Assembly (NCBI RefSeq): GCF_001468005.1
Contig: NZ_LNYY01000019.1
Span: 2,043,070-2,107,069 of the forward strand
Length of the DNA stretch: 64,000 nt
Source: Legionella steelei
GTDB taxonomy: Bacteria > Pseudomonadota > Gammaproteobacteria > Legionellales > Legionellaceae
Direction: 5' to 3'
Within the stretch, counting starts at the first letter, position 1. Each line of letters opens with the position of its first letter. The notes beneath the pieces are model-generated. The model was not told where the DNA came from. It saw only the letters and a list, made by a program, of their open reading frames with translations, and did no database searches. Position numbers and translations under genes: made by a program. Positions 1 through 64,000 of this stretch are shown piece after piece.

Positions 1-2
1 CC

Positions 3-827
3 ATCTCTAAAGCCAACAAAAACACCATGCGCCTTGCAAATGAAGGACTATTCCCTAAAGAAATTGACACCGTTCTCGAGTCCGTAGAACACATGCTGTT
101 AAAACTGGGTACACAAGTTAAAGATTATAAAAATCACCATGCCCAACCAGCTGAAACGGCAACAAAGACTGCGGTTTATGAAATGCTCACGGTCGCTCAA
201 TTTTTCGAAAAAATGTATGCGCTTCCTCAATCCATCGCCCAGCTGCTACAACCAGTCAAGGCGTCTGAACAAAAGAGTGCAGACCAACAAGGCAAAGCTT
301 CGGTACCAATTGCACCATTATTAAATGAAGTAATACCTGAAGATGACGCTTTGGCTATCAAACAAAAGGAACGCACTTTATATGATCTCGCTCAGCAAAT
401 AAGGAAACAGATAGATACTATCCATAAAGAGCAGCCAACCGATTTGAACCTAATAAAATATCAAAAAATTAGCTATGCCTTAAGCATGTTGAAAGCAAAA
501 TCCATCGCCATGCTACAAGAAAAACCAGCAGATGCTGAACGCCAGGACAAAGCCGATAATATTTATAATTTAGTGCATTCCTTATATCAAACTACGCTTG
601 AATTTTTAATGCTGCCACCACAAGCACGTACACAGCAGGTTGCTGCATTTATACAAAAAATTCAGGCTGAATTAAATGATCCCGAAAACAGCTCATTCAT
701 TGATAAGCATCGAGACTCTTTCCCTAAATTCATTGCAGAACACTTTGGTTTTTTTCATACAGATACACGCAGTAAATTATCGGTATTGAAAGAAGCTTAC
801 GAAGGTCTGCAAGCACAACCAGTTTAG
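3..827 (+). CDS. Unknown protein, C-terminal part (5' end outside window)
   Basis: The frame is open to the first base of the window with no stop before the ATG at 27, and there is no ribosome binding site before that ATG, so this is probably the C-terminal part of a longer gene. The visible 270 or so residues are mostly charged and helical with no membrane segment and no motif I recognise. The composition (many Gln, Lys, Ala) resembles large Legionella orphan proteins. It is followed by a MITE-like repeat. Function unknown. Confidence 0.6.
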   Translation: MSKANKNTMRLANEGLFPKEIDTVLESVEHMLLKLGTQVKDYKNHHAQPAETATKTAVYEMLTVAQFFEKMYALPQSIAQLLQPVKASEQKSADQQGKASVPIAPLLNEVIPEDDALAIKQKERTLYDLAQQIRKQIDTIHKEQPTDLNLIKYQKISYALSMLKAKSIAMLQEKPADAERQDKADNIYNLVHSLYQTTLEFLMLPPQARTQQVAAFIQKIQAELNDPENSSFIDKHRDSFPKFIAEHFGFFHTDTRSKLSVLKEAYEGLQAQPV

Positions 828-852
828 GGGGCGACCGCTTTGGCAGAAATTG

Positions 853-1055
853 TAAGTGTTAGGTAATTGTTGACGAAAAAAACGTAGGCTGGGCTGTTAA
901 GCCCAGCACTTACTGAGTTAATTCTTATTCTTCAAAATATCCATTATGAACACCATTACTGAGCGCTCAACAAAACAAGTAACTTATCGCACATCGGCAT
1001 GGTTACATGCTGGGCTTAGCAGCCCAGCCTACATTTATTGAGTTATTTTTGTCCA
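853..1055. repeat. MITE-like interspersed repeat, copy 1
   Basis: About 200 bp bounded by inverted arms that both contain GTAGGCTGGGCTG and its short internal palindrome (arms near 883-909 and 1006-1032). The outer parts also pair: a TTGACGAAAAA-like end on the left and TTTTTGTCCA on the right. The interior (GAGTTAATTCTTA..CTTCAAAAT, CAAGTAACTTA, GGCAT.GTTACATGCTGGG) reappears in the opposite orientation at 54587-54790. No coding capacity. It sits between two convergent genes and may also act as a terminator. Confidence 0.65.
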
Positions 1056-1102
1056 CCACATAAGTGGGTAGCAGTTGCACTGAAACCTACGAATACATGC
1101 GC

Positions 1103-3958
1103 CTAAATTTTATTAATAACTACGCGCAGTGCCTGTAATTTTAAAGCAGTACTCTGCATGTATTCCGCACTTTCAACGAGCTGTTTTTTATAATAAGCAA
1201 TTTCATCCTCACGTATTGAGGGGTTAAGCCTTTTTAATGCTTCCAGCCGATTGATTTCATGGCTAATGCTTTGTTGCATCTGCACTGTAGCCTGTTTTAT
1301 GATCTCCTGCAGTTGTGCTTCTGCTACTTTTTTGCTTTGTGCCAAAATGGTTTCAAGATCGGTTTGGATCTGCTGAATAATTGGATAACCCAAATGGCGT
1401 TTAACGGGTTCACACATTTGATTTAATTGTTTGTAATCCAATATCTTGGAAAGATTTTTTCCCGATATATCCATGAGGACACGAATTGGTGCAAGCGGTA
1501 AAAAGCGATCCAATTGCAGTTTTTTAGGCGCCGCACAATTTGCTGTAAAGAAGGACTCCAAAAACAACGTTCCAGGTTGAATACTTTTTATAGAGATAGT
1601 GGCCAAAGTTGCATTACCCAACTCGGAATCCAGCGTCATTTCCATACATTCGCTGACCATGGGATGCTCCCAGCTTAGGAACTCGACATCTTCACGCACA
1701 AGCGCTTTAGCGCGAGAATAAGTCACTGTCACCCCGTCTTCTTTTAATCCTGGGAAATGACTTGTTTTCATATGATCGCCGGGACGCACTATTTCCGTAT
1801 GTTCAGAATGGTATTCATGATCGATACCATACTCCTGAAATACCTGCGCCATATAATTTTCTAACTCCAAACAATTTTCTTCGGCCTCAATCGCTGCAAT
1901 CAATGCCTCTGCTTGTGGTGTATTACAGGAGTTAAGCTCCAACAAGCGATCACGACCTTCGTGCAGTGCTTGATTGATTTGTTCCGCGCGTGTTTTTGTT
2001 GCCGCAATCAGTTGTTCCAGCTCGTGTGGTTGTGTACCTACTGTATCAAGAAGAGGTAATAACTGCTCTTCAAATTCTTCATAAAGAGTAAAACCCACAG
2101 AGCAGCTGTGGGTAAATAAGTTAATTCCTTCGTGATACCAACGAAATAATTTCTCCTGCACCGTATTCAGCAGATAAGGGACATGGATTTCAATAGTGTG
2201 TCGTTGGCCAATCCTATCAAGCCGACCTATGCGTTGCTCTAATAAATCTGGACTTAAAGGTAAATCAAACAAAACCAGGTGATGTGCAAACTGAAAGTTT
2301 CGCCCTTCGCTGCCTATTTCAGAACAAATAAGCGTCTGCGCGCCGTTTTCTTGCTCTGCAAAATAAGCTGCGGCACGGTCACGTTCAATAATTGATAAGC
2401 CCTCATGAAACGACGTACTGCGCAGGCCCATTTTTACTTTTAAATACAGCTCCAACGCAATCGCGGTATTTGCCTTAGCACAAATCACCAGCACTTTTTG
2501 AGGATGTAATGCGTTAACGGTGTTTGCAAGCCACTTCACCCGCGGGTCATTTTCCAGCCAGATCTCTTTATCCAACAGTTGTTCAGGATACAGCTTGCGC
2601 TGACCTTTTTGTGCATCCAATGAAGAATAAATCGCAGGGCACTCTAACGGATATGCATGTACTTGGCGCTCAGGGAAGCCTTGAATTGCCGCACGCGTAT
2701 TGCGAAATAGGACACGCCCTGTTCCATGCCTATCTAACAAATTGCTAATGACCTGACCTACCTGTAAACCCGTTATGTCGCCCAAATAAGCAGCTAATTG
2801 CGACTTAAGTGCCACATCCAGGGTTTCTGCCGACGCCTGTTCCTCATAAGCCATCAACTCTTGTACCAAAACATTGATTTGCTGATACCCCTCTTCTTCT
2901 TTTTTGAAGGTCGAAAGATCATAAAATCGAGCAGGATCAAGTAGTCGCAAACGGGCAAAATGGCTGGCAATTCCGGCTTGCTCTGGTGTTGCAGTCAAAA
3001 GCAATACGCCTTTGCTGTGTTTGGCTAATTCCTCAACGCATTCATACTCGGGGCTCATTTCTTCCTCAGACCAATGTAAATGATGCGCCTCATCAACCAC
3101 CAGCAAATCCCACTGAGCACTCAGCGCTTGCTGGCGGGCTTTTTCATTGTCCATGAGAAAGTCCAAACTGCATAAAACCAGTTGCTCGTTTTCAAAAAGA
3201 TTCTCTTGTGTCGTACCTATCTGTATTCCTTCTTCTTCATCTAACTCATAGGAAAGTTCATAGCGCTCGGCATCAATGATTGAAAAATATAAATTAAACC
3301 GGCGAATCATCTCGACCAGCCATTGATGGATCAACGTTTGCGGCACTACAATCAAGACTCGGTTGGCACGACCTGTGCTTAACTGATAATGAAGAACCAT
3401 GCCGGCTTCAATGGTCTTACCCAACCCAACCTCATCGGCAAGTAAAACCCGTGGGGCATAGCGTTGTGCGACCTCATTGGCGATATAAACCTGGTGTTTT
3501 AAATGGCTGGTTCGCGAGCCCAATAACCCCCTAACAGGAGATTGCTGTAATCTGCTGACATGATTCAGGGTATCTATTCTTAATTTAAAAGTATTTAACT
3601 TATCCAGTAACCCACTGAACAATCTTTGTTCTGGCGTGTTTAATTTGATAAAACAATCAAGGGAAACCTCACTGATTTGCCGCTCATTACCCGCATCGTC
3701 GACGCCAGTATAAAAAAACAAGCCTTGACGCTCTTCTACTCGCGTAACCTGCATTTTCTGTTGGTTCGAGGTAGTTACTTCTTCACCTTCTTTGTAGATA
3801 ATGCGACTCAGTGGTGCACTATCTACAGAGTAAATGCGCTCCTCATCCGCCGCAGGGAAGCTTAAACTAACCTGCCTACCATTTAAATCAATAATAATCC
3901 CCAAACCGAGTTGGGTTTCGGTGTTACTTATCCAGCGTTGGCCAATACTATAGGTCAT
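1103..3958 (-). CDS. rapA: RNA polymerase-associated ATPase RapA (HepA)
   Basis: A Swi2/Snf2-type ATPase that binds RNA polymerase and helps recycle it from post-termination complexes in the cytoplasm. 951 residues, close to E. coli RapA (968). The N-terminal Tudor-like part begins with GQRWISNTETQLGLG. The Walker A region is LLADEVGLGKTIEAG (about residue 172), the Walker B/DEAH box is VVDEAHHLHW, and motif VI is EQRIGRLDRIGQ in the second RecA-like lobe. A C-terminal coiled-coil stretch (EINRLEALKRLNPSIREDE) fits the family. It is transcribed alone, divergently from the gene at 4081. The ATG has only a weak upstream purine tract. Confidence 0.95.
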   Translation of the reverse strand: MTYSIGQRWISNTETQLGLGIIIDLNGRQVSLSFPAADEERIYSVDSAPLSRIIYKEGEEVTTSNQQKMQVTRVEERQGLFFYTGVDDAGNERQISEVSLDCFIKLNTPEQRLFSGLLDKLNTFKLRIDTLNHVSRLQQSPVRGLLGSRTSHLKHQVYIANEVAQRYAPRVLLADEVGLGKTIEAGMVLHYQLSTGRANRVLIVVPQTLIHQWLVEMIRRFNLYFSIIDAERYELSYELDEEEGIQIGTTQENLFENEQLVLCSLDFLMDNEKARQQALSAQWDLLVVDEAHHLHWSEEEMSPEYECVEELAKHSKGVLLLTATPEQAGIASHFARLRLLDPARFYDLSTFKKEEEGYQQINVLVQELMAYEEQASAETLDVALKSQLAAYLGDITGLQVGQVISNLLDRHGTGRVLFRNTRAAIQGFPERQVHAYPLECPAIYSSLDAQKGQRKLYPEQLLDKEIWLENDPRVKWLANTVNALHPQKVLVICAKANTAIALELYLKVKMGLRSTSFHEGLSIIERDRAAAYFAEQENGAQTLICSEIGSEGRNFQFAHHLVLFDLPLSPDLLEQRIGRLDRIGQRHTIEIHVPYLLNTVQEKLFRWYHEGINLFTHSCSVGFTLYEEFEEQLLPLLDTVGTQPHELEQLIAATKTRAEQINQALHEGRDRLLELNSCNTPQAEALIAAIEAEENCLELENYMAQVFQEYGIDHEYHSEHTEIVRPGDHMKTSHFPGLKEDGVTVTYSRAKALVREDVEFLSWEHPMVSECMEMTLDSELGNATLATISIKSIQPGTLFLESFFTANCAAPKKLQLDRFLPLAPIRVLMDISGKNLSKILDYKQLNQMCEPVKRHLGYPIIQQIQTDLETILAQSKKVAEAQLQEIIKQATVQMQQSISHEINRLEALKRLNPSIREDEIAYYKKQLVESAEYMQSTALKLQALRVVINKI

Positions 3959-4018
3959 AAAAAATCATCTTTTGTGTCAAGTGTGAGTAAAATAATCAAA
4001 AAACAAAATAAACTCAAC

Positions 4019-4047
4019 TTGACTTGGATCCTTTTTTTAAATAGCAT
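4019..4047 (+). promoter_or_regulatory. Candidate sigma-70 promoter for the gene at 4081
   Basis: TTGACT at 4019-4024, a 17-nt spacer, then TAGCAT at 4042-4047. The start codon is 33 nt downstream and is preceded by a GAGGGG Shine-Dalgarno. The divergent rapA promoter must lie in the same 120-bp gap. Sequence match only. Confidence 0.5.
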
Positions 4048-4080
4048 GACCCGATTTTAATCAAACTTGAGGGGTTTAGT

Positions 4081-4812
4081 ATGTCGTACACAAAGTTACA
4101 TCAAGAACCAAAAGAAAGAACTGCAGATTACAATCGAGAGTCAGAAAGGCACCTTGAGCACAAAAAAGGGCATGACGACACATACTCGCCTCGCCACACT
4201 ACTTACGCAAAAGCATCTAGCGTGCCAAGCAATCCACCGTCTGATGAAGACAGCATATTTGACTTATGCATGGAAGCCCCAGAAAAGAAAGCGCAATCAA
4301 GAGCGAGACTTAAAGGTGCGATGGAACAAGGATATACATTTGTAAAACAAAATGTACCTGGATTTTTCACTCCATTTGGCAGAAAAAATGTATTATTAGA
4401 AGAACTGGGACTGGATACTAAAAGAGAAGTCGCAATTGTTGCAACCTTGCCACTTAGTGCACCTGTCACGTTGACTCTTGTTACCGGTGCTGCCGCACTG
4501 ACGGCTGTAATCGCTGCCTTGACTACTGTTGGCAGCTTGCTTGCTGCTGCAGGTTATGGATTAAATAGCTTACGCGCAGGCAAAGAAGACTCAAGACAAT
4601 CTGCAAAAGATGCACTTGATGTTGCTGCCAAAGCAGCTCTTGTTACCACATTTGCTGCTTTAACTACAATGGCTGCTGCTATCGCAACCGCTTTGTCTCC
4701 CTTTGTGGCTGCGTTCTATCTGCTTGGCCGTACTGGTGCAACTGCTGTTGCTAAAATTGCTGAGTGTGCTCATTCTAATGACAACACCGAATCTCGTGGT
4801 TTAACAATGTAA
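4081..4812 (+). CDS. Unknown protein with hydrophobic C-terminal half
   Basis: 243 residues. Residues 1-115 are hydrophilic and rich in His, Lys and Glu. From about 118 to 225 it is Ala/Thr/Leu-rich and very hydrophobic, interrupted by a polar stretch (LRAGKEDSRQSAKD, about 168-181), suggesting two pairs of membrane-inserting helices. There is no signal peptide. The ATG at 4081 follows GAGGGG with proper spacing, so an overlapping frame starting at 4067 is a shadow. The layout (soluble N-terminus, late hydrophobic hairpins) is common among Legionella secreted membrane-targeted proteins, but no homologue is recognised. A 13-bp palindrome follows the stop. Confidence 0.65.
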   Translation: MSYTKLHQEPKERTADYNRESERHLEHKKGHDDTYSPRHTTYAKASSVPSNPPSDEDSIFDLCMEAPEKKAQSRARLKGAMEQGYTFVKQNVPGFFTPFGRKNVLLEELGLDTKREVAIVATLPLSAPVTLTLVTGAAALTAVIAALTTVGSLLAAAGYGLNSLRAGKEDSRQSAKDALDVAAKAALVTTFAALTTMAAAIATALSPFVAAFYLLGRTGATAVAKIAECAHSNDNTESRGLTM

Positions 4813-4822
4813 ATCGATTGCT

Positions 4823-4848
4823 TAAGTTGGGCTTTAAAGCCCAACTTA
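4823..4848. terminator. Perfect palindrome after the gene at 4081
   Basis: A 13-bp perfect self-complementary palindrome centred on GGGCTTTAAAGCCC starts 11 bp after the stop codon. No U-run follows directly, so it is a terminator-like or mRNA 3'-protecting hairpin rather than a textbook intrinsic terminator. Confidence 0.45.
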
Positions 4849-5004
4849 TCTAAAAACAAATGAATTTTTTGTACTTATTCAAATCATAATTTATACCCTC
4901 GCAAATTATCGTTATCTCCTGAAAACAAATTTTTCTTGTTTTCTTAAGTTATTCTGGTTAAAAATAGTAGGGACAGGAAGATTATTCAACAAAAGGGAAT
5001 TTAT

Positions 5005-6390
5005 ATGGCTACCAACGAAGATGAAGCTCGACTATTAATTGATCTCGATACGGAACAGGAAGTTAGACTAGGCGAGTCAGCAGAAATACACACCGTAGAC
5101 GAAGAAGCCGCACTACCTATCGATCTCGATACAGAACAAAAAGTAACACCAGCAACAGTCGAAGACACGCCGGAACAAATAATACGCAGTAAATTAAAGG
5201 TTGTTAACGAGACTGAACAAGATAAGCTCGTAAAAATTACCATCACTAAAGAAATATTTGAGCAAATCAGAAAAAGTCTGCAGGACACCGTCAAAAGTCT
5301 GGAAAAAAATCCAAGTATGTTCTCGCGAGCTGCAGAATACTGGGGTGAATTACCACTGTGGCAAAAAATTATTGGGGGAGTCGCATTAACGGTTCCTACC
5401 TTAATCCTGGGCATTGTTGCGCATATTGGTTTCCTTTTAGCAATTTGTGGGGTTACTGCGCTTACTTATGCAGCAGGAGGCATCATTCTTGATGATCATC
5501 ACAAATGCAGTACCAGTGCGGTCGAAAGCTTGCAAAAAGGCATTTTAGGCCTAGCTGACCTGCTTGAGCTAACCATTAATGCGCTGGATATTATCCGTCA
5601 ACAATTAGCCATTGAAATTAAAAAATTTACTGAAGAAAATGCAAAATTCAAAGCATACATTGAAGAGTTAAGTAAGAAAATTGATGCGATTGACAAACAA
5701 GTCATGGCCACGGCTAGAATTAATGACACGTTAACTGAAACCAAAGATGGATTAGTAGAAGTTTCCGGTGCACTTAAAGAAGGAGTGGAACGACAAAGCG
5801 ATTTAATGCAGCAAAATCAAGAGAAGTTAGATCGTATTACGGAAGGGTATAGAACCGCTCAAGAAGAGTTAGTGCAAAAAGTTCGTGAGGTAAAACAGGT
5901 GCGGCATGAACTGGGACAGGATCTTGATCGCGCTAAAGCGATGATAGATTCCCTACATACGGCAATAACCAAGCTGTCGGTCGATGCCATTGGCAATGAA
6001 GAACAACGCAAGGCGTTTCAAGAAAAATTAGATATTTTCATAAAGAATAAAGAAGTGAGCTTTCTTTTAATCGCTGATCGCATCTGTGAAGCAGAACGCA
6101 GACTGGCAATAGTACAAAAAGAATTAGAGCGTTCGAATGACCGCTATCAAGAGCTTCTTAAGGTACAAGAGCGGCATATAGACACACTCAAATCAATGAG
6201 CAGCCAAGCTTCTGCAGATCAAGCTCCGAGCCAAGCAAAGCTACAAGACGGCCGCGTAGATACACCGCAAACACAGGAGCCAATAATGAATCCTGTTAGC
6301 ATGATATTAGATAGGATTGGATTGCATGCACAGAAAGAACCAGGCGGTAAGCCAGGTGCAGAACGCACACCAACACCGCAATACAGCTAG
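5005..6390 (+). CDS. Unknown membrane-anchored coiled-coil protein
   Basis: 461 residues. Near the N-terminus an acidic motif is repeated: IDLDTEQEV at 12-20 and IDLDTEQKV at 39-47. A hydrophobic block (about 120-165, IIGGVALTVPTLILG..ICGVTALTYAAGG) probably forms a membrane hairpin. Residues from about 175 to 410 are strongly heptad-like coiled coil (many Glu, Lys, Gln, Leu). The tail is Pro/Gln-rich. The ATG follows AAAAGGGAA with good spacing. Membrane hairpin plus long coiled coil is a layout shared with Legionella Leg-type effectors, but this is resemblance of architecture only and no family is recognised. Hairpins follow the stop. Confidence 0.7.
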   Translation: MATNEDEARLLIDLDTEQEVRLGESAEIHTVDEEAALPIDLDTEQKVTPATVEDTPEQIIRSKLKVVNETEQDKLVKITITKEIFEQIRKSLQDTVKSLEKNPSMFSRAAEYWGELPLWQKIIGGVALTVPTLILGIVAHIGFLLAICGVTALTYAAGGIILDDHHKCSTSAVESLQKGILGLADLLELTINALDIIRQQLAIEIKKFTEENAKFKAYIEELSKKIDAIDKQVMATARINDTLTETKDGLVEVSGALKEGVERQSDLMQQNQEKLDRITEGYRTAQEELVQKVREVKQVRHELGQDLDRAKAMIDSLHTAITKLSVDAIGNEEQRKAFQEKLDIFIKNKEVSFLLIADRICEAERRLAIVQKELERSNDRYQELLKVQERHIDTLKSMSSQASADQAPSQAKLQDGRVDTPQTQEPIMNPVSMILDRIGLHAQKEPGGKPGAERTPTPQYS

Positions 6391-6412
6391 CCCGATGCAA
6401 CGAGAGCCTACG

Positions 6413-6464
6413 TCCCGCGACTTGTTCGCGGGATCCAAAGCATCATCATAGCTCACGTGAGCTA
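6413..6464. terminator. Two hairpins between convergent genes
   Basis: The first hairpin is TCCCGCGA, a 5-nt loop and TCGCGGGA (6413-6433). The second is the perfect 16-nt palindrome TAGCTCACGTGAGCTA (6449-6464). They lie between the stops of the convergent genes ending at 6390 and 6492, a position fitting bidirectional termination. Neither is followed by a clear U-tract. Confidence 0.45.
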
Positions 6465-6491
6465 CGTCATTCTTGTATAGAGTCCCCTAAC

Positions 6492-7130
6492 CTATTCTTT
6501 TCTACCTGCCAAAGTCAAATTGTATGCCTCTAAAGCTGCTTTGACGGCTGCACGCTCACCGATGCGTTGATACCATTCAAGTAAATGCGCAAAACGCTGC
6601 TCATCAATAGTCTGTTTATAAAAAACTTGAAAGCAGTAAACCCAGGGCCAAATTGCCATATCAGCAATGGTGTACTCGTTGCCCCCAATATAAGAAAACT
6701 GGGTCAATTGTTTTTCCATAACGCCTAACAAACGATCACATTCATCCGCATAACGTTTGAGCGCTGCGGGAACTTTTTCAGTTGCACGATGAAAATATCC
6801 TAATTGACCAAATATAGGGCCTATATGCGCTGCTTGAAAAAAACACCATTGGAGAATCGTGTACCTATCCTGCAATGATTCGGGTAAAAATTTATGATGC
6901 TTTTCTGCAAGATATTGCAAGATTGCGACACTTTCAAACAAATAAAAATCTTTTTGCGAATCATATAAAACTGGAATTTTATTGTTTGGTGAAATTTTTA
7001 AAAAATCCGGATTAAACTGTTCGCCTTTGGAAATATCAATGAGCTTAATCGTATAATGCTGCGACAATTCATGGAGCATAATTGTCGGTTTAATACCATT
7101 AGGTGTTCCAAATGAGTACAAGGTATACAT
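6492..7130 (-). CDS. Glutathione S-transferase family protein (YfcG/YghU-like)
   Basis: 212 residues, the usual GST length. The thioredoxin-fold N-terminal domain begins YTLYSFGTPNGIKPTIMLHEL. The TPNG motif is typical of the Nu-class/Ure2-like bacterial GSTs (YfcG, YghU) that work as disulfide-bond reductases. The cis-Pro region is NNKIPVLYD, followed by LFESVAILQYLAEK, which binds the glutathione gamma-glutamyl part. The helical C-terminal domain contains the N-capping region YTIADMAIWPW. Cytosolic. AAGGAGG precedes the ATG. It is divergent from the acyl carrier operon, with a 305-bp gap. Substrate unknown. Confidence 0.88.
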   Translation of the reverse strand: MYTLYSFGTPNGIKPTIMLHELSQHYTIKLIDISKGEQFNPDFLKISPNNKIPVLYDSQKDFYLFESVAILQYLAEKHHKFLPESLQDRYTILQWCFFQAAHIGPIFGQLGYFHRATEKVPAALKRYADECDRLLGVMEKQLTQFSYIGGNEYTIADMAIWPWVYCFQVFYKQTIDEQRFAHLLEWYQRIGERAAVKAALEAYNLTLAGRKE

Positions 7131-7435
7131 GAGAACCTCCTTGTTATAAGTGCTGAATAAAGTATAGTGTCACGAATTAGCAACACCGCCACTACCATAT
7201 CATTTAATTACCAACAAGCTAAAGTGCCATAGTGAGTTTATTCGCGTATTTTCAATCACATCACCCCCAAACTCCGATGCGAATTTAATATCCAAGCTGA
7301 TAGAGACAGATGCAAATACCGTCAAAACTGTTACAATGGCCAGCAGTTAACACTGAGTCATGCCTTGACAATTATTTCTTAAAAAACACCCATTCATAAA
7401 ATGGCAAAAGCCTAGTAGCAGACAAGGAGTATAAG
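7131..7435. other. Intergenic region between GST and the acyl carrier operon
   Basis: A 305-bp gap between divergent genes, so it must hold both promoters. A TTGACA stands at 7365-7370 on the plus strand but has no convincing -10 element at standard distance. The operon's first gene has AAGGAG at 7424-7429. No RNA gene or repeat seen. Confidence 0.4.
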
Positions 7436-7684
7436 ATGTCTTTAGAACGCGCTGCAATATATAACCGTTTGAACAAAACCTTTCGTGATGTTTTTGACAA
7501 TGAAAATCTATCTGTAACCGATGCAACCACCGCTAACGATATAGAGGAATGGGATAGCCTGAATCACATAACCCTTATCGTTGCCGTAGAAGCCGAATTT
7601 GGTTTCAAATTCAAAATGGGCGAGGTAGTGGTTCTACATAATGTTGGAGAAATGGTAGATATAATAGAAAAACAGGGAAAGTAA
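7436..7684 (+). CDS. Acyl carrier protein (stand-alone, operon-dedicated)
   Basis: 82 residues, ACP-sized. The phosphopantetheine attachment motif is EEWDSLNHI with Ser41. The following helix (LIVAVEAEFGFKFKMGEV) matches the helix II/III pattern of discrete ACPs, and of DltC more than of fatty-acid AcpP, which is usually more acidic with a DSLD motif. AAGGAG precedes the ATG by 6 nt. It abuts the MBOAT gene (stop TAA directly followed by ATG), so translational coupling is likely. Inferred role: it carries the acyl, perhaps glyceryl, group that the FkbH-like protein loads and the MBOAT protein exports. Confidence 0.9.
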   Translation: MSLERAAIYNRLNKTFRDVFDNENLSVTDATTANDIEEWDSLNHITLIVAVEAEFGFKFKMGEVVVLHNVGEMVDIIEKQGK

Positions 7685-9187
7685 ATGGGTATTACAACAT
7701 TTCGATTTTTTTGTTTCCTGGGTATTGCGAGTATTTTGTATTACCTTGTTCGCCCCCGTCAGCAATGGAAAATCTTGCTACTCGCCAACATTGTCTTTTA
7801 TATTGGCTCAGGACAAAACAAACTGAATTGGTTTATCCTATTTACGTCCTTGTCCGTATATTTTGGCGCAATGGCCATAGAAGGAACAAAACATAAGTCT
7901 CTTGCGTTTTATAGCACATTGGCCCTCAACCTGGGGTTTCTAATCTACTTTAAGTATTTCAATTTTTTTATACAGGAACTCATCAATCCATTTCTTAACA
8001 CCCATCACCTTTGGTATAACATATTGATGCCCGTCGGGATCTCGTTCTACACCTTACAAACTTTAGGTTATTTAATTGATATCAAAAGAGAGATGTATCC
8101 AGCAGAAAGGAACTATGGCAGATTTTTCCTCTTCGCTACATTTTTCCCAACCGTTTTACAAGGGCCCATTCATAAACACCAGGACTTGCAATCACAGTTA
8201 TTTGCGCATCATCAATTTGACTGGCAAAGATACTGTTTCGGCATGCAAAGGATTTTATGGGGACTTTTCAAGAAACTCGTTATCGCAGACCGGCTCGCAT
8301 TATTCGTGAATCCAGTGTTTGCAGACCCCCAGTATAATGTTGGCTGGATTATGGTGTTGGCCATTGTAGCCTTTGCGATACAACTCTATGCAGATTTTAG
8401 TGGCTGTATGGATATTGTGATTGGTGCCGGTGAAATGTTTGGTATCAAGATGACCGAGAATTTTCGCGCCCCATTTTTCAGTCGCTCAATTCAAGAATAT
8501 TGGCAAAGGTGGCATATTACCCTCGGGATTTGGTTAAAAGAATATATCCTGTATTCCGTGATGAAATCGAATTGGCTCCAAAAGTTGACCTCTTGGAACA
8601 AGGAACGGTTTGGCAAAAAGGCCGGGAATAAAATTTCCACCTACATTGCCTTATTCATATTATGGTTTGTGGTTGGGTTTTGGCACGGGGCAAGCTGGAA
8701 CTTTATTATAGGCACTGGGCTTTTGCATTGGTTTTATATCACTTTTGGCGATGTGGCTATGCCTTGGCGAAAAAAAGCGGTGGAAAAGCTAAAAATCAAT
8801 ACTGAAGCCTTCTCTTTCAAAGCAATGCAAATTGTGCGCACCTTTATTTTTGTCTGTATCGGGTTCGTATTCTTCCGCACCAAAACTCTTGCTGATGCGG
8901 GGAATGTGTTCAAGAGCATAACATTTGACAACAATTTTTGGATTTTCTTTGATGGAGAATTGCTTGAATTTATGAATAAACAAGATTGGACGCTTGTTAT
9001 TTGCGCAACAATTGTGCTGTTTACTGCAGATACGATGAGGCTTAAAGTCTCGCTACGAGAAAAGATAGCCGAGCTGGATATTGTTTCAAGGTGGTTTATC
9101 TATTTTACGGCCCTATTTAGTGTGGTGATTTTCGGCATGTATGGCCCCGGTTATGATGTTAAAAAGTTCATATACGGAGCATTCTAA
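7685..9187 (+). CDS. MBOAT-family O-acyltransferase (DltB/AlgI-like)
   Basis: 500 residues, about ten or more membrane segments. The inner-membrane acyltransferase hallmarks are present: YWQRWHITL with His277, and FWHGASWNFIIGTG with the invariant His334, preceded by the PVGISFYTLQTLGY segment. Family members (DltB, AlgI, PatA) move an acyl group from a cytoplasmic donor through the membrane to an extracytoplasmic acceptor. It sits directly after a carrier protein, as DltB does after or before DltC, and overlaps the next gene by one base. Length and topology fit a complete enzyme. The acyl donor and acceptor are not shown by sequence; the context suggests a carrier-bound donor. Confidence 0.92.
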   Translation: MGITTFRFFCFLGIASILYYLVRPRQQWKILLLANIVFYIGSGQNKLNWFILFTSLSVYFGAMAIEGTKHKSLAFYSTLALNLGFLIYFKYFNFFIQELINPFLNTHHLWYNILMPVGISFYTLQTLGYLIDIKREMYPAERNYGRFFLFATFFPTVLQGPIHKHQDLQSQLFAHHQFDWQRYCFGMQRILWGLFKKLVIADRLALFVNPVFADPQYNVGWIMVLAIVAFAIQLYADFSGCMDIVIGAGEMFGIKMTENFRAPFFSRSIQEYWQRWHITLGIWLKEYILYSVMKSNWLQKLTSWNKERFGKKAGNKISTYIALFILWFVVGFWHGASWNFIIGTGLLHWFYITFGDVAMPWRKKAVEKLKINTEAFSFKAMQIVRTFIFVCIGFVFFRTKTLADAGNVFKSITFDNNFWIFFDGELLEFMNKQDWTLVICATIVLFTADTMRLKVSLREKIAELDIVSRWFIYFTALFSVVIFGMYGPGYDVKKFIYGAF

Positions 9188-10611
9188 TGACCATCAGCGT
9201 AAAAAAGTCGCTCATTTTTATTGGTATCTCTGCGGTTTTGTTCTATTTTGTCAGTGAGCTATTTATAGACAAAAGGGTTTATCGTCCAATCAATATGTCC
9301 TTGTACACCGTTTCTGGTTTTTATAAAGAGCCTAAAAACACCCTTGATATCATTTCAATTGGCTCAAGTCAGTGTTATACGGCGATTATCCCTGCAGTTT
9401 TATGGCGAGATCATGGCTGGACGTCCTATGATTTTTGTGTGGAGCAACAGCCGTATTTAGTAAGCTACTACTATATGAAAGATGCGGTTAAACGTCACCC
9501 AAATGCTCTTATTCTTCTTGAAATAGGAGAGTTCCATCCGCGTAAACAAATATCGGATGAAATGATCTATGTCAATCTCAACGATATGCAGTTCTCATTC
9601 AATAAATTATCGGCCATCCACGCGGCAAATCCGCGTCATTGGTTTGATTATCTATTTACCATCAATAAATATCATTCCACTTGGAGTTTTTTATCTAAAT
9701 CCAAAATAGATAATATGTTTTATAGAGGTTATAGTTTCAATAAAGGCTATGGTGAGGCGACTGATGACTGGTGGGAAGAGGGAAAAGAGCCCAAAGATTA
9801 TGACCTCTTACAGACAGACAGGGAGAAATTAGACCCAGATTCCGAAAAGGATTTGCTACGGATCATCAACTACGCCAAAAAAAATAATGTAAAATTGGTA
9901 CTTTATAAAGCCCCATCCACTAATTTAAATGCGAAGAAAAACGTAAATTATATAATGGATATTGCCAGCAAATATAATATTCCTTTCATGGACTTCAACA
10001 CACAAATGATAGGACAACATCATTTAAATGTGCCGCAAGCACAACAGATGACCGCTCTGCTTGCTGATTATCTTTCTAAATACTATACCTTTGCGGATAA
10101 ACGTAAAGACCCCAAATATGCCCATTGGGAGCAAAGTGTTTCCTATTTGAAACAGCAAGAGCAAAAATATAGGATGCGTAAAACCAAAGATCTTATCTCT
10201 CTATTGAATATCCTAAAAGGTAATCCCTATTACATAGTCCTCTTATCAGTCAAAGACTCCGCCACACGCCCCTACATTGATGTCGATCGGAATATAATAG
10301 ATACATGGCAAAGTTTTGGACTAAAACCAGATGTATTTATGGCGAGTCATTTTGGCAATTCATACATCGCGGTATTGGATGGTGGGAGGGTCATCCATGA
10401 GCAGATAAGTCCCGACAAATTGAGTTGGAAAAAAGCGCTGAAAGGAATTGACCGTGTATTTATTGAAAGCAGCGGATTTTTCTCAGGAAACTTCTCCTCT
10501 ATCAAGATAAACAATCAGGAACAATCGCCCAACTCCAGAGGGATTAACATCGTTGTCTATGATAAGTGGATGAATGATTTTGTATTGCAAACCACTTTTG
10601 ATGCGTTGTAG
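9187..10611 (+). CDS. Membrane-anchored SGNH-like (DltD/AlgJ-type) protein with ILEI-like C-terminal domain
   Basis: 474 residues. One N-terminal membrane anchor (about 8-25) would place the rest in the periplasm. The SGNH-like domain has block I SIGSSQCYT (G59-S60-S61) and a late HHLN (His278/His279-Leu-Asn281), as in DltD/AlgJ-type transferases. The Asp usually three residues before the catalytic His is not at that place, so catalytic competence is open. Residues about 345-474 read like an ILEI/FAM3-type domain: SYIAVLDGGRVIHEQIS, FIESSGFFSGNFSSIKINN, and SRGINIVVYDK...FD. The start overlaps the MBOAT stop by one base. Likely role: periplasmic partner that completes acyl transfer. Domain calls are from memory of the families. 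Confidence 0.72.
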   Translation: MTISVKKSLIFIGISAVLFYFVSELFIDKRVYRPINMSLYTVSGFYKEPKNTLDIISIGSSQCYTAIIPAVLWRDHGWTSYDFCVEQQPYLVSYYYMKDAVKRHPNALILLEIGEFHPRKQISDEMIYVNLNDMQFSFNKLSAIHAANPRHWFDYLFTINKYHSTWSFLSKSKIDNMFYRGYSFNKGYGEATDDWWEEGKEPKDYDLLQTDREKLDPDSEKDLLRIINYAKKNNVKLVLYKAPSTNLNAKKNVNYIMDIASKYNIPFMDFNTQMIGQHHLNVPQAQQMTALLADYLSKYYTFADKRKDPKYAHWEQSVSYLKQQEQKYRMRKTKDLISLLNILKGNPYYIVLLSVKDSATRPYIDVDRNIIDTWQSFGLKPDVFMASHFGNSYIAVLDGGRVIHEQISPDKLSWKKALKGIDRVFIESSGFFSGNFSSIKINNQEQSPNSRGINIVVYDKWMNDFVLQTTFDAL

Positions 10612-10636
10612 TTGTTCTGATGCAAGGGAGTTATTG

Positions 10637-12427
10637 ATGTTAAATTATCCATTAGATGCACATTTAATTTTAAGAAAGAAACACGCGATAAAGAAAGAAC
10701 TGCTGTTGAAGGAACATTTTCTTACGAAGAATATAGCCATTTTGGGTGGTTCTACAACGGCAGAAATCAAAAATATTTTAGAACTATTCCTTTTGGATAT
10801 TGGTATTAAACCTAACTTTTATGAGTCGAAATATAATCAATATTTTGAAGAAGCTGTTTTTGATAATGAGCCCTTGCAACAATTTAATCCCGATATTATT
10901 TATATTCACACGACGAATAAAAATATTAGCCATTACCCAACAATGCATCACACGTCTGAAGAAATTGATATCATTCTTCATAATGAGTTCCAGAAGTTTT
11001 CTAGTATATGGTCTTCTCTGACGAGCAAATATCATTGTGCGATTATTCAAAATAATTTTGAACTGCCGCAAAATCGGATATTAGGCAATTTGGATTTTTA
11101 TGATGTTCGCGGCTCAGTGCATTACATTCATAGACTAAATTCTTTTTTTGCTGAAGAGGCCCAAGCAAGAGCCAACCTTTATATTAACGACATTCATTAT
11201 TTGGCAGCATCCATAGGATTATCTACTTGGTTTGATAAAAGCATGTGGTATGCCTACAAATATGCATTAAGTTATACCGCAATACCGTTCTTAGCCAAAA
11301 ACATATCCGCTATCATTGGGGCACTGTTTGGGGCATTAAAAAAATGCATGGTGTTGGATCTGGATAATACCTGTTGGGGTGGGGTGATAGGAGATGATGG
11401 TTTAAATGGAATCGCAATAGGCAAAGAAACCGCCATTGCCGAAGCACATACTGAGTTTCAGCAGTATGCAAAAACGCTCAAGGATAGAGGTGTTGTACTT
11501 GCTGTATGCTCAAAGAATGACATAAATCATGCCAAAGAGGGCTTTATGCATCCGGATACTGTGTTAATCGATCAGGATTTTGCAGCTTTTACAGCAAATT
11601 GGGAGCCAAAACACCATAATATTGCCAAAATTAGTGACACCTTGAGTCTTGGTTTAGACAGTTTTGTTTTTATTGATGATAATCCAGCAGAGCGACACAT
11701 TGTCCGCTCTAATCTTTCGATGGTCAGCGTGCCCGAAATTGGCAGTGACATCGTTGATTTTATAGATCATATTGATAAAAATCATTATTTTGAAACCGTA
11801 TCGCTTGCAAGTGATGATCTACAGCGCGGCGCATTTTATCAAAAAAATAAAGAACGACGCACACAAGAGTCCCACTTCACTGATTATGGCGAATACCTGC
11901 ATTCCCTGGAAATGAATGCAGAAATCAAGGCATTTACCCCAGTTTATCTTGCGCGGATTACCCAGCTCATTAACAAAACGAATCAATTTAATCTGACTAC
12001 CAAAAGATATACTTTGGCAGACGTTACAACCATTACACAGGATGCAAATTATATCACTCTATATGGCAAGCTAGAGGATAAATTTGGTGATAATGGTTTG
12101 ATATCTATAATAATTGGCGAGTTAAAAAACAAAGAGTGTCATATTGAGCTATGGCTTATGAGTTGCAGAGTTCTTAAAAGAACTATGGAATATGCCATGT
12201 TCGATGCCCTGGTGGCCAAGTGCCATACTTTAGGAATAAAACAAATTATTGGCTACTATTACCCAACTGAAAAAAACAATATGGTGTCTACGCTATATCA
12301 AGATTTTGGATTTAATGCCTTAGCAACTGATGCGCACCATTCGGTCTGGAGTATGGATGTATCCAACTACATTAATAAAAATCAACATATTAGGATAAGC
12401 TCGAGTAATCTGTCGGATGAACTCTAA
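10637..12427 (+). CDS. FkbH-like HAD-IIIC / GNAT protein (carrier-protein acyl loader)
   Basis: 596 residues from the ATG at 10637, which has GGGAG 6 nt upstream; the frame extends to 10574 but without a ribosome site. The N-terminal domain (1-200) has a degenerate SGNH look (AILGGSTTAE). The HAD domain starts CMVLDLDNTCWGGVIGDDG with D241 and D243, then AVCSKND (Ser292/Lys293), then FVFIDDNPAERHIV. The C-terminal GNAT-like part contains WLMSCRVLKRTMEYAMFDAL. In polyketide pathways FkbH proteins load glyceryl from 1,3-bisphosphoglycerate onto a carrier protein. Here the partner would be the ACP at 7436. Last gene of the operon, 25 bp after its neighbour. Confidence 0.88.
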   Translation: MLNYPLDAHLILRKKHAIKKELLLKEHFLTKNIAILGGSTTAEIKNILELFLLDIGIKPNFYESKYNQYFEEAVFDNEPLQQFNPDIIYIHTTNKNISHYPTMHHTSEEIDIILHNEFQKFSSIWSSLTSKYHCAIIQNNFELPQNRILGNLDFYDVRGSVHYIHRLNSFFAEEAQARANLYINDIHYLAASIGLSTWFDKSMWYAYKYALSYTAIPFLAKNISAIIGALFGALKKCMVLDLDNTCWGGVIGDDGLNGIAIGKETAIAEAHTEFQQYAKTLKDRGVVLAVCSKNDINHAKEGFMHPDTVLIDQDFAAFTANWEPKHHNIAKISDTLSLGLDSFVFIDDNPAERHIVRSNLSMVSVPEIGSDIVDFIDHIDKNHYFETVSLASDDLQRGAFYQKNKERRTQESHFTDYGEYLHSLEMNAEIKAFTPVYLARITQLINKTNQFNLTTKRYTLADVTTITQDANYITLYGKLEDKFGDNGLISIIIGELKNKECHIELWLMSCRVLKRTMEYAMFDALVAKCHTLGIKQIIGYYYPTEKNNMVSTLYQDFGFNALATDAHHSVWSMDVSNYINKNQHIRISSSNLSDEL

Positions 12428-12508
12428 AATATGAGCGCGGCTATGACTTGCTGCAGAATCATTTTAGTCTATTCTTAGAAATCATAAGCAGCAAAAAAAG
12501 GATTTATT

Positions 12509-13783
12509 ATGAGCCTCAAAAATAAAGTGGCTATTCTTAGTAGTTCACGCACTCCGTTTGTCAAATCACAAACTTACTATTTAGGCCAGTCTAATCAGGA
12601 TATGTTAGGCGCAGCATTAGCTGATCTCATTAATAAAACGCAAATTCAAGGTGAGCTATTAGGTGATTTTATTGCAGGCGCAATTATGAATCATCCTTTT
12701 GACTGGAATCTGTCGCGCGAAACGGTTTTGGGGAGTAGTTTATCTCCAGAAACACCTGGATTAACGATACAACGTGCTTGTGGCACGGGTTTAGAAGCGG
12801 CAAACCTCATTGCATTAAAAATTGCCAGTGGGCAAATCGCTGTGGGAATAGCTGGGGGAACAGATACTAACTCCGATGTTCCATTAATTGGGCAAAGACG
12901 ACTGACTCATTTTTTAATCAAATTTCAACAAGCAAAAGGACTGAAGGAAAAGTTTAAAGTCTTTACAGAGTTTCGCTTGGGAATGCTAAAGCCTCTATTG
13001 CCGGAAGTGCGCGAGCCACGTACTGGTCTGTCTATGGGTGATCATTGCGAATTAATGGTTAAAGAATGGCAAATTAGCCGCCAGGCTCAAGATGAATTGG
13101 CGTTTCGCTCACATCAAAACGCCGCCCAAGCTTATGATGAAGGATTTTATGATGATTTAATTGCCTCTTTTGCTTCCTTAAAGCGAGATACCATTACCCG
13201 CAAAGAGACTTCTTTAGAAAAATTAGCGTCCTTAAAACCGGCTTTTGATAAATCGGAAAAGGGCAGTTTAACTGCAGGAAACTCAACCCCACTCACCGAT
13301 GGCGCATCGGTCGTATTATTAAGCACTCCTGCATGGGCTCAAAGTCATCAACTGGAGCCTCTCGCATATTTTGTGGACTGCGAAGTGGCAGCAGTAGATT
13401 ACGTGCATGGTGCAGGATTATTGATGGCACCAACGATTGCCGTCGCGCGTTTATTAGCAAGGAATAAACTGAGTTTGCAGGATTTTGATTATTATGAAAT
13501 TCATGAGGCCTTTGCTGGCCAAGTATTATGTACTTTGAAAGCCTGGGAATCTGCTGAATATTGCCAAAAAGTGTTACACCTCAAAAAACCTCTAGGAAGC
13601 ATAGACACACAAAAAATGAATATCAAAGGCGGCAGTCTTGCTCTTGGACATCCTTTTGCGGCAACAGGTGGGCGTCTGGTTGGTGCTGCCGCCAAAATAC
13701 TTGCCAATCAAGGCCAAGGGCGCATCCTTATCAGTGTTTGTACGGCTGGCGGAATGGGTGTGGCGGCAATATTAGAACGCTAA
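12509..13783 (+). CDS. Acetyl-CoA acetyltransferase / 3-ketoacyl-CoA thiolase (FadI-like)
   Basis: 424 residues. The thiolase hallmarks are complete: nucleophilic Cys in IQRACGTGLEAANL, catalytic His in YEIHEAFAGQ, GGSLALGHPFAATGGRL, and the second Cys in SVCTAGGMGVAAILE at the C-terminus. The GHPFAATG version of the motif and the length are like FadI, the anaerobic beta-oxidation thiolase, rather than FadA or AtoB. No FadJ-like partner is adjacent. AAAAGGA precedes the ATG. It is 81 bp behind the acyl operon and probably transcribed separately. A REP-like hairpin follows. Confidence 0.88.
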   Translation: MSLKNKVAILSSSRTPFVKSQTYYLGQSNQDMLGAALADLINKTQIQGELLGDFIAGAIMNHPFDWNLSRETVLGSSLSPETPGLTIQRACGTGLEAANLIALKIASGQIAVGIAGGTDTNSDVPLIGQRRLTHFLIKFQQAKGLKEKFKVFTEFRLGMLKPLLPEVREPRTGLSMGDHCELMVKEWQISRQAQDELAFRSHQNAAQAYDEGFYDDLIASFASLKRDTITRKETSLEKLASLKPAFDKSEKGSLTAGNSTPLTDGASVVLLSTPAWAQSHQLEPLAYFVDCEVAAVDYVHGAGLLMAPTIAVARLLARNKLSLQDFDYYEIHEAFAGQVLCTLKAWESAEYCQKVLHLKKPLGSIDTQKMNIKGGSLALGHPFAATGGRLVGAAAKILANQGQGRILISVCTAGGMGVAAILER

Positions 13784-13799
13784 TGCAGCGCATCTATTT

Positions 13800-13834
13800 G
13801 TAGCCTGGGTGGTGCGCGGCATAACCCAGGCTAA
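13800..13834. repeat. REP-like palindrome, short copy
   Basis: Arms TAGCCTGGGT (13801-13810) and ACCCAGGCTA (13824-13833) form a hairpin just after the thiolase stop, between convergent genes. Same family as the copies near 17140, 19314, 25998, 30313, 36660 and 51317. Confidence 0.65.
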
Positions 13835-13839
13835 ATGCT

Positions 13840-14790
13840 CTAATTAACTAATTGATTATAAACCGTTGGTTCTGCTTTTTGGATTCTTTCGATGTGGATC
13901 TGATTGACTTTTCTGGCAAAAAAATTACGAGCCAGATAAGCACTTCCTCCCACTGCTGCAGAAACGCTCTCTGTAACCTCCAGAGGAGGGCTTGGTGTTT
14001 TTTGATTCGGTTTAAAGAAAAAACCTCCGCCATAAGTGGCCTTTGCAGCTACCGATACTGCCTTCTTGAGTAACACATTTAAATCAGTAAAATACAGTGG
14101 GATGGTAAAATTATCTTCACCTAAATCGATGTCGATATTAAAAGGCACAGATATAGTTGGACCGTTATAATGTGCTCCATACACATGATGCTCTCCATTA
14201 GGAGGATAGGTAATAGTAGGAATCGTTCTGTATAAGTGAAGGGCCGTCGTTGCAAATGTCGTACTGAGCATGGACATAGAGAGTGCACCTGTAAAAGCTT
14301 TCGCACTCACATAAGCATATTCTTTCCAATAGGGCTTGGCAATTTGCAGCTTATGATTGTGGGCATAATCACGCTGTTCTTCCCGACCCTCCTGCCACTG
14401 ATTAATATTCGCGCTTACCGTTTTTAAGACCATACCTGATGCCATACAAATGATACCGCCAGTTTGCGTCATACCTGCAGCAATATAATCTGTCAGGTTA
14501 TATGTAGTGCCATTATTAACACTATTACTGTAAGTCAAAGGGAATACTTGATTAAAACTAGATTCTACGTTGGTGACATCAATCCCCAGAGTAAAATTAC
14601 CTGTAGCATTTACTGCACCATAATAGGATGCGCTAACGGCCTCCAAATTCAGCATGTTAGACACCGCAAATGCAGCCCCACCAAGAGTACACGCCAATGT
14701 CCCACACACATCCATGGTATCTGCTACTGCATGCACTGTCGTATCAAATGCCCAATTAGTTGCCGTCCAAAATCTATCCGCCCAACGCAT
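13840..14790 (-). CDS. Unknown multi-segment membrane protein
   Basis: 316 residues from the ATG at 14790, which follows AGGATGTAGGT; a TTG start at 14838 in the same frame lacks a ribosome site. Hydrophobic segments occur near residues 20-45 (TMDVCGTLACTLGGAAFAVSN), 110-130 (GGIICMASGMVLK) and 165-185. Between them lies a Thr/Asn-rich stretch (NGTTYNLTDYIAAGMTQ), and the last 60 residues are basic. No signal peptide or recognised domain. It stands alone between the thiolase and the glycerophosphodiesterase. Composition fits a Legionella-specific membrane protein. Function unknown. Confidence 0.62.
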   Translation of the reverse strand: MRWADRFWTATNWAFDTTVHAVADTMDVCGTLACTLGGAAFAVSNMLNLEAVSASYYGAVNATGNFTLGIDVTNVESSFNQVFPLTYSNSVNNGTTYNLTDYIAAGMTQTGGIICMASGMVLKTVSANINQWQEGREEQRDYAHNHKLQIAKPYWKEYAYVSAKAFTGALSMSMLSTTFATTALHLYRTIPTITYPPNGEHHVYGAHYNGPTISVPFNIDIDLGEDNFTIPLYFTDLNVLLKKAVSVAAKATYGGGFFFKPNQKTPSPPLEVTESVSAAVGGSAYLARNFFARKVNQIHIERIQKAEPTVYNQLVN

Positions 14791-14908
14791 ACCTACATCC
14801 TTTTTACAATAAAAAAATAAATACCCATAATTTTTCAATCAGGACCAATCAAAATAGCTATCTGTCTTAATTTCTATCAGAGCATATCGATATCAAGTGG
14901 TCAACATA

Positions 14909-15697
14909 TTATGTACACGCCGGATTTTTAAAATGACGCAAATAAAAGTTCATTTCATGCGCACGATTAGTAAAAAGCCAATTTATTCCTCGGTTTAATT
15001 CTCGGTACATGCTGAACTTGGAATCGACCATGCCCACACCAATAATTTTTTCGGCATCTTTGAGCCGACTAATTGTCTTATTGTTTATCAAAAAATAATG
15101 TCCCAACACGCCCCCATAATTTTCTCTTAAACTGAGATTACAATATCGATGTACATTATTATGTGATGCAACCAATAACAGTGCCTGCTTTGGGAATTGA
15201 GATAGGGAATCAAAAACCTCGGAATCTAAAGTGAGTACGTGATAATCTTCACCAGCAGTTAACCCCTTCAATGCTTGCACCAAAGCATCTTCGTCCTCAA
15301 AAGGTGCTTTTAGTTCGATAAACAAATGCATGCTGTCTCCATAGGCAGCAACAACTTCATTCAGCGTAGGCACCTGAGGTGCCAGTATTCGTAATTCATT
15401 AAAATGCAGGTTAGCAATTGCCTGCTCATGCCCCCAGAGACGCTTTAATGTGGGATCATGATTCACTACCAGCACTTTATCTGCGGTTGCGTGCACATCA
15501 AATTCAATTCCCCAACATCCCAACTCTTTTGCTAAAGTAAATGCAGCAAGCGTATTTTCAATAATACCTTGCGTATGATTATGCGCCCCTCTGTGGGCAA
15601 TCAAACGTACAGATTGAGCGCTCTCCAAGGAGGGTTTCTCTCTAGGAACAAGCGCGAAAAATCTATCCACCGTTTTTTCTAATAACTCAAGTAACAC
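14909..15697 (-). CDS. Glycerophosphodiester phosphodiesterase family protein
   Basis: 262 residues. A TIM-barrel enzyme that hydrolyses glycerophosphodiesters to glycerol-3-phosphate and an alcohol. The catalytic block IAHRGAHNHTQGIIENTLAAF carries the HRG and ENT signature, followed by WGIEFDVHATADKVLVVNHDPTL with the metal-binding E.D and catalytic His. The fingerprint LFIELK supplies another metal ligand. No signal peptide, so probably cytoplasmic. The start is GTG at 15697, preceded by AGGGA at normal spacing. The C-terminal part ends with GINWLFTNRAHE, typical of the GDPD last strand. Confidence 0.9.
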   Translation of the reverse strand: MLLELLEKTVDRFFALVPREKPSLESAQSVRLIAHRGAHNHTQGIIENTLAAFTLAKELGCWGIEFDVHATADKVLVVNHDPTLKRLWGHEQAIANLHFNELRILAPQVPTLNEVVAAYGDSMHLFIELKAPFEDEDALVQALKGLTAGEDYHVLTLDSEVFDSLSQFPKQALLLVASHNNVHRYCNLSLRENYGGVLGHYFLINNKTISRLKDAEKIIGVGMVDSKFSMYRELNRGINWLFTNRAHEMNFYLRHFKNPACT

Positions 15698-15873
15698 GAA
15701 AAATCCCTAATAACTTATATTCTTTTTATTGTAATATGAGTTCGACATAGACGTTAAAATACTTTTATATCCCACTCACGCTATTTTATGTGGGGAAAAT
15801 TGAAAAGGCAAAACAGCTGCTTTCTCTTTCAATTTGTGTAAAAATAGTAGGCTTTTTAATCTACGGTCTGTAT

Positions 15874-16839
15874 ATGCCTTTAATTACAACCCAAATCGAT
15901 CGGGCCATCCGCGATTTACAAGCAGGGAAACCTGTTGCCATACCTACAGAAACGGTCTATGGATTAGCAGCACCTATTAATAATGAGCAGGCCATTCGCA
16001 CCGTTTTTGCGATGAAGAACAGACCATTAAACCATCCGCTAATAGTGCACGTCGCCCACGCTTGGGATCTCAACCAATGGGTCAAAGACATACCAGCCTA
16101 TGCACAGCAACTCATTAAAAAATTCTGGCCAGGTCCTTTAACCCTTGTCTTAGATTGCAAACAAGAGCAAATCAATCCAGTAATTACGGGAGGCCAGACT
16201 ACGGTTGCCATCAGATGCCCAGCCCATCCCCTAGCTCAGGAACTATTGACCCAATTAGGCATCCCACTGGTTGCTCCTTCAGCAAACCCTTTTGGGAAAG
16301 TCAGCCCCACAACCGCACAGCATGTCAGCGAATCATTTCCTAATCAAGAATTAACGATCTTGGACGGAGGCCGCTGTGCTGTGGGCATTGAATCCACCAT
16401 CATTGATGCAACGCATGCGGAGAACTATCAAATTTTACGTCATGGGCTTATTGATGAAAAAACCATAGCACAAGTCATTGCGACCCCATCTTTGCATCAT
16501 GAAAATACATTGCGCGTCCCGGGAAAATTAGAAAGTCATTATCAACCCCAAAAAACGCTCTATTATTTTGCTGACTATGAAGCGCTCGCACATTTTTGCC
16601 AAAAAAAACCAGATGAAATTTATGTTATCGCAAGCAAAAACCCCTTAGGCGTCCTTGAAAATCATTTTCATCGATTGCAAGAGCATCCAGAACAAGTAGC
16701 CTTTGACTTATATTATCAATTAAGAAAGGCCGATGCATCTGCGGCGCAAATCATTGCCATCGAACTTCCCCCCACAACAGAAGCCTGGCAGGGAGTAAGA
16801 GAGCGTATCTTAAAAGCGGGAATTCCCTATTCCAATTAA
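15874..16839 (+). CDS. L-threonylcarbamoyladenylate synthase (Sua5/TsaC family)
   Basis: Makes threonylcarbamoyl-AMP from threonine, bicarbonate and ATP for the tRNA t6A37 modification. 321 residues from the ATG at 15874, chosen because family proteins begin shortly before the PTETVYGLAAP block; the frame reaches back to a GTG at 15790, and neither start has a strong ribosome site. The YrdC domain (about 1-200) shows KNRPLNHPLIVHV, KKFWPGPLTLVL and LVAPSANPFGKVSPT. The C-terminal Sua5 domain (RVPGKLESHYQPQK onward, about 215-321) makes this the long Sua5 type, not the short TsaC of enterics. Ends just before the tRNA-Leu gene. Confidence 0.88.
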   Translation: MPLITTQIDRAIRDLQAGKPVAIPTETVYGLAAPINNEQAIRTVFAMKNRPLNHPLIVHVAHAWDLNQWVKDIPAYAQQLIKKFWPGPLTLVLDCKQEQINPVITGGQTTVAIRCPAHPLAQELLTQLGIPLVAPSANPFGKVSPTTAQHVSESFPNQELTILDGGRCAVGIESTIIDATHAENYQILRHGLIDEKTIAQVIATPSLHHENTLRVPGKLESHYQPQKTLYYFADYEALAHFCQKKPDEIYVIASKNPLGVLENHFHRLQEHPEQVAFDLYYQLRKADASAAQIIAIELPPTTEAWQGVRERILKAGIPYSN

Positions 16840-16877
16840 AGTGGAACAATGTACTCAATATTAATCTGAAAAAGACA

Positions 16878-16906
16878 TTGACAGAGCAGCAAAATATGAG
16901 TAACTT
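16878..16906 (+). promoter_or_regulatory. Promoter of tRNA-Leu
   Basis: Perfect -35 TTGACA (16878-16883), 17-nt spacer, weak -10 TAACTT (16901-16906). The mature tRNA would begin 12 nt after the -10 box, leaving a very short leader. Confidence 0.55.
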
Positions 16907-16917
16907 AGCGCCACAAT

Positions 16918-17004
16918 GCCGAGGTGGTGGAATTGGTAGACACGCTAGCTTCAGGTGCTAGTGGGGGCAACTCCGTGGAGGTTCGAGTCCTCTTCTCGGT
17001 ACCA
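16918..17004 (+). tRNA. tRNA-Leu (CAG)
   Basis: 87 nt including an encoded CCA. The acceptor 5' GCCGAGG pairs with TCTCGGT through two G-U pairs, with discriminator A. The anticodon stem CTAGC/GCTAG encloses the loop TTCAGGT, giving anticodon CAG, which reads CUG. The long variable arm (TGGGGGCAACTCCGTG) is characteristic of leucine tRNAs, and the T-arm carries GGTTCGAGTCC. Transcribed alone. Confidence 0.95.
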
Positions 17005-17139
17005 TTAATTTTTAAATTATTCTTTTTCCCGTCTCATCGTCTCATGTTCACAAAAATTAATTCTAGTGAATGAATAAGTTCTAAAAACTGTCTTGAATTA
17101 AAAACTTAAGGCAATTGCTACGCTTGCTAGTACTCAAAA

Positions 17140-17232
17140 GTAGCCTGGGTGAAGACGAAGTCGTACCCGAGTTTCAGATAAAAAATCAAGCACCGAGCTC
17201 CCGGGGTTCCGCTTCGCCTCACCCAGGCTACA
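17140..17232. repeat. REP-like palindrome, paired copy
   Basis: GTAGCCTGGGTGAAG at the left and CTTCGCCTCACCCAGGCTAC at the right, in inverted orientation about 55 bp apart, with an internal CTCCCGGGG. Lies in the 380-bp gap after the tRNA gene. The rest of that gap (17005-17139 and 17233-17382) shows nothing recognisable beyond the AAGGAGG site of the next gene. Confidence 0.7.
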
Positions 17233-17382
17233 ATTTACTAATGCTTAACCTGACCCAGTCTACGCTTACTATGCTCGGGATAACGAGAATTCTACTAATT
17301 ACTAAAATTTCCACTATGATGTGTGATATAAGTTAATTTTTGCTTCAGTTATTATAGACCGCTGCGAAAAGGAGGCGCGCTT

Positions 17383-18315
17383 ATGAACATTATTATTAGC
17401 GGTGGAACAGGCTTAGTTGGACAAGCTTTAGTGCCTGAATTACTGCAAGCTGGGCATCATATTTATGTACTTGGACGAGATGAACAAAAAATTAAGCATA
17501 CCTTTGCAAATACAGTACATGCGATTTCCTGGGATGCGCTGACGGCATTAAATCCAGATGACTTTGAAGCAATTATTAATTTAGCAGGCGAAAATATTGC
17601 TGCACACCGCTGGAGTGCTAGTACCAAAGAAAGGTTGCTTGCAAGCCGTATTGAAACAACCAGCCAATTAGTACTGTGGGGAGTCAAAGCCAAAACGAAA
17701 AAACCGCATTTGTATAATGCAAGTGCTATAGGCATTTATGGATTACAGCACACACTAGCAGAAGATAATCTTATTTTTACGGAAACCACACCCTCGATTA
17801 CTTCACCGGCAGACAGCTTTTCGACACATCTTGTCACTCAGTGGGAACAAACTGCAAAAATTGCTTTTGAAAAAGGAATGCCGGTGACCTTAATGCGTTT
17901 TGGTGTGGTTTTAAAACGTGGCGATGGGATGTTGAAAAAACTGGAATTGCCTGCAAAATATGGCCTGGGCGCTGTCGTTGGTTCTGGAGAACAGCCTTTA
18001 GCATGGATTGATAGTACGGATCTGGTTAAAGCAATCATGTTTTTAATCGCGCATCCGGAGATTACAGGGCCGGTGAATTTAGTCGCACCAGAGCGTGTAT
18101 CACAAAAAACATTTACCAAAACATTCGCGCAGGTACTTAATAAACCGGCATTTCTGCACATGCCTGCCTGGGTTGTAAAACTTTTATTCGGACAAATGGG
18201 AGAGGAGTTATTATTATCGGGGCAAACCGTGGCACCTCAACGCTTATCAGAATATCAATTTAATTTTACATACCCCACTTTATTGTCTGCGTTAACTAAA
18301 GAATTTGGAGGTTAA
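17383..18315 (+). CDS. TIGR01777 family (YfcH/SDR39U1-like) NAD(P)-binding epimerase-like protein
   Basis: 310 residues. The extended-SDR Rossmann start is IIISGGTGLVGQALVPELLQAGH. The family signature NLAGENIAAHRWSASTKERLLASRIETT is present, as is the YNASAIGIYG segment where the catalytic Tyr-x-x-x-Lys of other SDRs is altered. A C-terminal DUF1731-like end (LLLSGQTVAPQRLSEYQFNFTYPTL) completes the protein. E. coli YfcH is of similar length and of unknown substrate. A strong AAGGAGG precedes the ATG. The next gene starts 8 bp later, so the two are likely cotranscribed. Confidence 0.9.
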   Translation: MNIIISGGTGLVGQALVPELLQAGHHIYVLGRDEQKIKHTFANTVHAISWDALTALNPDDFEAIINLAGENIAAHRWSASTKERLLASRIETTSQLVLWGVKAKTKKPHLYNASAIGIYGLQHTLAEDNLIFTETTPSITSPADSFSTHLVTQWEQTAKIAFEKGMPVTLMRFGVVLKRGDGMLKKLELPAKYGLGAVVGSGEQPLAWIDSTDLVKAIMFLIAHPEITGPVNLVAPERVSQKTFTKTFAQVLNKPAFLHMPAWVVKLLFGQMGEELLLSGQTVAPQRLSEYQFNFTYPTLLSALTKEFGG

Positions 18316-18323
18316 ACATCATC

Positions 18324-19295
18324 ATGAGTCTTCGATTATTATCCCTAGATGAAGTAAAACAAAGTATCACTATGAGCCAAGCAATTAAGGCAATGGAAGA
18401 TGCCTTTATGCAATTAGCCAAACAACAGGCTAAATTGCCCTTAAGAACGGCGATTGCTATTGATGAAGAAGAGGCACTTACTTTAACTATGCCTGCATAT
18501 TTGACTCAAGATAAGGCTTTAGGTTTGAAAGTAGTGTCTATTTTTCCTAAAAATAGCGCCCGTAATAAACCCTCAATTACTGGTTTTATTATGTTGCTTG
18601 ATGCCAGTACTGGCGAACCCCAAGCCCTAATGGATGCAGCCTACCTTACTGCATTAAGAACTGGAGCCGTTTCTGGATTGGCAACTCAATATTTTGCAAC
18701 AGAAGATGCACATCACGTAGCCATCATTGGTTCAGGTGTGCAAGCAGAAACACAATTACAGGCAGTAGCCACGGTGCGTGATATCAAACAGGTGTCCATA
18801 TGGTCGAGAAATAGAAACAATGCAGAACAATTCGCGGCAAAACTCGCAAACCAATACACGGTCAATGTTTATGAGCATATCCCCTCCGCGATTAAAGATG
18901 CGGACATCATCTGCACAGCCACGGCCAGCACTGAACCCTTAATCCATTTGCAAGACATACAAGCACATGCACATATTAATGCCATAGGCTCTCACACGCC
19001 CAAGATGCGAGAAATTAGCGATAAGGTACTGAACCACAGTGTTGTGATCGTCGATCAATTAAGCGCGGTCATGGCCGAAGCAGGTGAAATTATCCATGCG
19101 GTCCAACAAAACCAGTTAAAGCAAGAAGATATGATTGAGATGGGGCCTTGGTTACTGCATAAAAATAAAGATTACAAAAAGCAAAACACTGTATTCAAAT
19201 CAGTGGGGCTGTCTATCCAGGACGTAAGCGTTGCTGCTGTAGTTTATGAAAATGCACGACATAAAAACTTAGGTACAGCATTTGCGCTAAATTAA
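18324..19295 (+). CDS. Ornithine cyclodeaminase / mu-crystallin family protein
   Basis: 323 residues. The N-terminal substrate domain has LPLRTAIAIDEEEALTLTMPAYL. The Rossmann domain has VAIIGSGVQAETQLQAV, then IWSRNRNNAEQFA and AIGSHTPKMREI, the usual family landmarks. Members include NAD-dependent ornithine cyclodeaminase, alanine dehydrogenase and imine reductases, so the exact reaction cannot be fixed. Cytosolic. Second gene of a pair with the epimerase-like protein. The ATG is preceded by a GGAGG site located at the end of the previous gene (18307-18311). A REP hairpin follows. Confidence 0.87.
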   Translation: MSLRLLSLDEVKQSITMSQAIKAMEDAFMQLAKQQAKLPLRTAIAIDEEEALTLTMPAYLTQDKALGLKVVSIFPKNSARNKPSITGFIMLLDASTGEPQALMDAAYLTALRTGAVSGLATQYFATEDAHHVAIIGSGVQAETQLQAVATVRDIKQVSIWSRNRNNAEQFAAKLANQYTVNVYEHIPSAIKDADIICTATASTEPLIHLQDIQAHAHINAIGSHTPKMREISDKVLNHSVVIVDQLSAVMAEAGEIIHAVQQNQLKQEDMIEMGPWLLHKNKDYKKQNTVFKSVGLSIQDVSVAAVVYENARHKNLGTAFALN

Positions 19296-19313
19296 GAGAG
19301 ATCCAGATATCAT

Positions 19314-19404
19314 GTAGCCTGGGTGCAGCGCAGCGGAACCCAGGATTTTCTCAACGTGAATAAGCTTCTTAATCCCGGGTTTCGCTGCGCTGCACCCAGG
19401 CTAC
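19314..19404. repeat. REP-like palindrome, long hairpin copy
   Basis: Left arm GTAGCCTGGGTGCAGCGCAG and right arm CTGCGCTGCACCCAGGCTAC are perfectly complementary over about 22 bp, with inner CCAGG/CCCGGG parts extending the stem. Lies between the stops of convergent genes. One of the two best-preserved family members here (the other is at 30313). Confidence 0.8.
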
Positions 19405-19413
19405 ATACTTATA

Positions 19414-20262
19414 CTATTTAGTTTCTCCTAGCGCCTGACCAAAGCGTATCGTGCTTCCCGCTTTTAAATCTTTATTCCAATTCATTTGTGCCCCATTGGC
19501 AAACAGCAAAATGACCGTTGAGCCCAATTTAAAGTACCCCATTTCATCACCTTTGGCCATGTGCTTCTGCTCGTCTTGATTGTATTCAAAATCAACACGG
19601 GTTTTGCCGCGTTTGATGTCTCCATGCCAACTGGTTCCTATTGCCCCAACGATTGTTGCGCCAACCATCACCATCACCATGGGACCTGCCTTAGTGGAAA
19701 AAAAGACAGCTAAACGTTCATTGCGTGCAAACAACCGCGGTACAACACGAACAGTTGATGGTTGAACTGAAAATAAAGCACCAGGCATATAGGACATGGA
19801 TATGAGTTCAGCATCAATGGGCATATGCACACGATGATAATCTTTAGGTGATAAATACAAAGTAGCAAAACGTCCATTAATAAATTGGGCGGCCTGATCT
19901 TTGCGACACATTAACAGCTCTTCTACTGAATAATGATGTCCTTTTGCCTGAATTAATTGACCTTGCTCAATGGCACCTATTTCACTCACACACCCATCTA
20001 CCGGTGAAATAATGTCCGTATTGGCTAATGGTCTGCATTCTGGTTTTAAATAACGAATAAAAAAATCATTAAAACACGAATATGCCGTTGGATCTTCAAT
20101 CAACGCCTCACCCATATTGACCTGATATTTACGGATAAATCGTTGAATGATGTAATTTTTTACCTTGTCATGTTTCACATCAGCCAAACACCCAGCTAAA
20201 GTCGTAAGTCCATGTTTAGGGATTAGATATTGAGGCAATGTTTTTATTAAATCAAAAGACAT
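19414..20262 (-). CDS. psd: Phosphatidylserine decarboxylase proenzyme
   Basis: Converts phosphatidylserine to phosphatidylethanolamine at the inner membrane. 282 residues, the common bacterial proenzyme size. The self-cleavage site is LGST in [13 protein letters not shown] near the C-terminus; Ser becomes the pyruvoyl group. Upstream landmarks are [28 protein letters not shown] and [16 protein letters not shown], with the His residues that assist catalysis, and [21 protein letters not shown]. No phosphatidylserine synthase gene is adjacent. The start has only a weak ribosome site. A 14-bp inverted repeat lies just upstream. Confidence 0.95.
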
Positions 20263-20300
20263 ATAAGCTCTTGTAACGTTTAAAAAAAAGGATCATAACC

Positions 20301-20346
20301 TATACTTTCAATGCTCACAAACATAGTTGTATGCATTGAAAGTATA
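20301..20346. promoter_or_regulatory. 14-bp perfect inverted repeat upstream of psd
   Basis: Arms TATACTTTCAATGC (20301-20314) and GCATTGAAAGTATA (20333-20346) with an 18-nt loop, between the end of the 955-residue gene and psd, both on the minus strand. A T8 run on the minus strand begins 11 nt beyond the stem. It could be a terminator with a displaced U-tract or an operator for psd. Confidence 0.45.
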
Positions 20347-20408
20347 AGCACGCTCGAAAAAACTATCTCCTGTATGAAACGATGTAAAAAGATATGTCTA
20401 ACCGTGTT

Positions 20409-23276
20409 TTAATAAGTACAACCTTCCGTGAGTAGCAGTTGACGATTTGACGCAGCAATTGACTCATGATGATATTTCAGATTAATAATATAGTGCTCTC
20501 TGAGGGCTTTGAGATGTTCTTTGGGTTCTTTGGGGTTTACCAAAGGAAATTCGGAGATGAATTTATACCCTTCATTTTCGAGCATCGCTTCATGCTGAGT
20601 TGTTTCTTTTTTAATCGCTTGTATTATTTTGGTAAACAAACACTCGCTTAGTGTTGAAGAGTCTAATCCATTCATAAAGATCAGGGCGAGCACTTTCGAG
20701 TTACAATTTCCGTTTAAATAACCTTCAACTTCCGCTCTCCTAGATGCAACCCAAAGACTTCCTAATGTTGATCTTTCTGCTTCATATTTTTTTAACGAAG
20801 ATTCGACCAGGCTTTTAAATGATCGTTCCGTCAAGGTATCTACCCAATCATACATGGTTTTATATATCTCAGAAATAACTCTATCGCTATAAGGATGAGT
20901 AAATCGCTTGTCCTTTTTAGAAAAGTACACCACATCACGAGTAAAATCTGCGATCCCTTTTTCAAAACTTTTATCGCTTATGGCAAGATCAATACTTGGT
21001 ATGGAGGGCACAATAAGAGGAGTAAGATGCTCGATAAGCAATTTATTCAACTCCCCATCTTGTCTTAATCCTGAGCTTAAAATATAAGCCAAACGGTTGT
21101 CCCCTCGTTCATTAGCGCTGGCTTTTAAATACTCTTTAACTGGTTCGGCTCTTTGGCGAAATGACAGTGTGCTTATTGTAGGAGCATATTTTTTGTCAAT
21201 AATTTCTATAATGTTGCGTTCCAAATCTGCAGCCTTGATGGATTTTGCCCAAACAAATAATGAATCATTATATTGGTTTTTCACATCTTCATGAGTAAAA
21301 GGCAATACTTCCCTTTTCACTGCAAGCACGGCGTTTTCCATGAGTTTATCTGTCTTTGTCAGATGCAACTTGAAGCTGACCTGTTCTGCAATTAACTTAA
21401 GGCTTTCAGCCATATTATTAAATTCAGCGGCATGGGTTGTTGTATTTGCTAAGGCTTGGCAAATTGTTAGATTATGTGTTTTATACAGTGAACTCAGTTT
21501 ATCTGAAAATTCAAGGTTCTCTTCTTCAGTGAGATTTTCACGTTTCGTTTCATAATAGGTTTTAACTACTGTTCGGAACTCATTAATAAAAGCAACTAAT
21601 GCCGGTACCGCATCGCGCAATTTACTGTCTTTATCAACACTAAGCTTTGCTACAATTGCTTCCTTATCGAGTAAGGGGAGATTTCCAAATAACTCCCAGG
21701 CACTGGTTAACGTCTCATCTGTAGCTTCTTTGCTACCGAATTCGGAAATTTGTACGTGCGGAGGCTTGGTCGCATCTTTAAGTACCGATTTCATTAGTCG
21801 GTATGAACTGTGAATCAACTCTTTTATTGTTGGAGCAAACGCATCACGCCAAACCTGATGATATCGTTTTTGTAACTCATCGAGCTTATATTTCGGATCC
21901 TCATCACTTGCATAGGTCGTTTCATTTTCATTTTTGACCCATTCCTCTATGTTCCGATAAAAAGAAGGTTTTTGATAAAGAGATTGATAAGTAGGTAGCA
22001 GTGATGCCCCATAACCATTATCAGAACATCCCATATAGAAGACAGCAACCCGATATAAATTGTCGAAATGCTCTTGATATAAATCCATCATAAAATCAAC
22101 AAATGATTTTTTGTCGCTCTCTGCATTACAAAATTGGGGATACAACTCTTCATATTTTGCTCTTAAGCTGGGATCTGTTTCATCTAAAGAGGTGTAATTT
22201 AACGGTAAATCACCAAAAAGTTCGGTTAAACGCTCACGTTGTACCTCTGGCTGAAATGTTAATAATGCTTTTAAAACAGCAGCCAGTTTTTGCTCTTGAG
22301 CAATAGAATTCTGAGCCAAGCGCGCGAATTCAACATACTCCGGATACGCTTTAGGTAGCTTCTTAAGAGCTTGTTCTTGTAGGGGCAAAATTACCGGAAT
22401 AGTCTCCTGTCCTGGATGCTGGTAAGATGGCCAATGATAAGGCATGGATTCCTGGACATTAGGAAAAGCCGCATAATCACGAACGGTGAGCTTAACATGC
22501 TTTTTAGGAACGCCTATCACCTTCCTGGGTTCTTTCATGTGAATGGTGAACCAATAGAAAAACATATCAAAATCGATATCACCGGCCAAACTCAGGTTGT
22601 GCGGATGCGAATCATCATCATCAAGAAACCATCGACCGACCAAAAGCTCCATGACGTTTTTTTCGATGAGCTTTTTTACACTGGGGGCAACTTGTTCCCT
22701 TAAAGTACTATTAACGGGAGTGCCCTGGCTGAGAAAATGAAAAGGTTTAAAATCCTTAACACCAATAGAAAGCGTACCAATTAATCGATCTTTAGTGTGG
22801 CCTCTTTGCGTGGTGATATCTAAGATATTATCCTTTACCGTTTGCAGCTGCTCACTTAAAGGCAGCTCAGGTTTAAAGTTTTTTATATCTTTGACCGCAA
22901 TGGTATCTTTTTTTATTAGGCCTTCGGGAGTTTTAACAGTGTAGTGGAATAAGTCCTTCTCTAATTTAATATAAAGAGTATTGTCTTTTAGCGTTTCTTC
23001 ACTATCGGGCATTAATTCAAGATCATGCTTGGCAAATACCAAGCGCTCTTCTGCAGATCTTTTTCCTTGGAAGGCCCTTTTGAAGGATGAAGTTGCTACA
23101 CTAATTTTGGCTAATAATTCAGGATAGTGATTTTTAGGCTCTAATTTCTTAAAAAAAGCATCCTTGGTGACACCATCTTCTTCAAAGCTAACCTGAAATG
23201 TTTCGTGAGAGCTATCCGAAATCTTTTCTGAATATTTGAGTTGACTATGCCAAAGTGCCTTTTTTGGAATTCCCAT
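20409..23276 (-). CDS. Large unknown protein with PI3/4-kinase-like motif (effector candidate)
   Basis: 955 residues, no signal peptide or membrane segment. The N-terminal 250 residues look like a degenerate lipid or protein kinase. A strand DAFFKKLEP (about 39-47) could supply the ATP-binding Lys. DDDSHPHNLSLAG (about 218-230) has the D-x-H-x-x-N catalytic-loop pattern, and IDFD follows after a few residues, like the DRHxxN...IDFG pair of PI3/PI4 kinases. The rest is helical with no motif I recognise. The N-terminal fold call is inference from motifs alone. Size, isolation and lack of housekeeping homology fit a Dot/Icm substrate, but no translocation signal was demonstrated. Confidence 0.6.
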   Translation of the reverse strand: MGIPKKALWHSQLKYSEKISDSSHETFQVSFEEDGVTKDAFFKKLEPKNHYPELLAKISVATSSFKRAFQGKRSAEERLVFAKHDLELMPDSEETLKDNTLYIKLEKDLFHYTVKTPEGLIKKDTIAVKDIKNFKPELPLSEQLQTVKDNILDITTQRGHTKDRLIGTLSIGVKDFKPFHFLSQGTPVNSTLREQVAPSVKKLIEKNVMELLVGRWFLDDDDSHPHNLSLAGDIDFDMFFYWFTIHMKEPRKVIGVPKKHVKLTVRDYAAFPNVQESMPYHWPSYQHPGQETIPVILPLQEQALKKLPKAYPEYVEFARLAQNSIAQEQKLAAVLKALLTFQPEVQRERLTELFGDLPLNYTSLDETDPSLRAKYEELYPQFCNAESDKKSFVDFMMDLYQEHFDNLYRVAVFYMGCSDNGYGASLLPTYQSLYQKPSFYRNIEEWVKNENETTYASDEDPKYKLDELQKRYHQVWRDAFAPTIKELIHSSYRLMKSVLKDATKPPHVQISEFGSKEATDETLTSAWELFGNLPLLDKEAIVAKLSVDKDSKLRDAVPALVAFINEFRTVVKTYYETKRENLTEEENLEFSDKLSSLYKTHNLTICQALANTTTHAAEFNNMAESLKLIAEQVSFKLHLTKTDKLMENAVLAVKREVLPFTHEDVKNQYNDSLFVWAKSIKAADLERNIIEIIDKKYAPTISTLSFRQRAEPVKEYLKASANERGDNRLAYILSSGLRQDGELNKLLIEHLTPLIVPSIPSIDLAISDKSFEKGIADFTRDVVYFSKKDKRFTHPYSDRVISEIYKTMYDWVDTLTERSFKSLVESSLKKYEAERSTLGSLWVASRRAEVEGYLNGNCNSKVLALIFMNGLDSSTLSECLFTKIIQAIKKETTQHEAMLENEGYKFISEFPLVNPKEPKEHLKALREHYIINLKYHHESIAASNRQLLLTEGCTY

Positions 23277-23560
23277 ATTTTAGTCCATTAAATCACAGTC
23301 GTCCTTTTAGAATAGTTCATATTAGGCAGAAATATTCAATAAGTTCAAGAATAATTTTCAAACAGATAACAAGGAAACTAAACAGAAAAACAGGTCATAC
23401 AGGGCATTTCAGTAAAGAAAACCATTGCAACATTGATAGGGTTTTCCAGTTCCGGATCACACAAATTACCATCATAATTAAGGCAAAGATGCCCCGCCCA
23501 GGAGGGAGATGGGTTCCCAGGCTAAAGGCTGTAGCGTTCATTAGCTACATTGGATTTAAC
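23277..23560. other. Intergenic gap with degraded REP remnant
   Basis: 284 bp between two large minus-strand genes. Near 23493-23525 a degraded REP-family fragment is visible (GCCCAGGAGGGAGATGGG then CCCAGGCT). No gene, RNA or promoter is evident. Confidence 0.4.
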
Positions 23561-25900
23561 TCATTTAACAAATGGCATTATTGACCAAATACCATTTTCG
23601 TACTCTTCTTCAACTTCTGCTTCTTCCGCTTCTTCTGGTGCGATAAGCTTTAGTACGCTCCTATCCACCGCTCTTATTTCTTCTCCGGAGGCTGATTGAT
23701 TGAAAAACCAGAAATTTCCAGTCCAGTGATGTTTAAGTCTATTCGCTCCAGTAAGCGAAAAGACACTTATGAATATATTAGCAATAGCAATTAAAACATC
23801 AATTACATCCTTGTAGATTCCCGGCTCAAGTTGAGGGTCGACGATCTTAAGAATATCCTTTTCAGCTGCCTGTAATCGCGTACGCACTTTAGTATGGGGA
23901 TTCATAAGCCCATCATAAGCAAGCATGTACAACTTTTTTCTGTATGACTCTTGTGCCCCTTTCCATTCACCATGCATTTTCTGATAGGATTCGGAACTGG
24001 ACAAACGCTCAGAAATTACATTACATTGTGCCTCAACTTGCAAAATCACTTGTCGGAAACGGTTAGCTCGCTCACTCTCTTCTGCCGCCAACTCAACCAT
24101 TGCTGCCTTGTTCTTTAAATCCGACATTAATGCGAAATTCTGCATTAACGTAACACAAATAAATCGCTCGCGTAAACATTGAGCTAAAACCAGTTGCAGT
24201 GGATCTTTGATGTCCTGCACTTGATGCCCTTGAGTTTGTACTCCGATCACACCGGCATAAAGAACTTTTATCAATGTTTTTCTATGAGTTTCATCTTCTA
24301 TATGAGCCAACTGCGGCAAAAACAGACGCAATGCATGTCCCTTATTATCTTTCCCTAATACCAACTGATATTCTTGAGGCGTAATACCGCCCGTTTTCTT
24401 TAATAGAAACAGTGCCGTATTTGCAGCCAGCAACTCTTGGGTATTTAATTGATATAAACGCGCACCAAGCGCAGCATACCCTTCGAACTCTTTAGCAAAA
24501 TGATGTTTAATTGAGTCCTGTAAATGCAGGTGAGGGTCTAAAACATGTTGCTCAAGTTTTTTAATATCAATAGTTTTTGTTTGATCTAAAGCAACTAGAC
24601 TCGAAGCCATTAAAGGATAGGCTTCTGCTTCAGCACGGATATGCTGATACGCATCCACAGACAACTCTTTTCCTAACTCATTTTCTTTAACCCAGAAAAT
24701 CAAACACAGCCGCTTACAGTCTTCATCAGGGAAATTATGAATGGTCATTAATTCGGCAAGTTTTGCAGGATCTTTAAAACATTCTTTGGCCTCTATAGCA
24801 AGTGCCGGCTCCAAGTCAATGAGCCTGTTTAAAGCTTGATAATAAGCAGCATTCGATAAAATAAGACGAATTTCTTCATCAGAATATTCCTGCTCTATTA
24901 AGAAGGGGATTAACTTAATTTGTGTTTCATCCCACATATAAGCGCTGAATTTGTTTATCAGTTCTCGATTAGTGAGTAATTGCCGATTTTGTTGCAGCAA
25001 TCCTTTTTCATAAAATACGATGATAATTTTTAATAAACTTTTATTAATGCGCTCATCATCGGTGAATTGCAGTGCCTCAAGTTCCTGGCGTAATGGACTG
25101 GGCGGGTCGGCCAACAAATCTTTGAGTGTGTTACCCGACAAAGGAAATTCGTCTTGTATTTTATATTGAACAATCCTATCTAGGGCAAGATTATCTGCAA
25201 ACAATGCGGGTAAATTAAGTTCAGCAAACGGAATAGGCCCGCGCAGCGTTACGCTTTCTTCATTGACTTGTAATTTTCGCATCAACAACGCAATACGTTG
25301 AACACGTAAATTAATTGCATTATCCCCATTGACTGCATGTTGCAATAAAGAACGGGGCAAAGTAGAACCAAGCTGCTGTAATAGCGGTTCTACAGAGGGG
25401 ACTACGGAAACAGCCACGCCAGAATTAGGCACTTTAATAAATGGGCTTAAATCAAAACTGGATAAACAGAAAATCGACCTATCTTGGGGAACTGCATGGC
25501 CATTTTTGCCTAGAACCATGACCCATTGTGTCGGATCATCCTTGCGATACATCACCAATAGCCCACAATTCTCTCCTGCATCATTAACGTAGGAAAAACT
25601 CTGACGCACTAAATTCGTATGGCTAACGTCTGGATCTTCCCCCTCTTTTTTGAGCGGATTAGGTCCAAACAAAAAGGCCGAGTTACCGGCAGTCATATTT
25701 CCTTGTAAATAATATTTGCCTTGTGACTGGGTATACCAAATCTTAAAATGTCTTATTGCTTGTTGAACTGTACCTAGAAAATTAACGGCGGGAAAATCTC
25801 TGTAAACTATTTTTGTGTCATCTTTTTTTTCTGCAATAGCCCAGTCCTGTCCAAATGCATGGAAAATTTGTTGTGCATTTCCCTGTACCCAATAAGGCAT
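23561..25900 (-). CDS. Large unknown protein with acidic E-block near C-terminus (effector candidate)
   Basis: 779 residues. The N-terminal region (1-150) is mixed alpha/beta with IVYRDFPAVNFLGTVQQAIRH, KYYLQGN, and GLLVMYRKDDPTQWVMVLG. The middle 450 residues are helical and Leu/Glu-rich with no known motif. A hydrophobic segment near residue 705 (IDVLIAIANIFISVFSLTG) could touch a membrane. The tail carries PEEAEEAEVEEEYENG about 25-10 residues from the end, an acidic run of the E-block type described for Legionella Dot/Icm substrates. Function unknown; secretion is inference. Confidence 0.6.
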   Translation of the reverse strand: MPYWVQGNAQQIFHAFGQDWAIAEKKDDTKIVYRDFPAVNFLGTVQQAIRHFKIWYTQSQGKYYLQGNMTAGNSAFLFGPNPLKKEGEDPDVSHTNLVRQSFSYVNDAGENCGLLVMYRKDDPTQWVMVLGKNGHAVPQDRSIFCLSSFDLSPFIKVPNSGVAVSVVPSVEPLLQQLGSTLPRSLLQHAVNGDNAINLRVQRIALLMRKLQVNEESVTLRGPIPFAELNLPALFADNLALDRIVQYKIQDEFPLSGNTLKDLLADPPSPLRQELEALQFTDDERINKSLLKIIIVFYEKGLLQQNRQLLTNRELINKFSAYMWDETQIKLIPFLIEQEYSDEEIRLILSNAAYYQALNRLIDLEPALAIEAKECFKDPAKLAELMTIHNFPDEDCKRLCLIFWVKENELGKELSVDAYQHIRAEAEAYPLMASSLVALDQTKTIDIKKLEQHVLDPHLHLQDSIKHHFAKEFEGYAALGARLYQLNTQELLAANTALFLLKKTGGITPQEYQLVLGKDNKGHALRLFLPQLAHIEDETHRKTLIKVLYAGVIGVQTQGHQVQDIKDPLQLVLAQCLRERFICVTLMQNFALMSDLKNKAAMVELAAEESERANRFRQVILQVEAQCNVISERLSSSESYQKMHGEWKGAQESYRKKLYMLAYDGLMNPHTKVRTRLQAAEKDILKIVDPQLEPGIYKDVIDVLIAIANIFISVFSLTGANRLKHHWTGNFWFFNQSASGEEIRAVDRSVLKLIAPEEAEEAEVEEEYENGIWSIMPFVK

Positions 25901-25997
25901 AATTCATTCTCAACATGACAGATTGGGAGTATTATACCAATATTTCAACTAATGGTGATGCATTTTTACAAAAAATGCATTTTTAATACCTAAAATT

Positions 25998-26028
25998 GTA
26001 GCCTGGGTGCAGCGCAGCGGAACCCGGG
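25998..26028 (+). repeat. REP-like element, single half
   Basis: GTAGCCTGGGTGCAGCGCAG followed by CGGAACCCGGG, the left half of the family, without the right arm. Lies upstream of the DUF2520 gene between divergent genes. Confidence 0.6.
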
Positions 26029-26062
26029 AATTCATAAATAGATTTTTTAGCAAGAAAAAAAT

Positions 26063-26923
26063 ATGAAATGCAATATCATAGGCGCAGGCCGATTGGGTAA
26101 AAATATAGTATTGGCCTTATCTAAGGCGCAACTTATCAGCTCATTTGCCATTTGTAATCGTAGTTTAGAAAGCGCGCAAAAGGCCTGCCAGGAACTTGGT
26201 CTTGGGCAGGCAATCACTAAAATAGAGCATTTACCTGCGGCTGATGTGACCTGGCTCTGCTGTAATGATGATGCCATGAGCGATGTGGTAGCCACACTGG
26301 TGCAATCCCAAGTTTTAAAACCAAACTCATTTGTTATTCACTGCAGCGGCGTGCTTAATTCTGATTTGCTCAAGCCCTTAAAAAAACAAGGCTGCTTCGT
26401 TGCCAGTTTGCATCCGCTTAAAGCGTTCAAAACCAATTACCTCGATGCTTCGGCATTTAAGAATCTCGATTGTGTTTTAGAAGGTGATGCCGAAGTTTGT
26501 GAGTGGTTAACAAGCTCTTTTAGCCAATTAGGCGCTCAGCTCATTGCAATCGAACCTATAGCCAAAGCCGCCTACCATGCCGCCGCGTGCATGGCATCAA
26601 ATTACTTAATTACCTTGGCAGCCTGTAGTGAAGAATTATTTCTGCAAGCAGGAATTCCTCCCCAACACAGTCGAACAATGATAGTCAACTTAATGCAAGG
26701 AAATTTAAATAATTTATTACAAACCGAACACATTGCCGACTCACTCACCGGTCCCTTGGTAAGAGGGGATGTGCGAACCCTTGCCCTGCATTTACAAGCT
26801 ATAGAAAATCCCGAGATAAGACGTTTATATCAAAGTGCGGCCTTGAGTACATTGTCATTAACTTCATTATCTGAGGAGATAAAAGAGCAAATTAGAGCGC
26901 TTTGTAGTTTGAATGAAAATTAA
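26063..26923 (+). CDS. Rossmann-like and DUF2520 domain-containing protein
   Basis: 286 residues. The N-terminal NAD(P)-binding domain starts CNIIGAGRLGKNIVLAL and includes AICNRSLESAQKACQELG and VFVIHCSG-like spacing (SFVIHCSGVLNSDLLKPL). ASLHPLKAF follows, the junction typical of this family. The C-terminal all-helical DUF2520 domain has AKAAYHAAACMASNYLITLAACSEELF and LTGPLVRGD. The family resembles pyrroline-5-carboxylate reductase and F420-dependent oxidoreductases, but its reaction is not established. Cytosolic. The ribosome site is weak. A short REP-like hairpin follows the stop. Confidence 0.87.
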   Translation: MKCNIIGAGRLGKNIVLALSKAQLISSFAICNRSLESAQKACQELGLGQAITKIEHLPAADVTWLCCNDDAMSDVVATLVQSQVLKPNSFVIHCSGVLNSDLLKPLKKQGCFVASLHPLKAFKTNYLDASAFKNLDCVLEGDAEVCEWLTSSFSQLGAQLIAIEPIAKAAYHAAACMASNYLITLAACSEELFLQAGIPPQHSRTMIVNLMQGNLNNLLQTEHIADSLTGPLVRGDVRTLALHLQAIENPEIRRLYQSAALSTLSLTSLSEEIKEQIRALCSLNEN

Positions 26924-26949
26924 TTTTTTACTTAGTTAATGTTTAATTG

Positions 26950-26982
26950 CCCTGGGTTACGGACTTCGCCCTCACCCAGGGA
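26950..26982. repeat. REP-like short hairpin
   Basis: Arms CCCTGGGT (26950-26957) and ACCCAGGG (26974-26981) between convergent genes. A short, diverged member of the same family, placed where a bidirectional terminator would be expected. Confidence 0.5.
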
Positions 26983-27000
26983 AAACAATTACCACAGTTA

Positions 27001-30000
27001 CTATATTACTCTTCGAACTACACTTGGATCTGTAGATGTAGATGTGGGATCTGAACTCACTCCAACACCAACTCCGCTGTCTAGATTACCCATAGTTGAA
27101 ACTACTGGTTTTTTCTTTGGTTCTTCTACACTGCCAGCGTGTGTAAACCTTAATCCATCTCTTAGAACACCTGGACTACCAACACCAAAATCTTCTCCAG
27201 GATGTTGTGGCTCGTCTCTACGTACTTCCTCTCGTACGTGTACTTCTTCTCCTTTAAGTTTTCCTTGAGCTTTTTGCGCTTTTTTAAGTTCTTTTTGTGC
27301 GAGTTTCTCCATCGCACCTTTTTCAAACAAATCCTTTTCCTTCCCTGTTATTGGTTTGCCGTCTTTCTTCATAAATAATGGATCTTCATTGAGCACATCA
27401 AGTATTGCTTCGCGCGTTTTTTTCTCCTGACCTTTATGCGCTTGGGTTTTACTGGCACCAGTAGCATCAAGATGCATCTCTCTATCTGCCGCATTATTGG
27501 TGTCAAATGCAGACAAAACAAATTTTCTCCATGGGGGGATTGCGAGGAACGGTAAAGTTGCAATCGCAACTACTCCTAAGAAGAATTGAGTTGCGCTACG
27601 CAAGAAATCACTTTTAATGTCTTGTATCCATGAGAAACTAGCAACTTTTGCGGCACCACCTTGGTCTTCACGTGAAATGGCTGCAGCACCACCATGCAGG
27701 TTGCATTTACTTACGCCGACAGCAATTGCCTCACGTAATTTATCTGGATCAGCTGAGTTACCATTCGCATATTGGGTTAGTTGCGAATAAATAGCTTCCT
27801 CATGTGCCTTTAATTTAGCCCTACCGCCGTGCTGCACACGTTCATCAATACTTTTCAATAATGCAAAGCGTAACATGACGTCCTGATTGCGCTCATTACC
27901 GCTTTTACAGCCGCCAGTTGATGCATATTCAATATACATACTCAGAGTTTGCGCAAGTTGACCGTAACGAGAGTCCCAATGCTGATTGGTAGCAATCATG
28001 CGTGCCAAGGCATTGGACGCTAAGGTGGGTAAATCCTCCGTCTCTTCATTTTTCTGACTTAAATCTTTTGCTAACTGCTTTTTAAAGTTCCTAATATCAT
28101 AAATTAAAGCCAAACCCTCATCTGATGCAGCGAAATATTTCTCTCTATCTTTTGGATCCTTAGTTAGGAAAGCGTTATAAGCCTGAAGCACTGCTTTATT
28201 TATGTCAGCAACTTGCTGTTTTATTTCCGGACTTAAGACACTATTTTCCTGTAGGGCATGCAGCATGGCCATTTCGGTACTTAAAGTAATATCATCCAGC
28301 TCCACAGAGCCAGTGACATCTAAAAAGCTTCTATCTACCTGATAACCTAAATCCCGAGTATGACGATTGGTTCCTATATTTTGCACGTATAAAAAGTTAT
28401 TTGTTGGTTCCTGTTGTTGTAATTGTTCTTTTGCAGCCTCTAGTTCATCGTGTAGTCTGTTGTATTCTCTCTGCCATTCCCCATCGTCCATCATCATAGG
28501 TCCGTCTTTGGTATAAGCATCAAATTGAGCTTGCAACTCTTTTACACGATCGTAATAGCGTGCATTAAATTCATGCATAGCCTGCATCATGTATAGCGCA
28601 CTAGCTCTTTGACGGTTATTTCTATCTCCTATTAGAGGCACACTATCAAAAGCCCCTGAATGGAATGAAGTAAATAAATGTTCTACGACAGGACCATCTT
28701 TGCCGCCACGCATCGCCCGCATTTGATCATGAAGGAAACCATATTTCTTTACTAAGTCGCCTCTAATTTCCTTGTCCGTCATTGACCTTAGCTGCCCATC
28801 TTTTCCTACTACTTCATGAAAAATCAGGGCTGGGGAAGGGATACGCGCACTCATCGCAGAAGTAGGTTGCAGCTCACCATTTTTATCTCGATAGGTATAG
28901 GCAACGCGTCTGTAGGCGGCTTGGTCTTCTGCTCGCTTCCCTGGTAAAAACTCAGGCTTTTCATGTGCTGTTTGCTGGGTGCCGCTGATGAGCATGCCTT
29001 GTTGCAGGTAATTAGACGTGTAAAAATAATCGTATCCTGTAGCAGTATGCGCGGTAAATTTATGTTTATCTAAGCTGCTACTTAATTGTTGCATGTACTT
29101 TAAAATTTCGTCGCGGCCCAATTTTTGTTCTTTTAAAGGGTCGACTTTTTGTTCTTTTAAATATGCAACCACTTCTTCTATAACCGCTTTTTTTGCAGCA
29201 GCAGCTAATTCGGTTCTTGCTTTTGCTAAACTCTTGTTCAGTTTTTCTACATCAACAACCCCTGTTTTTCTATCAGTCGCGTTCTTAACCGCTTCCTTAT
29301 AAACTTTAGCCACTTCTGTCTGCAGTTTTTGTGCTGCTTTATGGCGAATATCTTGCCAAGCATCTTTACTAATCGTTCGCTTGTCTGTACCAAAGGTTAT
29401 GGAGCGTCTCTCACAAGTTCCAGCCATTAAACACATATGAGCATAAGTTTCTTCAAAAGACGCAACCTGACTTGCTCTTTGATGAGAGGGGAGTGGCTGG
29501 GGACCATATTTTGCTAGAAAACTGTCCCTTAGCTTCATATGTACATCAGAGCCTTCTCCACTTAAATCAATGGAGCATAAAGTGGTATCAGTGGGAGTAC
29601 GGCCACCAAGGGTGTCTTTGAGTGCATCTTTAAGATCGATACCGACTCTTCTAACAGCAACATTCGGTCTACCTACTGCCTCCTCCATCTTCTTGAGAAC
29701 TTCGTCTTGTTCTTCTTCACTTAGCGTCAATTCATAAACCAAACGTCCTTGAGGATCAAATAATAGATTATCTTGCAGTATTGGTTCTCTGGTGTCTCTT
29801 TTTCTGGCTGTTACTACTTTTTCCAAAACTTTTTGCTGGAGGTACTCTTGATAGATAGCATTGGCTTTAGCTACATTATATCGCTGGCGTTCAATCAGTA
29901 TTTCTTGGCGTACCTCAGGAGACAAATTATCGAAATCTTCATTTATAGTGTCTAAAGCCTTTTCTGCGTTGCTTTTATCCTGTATTACAGGATGTTGTTC

Positions 30001-30174
30001 TATCACTGCTTGGCGTGCGGCTGCTTTTGCATTTCGTTCGCGATCTTCTCCGGCCTGAAAGAGTAGCTTCTGATAAATTGCGATTTTGACATCATCTTCT
30101 AAAGCCTGAAATTGTCGTAGATGAGCAAACTCACCAGCATCAACAAACTGTTTAAATTTTTCTGAGAGTGACAT
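27001..30174 (-). CDS. Large protein with CX5R phosphoinositide-phosphatase-like motif (effector candidate)
   Basis: 1057 residues. The first 330 residues are strongly coiled coil (Lys/Glu/Ala-rich). The middle contains LFTSFHSGAFDSVPLIGDRNNRQRAS-like sequence (about 500-525). At 754-766 stands GGCKSGNERNQD with C756 and R762. C-K-S-G-x-x-R is the active-site loop of SopB/IpgD-type phosphoinositide phosphatases and of Legionella SidF-like enzymes. A hydrophobic segment follows near 865-890 (FFLGVVAIATLPFLAIPPW). The tail is Lys/Glu-rich then Gly/Ser/Thr-rich. No signal peptide. Start ATG at 30174. The catalytic reading is inferred from one motif; secretion is inferred from the class of protein. 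Confidence 0.65.
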   Translation of the reverse strand: MSLSEKFKQFVDAGEFAHLRQFQALEDDVKIAIYQKLLFQAGEDRERNAKAAARQAVIEQHPVIQDKSNAEKALDTINEDFDNLSPEVRQEILIERQRYNVAKANAIYQEYLQQKVLEKVVTARKRDTREPILQDNLLFDPQGRLVYELTLSEEEQDEVLKKMEEAVGRPNVAVRRVGIDLKDALKDTLGGRTPTDTTLCSIDLSGEGSDVHMKLRDSFLAKYGPQPLPSHQRASQVASFEETYAHMCLMAGTCERRSITFGTDKRTISKDAWQDIRHKAAQKLQTEVAKVYKEAVKNATDRKTGVVDVEKLNKSLAKARTELAAAAKKAVIEEVVAYLKEQKVDPLKEQKLGRDEILKYMQQLSSSLDKHKFTAHTATGYDYFYTSNYLQQGMLISGTQQTAHEKPEFLPGKRAEDQAAYRRVAYTYRDKNGELQPTSAMSARIPSPALIFHEVVGKDGQLRSMTDKEIRGDLVKKYGFLHDQMRAMRGGKDGPVVEHLFTSFHSGAFDSVPLIGDRNNRQRASALYMMQAMHEFNARYYDRVKELQAQFDAYTKDGPMMMDDGEWQREYNRLHDELEAAKEQLQQQEPTNNFLYVQNIGTNRHTRDLGYQVDRSFLDVTGSVELDDITLSTEMAMLHALQENSVLSPEIKQQVADINKAVLQAYNAFLTKDPKDREKYFAASDEGLALIYDIRNFKKQLAKDLSQKNEETEDLPTLASNALARMIATNQHWDSRYGQLAQTLSMYIEYASTGGCKSGNERNQDVMLRFALLKSIDERVQHGGRAKLKAHEEAIYSQLTQYANGNSADPDKLREAIAVGVSKCNLHGGAAAISREDQGGAAKVASFSWIQDIKSDFLRSATQFFLGVVAIATLPFLAIPPWRKFVLSAFDTNNAADREMHLDATGASKTQAHKGQEKKTREAILDVLNEDPLFMKKDGKPITGKEKDLFEKGAMEKLAQKELKKAQKAQGKLKGEEVHVREEVRRDEPQHPGEDFGVGSPGVLRDGLRFTHAGSVEEPKKKPVVSTMGNLDSGVGVGVSSDPTSTSTDPSVVRRVI

Positions 30175-30312
30175 ACACCGACTCCTAATTGGCCCTTATG
30201 TTTATATTTTAGCACTAAAATATTATGTAAACCTTACGTTCAGACAAATTGGGCAGTTTATTGATAGTAAGCAAGATTTTTTAACGAAATTGAGTAATAA
30301 CAAGAAAAAAAA

Positions 30313-30395
30313 GTGGCCTGGGTGCAGCGCAGCGGAACCCGGGTTGGCCGTAGAGAAGTAAGATCCCGGGTTTCGCTGCGCTGCACCCAGGCTAC
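30313..30395. repeat. REP-like palindrome, long hairpin copy
   Basis: Left half GTGGCCTGGGTGCAGCGCAG and right half CTGCGCTGCACCCAGGCTAC in inverted orientation, with CCCGGG on both inner sides. Lies between the RND permease stop and the start of the 1057-residue gene. Confidence 0.8.
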
Positions 30396-30416
30396 AAAAT
30401 AATTGGAAGGAGGCGC

Positions 30417-33400
30417 CTAAAGCCCAGCTTCATGCAAATGTTCCGCCTTGGCATTCTTCTTTGCTTTTCTTTTTTCTTGCCAAGTGACCAACATCACGAA
30501 AAAGGCCGGCACAAAGACTACTGCCAGACAGGTTGATGCCAGCATCCCGCTACACACAGCAATACCAATTGAGCGTCGCGCGTTGGCACCAGCACCAGTA
30601 GCGAAAACGAGCGGCATCACACCGAGAATAAATGCAAATGAAGTCATCAAAATAGGGCGAAAACGGGTCTTAGCACCAATGACTGCAGCTTCCATAACCG
30701 ATTTATTATGTAGCTCATGTTCTTCTCGTGCCACCTCTACAATCAAGATGGCATTCTTAGCCGCCAGGGCAATCAACAGTAATATCCCAATCTGGGTGTA
30801 CATATTATTGGAAAGACCCAAAGCAGATAAGGCCAATACAGTTCCAATTAAGGCTAACGGTACGCTTAACAAAATCGCTGCCGGTGCGATCCAGTTTTCA
30901 TATTGTCCCGCTAAAATCATATACACCAAAACGAGTGACAAAAGAAAAATATAATAACTCATATTCCCGGCAATTTTTTCCTGATAGGCAGTACTCGTCC
31001 ATTCATAAGATACGCCTGCGGGTAGCACTTCTTTAGCAACGCGTTCCATCGCCTGCATGGCTTGACCCGAGCTATAACCTTTCGCCGCCATTCCATAAAT
31101 ATTACTGGAAGGATATAAGTTATACAGGGAAATAATCGGAGGACCTACTGTAGGTGACATATCGGTCAGTGTTCCTAATGGCACCATTTCACCGGCTTTA
31201 TTGCGAACATAGAAATTACGTACATCACCAACCGTCATCCGTGAGTCCGCATCCGCTTGCACATAAACTTGAAAGACCTGTCCGAATTTTGAAAACAGGT
31301 TCACATAAGAGGAGCCCAGATAAGTTTGTAATGTTTCGGTTGCATCGCCAACAGTCACGCCCAACGTTTCTGCTTTAACCCGATTGATTGGCGCCGCAAG
31401 CTGTGGTGCTGAGGCACGAAATGAAGTCATCAATCGTTGCAACTCCGGTTGCTGGCTTGCATAGTAAATCAACTGATCCGTCGCTGCTTGTAATTTGCGA
31501 TAATCAAATGAGCCATCTTGCAGTTCAAGTTGCATTTGGAAGCCGCCTGAAGTACCTAAACCCTGTATGGGTGGCGGGATCATCACCAATACTTTAGCGC
31601 CTAAGGTTTTTCCGGCAATCTCATTCAGCTTATTGTATAAGGAAAGTAAATCCTCACCTTTACCGCGCACACTCCAATCTTTAAACATTACATACAGAAC
31701 CCCCCCATTGGCAAGGCTTGCACTATTATCTAATAGAGAGATCCCATCAATGGTAATGACATTTTCTATACCGCCAATTTTGGAAACTTGGTCGCTTAAA
31801 TCATGTAACAGCGCTTCGGTGCGCCCTAAACTGGAGCCATCGGGTAATTGTACGTTCAACATCGCATAACCCTGGTCTTCAATGGGAATAAATCCCGTTG
31901 GGATGCGACTTAAGCCGATAATCGCCAAAACTACGAGGGCAATACCAACGAAGCATACGGCCTTATTTCTATGAACAAGTCGGTCTATGAAGTTAATGTA
32001 GTTATTTTCTATAGGGTAGTAATATTTATCAAATAAACGAAAAATGAAATTTTTCTTTTTCTTAGTATCAACGGGCCTAAGCCACATCGCACATTGAGTG
32101 GGTTTCAAGGTCATGGCGTTGATCGCACTGATAAATGCCGTTGCGGCAATAACCAAGGCAAATTGGGCATACATCGAGCCGGTTAATCCTGGCATAAAAC
32201 CGGCGGGAACAAAGACAGCCATTAATACCAGCGTAATGCCAATAATAGGCCCTATTAATTCGGCCATCGCATTAATTGCCGATTGTTTGGGCTTAGTACC
32301 GCGCTCAATATGCTGGGTCACGCCCTCGACAATAACGATCGCGTCATCAACCACGATTCCGATTGCTAAAACAAGTGCAAATAAAGTTAATAAGTTGATG
32401 GAATAATGCAAAATAAACATGGCGAAAAACGCACCAATGATGGTCACGGGTACGGTGGTCGTCGGAACTAAGGTCGCACGCGCGTTTTGTAAAAAAAGTA
32501 GAATGACAATTAAAACTAAAATACCTGCTTCAAACAGAGTTTTATAGACCTCATCAACTGATGCTTTTACGAAAATAGTGGTATCAAAAGGAATGGTATA
32601 CTCCATACCTGGAGGAAATTTTTCTGCCATTTTTGCCACGGCTTTACGCACTTCGTTTGCAACTTGCAGCGCGTTTGCTCCTGGGAGTTGATAAATACCA
32701 ATAGCAGCCGTCGGTTTGTTATTCAGTTTTGCCAGCTGGCTGTAGCTGTTCGAACCTAACTCGACCCTCCCCACATCACGGATGCGTACAATTTGCGCAC
32801 TACTGCTTTGATTGGCACTTTGATTGGGTTGCTGCGCTACTGTTTTCACAATAATATTTTCGAATTGACTTGCATCAGCAAGTTGTCCCGGCACATTCAC
32901 TGTAAATTGATACGATTGCTTCCCTACCGCCGGTGGCGCAGCAACTTGTCCGGAAGCAACCTCTTGGTTTTGATGGCTAATGGCTTGCAGAACATCACTT
33001 GGATTCAGTGAGTAGGCCAACATTTTTTTAGGATCCAGCCAAACACGCATTGCATAAGTACCGGTTCCAAAAATAATCACATTACCTACACCAGGCAGCC
33101 GTGCCAGCTCATCTTGCATATTAATTGCTGCATAGTTATCAAGGAACAGCCCATCGTATTCACCATTTTTGGACGTGAGCGTAATAAATTGCAAAATTGC
33201 CGTCGATTTTTGCTGTACCACCACACCTTGTTTTTGCACTGATTGTGGTAACTGCGCCATAGCAGCTTGCACCCGGTTTTGTACCAGTACTTGTGCAAAA
33301 TTAAGATCCGTACCAATAGAAAAAGTAACAATTAGCGTATAGGTTCCGTTATCCGTACTGGTGGATTGCATATACAACATGTTTTCCACCCCGTTTACTT

Positions 33401-33605
33401 GCTGCTCAATGGGCAGGGCGACGGTTTTGATTAATGTTTTTGCATCAGCACCAGGATATGTGGTTGTCACCTGAATGGTTGGGGGAACAATAGCAGGATA
33501 TTGAGATACCGGTAGGGCAATAATCGCCACCAGTCCCAGCAACACGATGAGTAGCGCAATAACATTTGCCAATATAGGCCGCTCAATAAAAAATTTAGAA
33601 ATCAT
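30417..33605 (-). CDS. RND multidrug efflux permease (HAE-1 family, MexF/AcrB-like)
   Basis: 1062 residues, standard for the inner-membrane proton-driven pump. It starts MISKFFIERPILANVIALLIVLLG (first membrane helix). The porter domain has YPGADAKTL and VENMLYM. The proton-relay region is in transmembrane helix 4: ALVLAIGIVVDDAIVIVEGV with the paired Asp residues. The second half repeats the fold (NRVKAETLGV, GPPIISLYNLYPS, AAILLSVPLALIGTVLAL, IALAAKNAILIVEVARE). The short YSSG and NARRSIG loops are typical. Third gene of the efflux operon; it starts 58 bp after the adaptor gene. Substrates cannot be read from sequence. Confidence 0.95.
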   Translation of the reverse strand: MISKFFIERPILANVIALLIVLLGLVAIIALPVSQYPAIVPPTIQVTTTYPGADAKTLIKTVALPIEQQVNGVENMLYMQSTSTDNGTYTLIVTFSIGTDLNFAQVLVQNRVQAAMAQLPQSVQKQGVVVQQKSTAILQFITLTSKNGEYDGLFLDNYAAINMQDELARLPGVGNVIIFGTGTYAMRVWLDPKKMLAYSLNPSDVLQAISHQNQEVASGQVAAPPAVGKQSYQFTVNVPGQLADASQFENIIVKTVAQQPNQSANQSSSAQIVRIRDVGRVELGSNSYSQLAKLNNKPTAAIGIYQLPGANALQVANEVRKAVAKMAEKFPPGMEYTIPFDTTIFVKASVDEVYKTLFEAGILVLIVILLFLQNARATLVPTTTVPVTIIGAFFAMFILHYSINLLTLFALVLAIGIVVDDAIVIVEGVTQHIERGTKPKQSAINAMAELIGPIIGITLVLMAVFVPAGFMPGLTGSMYAQFALVIAATAFISAINAMTLKPTQCAMWLRPVDTKKKKNFIFRLFDKYYYPIENNYINFIDRLVHRNKAVCFVGIALVVLAIIGLSRIPTGFIPIEDQGYAMLNVQLPDGSSLGRTEALLHDLSDQVSKIGGIENVITIDGISLLDNSASLANGGVLYVMFKDWSVRGKGEDLLSLYNKLNEIAGKTLGAKVLVMIPPPIQGLGTSGGFQMQLELQDGSFDYRKLQAATDQLIYYASQQPELQRLMTSFRASAPQLAAPINRVKAETLGVTVGDATETLQTYLGSSYVNLFSKFGQVFQVYVQADADSRMTVGDVRNFYVRNKAGEMVPLGTLTDMSPTVGPPIISLYNLYPSSNIYGMAAKGYSSGQAMQAMERVAKEVLPAGVSYEWTSTAYQEKIAGNMSYYIFLLSLVLVYMILAGQYENWIAPAAILLSVPLALIGTVLALSALGLSNNMYTQIGILLLIALAAKNAILIVEVAREEHELHNKSVMEAAVIGAKTRFRPILMTSFAFILGVMPLVFATGAGANARRSIGIAVCSGMLASTCLAVVFVPAFFVMLVTWQEKRKAKKNAKAEHLHEAGL

Positions 33606-33663
33606 TCTGCCGTCTTCTCACTTTGTGTAACATCACTCAAACAACGCCCCTGGCACATCTAAA

Positions 33664-34884
33664 TTAATGCTTGGCTTTTCCATTGTCTTTATTGTCTTTA
33701 TTGTCTTTATTGTCTTTTGGCAGTGTAGTCTGCTCTCGTGGCTCAACCTTATTGCCAGGAGTCGCGTTTTGCAGGCCATCAATAATGACTCTGTCTTGCG
33801 CAGTAAGTCCCGAAGTTACCCCGCGCATTCCATTCTCTACACTACTCAAAGTGACTCTTTTCAACACGACGACATTGTTGTTGTCTACAGTCAATACATA
33901 AGCACCGATTTGATCATAAAGAATAGCGGAATCAGGCACGGTTAACTGCTCTTTAGGTCTAGATATCGCCACGCGTACTTGCACAAAAAGTCCTGGTACA
34001 AAAACATAATCTTTATTTTGCAGTAGTGCACGCAACTCCATGGTGCCTGTAGATGCATTAAGGCCTGTATTCACAAAATCAAGTGTCGCTTTGTATTTGA
34101 AATCCGTATCACCTTGTAAGCCAATTTCGACAGGAATTTGTTTAATATCTTCTGGCTTAAACCCACTTGCACGAGCTGCCGCACGTAATCTGATTAAATC
34201 AATTTCATTCAGATTAAAGTAAACATAGATGGGATCAATTTGCTGTATGGTTGCTAAATTCGTAGCTTCACCGTGACCGACGAGATTGCCAATATCAACC
34301 AAATGTCGACCAATGCGGCCATCAAATGGGGCTGAAATATGGGTATAACTGTAATTAATGGCCGCATTTACTTCATCGGCCTCTGACTTATCTAATTCTG
34401 CAGCAATCTCTAGCGTTTTGGCATACCATTTTTCGACTTCATTTAGGGAGGTAGCATGCTCTTTATACATACGCTGTTGGCGTGCATACTCCGATTTGTT
34501 ATAAACAAGCGAGGCCTTTGCAGCAGTTACAGTCGCCTTAGCGGCCCTAAGTTTTTCAAAATAAGGTTCGGGCTGAATTACAAAGAGTTCTTTGCCTTTT
34601 TTTACAAAGCTACCATCAACAAACTCAATTGAATCAAGAAAGCCTTCAACACGTGCAACCAAGTTCACTGAGTTATAAGCAACCGTATTCCCTGTTTGGG
34701 TAACATATTCAGCCATTTCTGCACGGATTGGTTTTTGCACCACCACCGCAGGCGGAGGGATCGTTGGCACTTTGCTTTTGCCAAAAAAATGCACCATCAA
34801 ATAGATGAGAAGTAAAATAGCAACTGCTATCCCTACCATTTTGACTGACTTTGAATCTTTATTAAAGTTCATACCCGCTACCAT
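33664..34884 (-). CDS. RND periplasmic adaptor (membrane fusion protein)
   Basis: 406 residues from the ATG at 34884; the frame extends to a TTG at 34941 with no ribosome site. One N-terminal membrane anchor (VKMVGIAVAILLLIYLMVHFFG) precedes the periplasmic part. The lipoyl-like halves are VNLVARVEGFLDSIEFVDGSFVKKGKELF and THISAPFDGRIGRHLVDIGNLVG, flanking a helical hairpin, then the beta-barrel and membrane-proximal domains (VPDSAILYDQIGAYVLTVD). It links the permease to the outer-membrane channel. The C-terminus carries four KDN repeats encoded by a perfect 9-bp tandem repeat. Middle gene of the operon. Confidence 0.92.
   Translation of the reverse strand: MVAGMNFNKDSKSVKMVGIAVAILLLIYLMVHFFGKSKVPTIPPPAVVVQKPIRAEMAEYVTQTGNTVAYNSVNLVARVEGFLDSIEFVDGSFVKKGKELFVIQPEPYFEKLRAAKATVTAAKASLVYNKSEYARQQRMYKEHATSLNEVEKWYAKTLEIAAELDKSEADEVNAAINYSYTHISAPFDGRIGRHLVDIGNLVGHGEATNLATIQQIDPIYVYFNLNEIDLIRLRAAARASGFKPEDIKQIPVEIGLQGDTDFKYKATLDFVNTGLNASTGTMELRALLQNKDYVFVPGLFVQVRVAISRPKEQLTVPDSAILYDQIGAYVLTVDNNNVVVLKRVTLSSVENGMRGVTSGLTAQDRVIIDGLQNATPGNKVEPREQTTLPKDNKDNKDNKDNGKAKH
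33682..33717 (+). repeat. 9-bp tandem repeat, four perfect units
   Basis: Unit ATTGTCTTT four times on the plus strand, read as KDN units on the minus strand near the end of the adaptor gene. The unit is a multiple of three, so copy-number change would lengthen or shorten the tail without a frameshift. Confidence 0.85.
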
Positions 34885-34954
34885 TTTATTTATTTCCCAA
34901 ATTTCCTTTTCTTTAAAGGTGAGGGTATATGCCTCATCCAATCCTATTTTTTCC

Positions 34955-36511
34955 TTACCATTTAGGTAAATAAAGTTCCTTTATTCTTTCCTTTTTAGTT
35001 AGAGGTGCTTCATGATTTTGCTGCTTGAGCAAAGTACCCCAATTTGTTCGTGCTGCCATTTCTGCTTTAATTTGTAGTGGCACCACATCATTAATACCAC
35101 GTATTTCCCAGCCACCGCCAAGTGCTCGATAAAGAGCGACTAATGCCTGTGGAATATTCGCTTGTGCATTGACTAATGAAGTCTGTACACTCAGCTGCTG
35201 CTGCTCAGCATTGAGTACCGGCGTAAAGTCTGTTTCTCCGTTAATATAACGAATTATTGCCAGTTTTAATGTTTTAGTTGCAGCGGTATTCGCTTTAGTT
35301 AAGGCATGCTCTGCTTTTTTTGCTTCAATATAAGCCGTAATGTTGTTTTGCACTTCTTGCTGTGCTTTTAACACTAAATTAACGTAATTTAATACAGACT
35401 GCTGGAAGACGGCATCTTGTGCGCGTACCGCGTTGGTGATTTGGCCATAATTGAGGATGGGCCAAGACAGGGTCGGGCCAGCAGTGATTGAGCGATTCGA
35501 CCAATTAAATAGCTCTGAAAGCGAGTTTGAGCCGATATTGTTTGAAGAAAAAACAAACGTTCCATTTAAGGCAAAAGATGGGAAGAGATTCGCTTTTGTT
35601 GCCCCGATTTTAGCAGATTGTGCTATAGCATCTAAACGGGCTTGATGGATGTCTGGCCGACGCGCTAATGTCTCTTTAGGGATGCCAACTGCTACCGATG
35701 AAGGCGCTTTGGGAATTCCCTTGCTTTTCTTTAGCTGTCCATCAACACCATTGGGCACCGTACCTAATAAAAGTGCCATGGCATTTTTTTGTTGCTCCAA
35801 ACTATTTGCCAGTGGCGGTAAAGAGGCTTCTGTTTGTGAAAGCTCAGTCTGGGCTTGCTCCACATCAATTAAGTTGGTTTGACCCGCATTATATCGGGCT
35901 TTGGCTATTTTTAATCCTTCCTTCTGCACTACGATGTTGGCTTTTGTTACCTTGATTTGTGCTTCATAGGTACGAATTTGGATGTAGGTGCTGGCAATAT
36001 CTGCAGTAAGTGTGACTAAGGCATTATCATAAGCAGCAAGCGAAGATAAAAATGTAGCATCATTAGCCTGAATTGCTCGACGATATTTACCCCAGAAGTC
36101 AAGTTCCCAATTCGCGGAAAAACCCATTGTGGCAGTTTCAAAAGTGGAAGGCAAAAGCGTTTGCAGCTCACTACCACCAAGTTGATAATAGGTGAAATTA
36201 CCAACTGCGGCCTGTTGTTGCGGATACAACATACCAACTGATTGCGCCAAAAGAGCTCGAGTTTGTAAAACCCGCACCCCAGCAATCTGCACCGTCAGAT
36301 TACTGTGATATCCTTGATCAATTAATGAAGTAAGCACAGGATCATGAAATACATGCCACCATTTGGCGGTTCTGAATGGGGTTTCTTTTACTGTTGCATC
36401 TTTTTTCGGCCAATGTGCTGCAACCGGTTTTCTGGGCTCTTTATAATTAGGACCAACCATAAAACAGGCACTAAGCAGCAGACAAGCAACAAAGGTAAAA
36501 ATTTTTAACAT
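34955..36511 (-). CDS. RND outer-membrane efflux lipoprotein (NodT/OprM family)
   Basis: 518 residues from the ATG at 36511, chosen because it gives a proper lipoprotein signal: MLKIFTFVACLLLSAC with the lipobox LLSAC. Longer in-frame starts at 36547 and 36556 have no ribosome site and would bury the signal. Two TolC-like OEP repeats follow, with GPNYKEPRKP after the lipidated Cys, RADIHQAR-type RRPDIHQARLDAIAQSAKIG, and the periplasmic helical LVTLTADIASTYIQIR. First gene of the efflux operon: channel, adaptor, permease. An upstream near-direct repeat may be a regulator site. Confidence 0.93.
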   Translation of the reverse strand: MLKIFTFVACLLLSACFMVGPNYKEPRKPVAAHWPKKDATVKETPFRTAKWWHVFHDPVLTSLIDQGYHSNLTVQIAGVRVLQTRALLAQSVGMLYPQQQAAVGNFTYYQLGGSELQTLLPSTFETATMGFSANWELDFWGKYRRAIQANDATFLSSLAAYDNALVTLTADIASTYIQIRTYEAQIKVTKANIVVQKEGLKIAKARYNAGQTNLIDVEQAQTELSQTEASLPPLANSLEQQKNAMALLLGTVPNGVDGQLKKSKGIPKAPSSVAVGIPKETLARRPDIHQARLDAIAQSAKIGATKANLFPSFALNGTFVFSSNNIGSNSLSELFNWSNRSITAGPTLSWPILNYGQITNAVRAQDAVFQQSVLNYVNLVLKAQQEVQNNITAYIEAKKAEHALTKANTAATKTLKLAIIRYINGETDFTPVLNAEQQQLSVQTSLVNAQANIPQALVALYRALGGGWEIRGINDVVPLQIKAEMAARTNWGTLLKQQNHEAPLTKKERIKELYLPKW

Positions 36512-36565
36512 GAGTGCTAAGATTTCCCTATCTAAACTATTTTCCATTATTGGCAATGATTAGCC

Positions 36566-36602
36566 ATTATTACTTCTCAGAACTGTATCATTACTCAGAA
36601 TT
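36566..36602 (-). promoter_or_regulatory. Near-direct repeat upstream of the efflux operon
   Basis: On the plus strand ATTACTTCTCAGAA is followed closely by ATTACTCAGAA, spaced about two helical turns, in the 200-bp leader before the outer-membrane gene. Such repeats often bind a local regulator, but no regulator gene is adjacent. Pattern only. Confidence 0.25.
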
Positions 36603-36659
36603 ATTTGATAGATCACTAGGTTAAATATCGGATTAAGTGGCTTATTCACGTCGAGAAAT

Positions 36660-36692
36660 CCCGGGTTACGGCTTCGCCTTCACCCAGGCTAC
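36660..36692 (-). repeat. REP-like element, single half
   Basis: CCGGGTTACGGCTTCGCC followed by TTCACCCAGGCTAC, the right half of the family, between parC and the efflux operon. Confidence 0.55.
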
Positions 36693-36713
36693 AAAGATTA
36701 TTTTCTACTTCAA

Positions 36714-38966
36714 TTATTCTGAGGTAATAACTTGCAATTGAGTCACGTTTTGCAAGCCACGCGGCAATCGATTGCCTCGACGCCCACGCTCACCTTTGTA
36801 ATGCTCCAGATCAGCCCCTTTCAAAGTAAAATGACGTTTACCAGCATGTACAGTAAGGGAGTCATCTGCAGAAAGTACTTGCAAATCAATCACATACTCT
36901 TCACGTGCTGCGGCTTTAGCAGAAGGGATACTGATCAACTTATTTCCCTTGCCGCGAGATAATTCAGGCACCTCTTTGGCCGAAAAAATGAGTAAGCGAC
37001 CAGCGCTGGTAGCACAGGCAACAAACAACTCATCATGTTTAGGGAGTATTCGCGGTGGTAAAATATTACTGGCATCAGGCAGCCTAATACATGCTTTTCC
37101 ATTGCGATTTTTTACATAAAGATCGGCGATTTTAGCAATAAATCCATATCCTGCATCACAAGCTAATAACACCAATTGTTCTGGCTCACCGCCAACTACC
37201 GCTTCAAACAATGCACCTTCGGCAGGATTAAGTTTACCGGTCAAAGGCTCACCTTGTCCGCGCGCAGAGGGTAAAACATGGCCAGGCAAAGAATAGACCT
37301 TACCTTCACTATCAAAAAAGAGAATTTGCTGGTTTGAGCGCGCCATGGCCTGTGCTTTGAACTCATCACCTGCTTTATAACTGAGCTCACTTCCAAGGAC
37401 ATCAAAACCTTTAGCGGCTCTTACCCAACCTTTTTTGGAAAGCACAACCGTAATCGGCTCATTGGGTAAAATATCTTCTTCTTTTAATGCCTGTGATTCT
37501 TGGCGGACAATAATTGGTGAACGACGCGCATCACCAAACTCATCTCTATCCTTAATAATTTCGTCCTTAACCAACGTTTTTAGGCGTTGTTCTGAGGCGA
37601 GAATGCTCTGCAGATTATCGCGTTCAGCACAAAGCTCATCCAGCTCACCACGTATCTTTATCTCTTCCAATTTGGCCAAATGGCGCAATTTCATTTCTAA
37701 AATGGCTTCCGCCTGGCGATCGCTGAGATTAAACCGGGCCATTAATCCTTGTTTAGGGTGTTCGTGTTCACGAATAATGGCTATGACTTCATCAATGTTC
37801 AGATAGGCAATCAGTAATCCTTCAAGCACATGAATGCGATCCAGTACTTTGAGCAAACGATATTCCAAACGTCGTCTTACGAGCGTGATTCGATAAGACA
37901 GCCACTCGGTTAGGATATCCAGTAAATTTTTTACTTTGGGTTTGCCATCAAGTCCTATCATATTGAAGTTAACTCGATAACTTCGCTCCAAATCGGTCGT
38001 GGCAAATAAATGCGACATTAAGCCTTCCACATCCACTCGATTTGAACGCGGGATAATGACCAAACGGGTTGGATGCTCATGATCAGACTCATCGCGCAAA
38101 TCCTCGACCATAGGCAATTTTTTCTGTTGCATTTGCAATGCAATTTGCTCGATTATTTTGGCACCAGATACCTGGTAAGGCAGGGCAGTAATCACAATAT
38201 TTTGCTTTTCCTGACGGTATACCGCTCGCATTTTAACGGAACCATTACCTGTCTCATACAAAGTAGCAATTGCTTCAGGTGGCGTAATGATTTCAGCCTC
38301 AGTCGGAAAATCAGGCCCTTTAACGTACTGAGTAATTGCAGCTAAATCCGCTTGCGGATTATCCAGTAAATGCACGCAGGCGTTGGCTACTTCGGTGAGG
38401 TTATGCGGGAGAATATCCGACGCCATGCCCACCGCAATACCAGTTGCGCCATTTAATAATATATTAGGCAGACGCGCTGGCAATAATGAAGGCTCTTGTA
38501 GCGTTCCATCAAAGTTGTCGACCCAATCGACGGTACCTTGTAATAACTCAGAAAGGAGTACTTCCGCGTAAGGAGATAATCGAGCTTCAGTGTACCTCAT
38601 GGCCGCAAAAGACTTAGGATCATCAGGAGAGCCCCAGTTTCCCTGGCCATCAACAAAAGGATAACGATAAGAAAATGGTTGCGCCATTAATACCATGGCT
38701 TCATAACATGCGCTGTCGCCATGCGGATGGAACTTACCCAACACATCCCCAACCGTACGCGCTGACTTTTTATATTTGGCTGTTGCTTTCAAACCAAGTT
38801 CAGACATCGCATAAATAATGCGCCGCTGCACTGGTTTTAATCCATCGGCAATATGAGGTAAGGCTCTATCTAAAATAACGTACATTGAATAATCAAGATA
38901 CGCCTTTTCTGTAAACTCAGTTAATGCTTTTCGTTCTGTAACGTCATTCATCGTTTTTTTATTCAT
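36714..38966 (-). CDS. parC: DNA topoisomerase IV subunit A
   Basis: 750 residues, the usual ParC length. The DNA breakage-reunion subunit works with ParE to decatenate chromosomes. The N-terminal part has [21 protein letters not shown] and [12 protein letters not shown]. The quinolone-determining region is [16 protein letters not shown] (Ser and Glu both wild-type-like). The catalytic Tyr lies in [14 protein letters not shown]. The GyrA-like [18 protein letters not shown] loop precedes it. The C-terminal part is a degenerate beta-pinwheel without the GyrA box, supporting ParC over GyrA. parE is not adjacent. Two DnaA-box-like sites lie upstream. Confidence 0.96.
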
Positions 38967-39324
38967 GAAAATAATAAGTACTATTTAACCACTGGGATGC
39001 TCTGTTGCAAAGTAATTTTAGCAAAGTTCGCTTAGTGCATATATAGAAACAGCCTATATATTGTGAATAACTTTGTTCTGCTTGCTCGAACAATGACAGG
39101 ATATTTCCTAACTTATTGAAAATTAAATGATTTTAAAATATGCTGTTTTTTAAATCATTTTCGCCCTGTGGATAACTTTGTGTATTATGCTTGAATAAAA
39201 ATGTTAAGTCATTGTAAATCACATAAAAATCACTAGCGTTTCTTCCCGCCAACTGCCTGTTGCCATGAATTACACGGATAATGATATATAATTAAATAAA
39301 GAAAAACATGATTAATGGCCTGTT
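38967..39324. other. AT-rich divergent gap with two DnaA-box-like sites
   Basis: 358 bp between parC and the diguanylate cyclase. TGTGAATAA at 39062-39070 and TGTGGATAA at 39167-39175 are matches to the reverse complement of the DnaA box TTATNCACA; the second is the perfect consensus. Both are followed by CTTTGT. A TATAAT stands at 39287-39292 before the cyclase gene, without a clear -35 at normal distance. No RNA gene seen. Confidence 0.55.
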
Positions 39325-41523
39325 ATGGATGACAGCAAAAAGAGAAATCAAGACTCGCTATTTACTTACTCGACTTCACGATTCAGTAAATTTTTATTGT
39401 ATTTCATTTTCATACCAGCGCTTGCACTCGTATTAATTATTAGTATTTCCTCTTATCGTCAAGTAGATAAACTGGTCGAGGCGAACAGTTGGGTAACCCA
39501 TACTTATGAAGTGATTCAATCCGTTGATCAGGTACTATTCTCCATTGTTAATATTAATTCCTTACAAAGAGGCTATCTGATTTCTGGTGATGACCAGTTC
39601 ATATCATCTATTGATAAAATAAAAAGCGGCTTGAAACAAAATTTTGATAATTTATTTGAGCTGACAAAAGATAACCCGCCACAGAAGGAACGAATAGCTC
39701 ATTTTATTGATTTAATCAATCAAAGGCTTAGCCAATTAAATCAAACCATTCAATTAAAAATGAATAACAAGCTCAATACACAAGAGGGGATGGATTTTTT
39801 CCGTCAAGAGGCAGACCTTTCAAATCAAATTAAAGACGCAGGCCAAGAAATAAAATCAGTTGAATTAGTACTGCTAAATGGAAGAAATGACATCGTACTT
39901 GCTAACGCGAATTTTGCAAACTTTATTATTATCTGTGGAAGCATTGTGAGTATAGTTGGTTTAATTTTAGCCTTCATCCTCGCGAACAAAGAATTATCTC
40001 GCAGTTTAAAAGCAGAACGTGATAGGAAATATGTTGGGACTCAATTAAGAAGTATTTTAGAAAGTGCAACAGACATGATCGCTGCTGTGGATAATAATCA
40101 TTGCTATCTTATCTTCAATGAAGCATATCAACGTGAATTTAAACGTTTATTTGGCCGACATATAACCATAGGCATGAATATAGATGCTGCTTTTGCTGAT
40201 ATCTCCAGTGCAAAAAGTAAGTTAGTGGAGATATGGAAAGAGTCACTAAAAGGCGGGGAGTTTGTAAGAAATATTGAATTTGAAGCACATAAGCAGCATA
40301 ACGTCTATGAAATTACTTCCAGCTTAATTAAAAATGAAAATAACGAAATTAGTGGGGCAGTGCATATTATTCGTAATATTACCAAGCAAATTGCAGAGCA
40401 AATCGAACTTAAAGAATCTTATGAAAAGCTCAATGCCGGAATGCTCGCGTTGCAAGATAAAAACGAACAAATCACTCTTCTTGTGGAGATGAGTGACATT
40501 ATGCTTGCATGCAGCTCTCAAGATGAGTTAAGTCATGTCATGACAAAATACTGTCAGCGCATGCTGAATTTTGCGAGTGGTTATTTATATGTCATGCATC
40601 CCTCAAAAAACTATTTGGAAATTGCGACAACCTGGGGTACCCCCAACGACCAGGGAAATACTTTTTCTCCTGATGAATGTTGGGCAATTCGCTTGGGAAG
40701 GGTTCATCATGTACGTCCATCCCACAACGAACTAATTTGCAATCACGTGCACATCACCAATGAGCAAAACACAGTCTATCTTTGCGTTCCCCTAATGGCT
40801 CAGAATGATATTTATGGTTTATTGTATTTGGAAATTACCCAGGAAACTCCCGTTGCATTTTCTGAGAATCAACAACTATTCATTAATGCGTTCTCTGAAT
40901 TAACTGCTTTAGCCTTTGCAAATGTACGCCTAAGAGAAAACCTCAGGTATCAATCGATGCGTGATCCTTTAACCGGCTTATATAACCGTCGATATCTAGA
41001 AGATTTTCTCTTAAAACAAATTCATCAAGCAGAACGTACAAAATCACCACTTTCCGTTTTAATGCTCGATCTAGATCACTTCAAAAAAATAAATGATACC
41101 TATGGTCATGATGCAGGTGATGCAGCTTTAAAAGAGTTAGGTAAAGTATTGCAAGATGATATTCGCGTTGGTGATATTGCCGCGCGCTATGGCGGTGAAG
41201 AGTTTCTTGTTGTCTTTTATAGTACCGATGCAGAAACAATTAAAACACGCGCTGAGAGCATTAGACATGAAATTTCACGCCTGCAAATAAAATATGGCGC
41301 CCAAGTCGTAGGTCCTATTACCGCATCTATTGGTATTTCCGTTTTCCCGACGCACGGACGTACCCCAGAAGAATTAATCGAATCAGCAGACAAAGCATTG
41401 TATTTTGCAAAAGCTAATGGCAGAAATCAGGTGGTTTTATTTTCAGATCTTGAAAAGAAAAAGTATCGTGGCAATGGGAAAAGGAATGAATACAACAAGT
41501 CTTCTGATAATAAGCTAATGTGA
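39325..41523 (+). CDS. Membrane-bound diguanylate cyclase (CHASE3-PAS-GAF-GGDEF)
   Basis: 732 residues. Makes cyclic di-GMP. Order: membrane helix (about 21-42), periplasmic CHASE3-type helical sensor (VDQVLFSIVNINSLQRGYLISGDD region, about 45-195), second helix (about 196-220), PAS (ILESATDMIAAVDNNHCYLIFN, about 245-350), GAF (about 385-545) and GGDEF. The active-site loop is RYGGEEF (GGEEF 623-627), so the cyclase should be active. The inhibitory site RVGD (614-617) is five residues before it. MRDPLTGLYNRRYLEDFL and DHFKKINDTYGHDAGD are intact. There is no EAL domain. Transcribed alone toward the ATP operon. Confidence 0.93.
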   Translation: MDDSKKRNQDSLFTYSTSRFSKFLLYFIFIPALALVLIISISSYRQVDKLVEANSWVTHTYEVIQSVDQVLFSIVNINSLQRGYLISGDDQFISSIDKIKSGLKQNFDNLFELTKDNPPQKERIAHFIDLINQRLSQLNQTIQLKMNNKLNTQEGMDFFRQEADLSNQIKDAGQEIKSVELVLLNGRNDIVLANANFANFIIICGSIVSIVGLILAFILANKELSRSLKAERDRKYVGTQLRSILESATDMIAAVDNNHCYLIFNEAYQREFKRLFGRHITIGMNIDAAFADISSAKSKLVEIWKESLKGGEFVRNIEFEAHKQHNVYEITSSLIKNENNEISGAVHIIRNITKQIAEQIELKESYEKLNAGMLALQDKNEQITLLVEMSDIMLACSSQDELSHVMTKYCQRMLNFASGYLYVMHPSKNYLEIATTWGTPNDQGNTFSPDECWAIRLGRVHHVRPSHNELICNHVHITNEQNTVYLCVPLMAQNDIYGLLYLEITQETPVAFSENQQLFINAFSELTALAFANVRLRENLRYQSMRDPLTGLYNRRYLEDFLLKQIHQAERTKSPLSVLMLDLDHFKKINDTYGHDAGDAALKELGKVLQDDIRVGDIAARYGGEEFLVVFYSTDAETIKTRAESIRHEISRLQIKYGAQVVGPITASIGISVFPTHGRTPEELIESADKALYFAKANGRNQVVLFSDLEKKKYRGNGKRNEYNKSSDNKLM

Positions 41524-41546
41524 GTCGTAAAGTCCGTAGGAACGCA

Positions 41547-41563
41547 AGCCCGGGTTACACTGC
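41547..41563. repeat. Degraded REP-like remnant
   Basis: GCCCGGGTTACACTGCA resembles the inner part of the REP family (CCCGGGTTTCGCTGCGC) but lacks the GTAGCCTGGG end. Confidence 0.3.
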
Positions 41564-41610
41564 ACTGCAAGTATACGTTTAAAGAAAATTTGGTGGTTTC
41601 AAAGAGATAT

Positions 41611-41642
41611 AGAACTTCTTTCTTAACAAAGTAAGAAGTTCT
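41611..41642. terminator. Inverted repeat between diguanylate cyclase and atpC
   Basis: Perfect 10-bp arms AGAACTTCTT (41611-41620) and AAGAAGTTCT (41633-41642) with a 12-nt loop, 20 bp beyond the atpC stop. The position suits termination of the ATP synthase operon and of the convergent gene. U-tracts are weak on both sides. Confidence 0.45.
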
Positions 41643-41662
41643 AACAATTAAATTTGCAATTA

Positions 41663-42085
41663 CTATTTGATATTTTTTCTAACTTTTTGAATCAGGCGAA
41701 TCTGTGCAACAGCTCGAGCGAGCTCTGCAGCAGCAACCGAATAATCCATTTCACCGCCTTTACTAGACATTGCCGCCTCAGCTTGCGCTTTTGCAGCAAG
41801 GGCAGCTGACTCATCTAGATGCTCAGCTCGTTCAACTACATCTGCAAGGACAGTAACGCTGTTAGGTTGAACTTCCAGCATACCACCTTGAACGTAGTAA
41901 ATTTCTTGCTGACCACCAGGCAAGGTAAGTCTTACTTCGCCTGGTTTTAGAACGGTAAGTAAAGGTGCATGACCTGCTGTAACGCCTACTTCACCTAATT
42001 CTCCGGTTGCAACAACCATTTCGACTAAGCCAGAGAATATTTCATGTTCAGCACTAACAATATCTAAGTGCGTTGTTCTAGTCAT
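41663..42085 (-). CDS. atpC: F1Fo ATP synthase epsilon subunit
   Basis: 140 residues (E. coli 139). Central-stalk subunit of F1 that couples to gamma and can inhibit ATP hydrolysis. The N-terminal beta-sandwich shows LDIVSAEHEIFSGLVEMVVATGELGEVGVTAGHAPLLT and the YYVQGGMLEVQPNSVTVLADV strand. The C-terminal helical hairpin is ERAEHLDESAALAAKAQAEA. Last gene of the operon, 11 bp after atpD. Confidence 0.97.
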   Translation of the reverse strand: MTRTTHLDIVSAEHEIFSGLVEMVVATGELGEVGVTAGHAPLLTVLKPGEVRLTLPGGQQEIYYVQGGMLEVQPNSVTVLADVVERAEHLDESAALAAKAQAEAAMSSKGGEMDYSVAAAELARAVAQIRLIQKVRKNIK

Positions 42086-42096
42086 ATTTGCTTACC

Positions 42097-44351
<2,255 letters not shown>

Positions 44352-44375
44352 AATATCACTTCGCCTTAAATTGAC

Positions 44376-45929
44376 TTACCAACTTGCTGTACGCTTAAAG
44401 TCTTCTACAGCTTTTTTCAATTTTGCTTCAATGTCATTATCGTAAGCACCTGCTTCATTGATCAGTTGTAACAGATCAGGATGTGTGCTGCGCATATAGT
44501 CATGTAACGACGCTTCAAATGCAGCAACTTCATTTACAGGTACATCATCCAAATAACCTTTTTCAACCACAAACAATGCTGTACCCATTTCAGCAACAGA
44601 TAATGGAGAGTATTGTTTTTGTTTCATAAGTTCAGTGATTCGTTGTCCACGCTCTAATTGCTTACGAGTCGCGTCATCAAGATCTGAAGCAAATTGCGAG
44701 AACGCTTCTAATTCACGGAACTGAGCAAGTGCTAAACGAGTACCACCACCTAACTTTTTCATGATTTTCGTTTGTGCCGCACCACCCACACGAGATACAG
44801 AAAGACCTGAGTTAATAGCAGGTCGAACACCTGAGTTAAACAAATCCACATCAAGGAATATCTGACCATCTGTAATGGAAATAACGTTAGTTGGTACGAA
44901 CGCAGATACGTCACCCGCTTGAGTTTCAATAATTGGTAATGCAGTTAATGAACCTGTTTTACCTTTTACTTCGCCCTTAGTCAGCTTTTCAACTTCATCA
45001 GCATTGATTCGTGCAGCTCTTTCTAATAAGCGTGAATGTAAATAGAAAATATCCCCAGGGTATGCTTCACGACCTGGTGGTCTGCGCAACAACAAAGATA
45101 TTTGACGATATGCCCAAGCTTGTTTGGTTAAATCATCATAAACAATCAATGCATCTTCACCGTGTTCCATGAAGTATTCACCCATGGTACATCCAGCATA
45201 AGGAGCAATAAACTGTAATGCAGCCGAATCAGAAGCTCCTGCTACGACGACGATGGTATGCTCTAAAGCACCATGTTCTTCCAGTTTACGAACGATTGCC
45301 GCAACAGAAGAAGCTTTTTGTCCTATTGCTACGTAGATACATTTAACGCCAGTACCTTTCTGGTTGATGATCGCATCAATAGCAATCGCAGTTTTTCCTG
45401 TTTGACGGTCGCCAATAATAAGCTCACGTTGACCACGTCCAACTGGAATCATCGCATCAATAGCTTTTAATCCGGTTTGTACGGGCTGATCTACTGATTT
45501 ACGCGCAATAACGCCAGGAGCCACTTTTTCAATTGGTGACATGCCTGCAGCATCAATTGGTCCTTTACCATCAATTGGATTTCCTAAGGCATCAACAACT
45601 CGGCCTAAAAGTCCTTTACCTACTGGAACTTCAAGAATACGACCAGTACATTTACCTTTTTGGCCTTCAGCTAAAGAAGAATATTCACCAAGAACAACCG
45701 CGCCCACTGAATCTCTTTCGAGGTTAAGAGCCAGACCATAAACGCCGCCAGGGAATTCAATCATTTCACCAGCCATTACGTCTTCAAGGCCATGTAAGCT
45801 CACGACACCGTCTTTTAAGCTAACAATAGTACCTTCATTTCGTGCTTCAGATACTACACTAAAGTGTTCTATTTTCTTTCTGATTAATTCACTGATTTCA
45901 GAAGGATTTAATGCTACTTGTTCTGACAT
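44376..45929 (-). CDS. atpA: F1Fo ATP synthase alpha subunit
   Basis: 517 residues (E. coli 513). Non-catalytic nucleotide-binding subunit. The Walker A loop is [13 protein letters not shown]. The N-terminal beta-barrel contains [19 protein letters not shown], and the arginine finger region is [17 protein letters not shown]. The N-terminal helix ([17 protein letters not shown]) docks the delta subunit. Lies 17 bp behind atpH. Confidence 0.98.
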
Positions 45930-45946
45930 GGAAACTATCCTCTAAA

Positions 45947-46489
45947 TTATGCGGCCAATTCAGTGCTAAGCTTATTAAGCTTGCCACGAACTGAACCATC
46001 TATAACTAAATCGCCCGCCCGAATTATTGCTCCACCAAGCAAGGAAGGATCAATACTGATTTTTAACGAGACCTTACGCTGTAAGCGCTGACTTAATGAT
46101 TCGATTAATCGTTGTTGTTGTGCACTAGATAAATCTGAGTAACTGCTTACATCAACATGCAGCGTTTTTTCTTGCTCTGCACGATGTGCTTCATAGAGTG
46201 CATAAATATCAGGTAGCAACATCAATCTTTTATTTGTAGCCAGTAAATTAATTAAATTGTTTAATGGCATATTTTCATTTGATTTTGCACCCATTGCTGC
46301 TTGCAACAGCTCAATGTGCTGCACGACGGTTGTTGCTGGATTCGTAATAAAATGCTCAGCCTCTGGCGTCAACACAGCTTGTGCAAGATTTCTCAAATGT
46401 GCTGACCACTCAGCTAATTTTTTTTCCCCTAAGGCATATTCAAAAATTGCTTTAGCGTAGGGTCTGGCTATGGTGGTACTATCAGACAT
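45947..46489 (-). CDS. atpH: F1Fo ATP synthase delta subunit
   Basis: 180 residues (E. coli 177). Peripheral-stalk connector between b and the F1 head. It begins [16 protein letters not shown], the family start. The C-terminal strand region [33 protein letters not shown] matches the OSCP/delta signature. The start codon is one base beyond the atpF stop, so coupling is likely. Confidence 0.97.
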
Positions 46490-46490
46490 T

Positions 46491-46961
46491 TTAAATCTCT
46501 TCTATCAAGTTATCTAACAATGCAGTGTTTGCCTTAGCATCTACTTCGCGCATTAAAATTCTCTCAGCACCAGTTATAGCCAAGTTTGCTACTTGTTTAC
46601 GCAACTCATCTTTTGCATGGTTGATTTGTTGCTGTAATTGCTCTTGTGCCAATTTCACTTGTGTTTGCGCTTCATGTTTTGCTGTTTCTTTAGCTTCTTC
46701 GATTATTTGCGCAGCACGCTTATTTGCTTTTTCAATGATATCAGCTGATTGAACTTTGGCTTGCTTTAATTCATCTTTTACACGATGTTGTGCCAATTCC
46801 AATTCTTTTCGACCTCGTTCAGCAGCAGCAAGACCATCAGCAATTTTGTCTTGTCTTTCTTCCATTGCCTTTGCCAATGGAGGCCATACTAATTTCATGG
46901 TAAACAAAACAAACGCTGCAAAAACGAGCATTTGTACAATTAGTGTTAAATTAATTTCCAC
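46491..46961 (-). CDS. atpF: F1Fo ATP synthase b subunit
   Basis: 156 residues, identical in length to E. coli b. One N-terminal membrane helix ([25 protein letters not shown]) is followed by a long amphipathic right-handed coiled coil (residues about 35-150) that forms the stator. Preceded by a strong intercistronic hairpin after atpE. Confidence 0.97.
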
Positions 46962-46984
46962 CGTTTAATCTCCTGTAACAATTA

Positions 46985-46999
46985 GGGCGCTTAGCGCCC
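46985..46999 (-). promoter_or_regulatory. GC-rich intercistronic hairpin between atpE and atpF
   Basis: GGGCGC, a 3-nt loop TTA, then GCGCCC, lying in the 51-bp gap between the atpE stop and the atpF start. No U-tract follows, so it is more likely an mRNA-stabilising element or translation modulator than a full terminator. Such elements near atpE fit the need for many more c subunits than b. Confidence 0.6.
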
Positions 47000-47012
47000 C
47001 GATCATGTGTTA

Positions 47013-47315
<303 letters not shown>

Positions 47316-47324
47316 TTAAATCGG

Positions 47325-48546
<1,222 letters not shown>

Positions 48547-48572
48547 ATATTCACCTAAGTTTCACCGCGCGA

Positions 48573-48601
48573 ATTATAAAGTAACTGGTATAAATAATCA
48601 A
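48573..48601 (-). promoter_or_regulatory. Promoter of the ATP synthase operon
   Basis: On the minus strand TTGATT, a 17-nt spacer and a perfect TATAAT, with the -10 ending 27 nt before the atpI GTG. It is the only good promoter in the 85-bp gap to gloA. Confidence 0.65.
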
Positions 48602-48631
48602 TGCCATTTTTTATACATGCGTGATTATTTA

Positions 48632-49072
48632 CTACCAATGACCTATATTAGACGCTGATGCCCAGGGTTCTTGAATAGGTAAAGGTTCGCCTTTTTGCAG
48701 CAATTCGATAGAGATATTATCTGGCGAACGAATAAACGCCATATGGCCATCTCGAGGAGGCCTGTTAATGACTACCCCTGCATTTTTTAATCGTTGGCAT
48801 GTCGCATAGATGTCATCTACTTGATACGCTAAATGGCCAAAATTACGACCTTCTTTATATTCTTCGGGATCCCAATTATAAGTAAGCTCGAGCATAGGTG
48901 TATTTGTGTGGCTTTTGTGCTCTAAATCACCCGGTGACGCAAGAAATATCAAAGTATAGCGGCCTTTTTCATTCGGCGTGCGTTTGACCTCAACCAGTCC
49001 CAATTTATTGCAAAAAAAGTCCAGTGACTCATCTAAATTAGATATTCGCACCATCGTATGTAAATAATTCAT
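48632..49072 (-). CDS. gloA: Lactoylglutathione lyase-type VOC protein (glyoxalase I)
   Basis: 146 residues (E. coli GloA 135). Converts the methylglyoxal-glutathione hemithioacetal to S-lactoylglutathione. All four metal ligands of glyoxalase I are in place: His5 (YLHTMVRI), Glu62 (MLELTYNW), His80 (NFGHLAYQV) and Glu123 (ISIELLQ). The ELTYNW segment is specific to GloA among VOC proteins. The last 20 residues (PLPIQEPWASASNIGHW) are longer than in enterics. AAGGAG precedes the ATG. Cytosolic. Confidence 0.9.
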   Translation of the reverse strand: MNYLHTMVRISNLDESLDFFCNKLGLVEVKRTPNEKGRYTLIFLASPGDLEHKSHTNTPMLELTYNWDPEEYKEGRNFGHLAYQVDDIYATCQRLKNAGVVINRPPRDGHMAFIRSPDNISIELLQKGEPLPIQEPWASASNIGHW

Positions 49073-49212
49073 CCCTTTTCTCCTTTATTATTGGCATTTA
49101 TATCCCGTTAATGCCGCTTACAATAGATTTTAACGTCTATAATTATAGTGTGGAACTTATTATCACAACTCAGGTAATAAGTAATGTTATTAACCTCGCA
49201 AAAGGAAAGAAC

Positions 49213-49458
49213 ATGCCTGATAAGATCCAACACACTGCAGCCAGTATGCAGCAAAAAATGCTCGCTCGTTATAGCGATGGATTATCTCATAAACATAACA
49301 AACATCACCTAGAATATCGACAACACTGTAGATCCCACCCATGTAATCAAAGTAATGGCTTAAATGAAGAAGATGGATTAACTGGTTCTACGGGATTATT
49401 ACGTCAATTTAAATTAAGGAAAATACGTAAACGACCTGACAAAGGACATTTCCATTAA
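49213..49458 (+). CDS. Small basic His-rich protein, unknown
   Basis: 81 residues from the ATG at 49213, which has AAAGGAAAG just upstream; the same frame opens at 49111 but that part lacks a ribosome site and overlaps the promoter-like TATAAT at 49138-49143. Rich in His, Lys, Gln and Arg (SHKHNKHHLEYRQHCRSHP) with two Cys, no membrane segment. The C-terminal half LTGSTGLLRQFKLRKIRKRP is strongly cationic. No family recognised. A convergent stem-loop follows the stop. It could bind nucleic acid or metal, but the sequence does not show which. Confidence 0.6.
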   Translation: MPDKIQHTAASMQQKMLARYSDGLSHKHNKHHLEYRQHCRSHPCNQSNGLNEEDGLTGSTGLLRQFKLRKIRKRPDKGHFH

Positions 49459-49468
49459 CAACATGCAT

Positions 49469-49520
49469 CCTAGGAAAAGCAGTTGGATGTATTTACCCTT
49501 GCATCAATTGCTTTTCTAGG
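49469..49520. terminator. Bidirectional hairpin between convergent genes
   Basis: Arms CCTAGGAAAAGCAGTTGG (from 49469) and CAATTGCTTTTCTAGG (to 49520) pair over about 19 bp with two single-base bulges. It lies exactly between the stops of the small basic protein and the BON lipoprotein. Confidence 0.6.
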
Positions 49521-49521
49521 G

Positions 49522-50106
49522 TTATCCAAAAGAATTATTTTGATACGTAAAATATTTAAGAATTTTTACTACTTGCGTCACATCACTTGTTTGTCTTGCC
49601 ATATTAACTACTTTTTCAGCTTGTTCTTGATGCACATCTCCCATTAAATAAACCACTCGATCAGAAGTTACTACCTTAAATGCGTTCGGATCAATAGAGC
49701 CATCAGCAAAAATTTGGCTGCGGATCTTCGCTGTAATCCAACCGTCTTGCACTGAATTTGATCCTGAGGCACTTACTCCTACCTGATTAAACATCCGTCT
49801 ATAGCCTTTTACTAAAGCCAATCGTCGTTTTAATTCGACACGCATTTCAGGAGTGGGTACATGGCCAGCTAATAAAACATCTCCGTTAAACACCGCAATA
49901 TCAATCACACAATTGTTATTTTTAAATTTATTATCAATCGTGATCGCGTTATTTACTTTGAGGTATAAATTGTAATCATCCAATTTTTTATACACATCGT
50001 GTCTATCATAAACCATAGTGGCACCTGTCCATAAGCTGCTTATGCAGCCAGACAGACACAATAGAACCAATGTAAGTAGAACAGCAAAACATCCGTGTTT
50101 TAACAT
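49522..50106 (-). CDS. BON-domain lipoprotein, second DolP-like paralogue
   Basis: 194 residues. The lipoprotein signal is MLKHGCFAVLLTLVLLCLSGC with lipobox LSGC (Cys about residue 21). Two BON domains follow: about 50-115 (LYLKVNNAITID..FNGDVLLAGHVPTPEMR) and about 125-190 (ITAKIRSQIFADGSID..SDRVVYLMGDVHQEQA). The same architecture as the gene upstream, which begins 6 bp away, so this is a tandem duplicate. Predicted outer-membrane-anchored periplasmic phospholipid-binding protein. Confidence 0.85.
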   Translation of the reverse strand: MLKHGCFAVLLTLVLLCLSGCISSLWTGATMVYDRHDVYKKLDDYNLYLKVNNAITIDNKFKNNNCVIDIAVFNGDVLLAGHVPTPEMRVELKRRLALVKGYRRMFNQVGVSASGSNSVQDGWITAKIRSQIFADGSIDPNAFKVVTSDRVVYLMGDVHQEQAEKVVNMARQTSDVTQVVKILKYFTYQNNSFG

Positions 50107-50111
50107 TTTAT

Positions 50112-50684
50112 TTAATGAATATACTGGAAAATTTTAACCACTTTATTTACACCATTAACTCGGCGTGCCGCATCAACAGCAAGCGCTGCCTGGTGATCAT
50201 TGACGATGCCCATGAGATAAACCACTCTATTTTCTGTGACCACGCGGATAGAGCCTGATTCAAGTCCTTTTTTAGCCAGCAATGCAGTACGAACCTGACT
50301 GGTAATCAGACTGTCTTTTGAACGGGCGGTCAGAGGTATGGGGTAGCCAACCGATATTTCATTGTAAACACGATGCACACCTGGGCCCCCGCGTGCAATT
50401 TTTTCAGCCAAATTACGTAAAGACGGCGTAGGCGTTTGTCCGACAAGCAATACAACACGGTTAAAACTAGTCACAATAACGCGGGAATCACTAAACTGAC
50501 GGTTAGTTACTATTGATTTATGAATGACATGAAATAATCGAGCGTCGGCTTCCATTGTAATTACGCCGCGTCGATCATAAACCATTCCAGCAACAGCACC
50601 TGTTACAACAGCAGCAACACATCCTGTTAACAGGGAGGCGACCAAAAGAAAAGCAATCGATTTTAATCTAAATTTAAAACTCAT
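50112..50684 (-). CDS. dolP: Division and outer membrane stress-associated lipoprotein DolP
   Basis: 190 residues from the ATG at 50684 (GGGGT 8 nt upstream), nearly the E. coli DolP length of 191; an in-frame start at 50723 would precede the signal peptide with a useless extension. Signal AFLLVASLLTGC with lipobox LTGC. Two BON domains (ARLFHVIHKSIVTNR..VVLLVGQTPTPSLRN and ITSQVRTALLAKKGLESG..RVVYLMGIVNDHQAA). It follows diaA as in E. coli (yraO-yraP). Supports outer-membrane integrity at division sites. Confidence 0.9.
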   Translation of the reverse strand: MSFKFRLKSIAFLLVASLLTGCVAAVVTGAVAGMVYDRRGVITMEADARLFHVIHKSIVTNRQFSDSRVIVTSFNRVVLLVGQTPTPSLRNLAEKIARGGPGVHRVYNEISVGYPIPLTARSKDSLITSQVRTALLAKKGLESGSIRVVTENRVVYLMGIVNDHQAALAVDAARRVNGVNKVVKIFQYIH

Positions 50685-50688
50685 TTTT

Positions 50689-51291
50689 TTACCCCAAAAC
50701 CTGACCAAACAATGATTGGTCAATTAAATCACAAAAGCAATGTAAGATGAACAGGTGCATTTCCCTAATTCGCGCCGAATTATCGGATGCAACACGCAGC
50801 TCAATATCCTCGGGACCCAAATGATTGGCAAGCACCCCTCCATCTCGGCCACTTAAGGCAACCGTATCCATTCCGCGTTCATTTGCGGCATGAAGCGCAT
50901 GCAACATGCTGTCTGAATTACCTGATGTAGTTAATAAAAGTAATACATCATTTTCTTGTCCAAATGCCTGAATTTGCCGTGCAAAGACTTGGCTGTAATG
51001 ATTGTCATTTGCAGAAGTGCTTAAACTGGTTGCGTCGGTACTCAAATTAATTACGGGAAGCGCGGGTCTTTCTACTTCAAATTGATTCAACATAGCACTG
51101 GCAAAATGCATGCAGTTAGCACTTGAGCCCCCATTTCCACACAATAATATCTTTCCATCCGCAAGCAAACAATTCACTAAACGTTGCCCAGCTTTGGCAA
51201 TCGCATCAGATAAAGAATCAGCGAGGGCTATTTTGGCTTCTATGCTCATACCAAATAAATGCCTTACTCGTTCTTCCAGTTGTACCGTCAT
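50689..51291 (-). CDS. diaA: SIS-domain protein DiaA (GmhA-like)
   Basis: 200 residues (E. coli DiaA 196). SIS fold: ILLCGNGGSSANCMHFASAMLNQFEVERPALPVI, then LLLLTTSGNSDSMLHALHAA. In E. coli DiaA binds DnaA and promotes ordered initiation at oriC. GmhA, the heptose isomerase, is the closest look-alike, but the gene order yraN-diaA-dolP favours DiaA. It begins after a REP element separating it from yraN, so it may have its own promoter. Confidence 0.86.
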   Translation of the reverse strand: MTVQLEERVRHLFGMSIEAKIALADSLSDAIAKAGQRLVNCLLADGKILLCGNGGSSANCMHFASAMLNQFEVERPALPVINLSTDATSLSTSANDNHYSQVFARQIQAFGQENDVLLLLTTSGNSDSMLHALHAANERGMDTVALSGRDGGVLANHLGPEDIELRVASDNSARIREMHLFILHCFCDLIDQSLFGQVLG

Positions 51292-51316
51292 ATCAAACCT
51301 CTATCACTTATTTTTT

Positions 51317-51387
51317 GTAGCCTGGGTGAAGCAAAGCAGAACCCGGGGCTTCCTGGTACATTTTCTCCACACCTTCACCCAGACTAC
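51317..51387. repeat. REP-like palindrome, paired copy
   Basis: GTAGCCTGGGTGAAGC at the left and CTTCACCCAGACTAC at the right form a hairpin in the 116-bp gap between yraN and diaA, within an otherwise co-directional gene cluster. The right arm has a G-to-A change in the core. Confidence 0.7.
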
Positions 51388-51407
51388 AAAAATATTTACT
51401 CTGTTAA

Positions 51408-51767
51408 TCAATAATCTGCACCAAACGCATCCTTTATCCAATTAATGGTCGCTGATGTGCCATCAATACTTACAACATCAAAACGAAGGGCAAATTGGTC
51501 ATACTTTTTATGTTTCAGCAAATAGTATGTAGCCGTCTTGAGTATTTTCTGCTTTTTTGCATAAGTAACACTGGCAATGCCGCCACCAAACTGGGCGGAT
51601 ACCCGTGAACGAACCTCTATAAAAACCAGTTCTTCCTGATCACGCATAATTAAATCAATTTCGCCCAGGCGGCAACTGTAATTTTGCGTCATTAACTTAA
51701 GTCCTTGCTTTTTTAAGTATGCTAAAGCCTTTTCCTCAGCAATGCGTCCTTTCTCTTGAGTTATCAA
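51408..51767 (-). CDS. yraN: YraN family protein (UPF0102, Holliday-resolvase-like fold)
   Basis: 119 residues. The nuclease-fold core is LGEIDLIMRDQEELVFIEVRSR, with the E-x(n)-E-V-K/R-type residues of the family. The start is read as TTG at 51767, directly after the lpoA stop (TAATTG), so translation probably depends on coupling to lpoA. No nuclease activity is established for the family. Same order as E. coli lpoA-yraN. Confidence 0.88.
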   Translation of the reverse strand: MITQEKGRIAEEKALAYLKKQGLKLMTQNYSCRLGEIDLIMRDQEELVFIEVRSRVSAQFGGGIASVTYAKKQKILKTATYYLLKHKKYDQFALRFDVVSIDGTSATINWIKDAFGADY

Positions 51768-53612
51768 TTACACGGTCTCACCCAAAGAATGGACAAGTCC
51801 TTGTTTGAACTGTCCCCACTCCAATACACGTGCCACCTGTTGCGATGGTTTGAGATATAAAATACCATCTCCATTATGCGATTGATCTGCTGGGAATAAC
51901 ATCAATTGGTTCAATTGGGTTGCCAAAGTATAACTGTCTATTCCTAAAGCATACAATCGATTATAACTGTTAAATTGTTCTGGCCAATTGCGTGTACCGG
52001 CCTGATGTGCGAAAACCCAGGGGATGTCACAGAAAATGATTCCATCAAGATCTTTATCTTTCAATGGATTAGCACTACCACCATACACGCTGGCCGTAGC
52101 ATAGACAGGAACATCCCCCGCATAATAATAATTGAGCAGCGGCATAATTTGCCGTGCTTTAGACGGATAGGCTAACAGAAAAATCATATCAAAATCTTGC
52201 CTGCGACTAATAACCGGTTGGATTTTCAGTCCTAATAATTCTCTTATTTTTTTCTCACGTTGCTGGCTGTTGCTGATTTGCAGAAAATCTTTCATTTTTT
52301 TATTCAAATCATCATTTGCAGCATATGAAAAAGTATCCACAACACGTCCACCACTCTTTTGCCATTGTTGCGTAAACGCGTGAGTGACTTCCTTTCCCCA
52401 ATCAGTACCAGGCGCAATAATCAATGCACGACTATATCCTTTATTTTTTGCTCTGAGCGCAACCTGAATCGCTTCATTTACCGGTGAAAGGCCAAATGAA
52501 TAAGAGTTTTCCTGGATATTGGCATCCGCATCATTTAATAACAGGGTAGGGACAGGGTGGGCTAATGCCGCAACTACTGCTACCTGTGATTTTGTTAATG
52601 GTCCCACAACATAATCCGCCCCTTCATTAAGCGCAGTTTGATACAAAGAAGCCACATCACCTTTACTGGTATCATAAGTTTTTACCTGCATGGAGGTCTT
52701 GTTATTATTCTTATATGCTGCCATAAATCCATCGCGTACTGCGGTTCCTGGTCCTTGTAACGCGCCACTTAAAGGAAGCAAAAGCGCAACCTGTTTCGGC
52801 TGAGCACGTATTTTATTGGCAATTGAGTCTAATGGATTAGGCAAAATATGATTTGCCGGATGCTCATTAAAATGAGATTGCCACTGATCTAAAGCAGCAA
52901 GCAAAGACTGTGGATTATCTCGATACTTGCGTGAAATTAACGCGAGCTGTAGCCAGCCTTGTAACACAGATTGATCAGATGCTTTAGTAGCCAAAGAATT
53001 TAATTCAGTTTGTGGCATATGCGTTAAAGTTAACCAAAGTATACGGCGATTATTGGCTTGACTCTCGTCATCAACCAGCAATGACTCAAGTTTGATACGC
53101 TCATTAATGGACTCCAATGGCTTATCAGTACCACGATAAGCTTGTGCCAATAACTCATGAAATTGAATCTTTTGGTATAGAACAAAGTCATCACGCTCCG
53201 TAATACTGGCTAATTTATTTAATGCCGTTTGTGGACGGTCGCGAATGAGATCAATTTGTGCCAACAAAAGATTTTTTTCATTCTTAAGTGTCGGTGTTAA
53301 ATCTGTAGTCTGTGCTAAAATAGCAGCGCCTTGTCGCCATTGACCTTCTGAAATCAAATGACCCGCTGCGAGGAGTAACGATTGTTGCTTGTCACTGCCT
53401 TCTTGATTTTTGGCTTGTATCAGGTAACTTGCGGTAGATTTAGAATATGGGTTTGCTATTTTTTTCTTCTCTACTTTTGGTGCAGTTACGGGTATAGGTG
53501 TTGCCATTTCAGGCGGGTTAACTGCTGTAGTACATTGACAAAGAAAAAGGGTTGATGTCAGTAAAAAAAATGCGCGAATTTTTATTGTTTTAATAAACAT
53601 ATTTTTAGACAT
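51768..53612 (-). CDS. lpoA: Penicillin-binding protein activator LpoA
   Basis: 614 residues. Outer-membrane lipoprotein that activates PBP1a. The signal peptide ends in STLFLCQC, a slightly unusual lipobox (LFLC with Cys at about 25). The N-terminal TPR-like helical domain (about 60-255, LIQAKNQEGSDKQQSLLLAAG onward) is followed by a Leu/Ile/Val-binding-protein fold (QVALLLPLSGALQGPGTAVRDGFMAAY to the end). The start may be Met1 or Met5. It is divergent from rsmI with only 30 bp between, and upstream of yraN, exactly the E. coli arrangement. Confidence 0.92.
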   Translation of the reverse strand: MSKNMFIKTIKIRAFFLLTSTLFLCQCTTAVNPPEMATPIPVTAPKVEKKKIANPYSKSTASYLIQAKNQEGSDKQQSLLLAAGHLISEGQWRQGAAILAQTTDLTPTLKNEKNLLLAQIDLIRDRPQTALNKLASITERDDFVLYQKIQFHELLAQAYRGTDKPLESINERIKLESLLVDDESQANNRRILWLTLTHMPQTELNSLATKASDQSVLQGWLQLALISRKYRDNPQSLLAALDQWQSHFNEHPANHILPNPLDSIANKIRAQPKQVALLLPLSGALQGPGTAVRDGFMAAYKNNNKTSMQVKTYDTSKGDVASLYQTALNEGADYVVGPLTKSQVAVVAALAHPVPTLLLNDADANIQENSYSFGLSPVNEAIQVALRAKNKGYSRALIIAPGTDWGKEVTHAFTQQWQKSGGRVVDTFSYAANDDLNKKMKDFLQISNSQQREKKIRELLGLKIQPVISRRQDFDMIFLLAYPSKARQIMPLLNYYYAGDVPVYATASVYGGSANPLKDKDLDGIIFCDIPWVFAHQAGTRNWPEQFNSYNRLYALGIDSYTLATQLNQLMLFPADQSHNGDGILYLKPSQQVARVLEWGQFKQGLVHSLGETV

Positions 53613-53642
53613 TGAATAAGCAATAACGCAAGAGGATAAACC

Positions 53643-54500
53643 ATGACAAACTCACTAGCAACAGGCATAGGAACTCTCTATATCGTTGCAACTCCAATAG
53701 GAAACCGTGAGGACATTACCTTTAGAGCATTAGAAGTACTTAAATCAGTTGATTTTATTTTAGCGGAGGACACCCGCCATTCCATACAGCTACTCAGTGC
53801 TTTAGGAATAAAAAAAAATCTTGAATCACTGCATGCGCATAATGAAAATGACAAAAGTAAACACATTATCGATGAGCTTTTAGCAGGAAAATCGATTGCC
53901 TTAATTAGTGATGCAGGCACCCCATTAATTAGTGACCCTGGATTTTTATTAGTTAAATTAGCCAGGCAGCAACACATTCCAGTTGTGCCTATTCCTGGGG
54001 CTTGTGCATTAATTACTGCACTTTGTGCAGCAGGCATTCCTTGTGATTCTTTTCTTTTTTTAGGATTTCTTCCGGCAAAACAGCAAGCACGGAAAAGCAA
54101 ATTGCACGCCTTGCGCACCGAACCACATACTTTGGTTTTTTATGAATCAACACATCGTATTCTTGAATGCATCACAGACTTAAGTGACGTTTTTGGTGAA
54201 ACAGGTGAGATGGTTCTCGCCAAAGAATTAACCAAAACGTTTGAACGTTTTATTACAGGTACGATAATGGACGTTAAAAATTGGCTGTTGGCAGAGCCAG
54301 CACATGTTAAAGGTGAGTTTGTTGTGCTCATCCCTCCTCGTCCCGTGGTAGCTGAACCAGATGCTCATGAAAAACTACTTTCCGTGTTGCTGAGTGAGTT
54401 ACCTCTGAAACAAGCAGTAACTATTGCCTGTAAGCTCAGTGATGGCAGTAAAAACGAATTGTATGAAAAAGCTTTAGCGATAAAAAACAAATCAACGTAG
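53643..54500 (+). CDS. rsmI: 16S rRNA (cytidine(1402)-2'-O)-methyltransferase RsmI
   Basis: 285 residues (E. coli 286). A SAM-dependent tetrapyrrole-methylase-fold enzyme that 2'-O-methylates C1402 in the ribosomal P site. Landmarks: LYIVATPIGNREDITFRALEVL, DFILAEDTRHS, ISDAGTPLISDPGF, VVPIPGACALITAL, and HTLVFYESTHRIL. The C-terminal helical part (LLSELPLKQAVTIACKLSDGSKNELYE) is usual. It faces lpoA across a 30-bp gap that must hold both promoters. Confidence 0.96.
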   Translation: MTNSLATGIGTLYIVATPIGNREDITFRALEVLKSVDFILAEDTRHSIQLLSALGIKKNLESLHAHNENDKSKHIIDELLAGKSIALISDAGTPLISDPGFLLVKLARQQHIPVVPIPGACALITALCAAGIPCDSFLFLGFLPAKQQARKSKLHALRTEPHTLVFYESTHRILECITDLSDVFGETGEMVLAKELTKTFERFITGTIMDVKNWLLAEPAHVKGEFVVLIPPRPVVAEPDAHEKLLSVLLSELPLKQAVTIACKLSDGSKNELYEKALAIKNKST

Positions 54501-54586
54501 CTTAGGCGCCTTGTATCCCAGATTACGCTAGGCTAATCCAGGATACAGTACTGTAATGGAGAGACCCCTCATCACACTTGGGATTT

Positions 54587-54790
54587 TAAGTATTAGGTAA
54601 TTCGTTGACAAAAATAGTTCAATAACCGTAGGCTGGGCTGCTAAGCCCAGCATGTAACAATGCCAATTTATGAATATGATGAGTAAGTTACTTGTCAAAT
54701 TGAGATTATCGTGATGACTTTCATGATGAGCATTTTGAAGGGTAAGAATTAACTCAGCAAACGCTGGACTTAACAGCCCAGCCTACACTT
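54587..54790. repeat. MITE-like interspersed repeat, copy 2 (inverted relative to copy 1)
   Basis: Same element as at 853-1055 but in the other orientation. Left end TTAGGTAATTCGTTGACAAA, then CGTAGGCTGGGCTGC; right arm CAGCCCAGCCTAC near 54774-54786. The interior reads as the reverse complement of copy 1 with scattered changes. It fills most of the 348-bp gap between the convergent rsmI and 538-residue genes; nothing else is seen there. Confidence 0.65.
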
Positions 54791-54848
54791 GCTAAAGTAC
54801 TGCGATGACAGATCCCTTGTGGCACTCGAGATGGCGTAACTACATTAA

Positions 54849-56465
54849 TTACGCAAAACAACAGCTTCTTTCATTAACCTCAATTGCCTCATCCTTGTAG
54901 ACTACTGTACCCTCTATAATAGAACCATCTTCATCAGGCTTTTCTAAAGCTAACTGCGCTTCTTTTTTGCTCTTATGCTGATCATAAGCATGATAAATTT
55001 CATAACCTAGATACAGCGCAGTTAAAACAATCGCCGCCGGCCAACATACCGCAAAAGTGGCAATGATAAGGGTAGGCATAACCGTATTTTTGACCATCGT
55101 AAAAATAAAATCATTATACGCTGCTTCGTACTCTTTAAGTGCGAATTGCAGATCTTTTCCAGTGCTTTTAGCATCATCTAAGCGTAAGCTTTTTTCTTGG
55201 AGTTTCGAATAAGCATCCGAAGAAAGATACATCGCGACAGCAAGAGTACAAACAAAAAAGCAGGCAACAGCGATTCCTGGCCCTGTAAACAATAGCGAGG
55301 CAGTAAATCCAAGCATCAATAAAGCCGCTGCAGCCGCGGTAAAATAAAAAGTTGCCTGTTTTGTCTGCCAGCCAATTTCCAGTTCTTTAAGTTGCAGTTC
55401 GAGCATTTTTTTATGCTGCTCTATATCCAGCCCTTTGAACTTCTCTGGGTGCTTTTTGAGTTCTCGCAACTCATTGTCGTATTGCTCTTTCTTTGTTAAA
55501 TACTCCTGTTTTGCTAAATGACATTTATATAAAGTCATGCAAACGTCAAAGCCTAAAAAGATGGCAGTTATAATCCCCGCAGTAGGATCTGGGATATGCG
55601 TAATGTGATTAAAATTAGTAATAAAGTTTACTGTTGCCCATACTAAGTCATTCGCAAAATTACAATGACGCTTATAGAGTTCAAATTTAAACCGCTCAAG
55701 CGCTGTAGTTTTATCCTTTTCCTCTGCCTCTGTTGGAAACCAAGTGTGGCGAACTAAATGACCGAAATCTATCGCAAAGCGCATTAAAAACAAGCCCACA
55801 CTAAAATAATTCAGTACACCATTCGGTGCTTTAATAAAATCAATTATTTTCTGAGCATCGGTATGTGTCCCGAGAATTGCATCCAACTTTTCAAGAATTT
55901 GTAGCTCTTTTGCTAAAGTAAAACCCGTAGTTAGGGTGAGACGGCAAAAAACCCAATACACACGACATAAGTTTGCATAAGCCACATAATCACGAATTCG
56001 CGATAAATGTGCGGGCGCAGTCCATAAATTCTCAAACCCCTGGGCAAAACTCTTTTTTAACGATTCGATAAAATCGTCTTCCTTCTTAGCCTCTTCTTTC
56101 GCTTTTTTCTTAGTTTCTTCTTGCTTTTTTACTATGTGTTTCTTAATTTCTGCCTTCGCATCCTTATATTCCTTTTCTTTAGCCTGATGTGAATACGCTT
56201 TATAAAAGTTTTCCAAAAGAGTCGCACAATAGTAACAATAGATCCAAAACGCTTTATTATTTTTATCTCTCTGTCGTTCCAGCACAGCAAACATTTGGCT
56301 GAATTCTGCCTCAAGCGCTTTTTGGTTTTCTAATAAAAAAGAATAACCAAGTCCATCTGCTCGTCTTTCAAGGTCCCCAAGATTTTTAAACTGTTTATCA
56401 TGAAGTTGCGTAAAAAACTGAAACTTATCATTACTAACCGCCTCATTTTGTTTTGAATAAGCCAT
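54849..56465 (-). CDS. Unknown membrane protein ending in a CaaX-like box (effector candidate)
   Basis: 538 residues. The N-terminal 150 residues are coiled coil with a Lys/Glu run (KKQEETKKKAKEEAKKEDD). Membrane-like segments occur near 370-425 (FYFTAAAAALLMLGFTASLL and GIAVACFFVCTLAVAMYL) and 455-485 (LIIATFAVCWPAAIVLTALYLG). The last residues are RSCCFA, so the final four, C-C-F-A, fit a CaaX box of the farnesylation type. Several Legionella effectors are known to be prenylated by the host. No signal peptide. Whether it is secreted is inference. Transcribed alone. Confidence 0.65.
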   Translation of the reverse strand: MAYSKQNEAVSNDKFQFFTQLHDKQFKNLGDLERRADGLGYSFLLENQKALEAEFSQMFAVLERQRDKNNKAFWIYCYYCATLLENFYKAYSHQAKEKEYKDAKAEIKKHIVKKQEETKKKAKEEAKKEDDFIESLKKSFAQGFENLWTAPAHLSRIRDYVAYANLCRVYWVFCRLTLTTGFTLAKELQILEKLDAILGTHTDAQKIIDFIKAPNGVLNYFSVGLFLMRFAIDFGHLVRHTWFPTEAEEKDKTTALERFKFELYKRHCNFANDLVWATVNFITNFNHITHIPDPTAGIITAIFLGFDVCMTLYKCHLAKQEYLTKKEQYDNELRELKKHPEKFKGLDIEQHKKMLELQLKELEIGWQTKQATFYFTAAAAALLMLGFTASLLFTGPGIAVACFFVCTLAVAMYLSSDAYSKLQEKSLRLDDAKSTGKDLQFALKEYEAAYNDFIFTMVKNTVMPTLIIATFAVCWPAAIVLTALYLGYEIYHAYDQHKSKKEAQLALEKPDEDGSIIEGTVVYKDEAIEVNERSCCFA

Positions 56466-56882
56466 GGCAACCTCACAAAAAATACACAGGGAGTTTTATT
56501 TCTACGATACGGTATCATTTGGTTTTTCTTTTGACAAGAATTTTTTGTTTGTTTTTTTATCACAATGTTTCAAAACGGTAAAAATGTTTCAAAAAAGTAA
56601 AGAAGTGGTAAGTAGTAATGCATCAACCCATTTTTTGATTAAAAAAAAGGAGGCTCTACGAAGTGTGTGTCCATGTACTGAACGTTATGGCGAAGCAGTG
56701 CGTAGGATTAAGAGGTGGATTAAAAAATTATTTATTGAACAATAACTTACTTTTAAAACTGATGAGGCATTTATTGATGGCACAAAGAAACAGAGATTGA
56801 ACTCATACTCTTTTGATGGTACAGGATGTGATTTAAATCGTGTAACAATTTATCACACTAAGTTCGATGGAATTAAAACGAA
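56466..56882. other. Intergenic region with possible small ORF
   Basis: 417 bp between two minus-strand genes. A plus-strand frame from the ATG at 56584 could encode about 53 residues, ending with a cationic amphipathic segment (RYGEAVRRIKRWIKKLFIEQ) at 56745. Inside it a strong AAGGAGG (56647-56653) precedes a GTG at 56663 in another frame (about 44 residues). Near 56565-56600 a 19-bp tandem near-repeat begins ATGTTTCAAAA. Neither frame can be called a gene with confidence. Confidence 0.3.
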
Positions 56883-57224
56883 TTAGCCTTTATTTAACAA
56901 AGACATTCCCATATTTATGCCTTGGTCAAGCATATCTTCACCTTCATCTACTAGTGATCCCATTTGATTCTGACTCTGATCCTGATTCTGTTGTCCACCA
57001 TTTCCATGGCTTTGAAAAACATCATTTACCTCGTCGGGCAACATAGATGTGGCTATCTGCATAGGATCTAAATCTGATTCAGAAGGAGCACTCATTGATA
57101 AACTTTGGTCATCATCAGAAGATTGGTCATCTCCTTGTTTTTGTAGCAAATTTTCAGCACTTTTCACCATATTTTCAGCATCATCGGCTAATTGTGTGGC
57201 TACTCCTTCGGCTATCTGGGCCAT
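56883..57224 (-). CDS. Small acidic low-complexity protein, unknown
   Basis: 113 residues from the ATG at 57224, preceded by AAGAGG 8 nt upstream; a longer frame to 57248 has no ribosome site. The N-terminal helix (IAEGVATQLADDAENMVKSAENLLQK) is amphipathic. The middle is a run of Asp, Ser and Gln (GDDQSSDDDQSLS, GGQQNQDQSQNQM), and the end is helical (LVDEGEDMLDQGINMGMSLLN). Very acidic, no Cys, no membrane segment. No family recognised. It lies just downstream of mnmE. Confidence 0.6.
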   Translation of the reverse strand: MAQIAEGVATQLADDAENMVKSAENLLQKQGDDQSSDDDQSLSMSAPSESDLDPMQIATSMLPDEVNDVFQSHGNGGQQNQDQSQNQMGSLVDEGEDMLDQGINMGMSLLNKG

Positions 57225-57334
57225 AATAAATACCTCTTTTATAAGCACCTACATTAAGAATAGCACAAATAATAAACACCCTGAATTTATCAATACATTC
57301 AGCTCCCATTGAGGGCCTCTCAATATCAATAAAT

Positions 57335-58699
57335 TTATTTACCAATACAAAAACTGGAAAAGATGCGTCCTAATAAATCATCGGAACTGAATTCGCCGGT
57401 GATTTCACACAAACATTGATGTGCTTGGCGTAAATCTTCTGCTAATAATTCTCCAGCACGATGTTCAAGCAGTTGTTGTTGGCCAATAGATAGTATATTT
57501 TTTGCCTCATCTAATGCTTGTAAGTGACGTCTTCTTGCAAGAAAGTGTCCTTCGCTCGGTTGATAACCTACAACTTGTTTTATTAGTTGTTTCAGTCCAT
57601 CAACTCCTTCTCCTGATTTTGCAGAGATATAGACGCTATGATCCTGTATTTGCATAGTGTGTCCTAAGGTATCAATTTTATTGAACACGGTAATAATAGG
57701 AACTTCCGAAGGTAGTGCAGACTTAATTTCTTTAGTTAAATGATGATGCTGTTCCAAATCATTCACATCAACAACAAGTAATACACAATCGGCTTTCTTT
57801 AACTCTTGCCACGCTCGTTTAATTCCCTCTTTTTCGACTACGTCATTAGACTCACGCAAGCCCGCAGTATCAATAATGTGTAGCGGGATGTCATCCAATA
57901 GAATATGTTCACGCATCACATCACGCGTAGTACCTGCAATTTCAGTCACTATGGCTATGTCACGTCCGGCCAAACAGTTGATTAAAGTTGATTTACCCGC
58001 ATTAGGTTTCCCTGCAATCACTACTGATAAACCTTCGCGAAGGATAACACCTTGATTTGCTTGAGCACGTATTGCTTCTAATTCAGTTAAAACAGCATGT
58101 AACAAATGTGCAACTTTACCGTCATTGAGGAAATCAATTTCTTCCTCTGGAAAATCAATTGCAGCCTCTACATACAAGCGTAAATAGATAATTTTTTCAT
58201 TTAATTGATTAATTTTATTTGAAAATTCACCTTGTAATGATTTTAAAGCCATGCGTGCTGCCGTTTGCGAACTGGCTTGAATTAAATCAGCGATTGCTTC
58301 AGCTTGCGTCAAATCAATTTTATCATTTAAAAAAGCGCGTTCAGAAAACTCCCCTGGTCGCGCCAAGCGTGCTCCAAGTTGAATGCAGGCTTTGGTGAGC
58401 ATATCGAGAACCACAGGAGAACCATGCGCTTGAATTTCAACAACATCCTCGCCAGTAAAAGAATGTGGTGCTTTGAAATAAATCATTATCCCTTGATCAA
58501 TTAAAGCATCGAATTGTTGGGATTCTTCTTTCTTTGACAATGAATAAAAGGAACAAAAAGTCGCCAAACGAGGTTTTAATGTCTTATTGCCATTAAGAGA
58601 AACAGCAGTGGAGTATGCTTTTGGTCCTGATAAGCGGATAATTCCTACCCCACCTCTTCCAGGTGGGGTAGCTATAGCAACTATAGTTTCTGTAGACAT
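57335..58699 (-). CDS. mnmE: tRNA uridine-5-carboxymethylaminomethyl modification GTPase MnmE
   Basis: 454 residues (E. coli 454). With MnmG it modifies U34 of certain tRNAs. The N-terminal formyl-THF-binding domain has [22 protein letters not shown]. The inserted G domain has [16 protein letters not shown] (G1), [12 protein letters not shown] (G2), DTAGLRES (G3) and FNKIDTLG (G4). The C-terminus ends in FCIGK with the conserved Cys. The start directly follows the yidC stop, the usual gammaproteobacterial arrangement. Confidence 0.97.
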
Positions 58700-60382
58700 T
58701 TATTTAGCAGGAACAAGTTTTTTTGCAGGTTTTTCATCAGAGTACTTACGTGTAATGTACCATTGTTGCAATATGGATAAAGTATTATTCACAATCCAGT
58801 ACAATACCAAACCAGCTGGAAAACTCCAAAACAAGCCTGTAAATAACACCGGTAAAAACATCATGATCTTTGCTTGCATCGGATCTGGAGGCGCTGGATT
58901 TAATTTTTGTTGAACCAGCATCGTCGCGCCCATAATTAATGGCAATACATGATAGGGATCAGCCGAAGCCAAATCTTTAATCCAGAAAATAAATGGTGCT
59001 TGTCTTAACTCAACACTTTCTAATAAAACCCAATACAGAGCAATAAAGACAGGAATTTGAATCACGATAGGTAAACAACCACCTAAAGGATTTACTTTTT
59101 CTTGCTTGTATAACTCCATAGTAGCCTGGCTGATTTTGGCTTTATCATCACCATAACGTTCGCGCAAAGCTTGTAATTTAGGTTGTAACTTACGCATCCC
59201 AGCCATTGATTTATAGCTGGTAGCAGACAATCGATAAAATGCTAATTTAATTAAGACTGTAACTAAAACGATAGACCAGCCCCAGTTACCAACAACATTA
59301 TAAATTGCTTTCATCAACGAGAATAATAAGGACGATAAAAACCATAAAATTCCATAATCCACAGTCAGATCAAGCGAGGGGGCAATGCTTTTTAATACGC
59401 TGGTGATTTCTGGACCTAGATACAATTGAGCACTAACTGTTTTTTGCTCTTCAGGCTTCAGGGTAATCGGTTGTCCAACAGCACCAATGGTATAATCGTT
59501 ATTCACAGAGCGAGTGTAAAACTTATTATTCGAATTCGCATCTGGAATCCAGGCACTTAAAAAGTAGTGTTGCTGCATGGCAATCCAACCACCTTTACTA
59601 TCTACATCCAGATTGGCTTTATTCATATCGCTAAAGCTTACTTTTTGATAGCGGTGTTTTCCTGGTTCAGAATAGGAAGCACCTGTATATGAGCCAACAT
59701 GAAATACACTTGATTTGTCTTCTTTGGGTGAGCTACGTAACAGTTGCGTGTTCAAATAGCCAGTCCAGTCGGTACTGCTTTTATTAACAATTTTGTAATG
59801 GACATCAATGAGGTAGCTGCCTTTAGTAAAAATAAGTTCTTTTTTTACTTCGAGCCCTTGATCAGTTTTTCCGCTTAACGTGACGACCAATTGCTTCTGA
59901 TCAGGAGTCAATTCGTATTGTTGTTGCGGTGTTGTGAAATTCAAATTGAGCATTTGCACATTTTGTCCTGAAGGAACAAAAAGACTGCTGTTAGCAACAT
60001 AACGCTCACCAGGCTGATTTTGTAATAGAAGAAACGGTTTATTTTTTTCGTCTACACTTTGAGGATAATCAAGGAGTTGTCCAGAAACTACGTCGCCATG
60101 TTGTAAATCAATGCTCACATCTAAAACATCTGTTTTAACACGAACTAACGGTGCATTACTGTTTTTAGTTTGTTCTACAGTAGGAGATGCGGGAGTTGAT
60201 GTAGGAGTACTCGTATTGTTGGACGGAGCTACTTGGGGTAACAATGGTTGTGCATTATTCTCTTGGCTAACTGCATTTTCAATTGGCAAATGCTTAGGAG
60301 GATAATCTACCTGCCAGGCATTCCAAAGTGATAAACCAACTAGCGCAAGCGCCATATATAAAACAATACGTCGTATATCCAT
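58700..60382 (-). CDS. yidC: Membrane protein insertase YidC
   Basis: 560 residues from the ATG at 60382, which overlaps the yidD stop by one base; the frame runs further upstream but the family begins with [22 protein letters not shown], as here. The large periplasmic beta-domain (about 55-340) is preceded by a Thr/Ser/Pro-rich linker ([17 protein letters not shown]). The Oxa1 core has [48 protein letters not shown] and [19 protein letters not shown]. Inserts and folds inner-membrane proteins, with or without Sec. Confidence 0.97.
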
Positions 60383-60630
60383 CAATGATTCTCGTTGTTG
60401 GGGAGTACCGGATCGTAACCACCACGTGACCATGGGTGGCAACGCAATACTCTTTTTAAAGCCATCCACAAACCTTTGGTTATGCCACATTGTTGGATAG
60501 CACTTTCGGCATATTGTGAACAACTTGGGTAATATCGGCAACTTGGTTTTAACAAGGGGCTAATCAAATATTGATATAGTTTGATGGGTAAACAAACTAT
60601 TTTTCGTAACATGAGATTAATTTTTTCCAT
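60382..60630 (-). CDS. yidD: Membrane protein insertion efficiency factor YidD
   Basis: 82 residues. Small inner-membrane-associated protein acting with YidC. The signature is [32 protein letters not shown], followed by [16 protein letters not shown]. It overlaps the 3' end of rnpA by 34 bases and the yidC start by one, the usual compact arrangement. An internal ATG at 60612 is an alternative start. Confidence 0.95.
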
Positions 60631-60941
60631 GTTTTGCCCATTCTAGCGTTTATAATCGCATTTGTTTGTTTTGCTACGCCTTGTCTTGCTAAAAAAACCA
60701 CATCTACTGCAGGTAATTCTTCTTGTCGAAAGCTTTCTCTTAACAGCCGTTTGATACGATTTCGATCATGGGCTTTTGCTATCAATTTTTTTGATAACGC
60801 CAGCCCAAGTCTTGCATAACCTAAATGATTCTCTCTAAAGAGAATGACAAAGTCGGATGTTACTATTTTTTTTGCTTGTTCAAACACATGATTATAATCT
60901 TTTTTTGTTAATAATCTTTGTGTTTTTTTAAATGCAGACAC
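60597..60941 (-). CDS. rnpA: Ribonuclease P protein component
   Basis: 114 residues. Binds the RNase P RNA and the 5' leader of pre-tRNAs. The RNR motif is [17 protein letters not shown], and the N-terminal strand has [15 protein letters not shown]. The start is GTG at 60941, immediately after the rpmH stop (TAAGTG), so expression is probably coupled. The RNA partner gene rnpB is not in this window. Confidence 0.95.
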
Positions 60942-61076
60942 TTACGCAGTCAAACGTTTACGGCCTTTAGCACGACGACGTTTAATTACTAATCTACCTG
61001 CACGAGTAGCCATACGCTCACGAAAACCATGATCACGTTTGCGTTTTAAATTACTGGGTTGAAAGGTACGTTTCAT
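60942..61076 (-). CDS. rpmH: 50S ribosomal protein L34
   Basis: 44 residues. The sequence starts [18 protein letters not shown] and ends [11 protein letters not shown], the standard L34. It heads the operon rpmH-rnpA-yidD-yidC-mnmE. AGG lies 8 nt before the ATG, and a strong promoter is 35-60 nt upstream. Confidence 0.98.
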
Positions 61077-61109
61077 GATGAACCTGCTAATAAAATTATG
61101 AGGTTGGCA

Positions 61110-61138
61110 ATGATAGAGAACTTTTTTTCTACTGTCAA
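61110..61138 (-). promoter_or_regulatory. Promoter of the rpmH operon
   Basis: On the minus strand a perfect TTGACA, a 17-nt spacer and TATCAT, with the -10 ending 34 nt before the rpmH ATG. One of the best sigma-70-type matches in the window, as expected for a ribosomal protein operon. Confidence 0.75.
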
Positions 61139-61199
61139 TTTTGGATTTTGATTATTTTTTGTATATTTTATCTTTTTTCATGTTGATTTACTTGTTTGT

Positions 61200-61434
61200 T
61201 AATAACTTCATTAAATTTATTTTTTAAATTTTTTATTATTATTATGTTCCTTATTCTTTGTGAATAACTTATATATTTGATTATTAATCAACTAGTTAAT
61301 TTAAATGTAACTTTGTTTGTAAACTCTTTTGAAGCCTGTGATCTAATTGTAAGTATTTTTATTTTTTGATTTATTCATTGTTTTATTATCAGCTTATTCC
61401 CGTTATTCGATCGGGGTTATTCATAAGTAACTTG
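61200..61434. repeat. 235-bp direct repeat, copy 1
   Basis: Pairs with 61881-62115 at a fixed offset of 681 bp with no indel. Counting by eye gives 16 mismatches, nearly all in the first 110 bp and the last 60; the central stretch from about 61309 to 61381 is identical. It contains TGTGAATAA (61259-61267), a DnaA-box match, and TTATTCATA (61417-61425), one base off. Confidence 0.85.
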
Positions 61435-61880
61435 ACACAAGGTGATTTAAATTCCGCCATTTTATTGGCTTCTTGATGTGCCGAAATGAGTTAAAAGCTT
61501 TTTTAATCACAGTTATTGTTTTATTTCCCCCCTTTACACTAGCGTAAAAGAGGCCAAAGAATGTTGATTGCCTTTTTAAGAAATAAATAAAGTATTAGTT
61601 TGGTTTTAAAAAAGTTTATTAATTTCATTAGGACGAATCAGTCTAATAAATCACATTCTCTTATGATTACTCAGGTGACCACTGGTACCGGCATTTGTGA
61701 CAATTACCGAATAAAGGCAGCTCATGTATTCTCTCACTCAAAGTAAATCGAGCCCAATTACCGAGAAATATTTCCCAAGGACTACCCATTGTTTGTGAAA
61801 GCAGTAATAAGAATGAATGTTACCGGCCCCCAAAAAAAACTGATATTGCTGGCAGGTTAAAAAAAATCTTAGTGGCCTAT
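61435..61880. other. Spacer between the direct repeats
   Basis: 446 bp without a usable reading frame. It includes short related-looking strings (CAATTACCGA at 61702 and CCAATTACCGAG near 61756; a TTACCGGCC near 61823), which might be remnants of a mobile element, but no transposase fragment is recognisable. Confidence 0.35.
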
Positions 61881-62115
61881 TAATAAATTCATTAAATATA
61901 TTTTCTTAATTTTTTGTTATTATTATGTCTCTTGTTTCTTGTGAATAACTTATATATTTTATTATTAATCAAATAGTTAATTTAAATATAACTTTGTTTG
62001 TAAACTCTTTTGAAGCCTGTGATCTAATTGTAAGTATTTTTATTTTTTGATTTATTCATTGCTTTATCATCAGCTTATTCCCGTTATTCGATCGGGGTTA
62101 TTCATAAGTAATTTG
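61881..62115. repeat. 235-bp direct repeat, copy 2
   Basis: Second copy, 143 bp before the carbonic anhydrase start. Carries the DnaA-box-like TGTGAATAA (61940-61948) and TTATTCATA (62098-62106). A frame of 65 codons overlapping its end (62047-62244) is not supported as a gene. Confidence 0.85.
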
Positions 62116-62258
62116 CTACAAAATGATTTACTTTCTATCATTTGTTTTTTACCTTATGCAACGGATTTTATAAAAACGCATCCTAATTTTCATTTTGTAA
62201 TGAAGCATAAGTTAGGTTATATATTTTATGGTTACTCACATTGAACAGGGATGAAACT

Positions 62259-63953
62259 ATGTATCTAAAGCTCATGGAAGGAGTACAGCGTTTTCAAACT
62301 CAAGAATATCAAAAACGGAAAGAGTTATTTACTACTTTGGCAAATGGACAACGCCCTACGACTCTTCTCTTTGCCTGTTCTGATTCACGCATCATTCCAG
62401 CTCTTGTTACGCATACAGGACCTGGAGACATATTTATTACCCGTAATGTTGGTAATATTATTAATCCGTACTCCACAGATCCTTCAAGTACTGCAGCAGC
62501 TATTGAATTTTCAGTTAAAGTACTGGGCGTACAAGAAATAGTTGTATGTGGTCATTCTCGTTGCGGAGCCATGGGGGCCTTGCAAACCTCTAATCTTGAA
62601 GAGACTTTACCTGCTGTTGCTGACTGGTTAGCAGAAACAAAATCTATGCTGAATGTGCAGGATGATTTACATCATCATTCTTTAGCATGTATTACAGAAA
62701 AAAATGTTCTAACACAAATTGCAAACTTAAAAACACATCCTGCTGTCATCGAACAACTTGAAAAGGGTAAGTTAAGCATTCATGGTTGGATTTATGAATT
62801 TGAAACTGGGCAAATACTAGCCCATGACCAAGCGACAAGCCAATTTTTACCTATCGAGCAACTAAACCACTCTTTAGTAGATAGCAATGCCTTGTTGACG
62901 AGTAAACTATTAGATGGCGTGCTACATTTTAGAAAAAATGACTTCCCTAAAAAGAAGGAACTATTTCAATCTTTAGCACAAGGACAGCATCCCAAAGCGC
63001 TTTTGTTTTCTTGTTCTGATTCGCGAGTGATTCCCTCACTCATTACGGATACTGATCCTGGCGAGCTATTTGTTACTCGCAATGTTGGTAATCTTGTACC
63101 TTTTTATTCGTCCACGCCCTCTGGAGAGGCAGCCGCAGTGGAGTATGCAGTAGATGTATTGGGCGTTAAAGACATTATTGTCTGCGGTCACTCCCGTTGT
63201 GGGGCAATGAAAGGATTAATGAATCCTCATCTAGATAAAGAATTACCAGCCGTTGCTTCATGGTTAATTTATGCAAAACCTACGCTAGAAAAACTTAAAA
63301 TAAAATTTCCCGAGTGTACGGAACATTCTTTGGTTTGCACGACTAAAGAGAACGTTTTAATGCAAATAGAAAATTTGCAAACACACCCTGCTGTCATTAG
63401 GAAGCTTGCGAATAAACAGCTTAAACTACATGCCTGGTTTTATGATTTTGAGTCAGGGGAAATGTTGATTTATAGCCAGAAAAAAGAAGATTTTATTTCT
63501 TTTAATGATGCAATAACAGAAATACTCCTCAGCGATGAAGTATTCACCAAAATGCGTGCCATTGTTGTAGAAGAGGCCATGAAATATTTAAAAAATTTAG
63601 CCTCACCAAAAACTGCAGATGCGTGCATGATGGTGATGCCAATATTGAATTGTATCCGATTTAAAGGAATCTCGGTAATTTGGGAACAAATTAAAGCACC
63701 TATAACATCAAGGATTAAAGAAGAGTTTGGCAAATTATGTCCACATCATACTGATGAACGGTTAACTTCACTGATTGAAAAGGGCTTAGAAGTGACCCTA
63801 CCTGATATTAGGGACTTACAAAAGGATATAATGGCCTCCCCTGGTTATTATAAATTCAGTGGTTACATGATGAGGCATTTTATTACTATTGCAAAACCAC
63901 AAGAGCCGCCTATGCAAAAAATAGAGTGTGCCCAAACCATTTTTCGCTTATGA
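62259..63953 (+). CDS. Tandem double beta-carbonic anhydrase with unknown C-terminal domain
   Basis: 564 residues from the ATG at 62259 (AGGGA upstream); a TTG at 62241 in frame is less likely. Hydrates CO2 to bicarbonate with zinc. Two full beta-class domains are fused. Domain 1 has C40-S-D42-S-R44, then H99 and C102 in CGHSRCGAMG. Domain 2 has C252-S-D254-S-R256, then H311 and C314 in the same motif. Both zinc sites and the Asp-Arg dyad are intact, so both could be active. Residues about 415-564 form an added helical domain (TKMRAIVVEEAMKYLKNL onward) that I do not recognise. Cytosolic. It stands where dnaA would be expected. Confidence 0.9.
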   Translation: MYLKLMEGVQRFQTQEYQKRKELFTTLANGQRPTTLLFACSDSRIIPALVTHTGPGDIFITRNVGNIINPYSTDPSSTAAAIEFSVKVLGVQEIVVCGHSRCGAMGALQTSNLEETLPAVADWLAETKSMLNVQDDLHHHSLACITEKNVLTQIANLKTHPAVIEQLEKGKLSIHGWIYEFETGQILAHDQATSQFLPIEQLNHSLVDSNALLTSKLLDGVLHFRKNDFPKKKELFQSLAQGQHPKALLFSCSDSRVIPSLITDTDPGELFVTRNVGNLVPFYSSTPSGEAAAVEYAVDVLGVKDIIVCGHSRCGAMKGLMNPHLDKELPAVASWLIYAKPTLEKLKIKFPECTEHSLVCTTKENVLMQIENLQTHPAVIRKLANKQLKLHAWFYDFESGEMLIYSQKKEDFISFNDAITEILLSDEVFTKMRAIVVEEAMKYLKNLASPKTADACMMVMPILNCIRFKGISVIWEQIKAPITSRIKEEFGKLCPHHTDERLTSLIEKGLEVTLPDIRDLQKDIMASPGYYKFSGYMMRHFITIAKPQEPPMQKIECAQTIFRL

Positions 63954-64000
63954 GATTACATATCCCTCACTGTTATTAAGCGAAACAAATAGCTATTCTG
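63954..64000. other. Window end after carbonic anhydrase
   Basis: 47 bp after the carbonic anhydrase stop. No gene start is visible, so the next gene, which would show whether dnaA follows, lies outside. Confidence 0.3.

What the first reader, a model, noticed from the sequence alone, without database searches (positions are those of the whole stretch)
7436..12427. Dlt-like surface acylation operon with an FkbH loader instead of DltA
Four abutting genes encode a discrete carrier protein (Ser41), an MBOAT acyltransferase (His277, His334), a membrane-anchored SGNH-like protein, and an FkbH-like HAD-IIIC/GNAT protein (D241-x-D243). The dlt operon has the same parts: carrier DltC, MBOAT DltB, SGNH DltD and loader DltA. 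FkbH proteins in polyketide pathways load a glyceryl unit from 1,3-bisphosphoglycerate onto a carrier. The combination predicts that glyceryl (or another hydroxyacyl) is loaded on the carrier, passed through the MBOAT channel and placed on a surface polymer such as LPS or capsule. I know of no described system with this composition. Spacing (0, -1, +25 bp) supports one unit.
Basis: partly seen in the sequence, partly recalled or inferred. Interest (0 to 1): 0.82.

Follow-up and report, generated by a model that had tools for sequence, protein, structure and literature searches.

The report
Dlt-like surface acylation with FkbH loader
Four neighbouring genes in a Legionella-type bacterium look like a machine that takes a small three-carbon acid made from sugar breakdown, moves it through the membrane and attaches it to something on the cell surface; the same kit turns up in many unrelated bacteria, and I found no published description of it in the library I could search.

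Summary
In detail: carrier (WDSL, Ser41), MBOAT (His277, His334), SGNH-like protein and FkbH protein (D241, D243) at the stated coordinates. The third protein has no Pfam or NCBIfam hit, but its model has the SGNH fold. The set is not unique. Of 80 loci kept from an FkbH scan, 51 have a same-strand MBOAT within 4 kb, 50 of these also the carrier, and 28 also an SGNH partner with family support; only 4 of 80 have a same-strand MBOAT further out. Of 57 phylum MBOATs, 1 has an FkbH neighbour. In 30 of the 51, epimerase-, dehydratase-, reductase-, transketolase- or methyltransferase-like genes lie near; none was seen beside the window cassette, which sits between genes that are adjacent in 17 of 26 congeners. 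Best reading: FkbH loads glyceryl on the carrier, the MBOAT passes it to its own C-terminal tyrosine, the SGNH protein puts it on a surface polymer. Cargo, chemistry and acceptor are inferred.

The parts
7436..7684 (+). carrier protein, 82 aa; Ser41 (codon 7556-7558) in motif WDSLNH
   Evidence: best solved relative by sequence PDB 2LML, E 1.1e-17; W[DN]S at this place in 73 of 73 carrier hits in the 80 loci
7685..9187 (+). MBOAT acyltransferase, 500 aa; His277 and His334
   Evidence: model pLDDT 87, best fold matches DltB 6bug and 8jem; His334 invariant and His277 in at least 90% of 24 aligned MBOATs, window included
9167..9184 (+). codons for the last six residues FIYGAF of the MBOAT: FXYXXF acyl-shuttle motif, Tyr497
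   Evidence: Tyr497 invariant in the 24 aligned MBOATs; function of the motif from PMC12148441
9187..10611 (+). SGNH acyltransferase-like protein, 474 aa, N-terminal helix; Ser61 (codon 9367-9369), His279 (codon 10021-10023); extra beta-rich C-terminal part from about residue 346
   Evidence: model pLDDT 78; Foldseek best match DltD 6pfx, E 1.7e-5 but TM-score only 0.30 on the query; PatB and many other SGNH proteins also match; Ser61, His279 and Asn281 invariant in 20 aligned sequences, window included
10637..12427 (+). FkbH-type HAD-IIIC protein, 596 aa, candidate loader; D241, D243, K293, D347, D348, C510
   Evidence: these six residues identical in 81 of 81 aligned FkbH sequences; solved relative 3SLR, E 3.2e-59
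7171..12427 (.). approximate extent of the inserted cassette relative to congeners
   Evidence: GST and thiolase adjacent (gap 79-301 bp) in 17 of 26 congeners; window gap 5378 bp; both flanks keep similarity to the empty site in the closer congeners

Best explanation
A carrier-dependent MBOAT-SGNH surface acylation system with an FkbH protein as loader. Proposed steps: (1) a phosphopantetheinyl transferase makes the holo-carrier (inferred; an ACPS-family gene is in the genome). (2) FkbH takes a glyceryl group from the glycolytic intermediate 1,3-bisphosphoglycerate, dephosphorylates it and puts it on the carrier, perhaps through the invariant Cys510 (inferred from FkbH proteins of other pathways). 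(3) The MBOAT accepts the loaded carrier at the cytoplasmic face and passes the acyl group through its channel to Tyr497 of its own C-terminal FIYGAF tail (motif and fold shown; reaction inferred from PatA and DltX). (4) The SGNH protein takes the group on Ser61 and places it on a hydroxyl of a surface polymer (fold and Ser/His shown; acceptor unknown). No tailoring gene was seen beside the window cassette, so unmodified glyceryl is the predicted cargo. Relatives have VOC, MaoC/SDR, transketolase or methyltransferase genes nearby that could give variants of the acyl group.
For: SGNH partner near the MBOAT: 22 of 80 by my profile and 6 more in the DHHW/AlgX cluster. From the other side, 1 of 57 phylum MBOATs, one per genome, has an FkbH neighbour within 4 kb (8 of the 57 loci have under 4 kb on one side). 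FXYXXF tail: 5 of 5 MBOATs first looked at, 47 of 53 near-FkbH MBOAT frames exactly, the other six being three variants, two split genes and one spurious frame; Tyr invariant in A4. Motif function from PMC12148441 (abstract and passages). Folds: MBOAT nearest to DltB; SGNH fold. FkbH catalytic residues identical in 81 of 81. FkbH as glyceryl loader on carriers: PMC7489565 and PMC8949500 (passages). Metabacillus pB218 has carrier, AMP-binding enzyme, MBOAT and a hypothetical gene that looks SGNH-like by eye, which suggests that loaders are exchangeable. In Niveispirillum an FkbH-carrier pair is followed by a gene annotated as a WcbI-family polysaccharide acetyltransferase. ACPS-family gene in the window's genome. 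The four window genes came in as one cassette.
Against: No experiment. The acyl group is inferred from FkbH proteins of other pathways. 29 of 80 loci have no MBOAT within 4 kb, 21 of them with a carrier, so FkbH-carrier pairs also serve other enzymes: L010 has FkbH, carrier, MaoC and SDR with no MBOAT within 10 kb, and two congeners have the pair but no MBOAT in the genome. Conversely the best plasmid relative of the window's SGNH protein (L005) sits beside an MBOAT with no FkbH or carrier found in the 20 kb fetched. The 80 loci are the closest of 559, not a census, and lean to Clostridia. 23 of the 51 MBOAT loci have no SGNH partner with family support; 3 of those have a cluster c28 gene that looks SGNH-like by eye only, without a Pfam hit. 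In the window's SGNH protein the [DN] of the usual [DN]xxH is Gly276 and about 14 residues before it are missing. The DltD match has a low TM-score, and by the second aligner other SGNH proteins score as well or better. Glycosyltransferase matches are few among sampled neighbours (group 1 in 4, family 2 in 3 of 90 ORFs sampled from 278), and none was found next to the window cassette.
Confidence: 0.62

Rival explanations
1. Same machine, different cargo: FkbH loads another small activated hydroxy acid, or the loaded group is changed (lactyl, epimerised or methylated glyceryl, longer units) before the MBOAT-SGNH pair exports it.
For: 30 of the 51 MBOAT-linked loci have, on the same strand and near, genes of the MaoC, SDR, VOC, split transketolase, aldo-keto reductase or methyltransferase clusters (families named on one representative each). 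Three of three VOC proteins scanned score best with the methylmalonyl-CoA epimerase model, below its cut-off (58, 30 and 29 bits against 115).
Against: 21 of the 51 carry none of these genes, and none was seen beside the window cassette; the two papers whose passages I read give glyceryl as the FkbH cargo.
Confidence: 0.2
2. The carrier is a lipid A or fatty acyl carrier, as was proposed for GmACP3, and the MBOAT acylates lipid A with a hydroxy fatty acid; FkbH has another job.
For: Best solved relative of the carrier is 2LML, which I recall to be GmACP3; [quoted passage not shown] the lipid A proposal is recalled, the paper is not held).
Against: The same carrier travels with FkbH and MBOAT in Clostridia, which make no lipid A (general knowledge); the window set holds no fatty-acid enzyme.
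Confidence: 0.07
3. The FkbH-carrier pair and the MBOAT-SGNH pair are two separate modules that happen to be neighbours: the MBOAT uses acetyl-CoA as PatA does, and the loaded carrier feeds something else.
For: Each pair occurs without the other: FkbH-carrier without near MBOAT in 21 of 80 loci, L010, L024, L025; MBOAT-SGNH without FkbH or carrier in L005. MBOATs with the same tail mostly lack a carrier (54 of 57 phylum MBOATs have the tail, 2 of 57 a carrier nearby).
Against: In the window all four genes abut and came in as one cassette; FkbH, carrier and MBOAT lie together in 50 of 80 loci, in changing gene order and across phyla.
Confidence: 0.11

Closest known systems
Dlt system (DltA, DltB, DltC, DltD, DltX; D-alanylation of teichoic acids)
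   Same: A carrier protein, a DltB-fold MBOAT and an SGNH-fold partner.
   Different: The loader is an FkbH-type HAD protein, not the adenylating DltA; the shuttle motif is fused to the MBOAT instead of lying on DltX.
MBOAT-SGNH acetylation systems (PatA/PatB type)
   Same: C-terminal FXYXXF motif on the MBOAT, SGNH-fold partner.
   [quoted passage not shown] here a carrier and a candidate loader are encoded.
Glycerate-utilisation genes of tetronate and methoxymalonyl polyketide pathways (FkbH plus free-standing ACP)
   Different: No polyketide synthase; the partner is a membrane acyltransferase pair.
GmACP3 of Geobacter metallireducens (PDB 2LML; identity of the entry and its WDSLxH motif recalled)
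   Same: Best solved relative of the window carrier.
   Different: Proposed for lipopolysaccharide biosynthesis (only the title seen); no FkbH link known to me.
Campylobacter jejuni flagellin glycan with di-O-methylglyceroyl groups
   Same: A surface glycan carrying a glyceric acid derivative (PMC3068675, abstract and passages); an FkbH-domain gene, cj1302, lies in the flagellar glycosylation locus (PMC7099621, passages).
   Different: No MBOAT-SGNH route is described in the passages I read, and they state no link between cj1302 and the glyceroyl group.

Membership tests
Dlt operon | Discrete carrier protein with phosphopantetheine serine | tested here: met
   WDSL Ser41; nearest solved chains are named acyl carrier proteins
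Dlt operon | DltB-type MBOAT | tested here: met
   DltB 6bug, Foldseek E 1.3e-13; NCBIfam DltB model 140 bits, below its equivalog cut-off of 375, so DltB-like rather than DltB
Dlt operon | DltA adenylation loader | tested here: not met
   The fourth protein is FkbH (TIGR01686 over cut-off); no AMP-binding match in the four genes or the four neighbouring ORFs scanned; the rest of the genome was not searched for DltA
Dlt operon | Separate DltX microprotein | tested here: not met
   In 6001-14000 the only frame of 25 aa or more that ends exactly in FXYXXF is the MBOAT; one 35-residue antisense frame matches with two extra residues
Dlt operon | SGNH-fold partner (DltD) | tested here: met
MBOAT-SGNH acylation systems | FXYXXF tail with invariant Tyr on the MBOAT | tested here: met
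   FIYGAF; Tyr497 invariant in 24 aligned MBOATs
MBOAT-SGNH acylation systems | SGNH catalytic Ser, His and Asp | tested here: inconclusive
   Ser61 and His279 invariant in 20; the Asp/Asn three places before His is Gly in the window
MBOAT-SGNH acylation systems | Acyl-CoA donor | not testable with these tools
   a carrier and a candidate loader are encoded in the same set, but the donor used needs an assay
FkbH family | HAD-IIIC domain with DxD and FkbH profile | tested here: met
   279 bits against cut-off 147; D241 and D243 in 81 of 81
FkbH family | Loads glyceryl from 1,3-bisphosphoglycerate | not testable with these tools
   needs an enzyme assay
GmACP3-like carriers | WDSLxH/N motif (definition recalled) | tested here: met
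   WDSLNH in the window; WDSL.[HN] in 49 and WDS[LMIFH].[HNQ] in 70 of 73 carrier hits

The most novel reading that the evidence does not exclude
A bacterial surface-decoration pathway, spread over several phyla, that draws acyl groups straight from glycolysis (1,3-bisphosphoglycerate), builds C3 and tailored acyl units on a dedicated carrier with polyketide-style enzymes (epimerase, dehydratase, ketoreductase, transketolase, methyltransferase), and exports them through a self-acylating MBOAT to an SGNH transferase. It would join Dlt (carrier, separate shuttle) and PatA-type systems (acyl-CoA, fused shuttle) as a third layout: carrier with fused shuttle.
Probability: 0.42. Interest if true: 0.85.

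Novelty: new variant of a known kind. Interest (0 to 1): 0.72.

Why it matters
If right, it adds an acyl type (glycerate ester, energised by a glycolytic acyl phosphate rather than by adenylation or acetyl-CoA) to bacterial surface chemistry. It would show that MBOAT-SGNH exporters are a chassis with exchangeable loaders, and it would give a testable function to many 'HAD-IIIC phosphatase', 'acyl carrier protein' and 'hypothetical' genes that lie next to MBOATs, many of them in Clostridia from animal guts. It also offers a testable alternative to the lipopolysaccharide role suggested for GmACP3-type carriers.

Tried and rejected
Phage or viral origin: two scans of viral contigs with single proteins, which reach close relatives only, found no relative of FkbH or of the SGNH protein. 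The phage collection gave two faecal records named Bacteriophage sp.; the one opened (L004, marked UNVERIFIED) has bacterial-type genes by Pfam, so I take it as bacterial DNA.

Thiolase as a fifth operon gene: rejected, because its leader is conserved at the empty site in congeners without the cassette.

Second FkbH-domain gene of the same genome (L029): 26% identical, set between glycosyltransferase genes, with DUF4214; judged to have another role.

A Ser/[DN]xxH motif test meant to find further SGNH partners added none: it fires in 24 of 33 profile-found SGNH ORFs and in 1 of 445 other ORFs of 250 aa or more (clusters c9, c13, c28 and c40 were left out of that control), but in 0 of 23 ORFs of those four clusters. 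The nine partners beyond the profile come from cluster membership: six DHHW, three c28 by eye only.

C-terminal part of the SGNH protein: no Pfam hit for the window; one relative (L098) gives a sub-threshold ILEI hit, E 0.016, left as a lead. No solved relative by sequence at a useful E-value.

Promoter and terminator scan: 29 promoter-like sites against 20.9 +/- 5.0 in shuffles, 4 terminator-like against 4.1; not used.

Literature: listings of searches for FkbH+MBOAT, HAD-IIIC+MBOAT, FkbH/ACP/O-antigen/glyceric acid, FkbH/glyceryl/bisphosphoglycerate, MBOAT/SGNH/ACP/O-antigen, FkbH+capsular polysaccharide, HAD-IIIC+ACP and DltB/ACP/MBOAT/exopolysaccharide showed no paper on this combination. 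Only open-licence papers are held and most listed papers were not opened, so this is not proof of absence.

Full report

WHERE IT SITS. One genus-mate (G032) has a contig of 7787 bases with an FkbH gene that agrees in length and FkbH match with the record named Legionella sp. km772 (L034), so I take the genus as Legionella. The cassette is between a GST gene and a thiolase gene. In 17 of 26 congeners examined these two are neighbours with 79 to 301 bases between them (in the other 9 no GST was found in the stretch held); in the window the gap is 5378 bases, and both flanks keep similarity to the empty site in the closer congeners. No relative of the SGNH protein was found at E 0.001 in 56 other genomes of the relatives sample, nor in the 397 others of a phylum sample that partly overlaps it. 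So the four genes were probably gained together, which is itself evidence that they form a unit. The thiolase is not part of it.

MECHANISTIC MARKS. PMC12148441 (abstract and passages) reports that MBOAT-SGNH systems pass the acyl group over a tyrosine in a C-terminal FXYXXF motif: on the separate DltX in the carrier-fed Dlt system, on the MBOAT itself in PatA; and it says that other MBOAT-SGNH pathways lack a similar carrier. The window MBOAT ends exactly in FIYGAF, Tyr497 is invariant in 24 aligned sequences, window included, and no separate DltX-like frame was seen nearby apart from one loose 35-residue antisense match. The MBOAT model (pLDDT 87) matches DltB best. So the window set reads as a hybrid: Dlt-type donor, PatA-type shuttle. 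The tail alone is not special: 54 of 57 phylum MBOATs have it.

THE LOADER. FkbH proteins are described as loading glyceryl from 1,3-bisphosphoglycerate on carriers (PMC7489565, where it is proposed by homology, and the review PMC8949500; passages). In 81 aligned sequences (window plus 80 loci) D241, D243, K293, D347, D348 and C510 are identical. Cys510 is a candidate for a thioester step (inference). The carrier's best solved relative is 2LML, which I recall to be GmACP3, with a WDSLxH motif that I also recall; the 73 carrier hits in the 80 loci all have W[DN]S, 49 of them WDSL.[HN].

RECURRENCE. Of the 80 loci, 72 hold a carrier hit anywhere in the locus; 51 have a same-strand MBOAT within 4 kb, 4 have a same-strand MBOAT further out, 7 one on the opposite strand. 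Of the 51, 50 have a same-strand carrier. An SGNH partner close to the MBOAT was found by a profile of two sequences in 22, by membership in the DHHW/AlgX cluster in 6, and by eye only (cluster c28, no Pfam hit) in 3. So the full set with family support is seen in 28 of 80. Loci with the near MBOAT include Clostridia, Bacilli, Myxococcales, Bacteroidetes, Pseudodesulfovibrio, Helicobacter, Lentisphaerae, Treponema, Alphaproteobacteria and Rhodanobacteraceae records (titles; MBOAT). Plasmid records add carrier, FkbH and MBOAT in Rhodobacteraceae SC52 and in Sinorhizobium meliloti pSymB, where a gene annotated 'TonB-dependent receptor' looks like the SGNH partner. Control: one MBOAT locus from each of 57 phylum genomes gave 1 FkbH neighbour and 2 carriers within 4 kb; 8 of the 57 have under 4 kb on one side. 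The two sets differ in taxonomy, so the within-locus comparison (51 near, 4 far) is the better control, though fewer loci reach out to 8 kb.

VARIANTS. Clusters of neighbours that recur in the 80 loci, named by Pfam on one representative each, are MaoC (21 loci), SDR (15), VOC/glyoxalase (14, of which 10 on the same strand), split transketolase (10 and 9), aldo-keto reductase (4), methyltransferase (4) and DHHW/AlgX-like (9). Three VOC proteins scanned score best with the methylmalonyl-CoA epimerase model, below its cut-off. Of the 51 MBOAT loci, 21 have none of the tailoring genes near, 30 have one or more; none was seen beside the window cassette. Metabacillus pB218 has carrier, AMP-binding enzyme, MBOAT and a hypothetical gene that looks SGNH-like by eye: the same exporter with another loader. 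Niveispirillum has FkbH, carrier and a WcbI-family gene. Two congeners have FkbH and carrier but no MBOAT in the genome. So the FkbH-carrier pair is portable.

WHAT SPEAKS AGAINST. The cargo is inferred; the acceptor is unknown; the window's SGNH triad is incomplete; 29 of 80 loci lack a near MBOAT and 23 of the 51 lack an SGNH partner with family support; L005 has an MBOAT and the best plasmid relative of the window's SGNH protein with no FkbH or carrier found in 20 kb; sampled neighbours of the MBOAT loci are only partly surface-polymer genes (glycosyltransferase group 1 in 4 and family 2 in 3 of 90 sampled from 278).

VERDICT. A real, horizontally moved, recurrent module; a new variant of the MBOAT-SGNH acylation systems with an FkbH loader and a fused shuttle. 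I found no description of it in the listings of the held literature.

Noticed in passing
L024 (G028) and L025 (G032): Two other genomes of the same genus carry an FkbH-carrier pair (57-59% identical FkbH) without any MBOAT match in the genome; in L024 a methyltransferase gene directly precedes FkbH.
   Followed up: partly
L029, genome position C19:2197414: A second, distant FkbH-domain gene of the window's genome, with a DUF4214 domain, lies between two group 1 glycosyltransferase genes.
   Followed up: partly
L063, L069, L080, L104, L043, L058, L084: Split transketolase genes (N and C halves), in some loci with an aldo-keto reductase, sit in or beside FkbH-carrier-MBOAT clusters; a ketol transfer onto the loaded acyl group is an open idea.
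   Followed up: partly
window 9187-10611, residues about 346-474: The SGNH protein has an extra beta-rich C-terminal part; one relative (L098) gives a sub-threshold ILEI match, a domain family also known from animal proteins (recalled).
   Followed up: partly
L007:8301-9530: The S. meliloti pSymB gene annotated 'TonB-dependent receptor' looks by eye like the SGNH partner (hydrophobic stretch, GGS, DPGH).
   Followed up: partly
L004: A faecal record filed as a bacteriophage holds an FkbH-carrier pair behind two DHHW/AlgX-like genes; it also holds Mur ligase, NUDIX and glycoside hydrolase matches and is probably bacterial DNA.
   Followed up: partly
window 4081-6390: Two ORFs next to the cassette (243 and 461 aa) have no accepted family; the larger has a sub-threshold EspA match and relatives beside the same genes in several congeners.
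   Followed up: no
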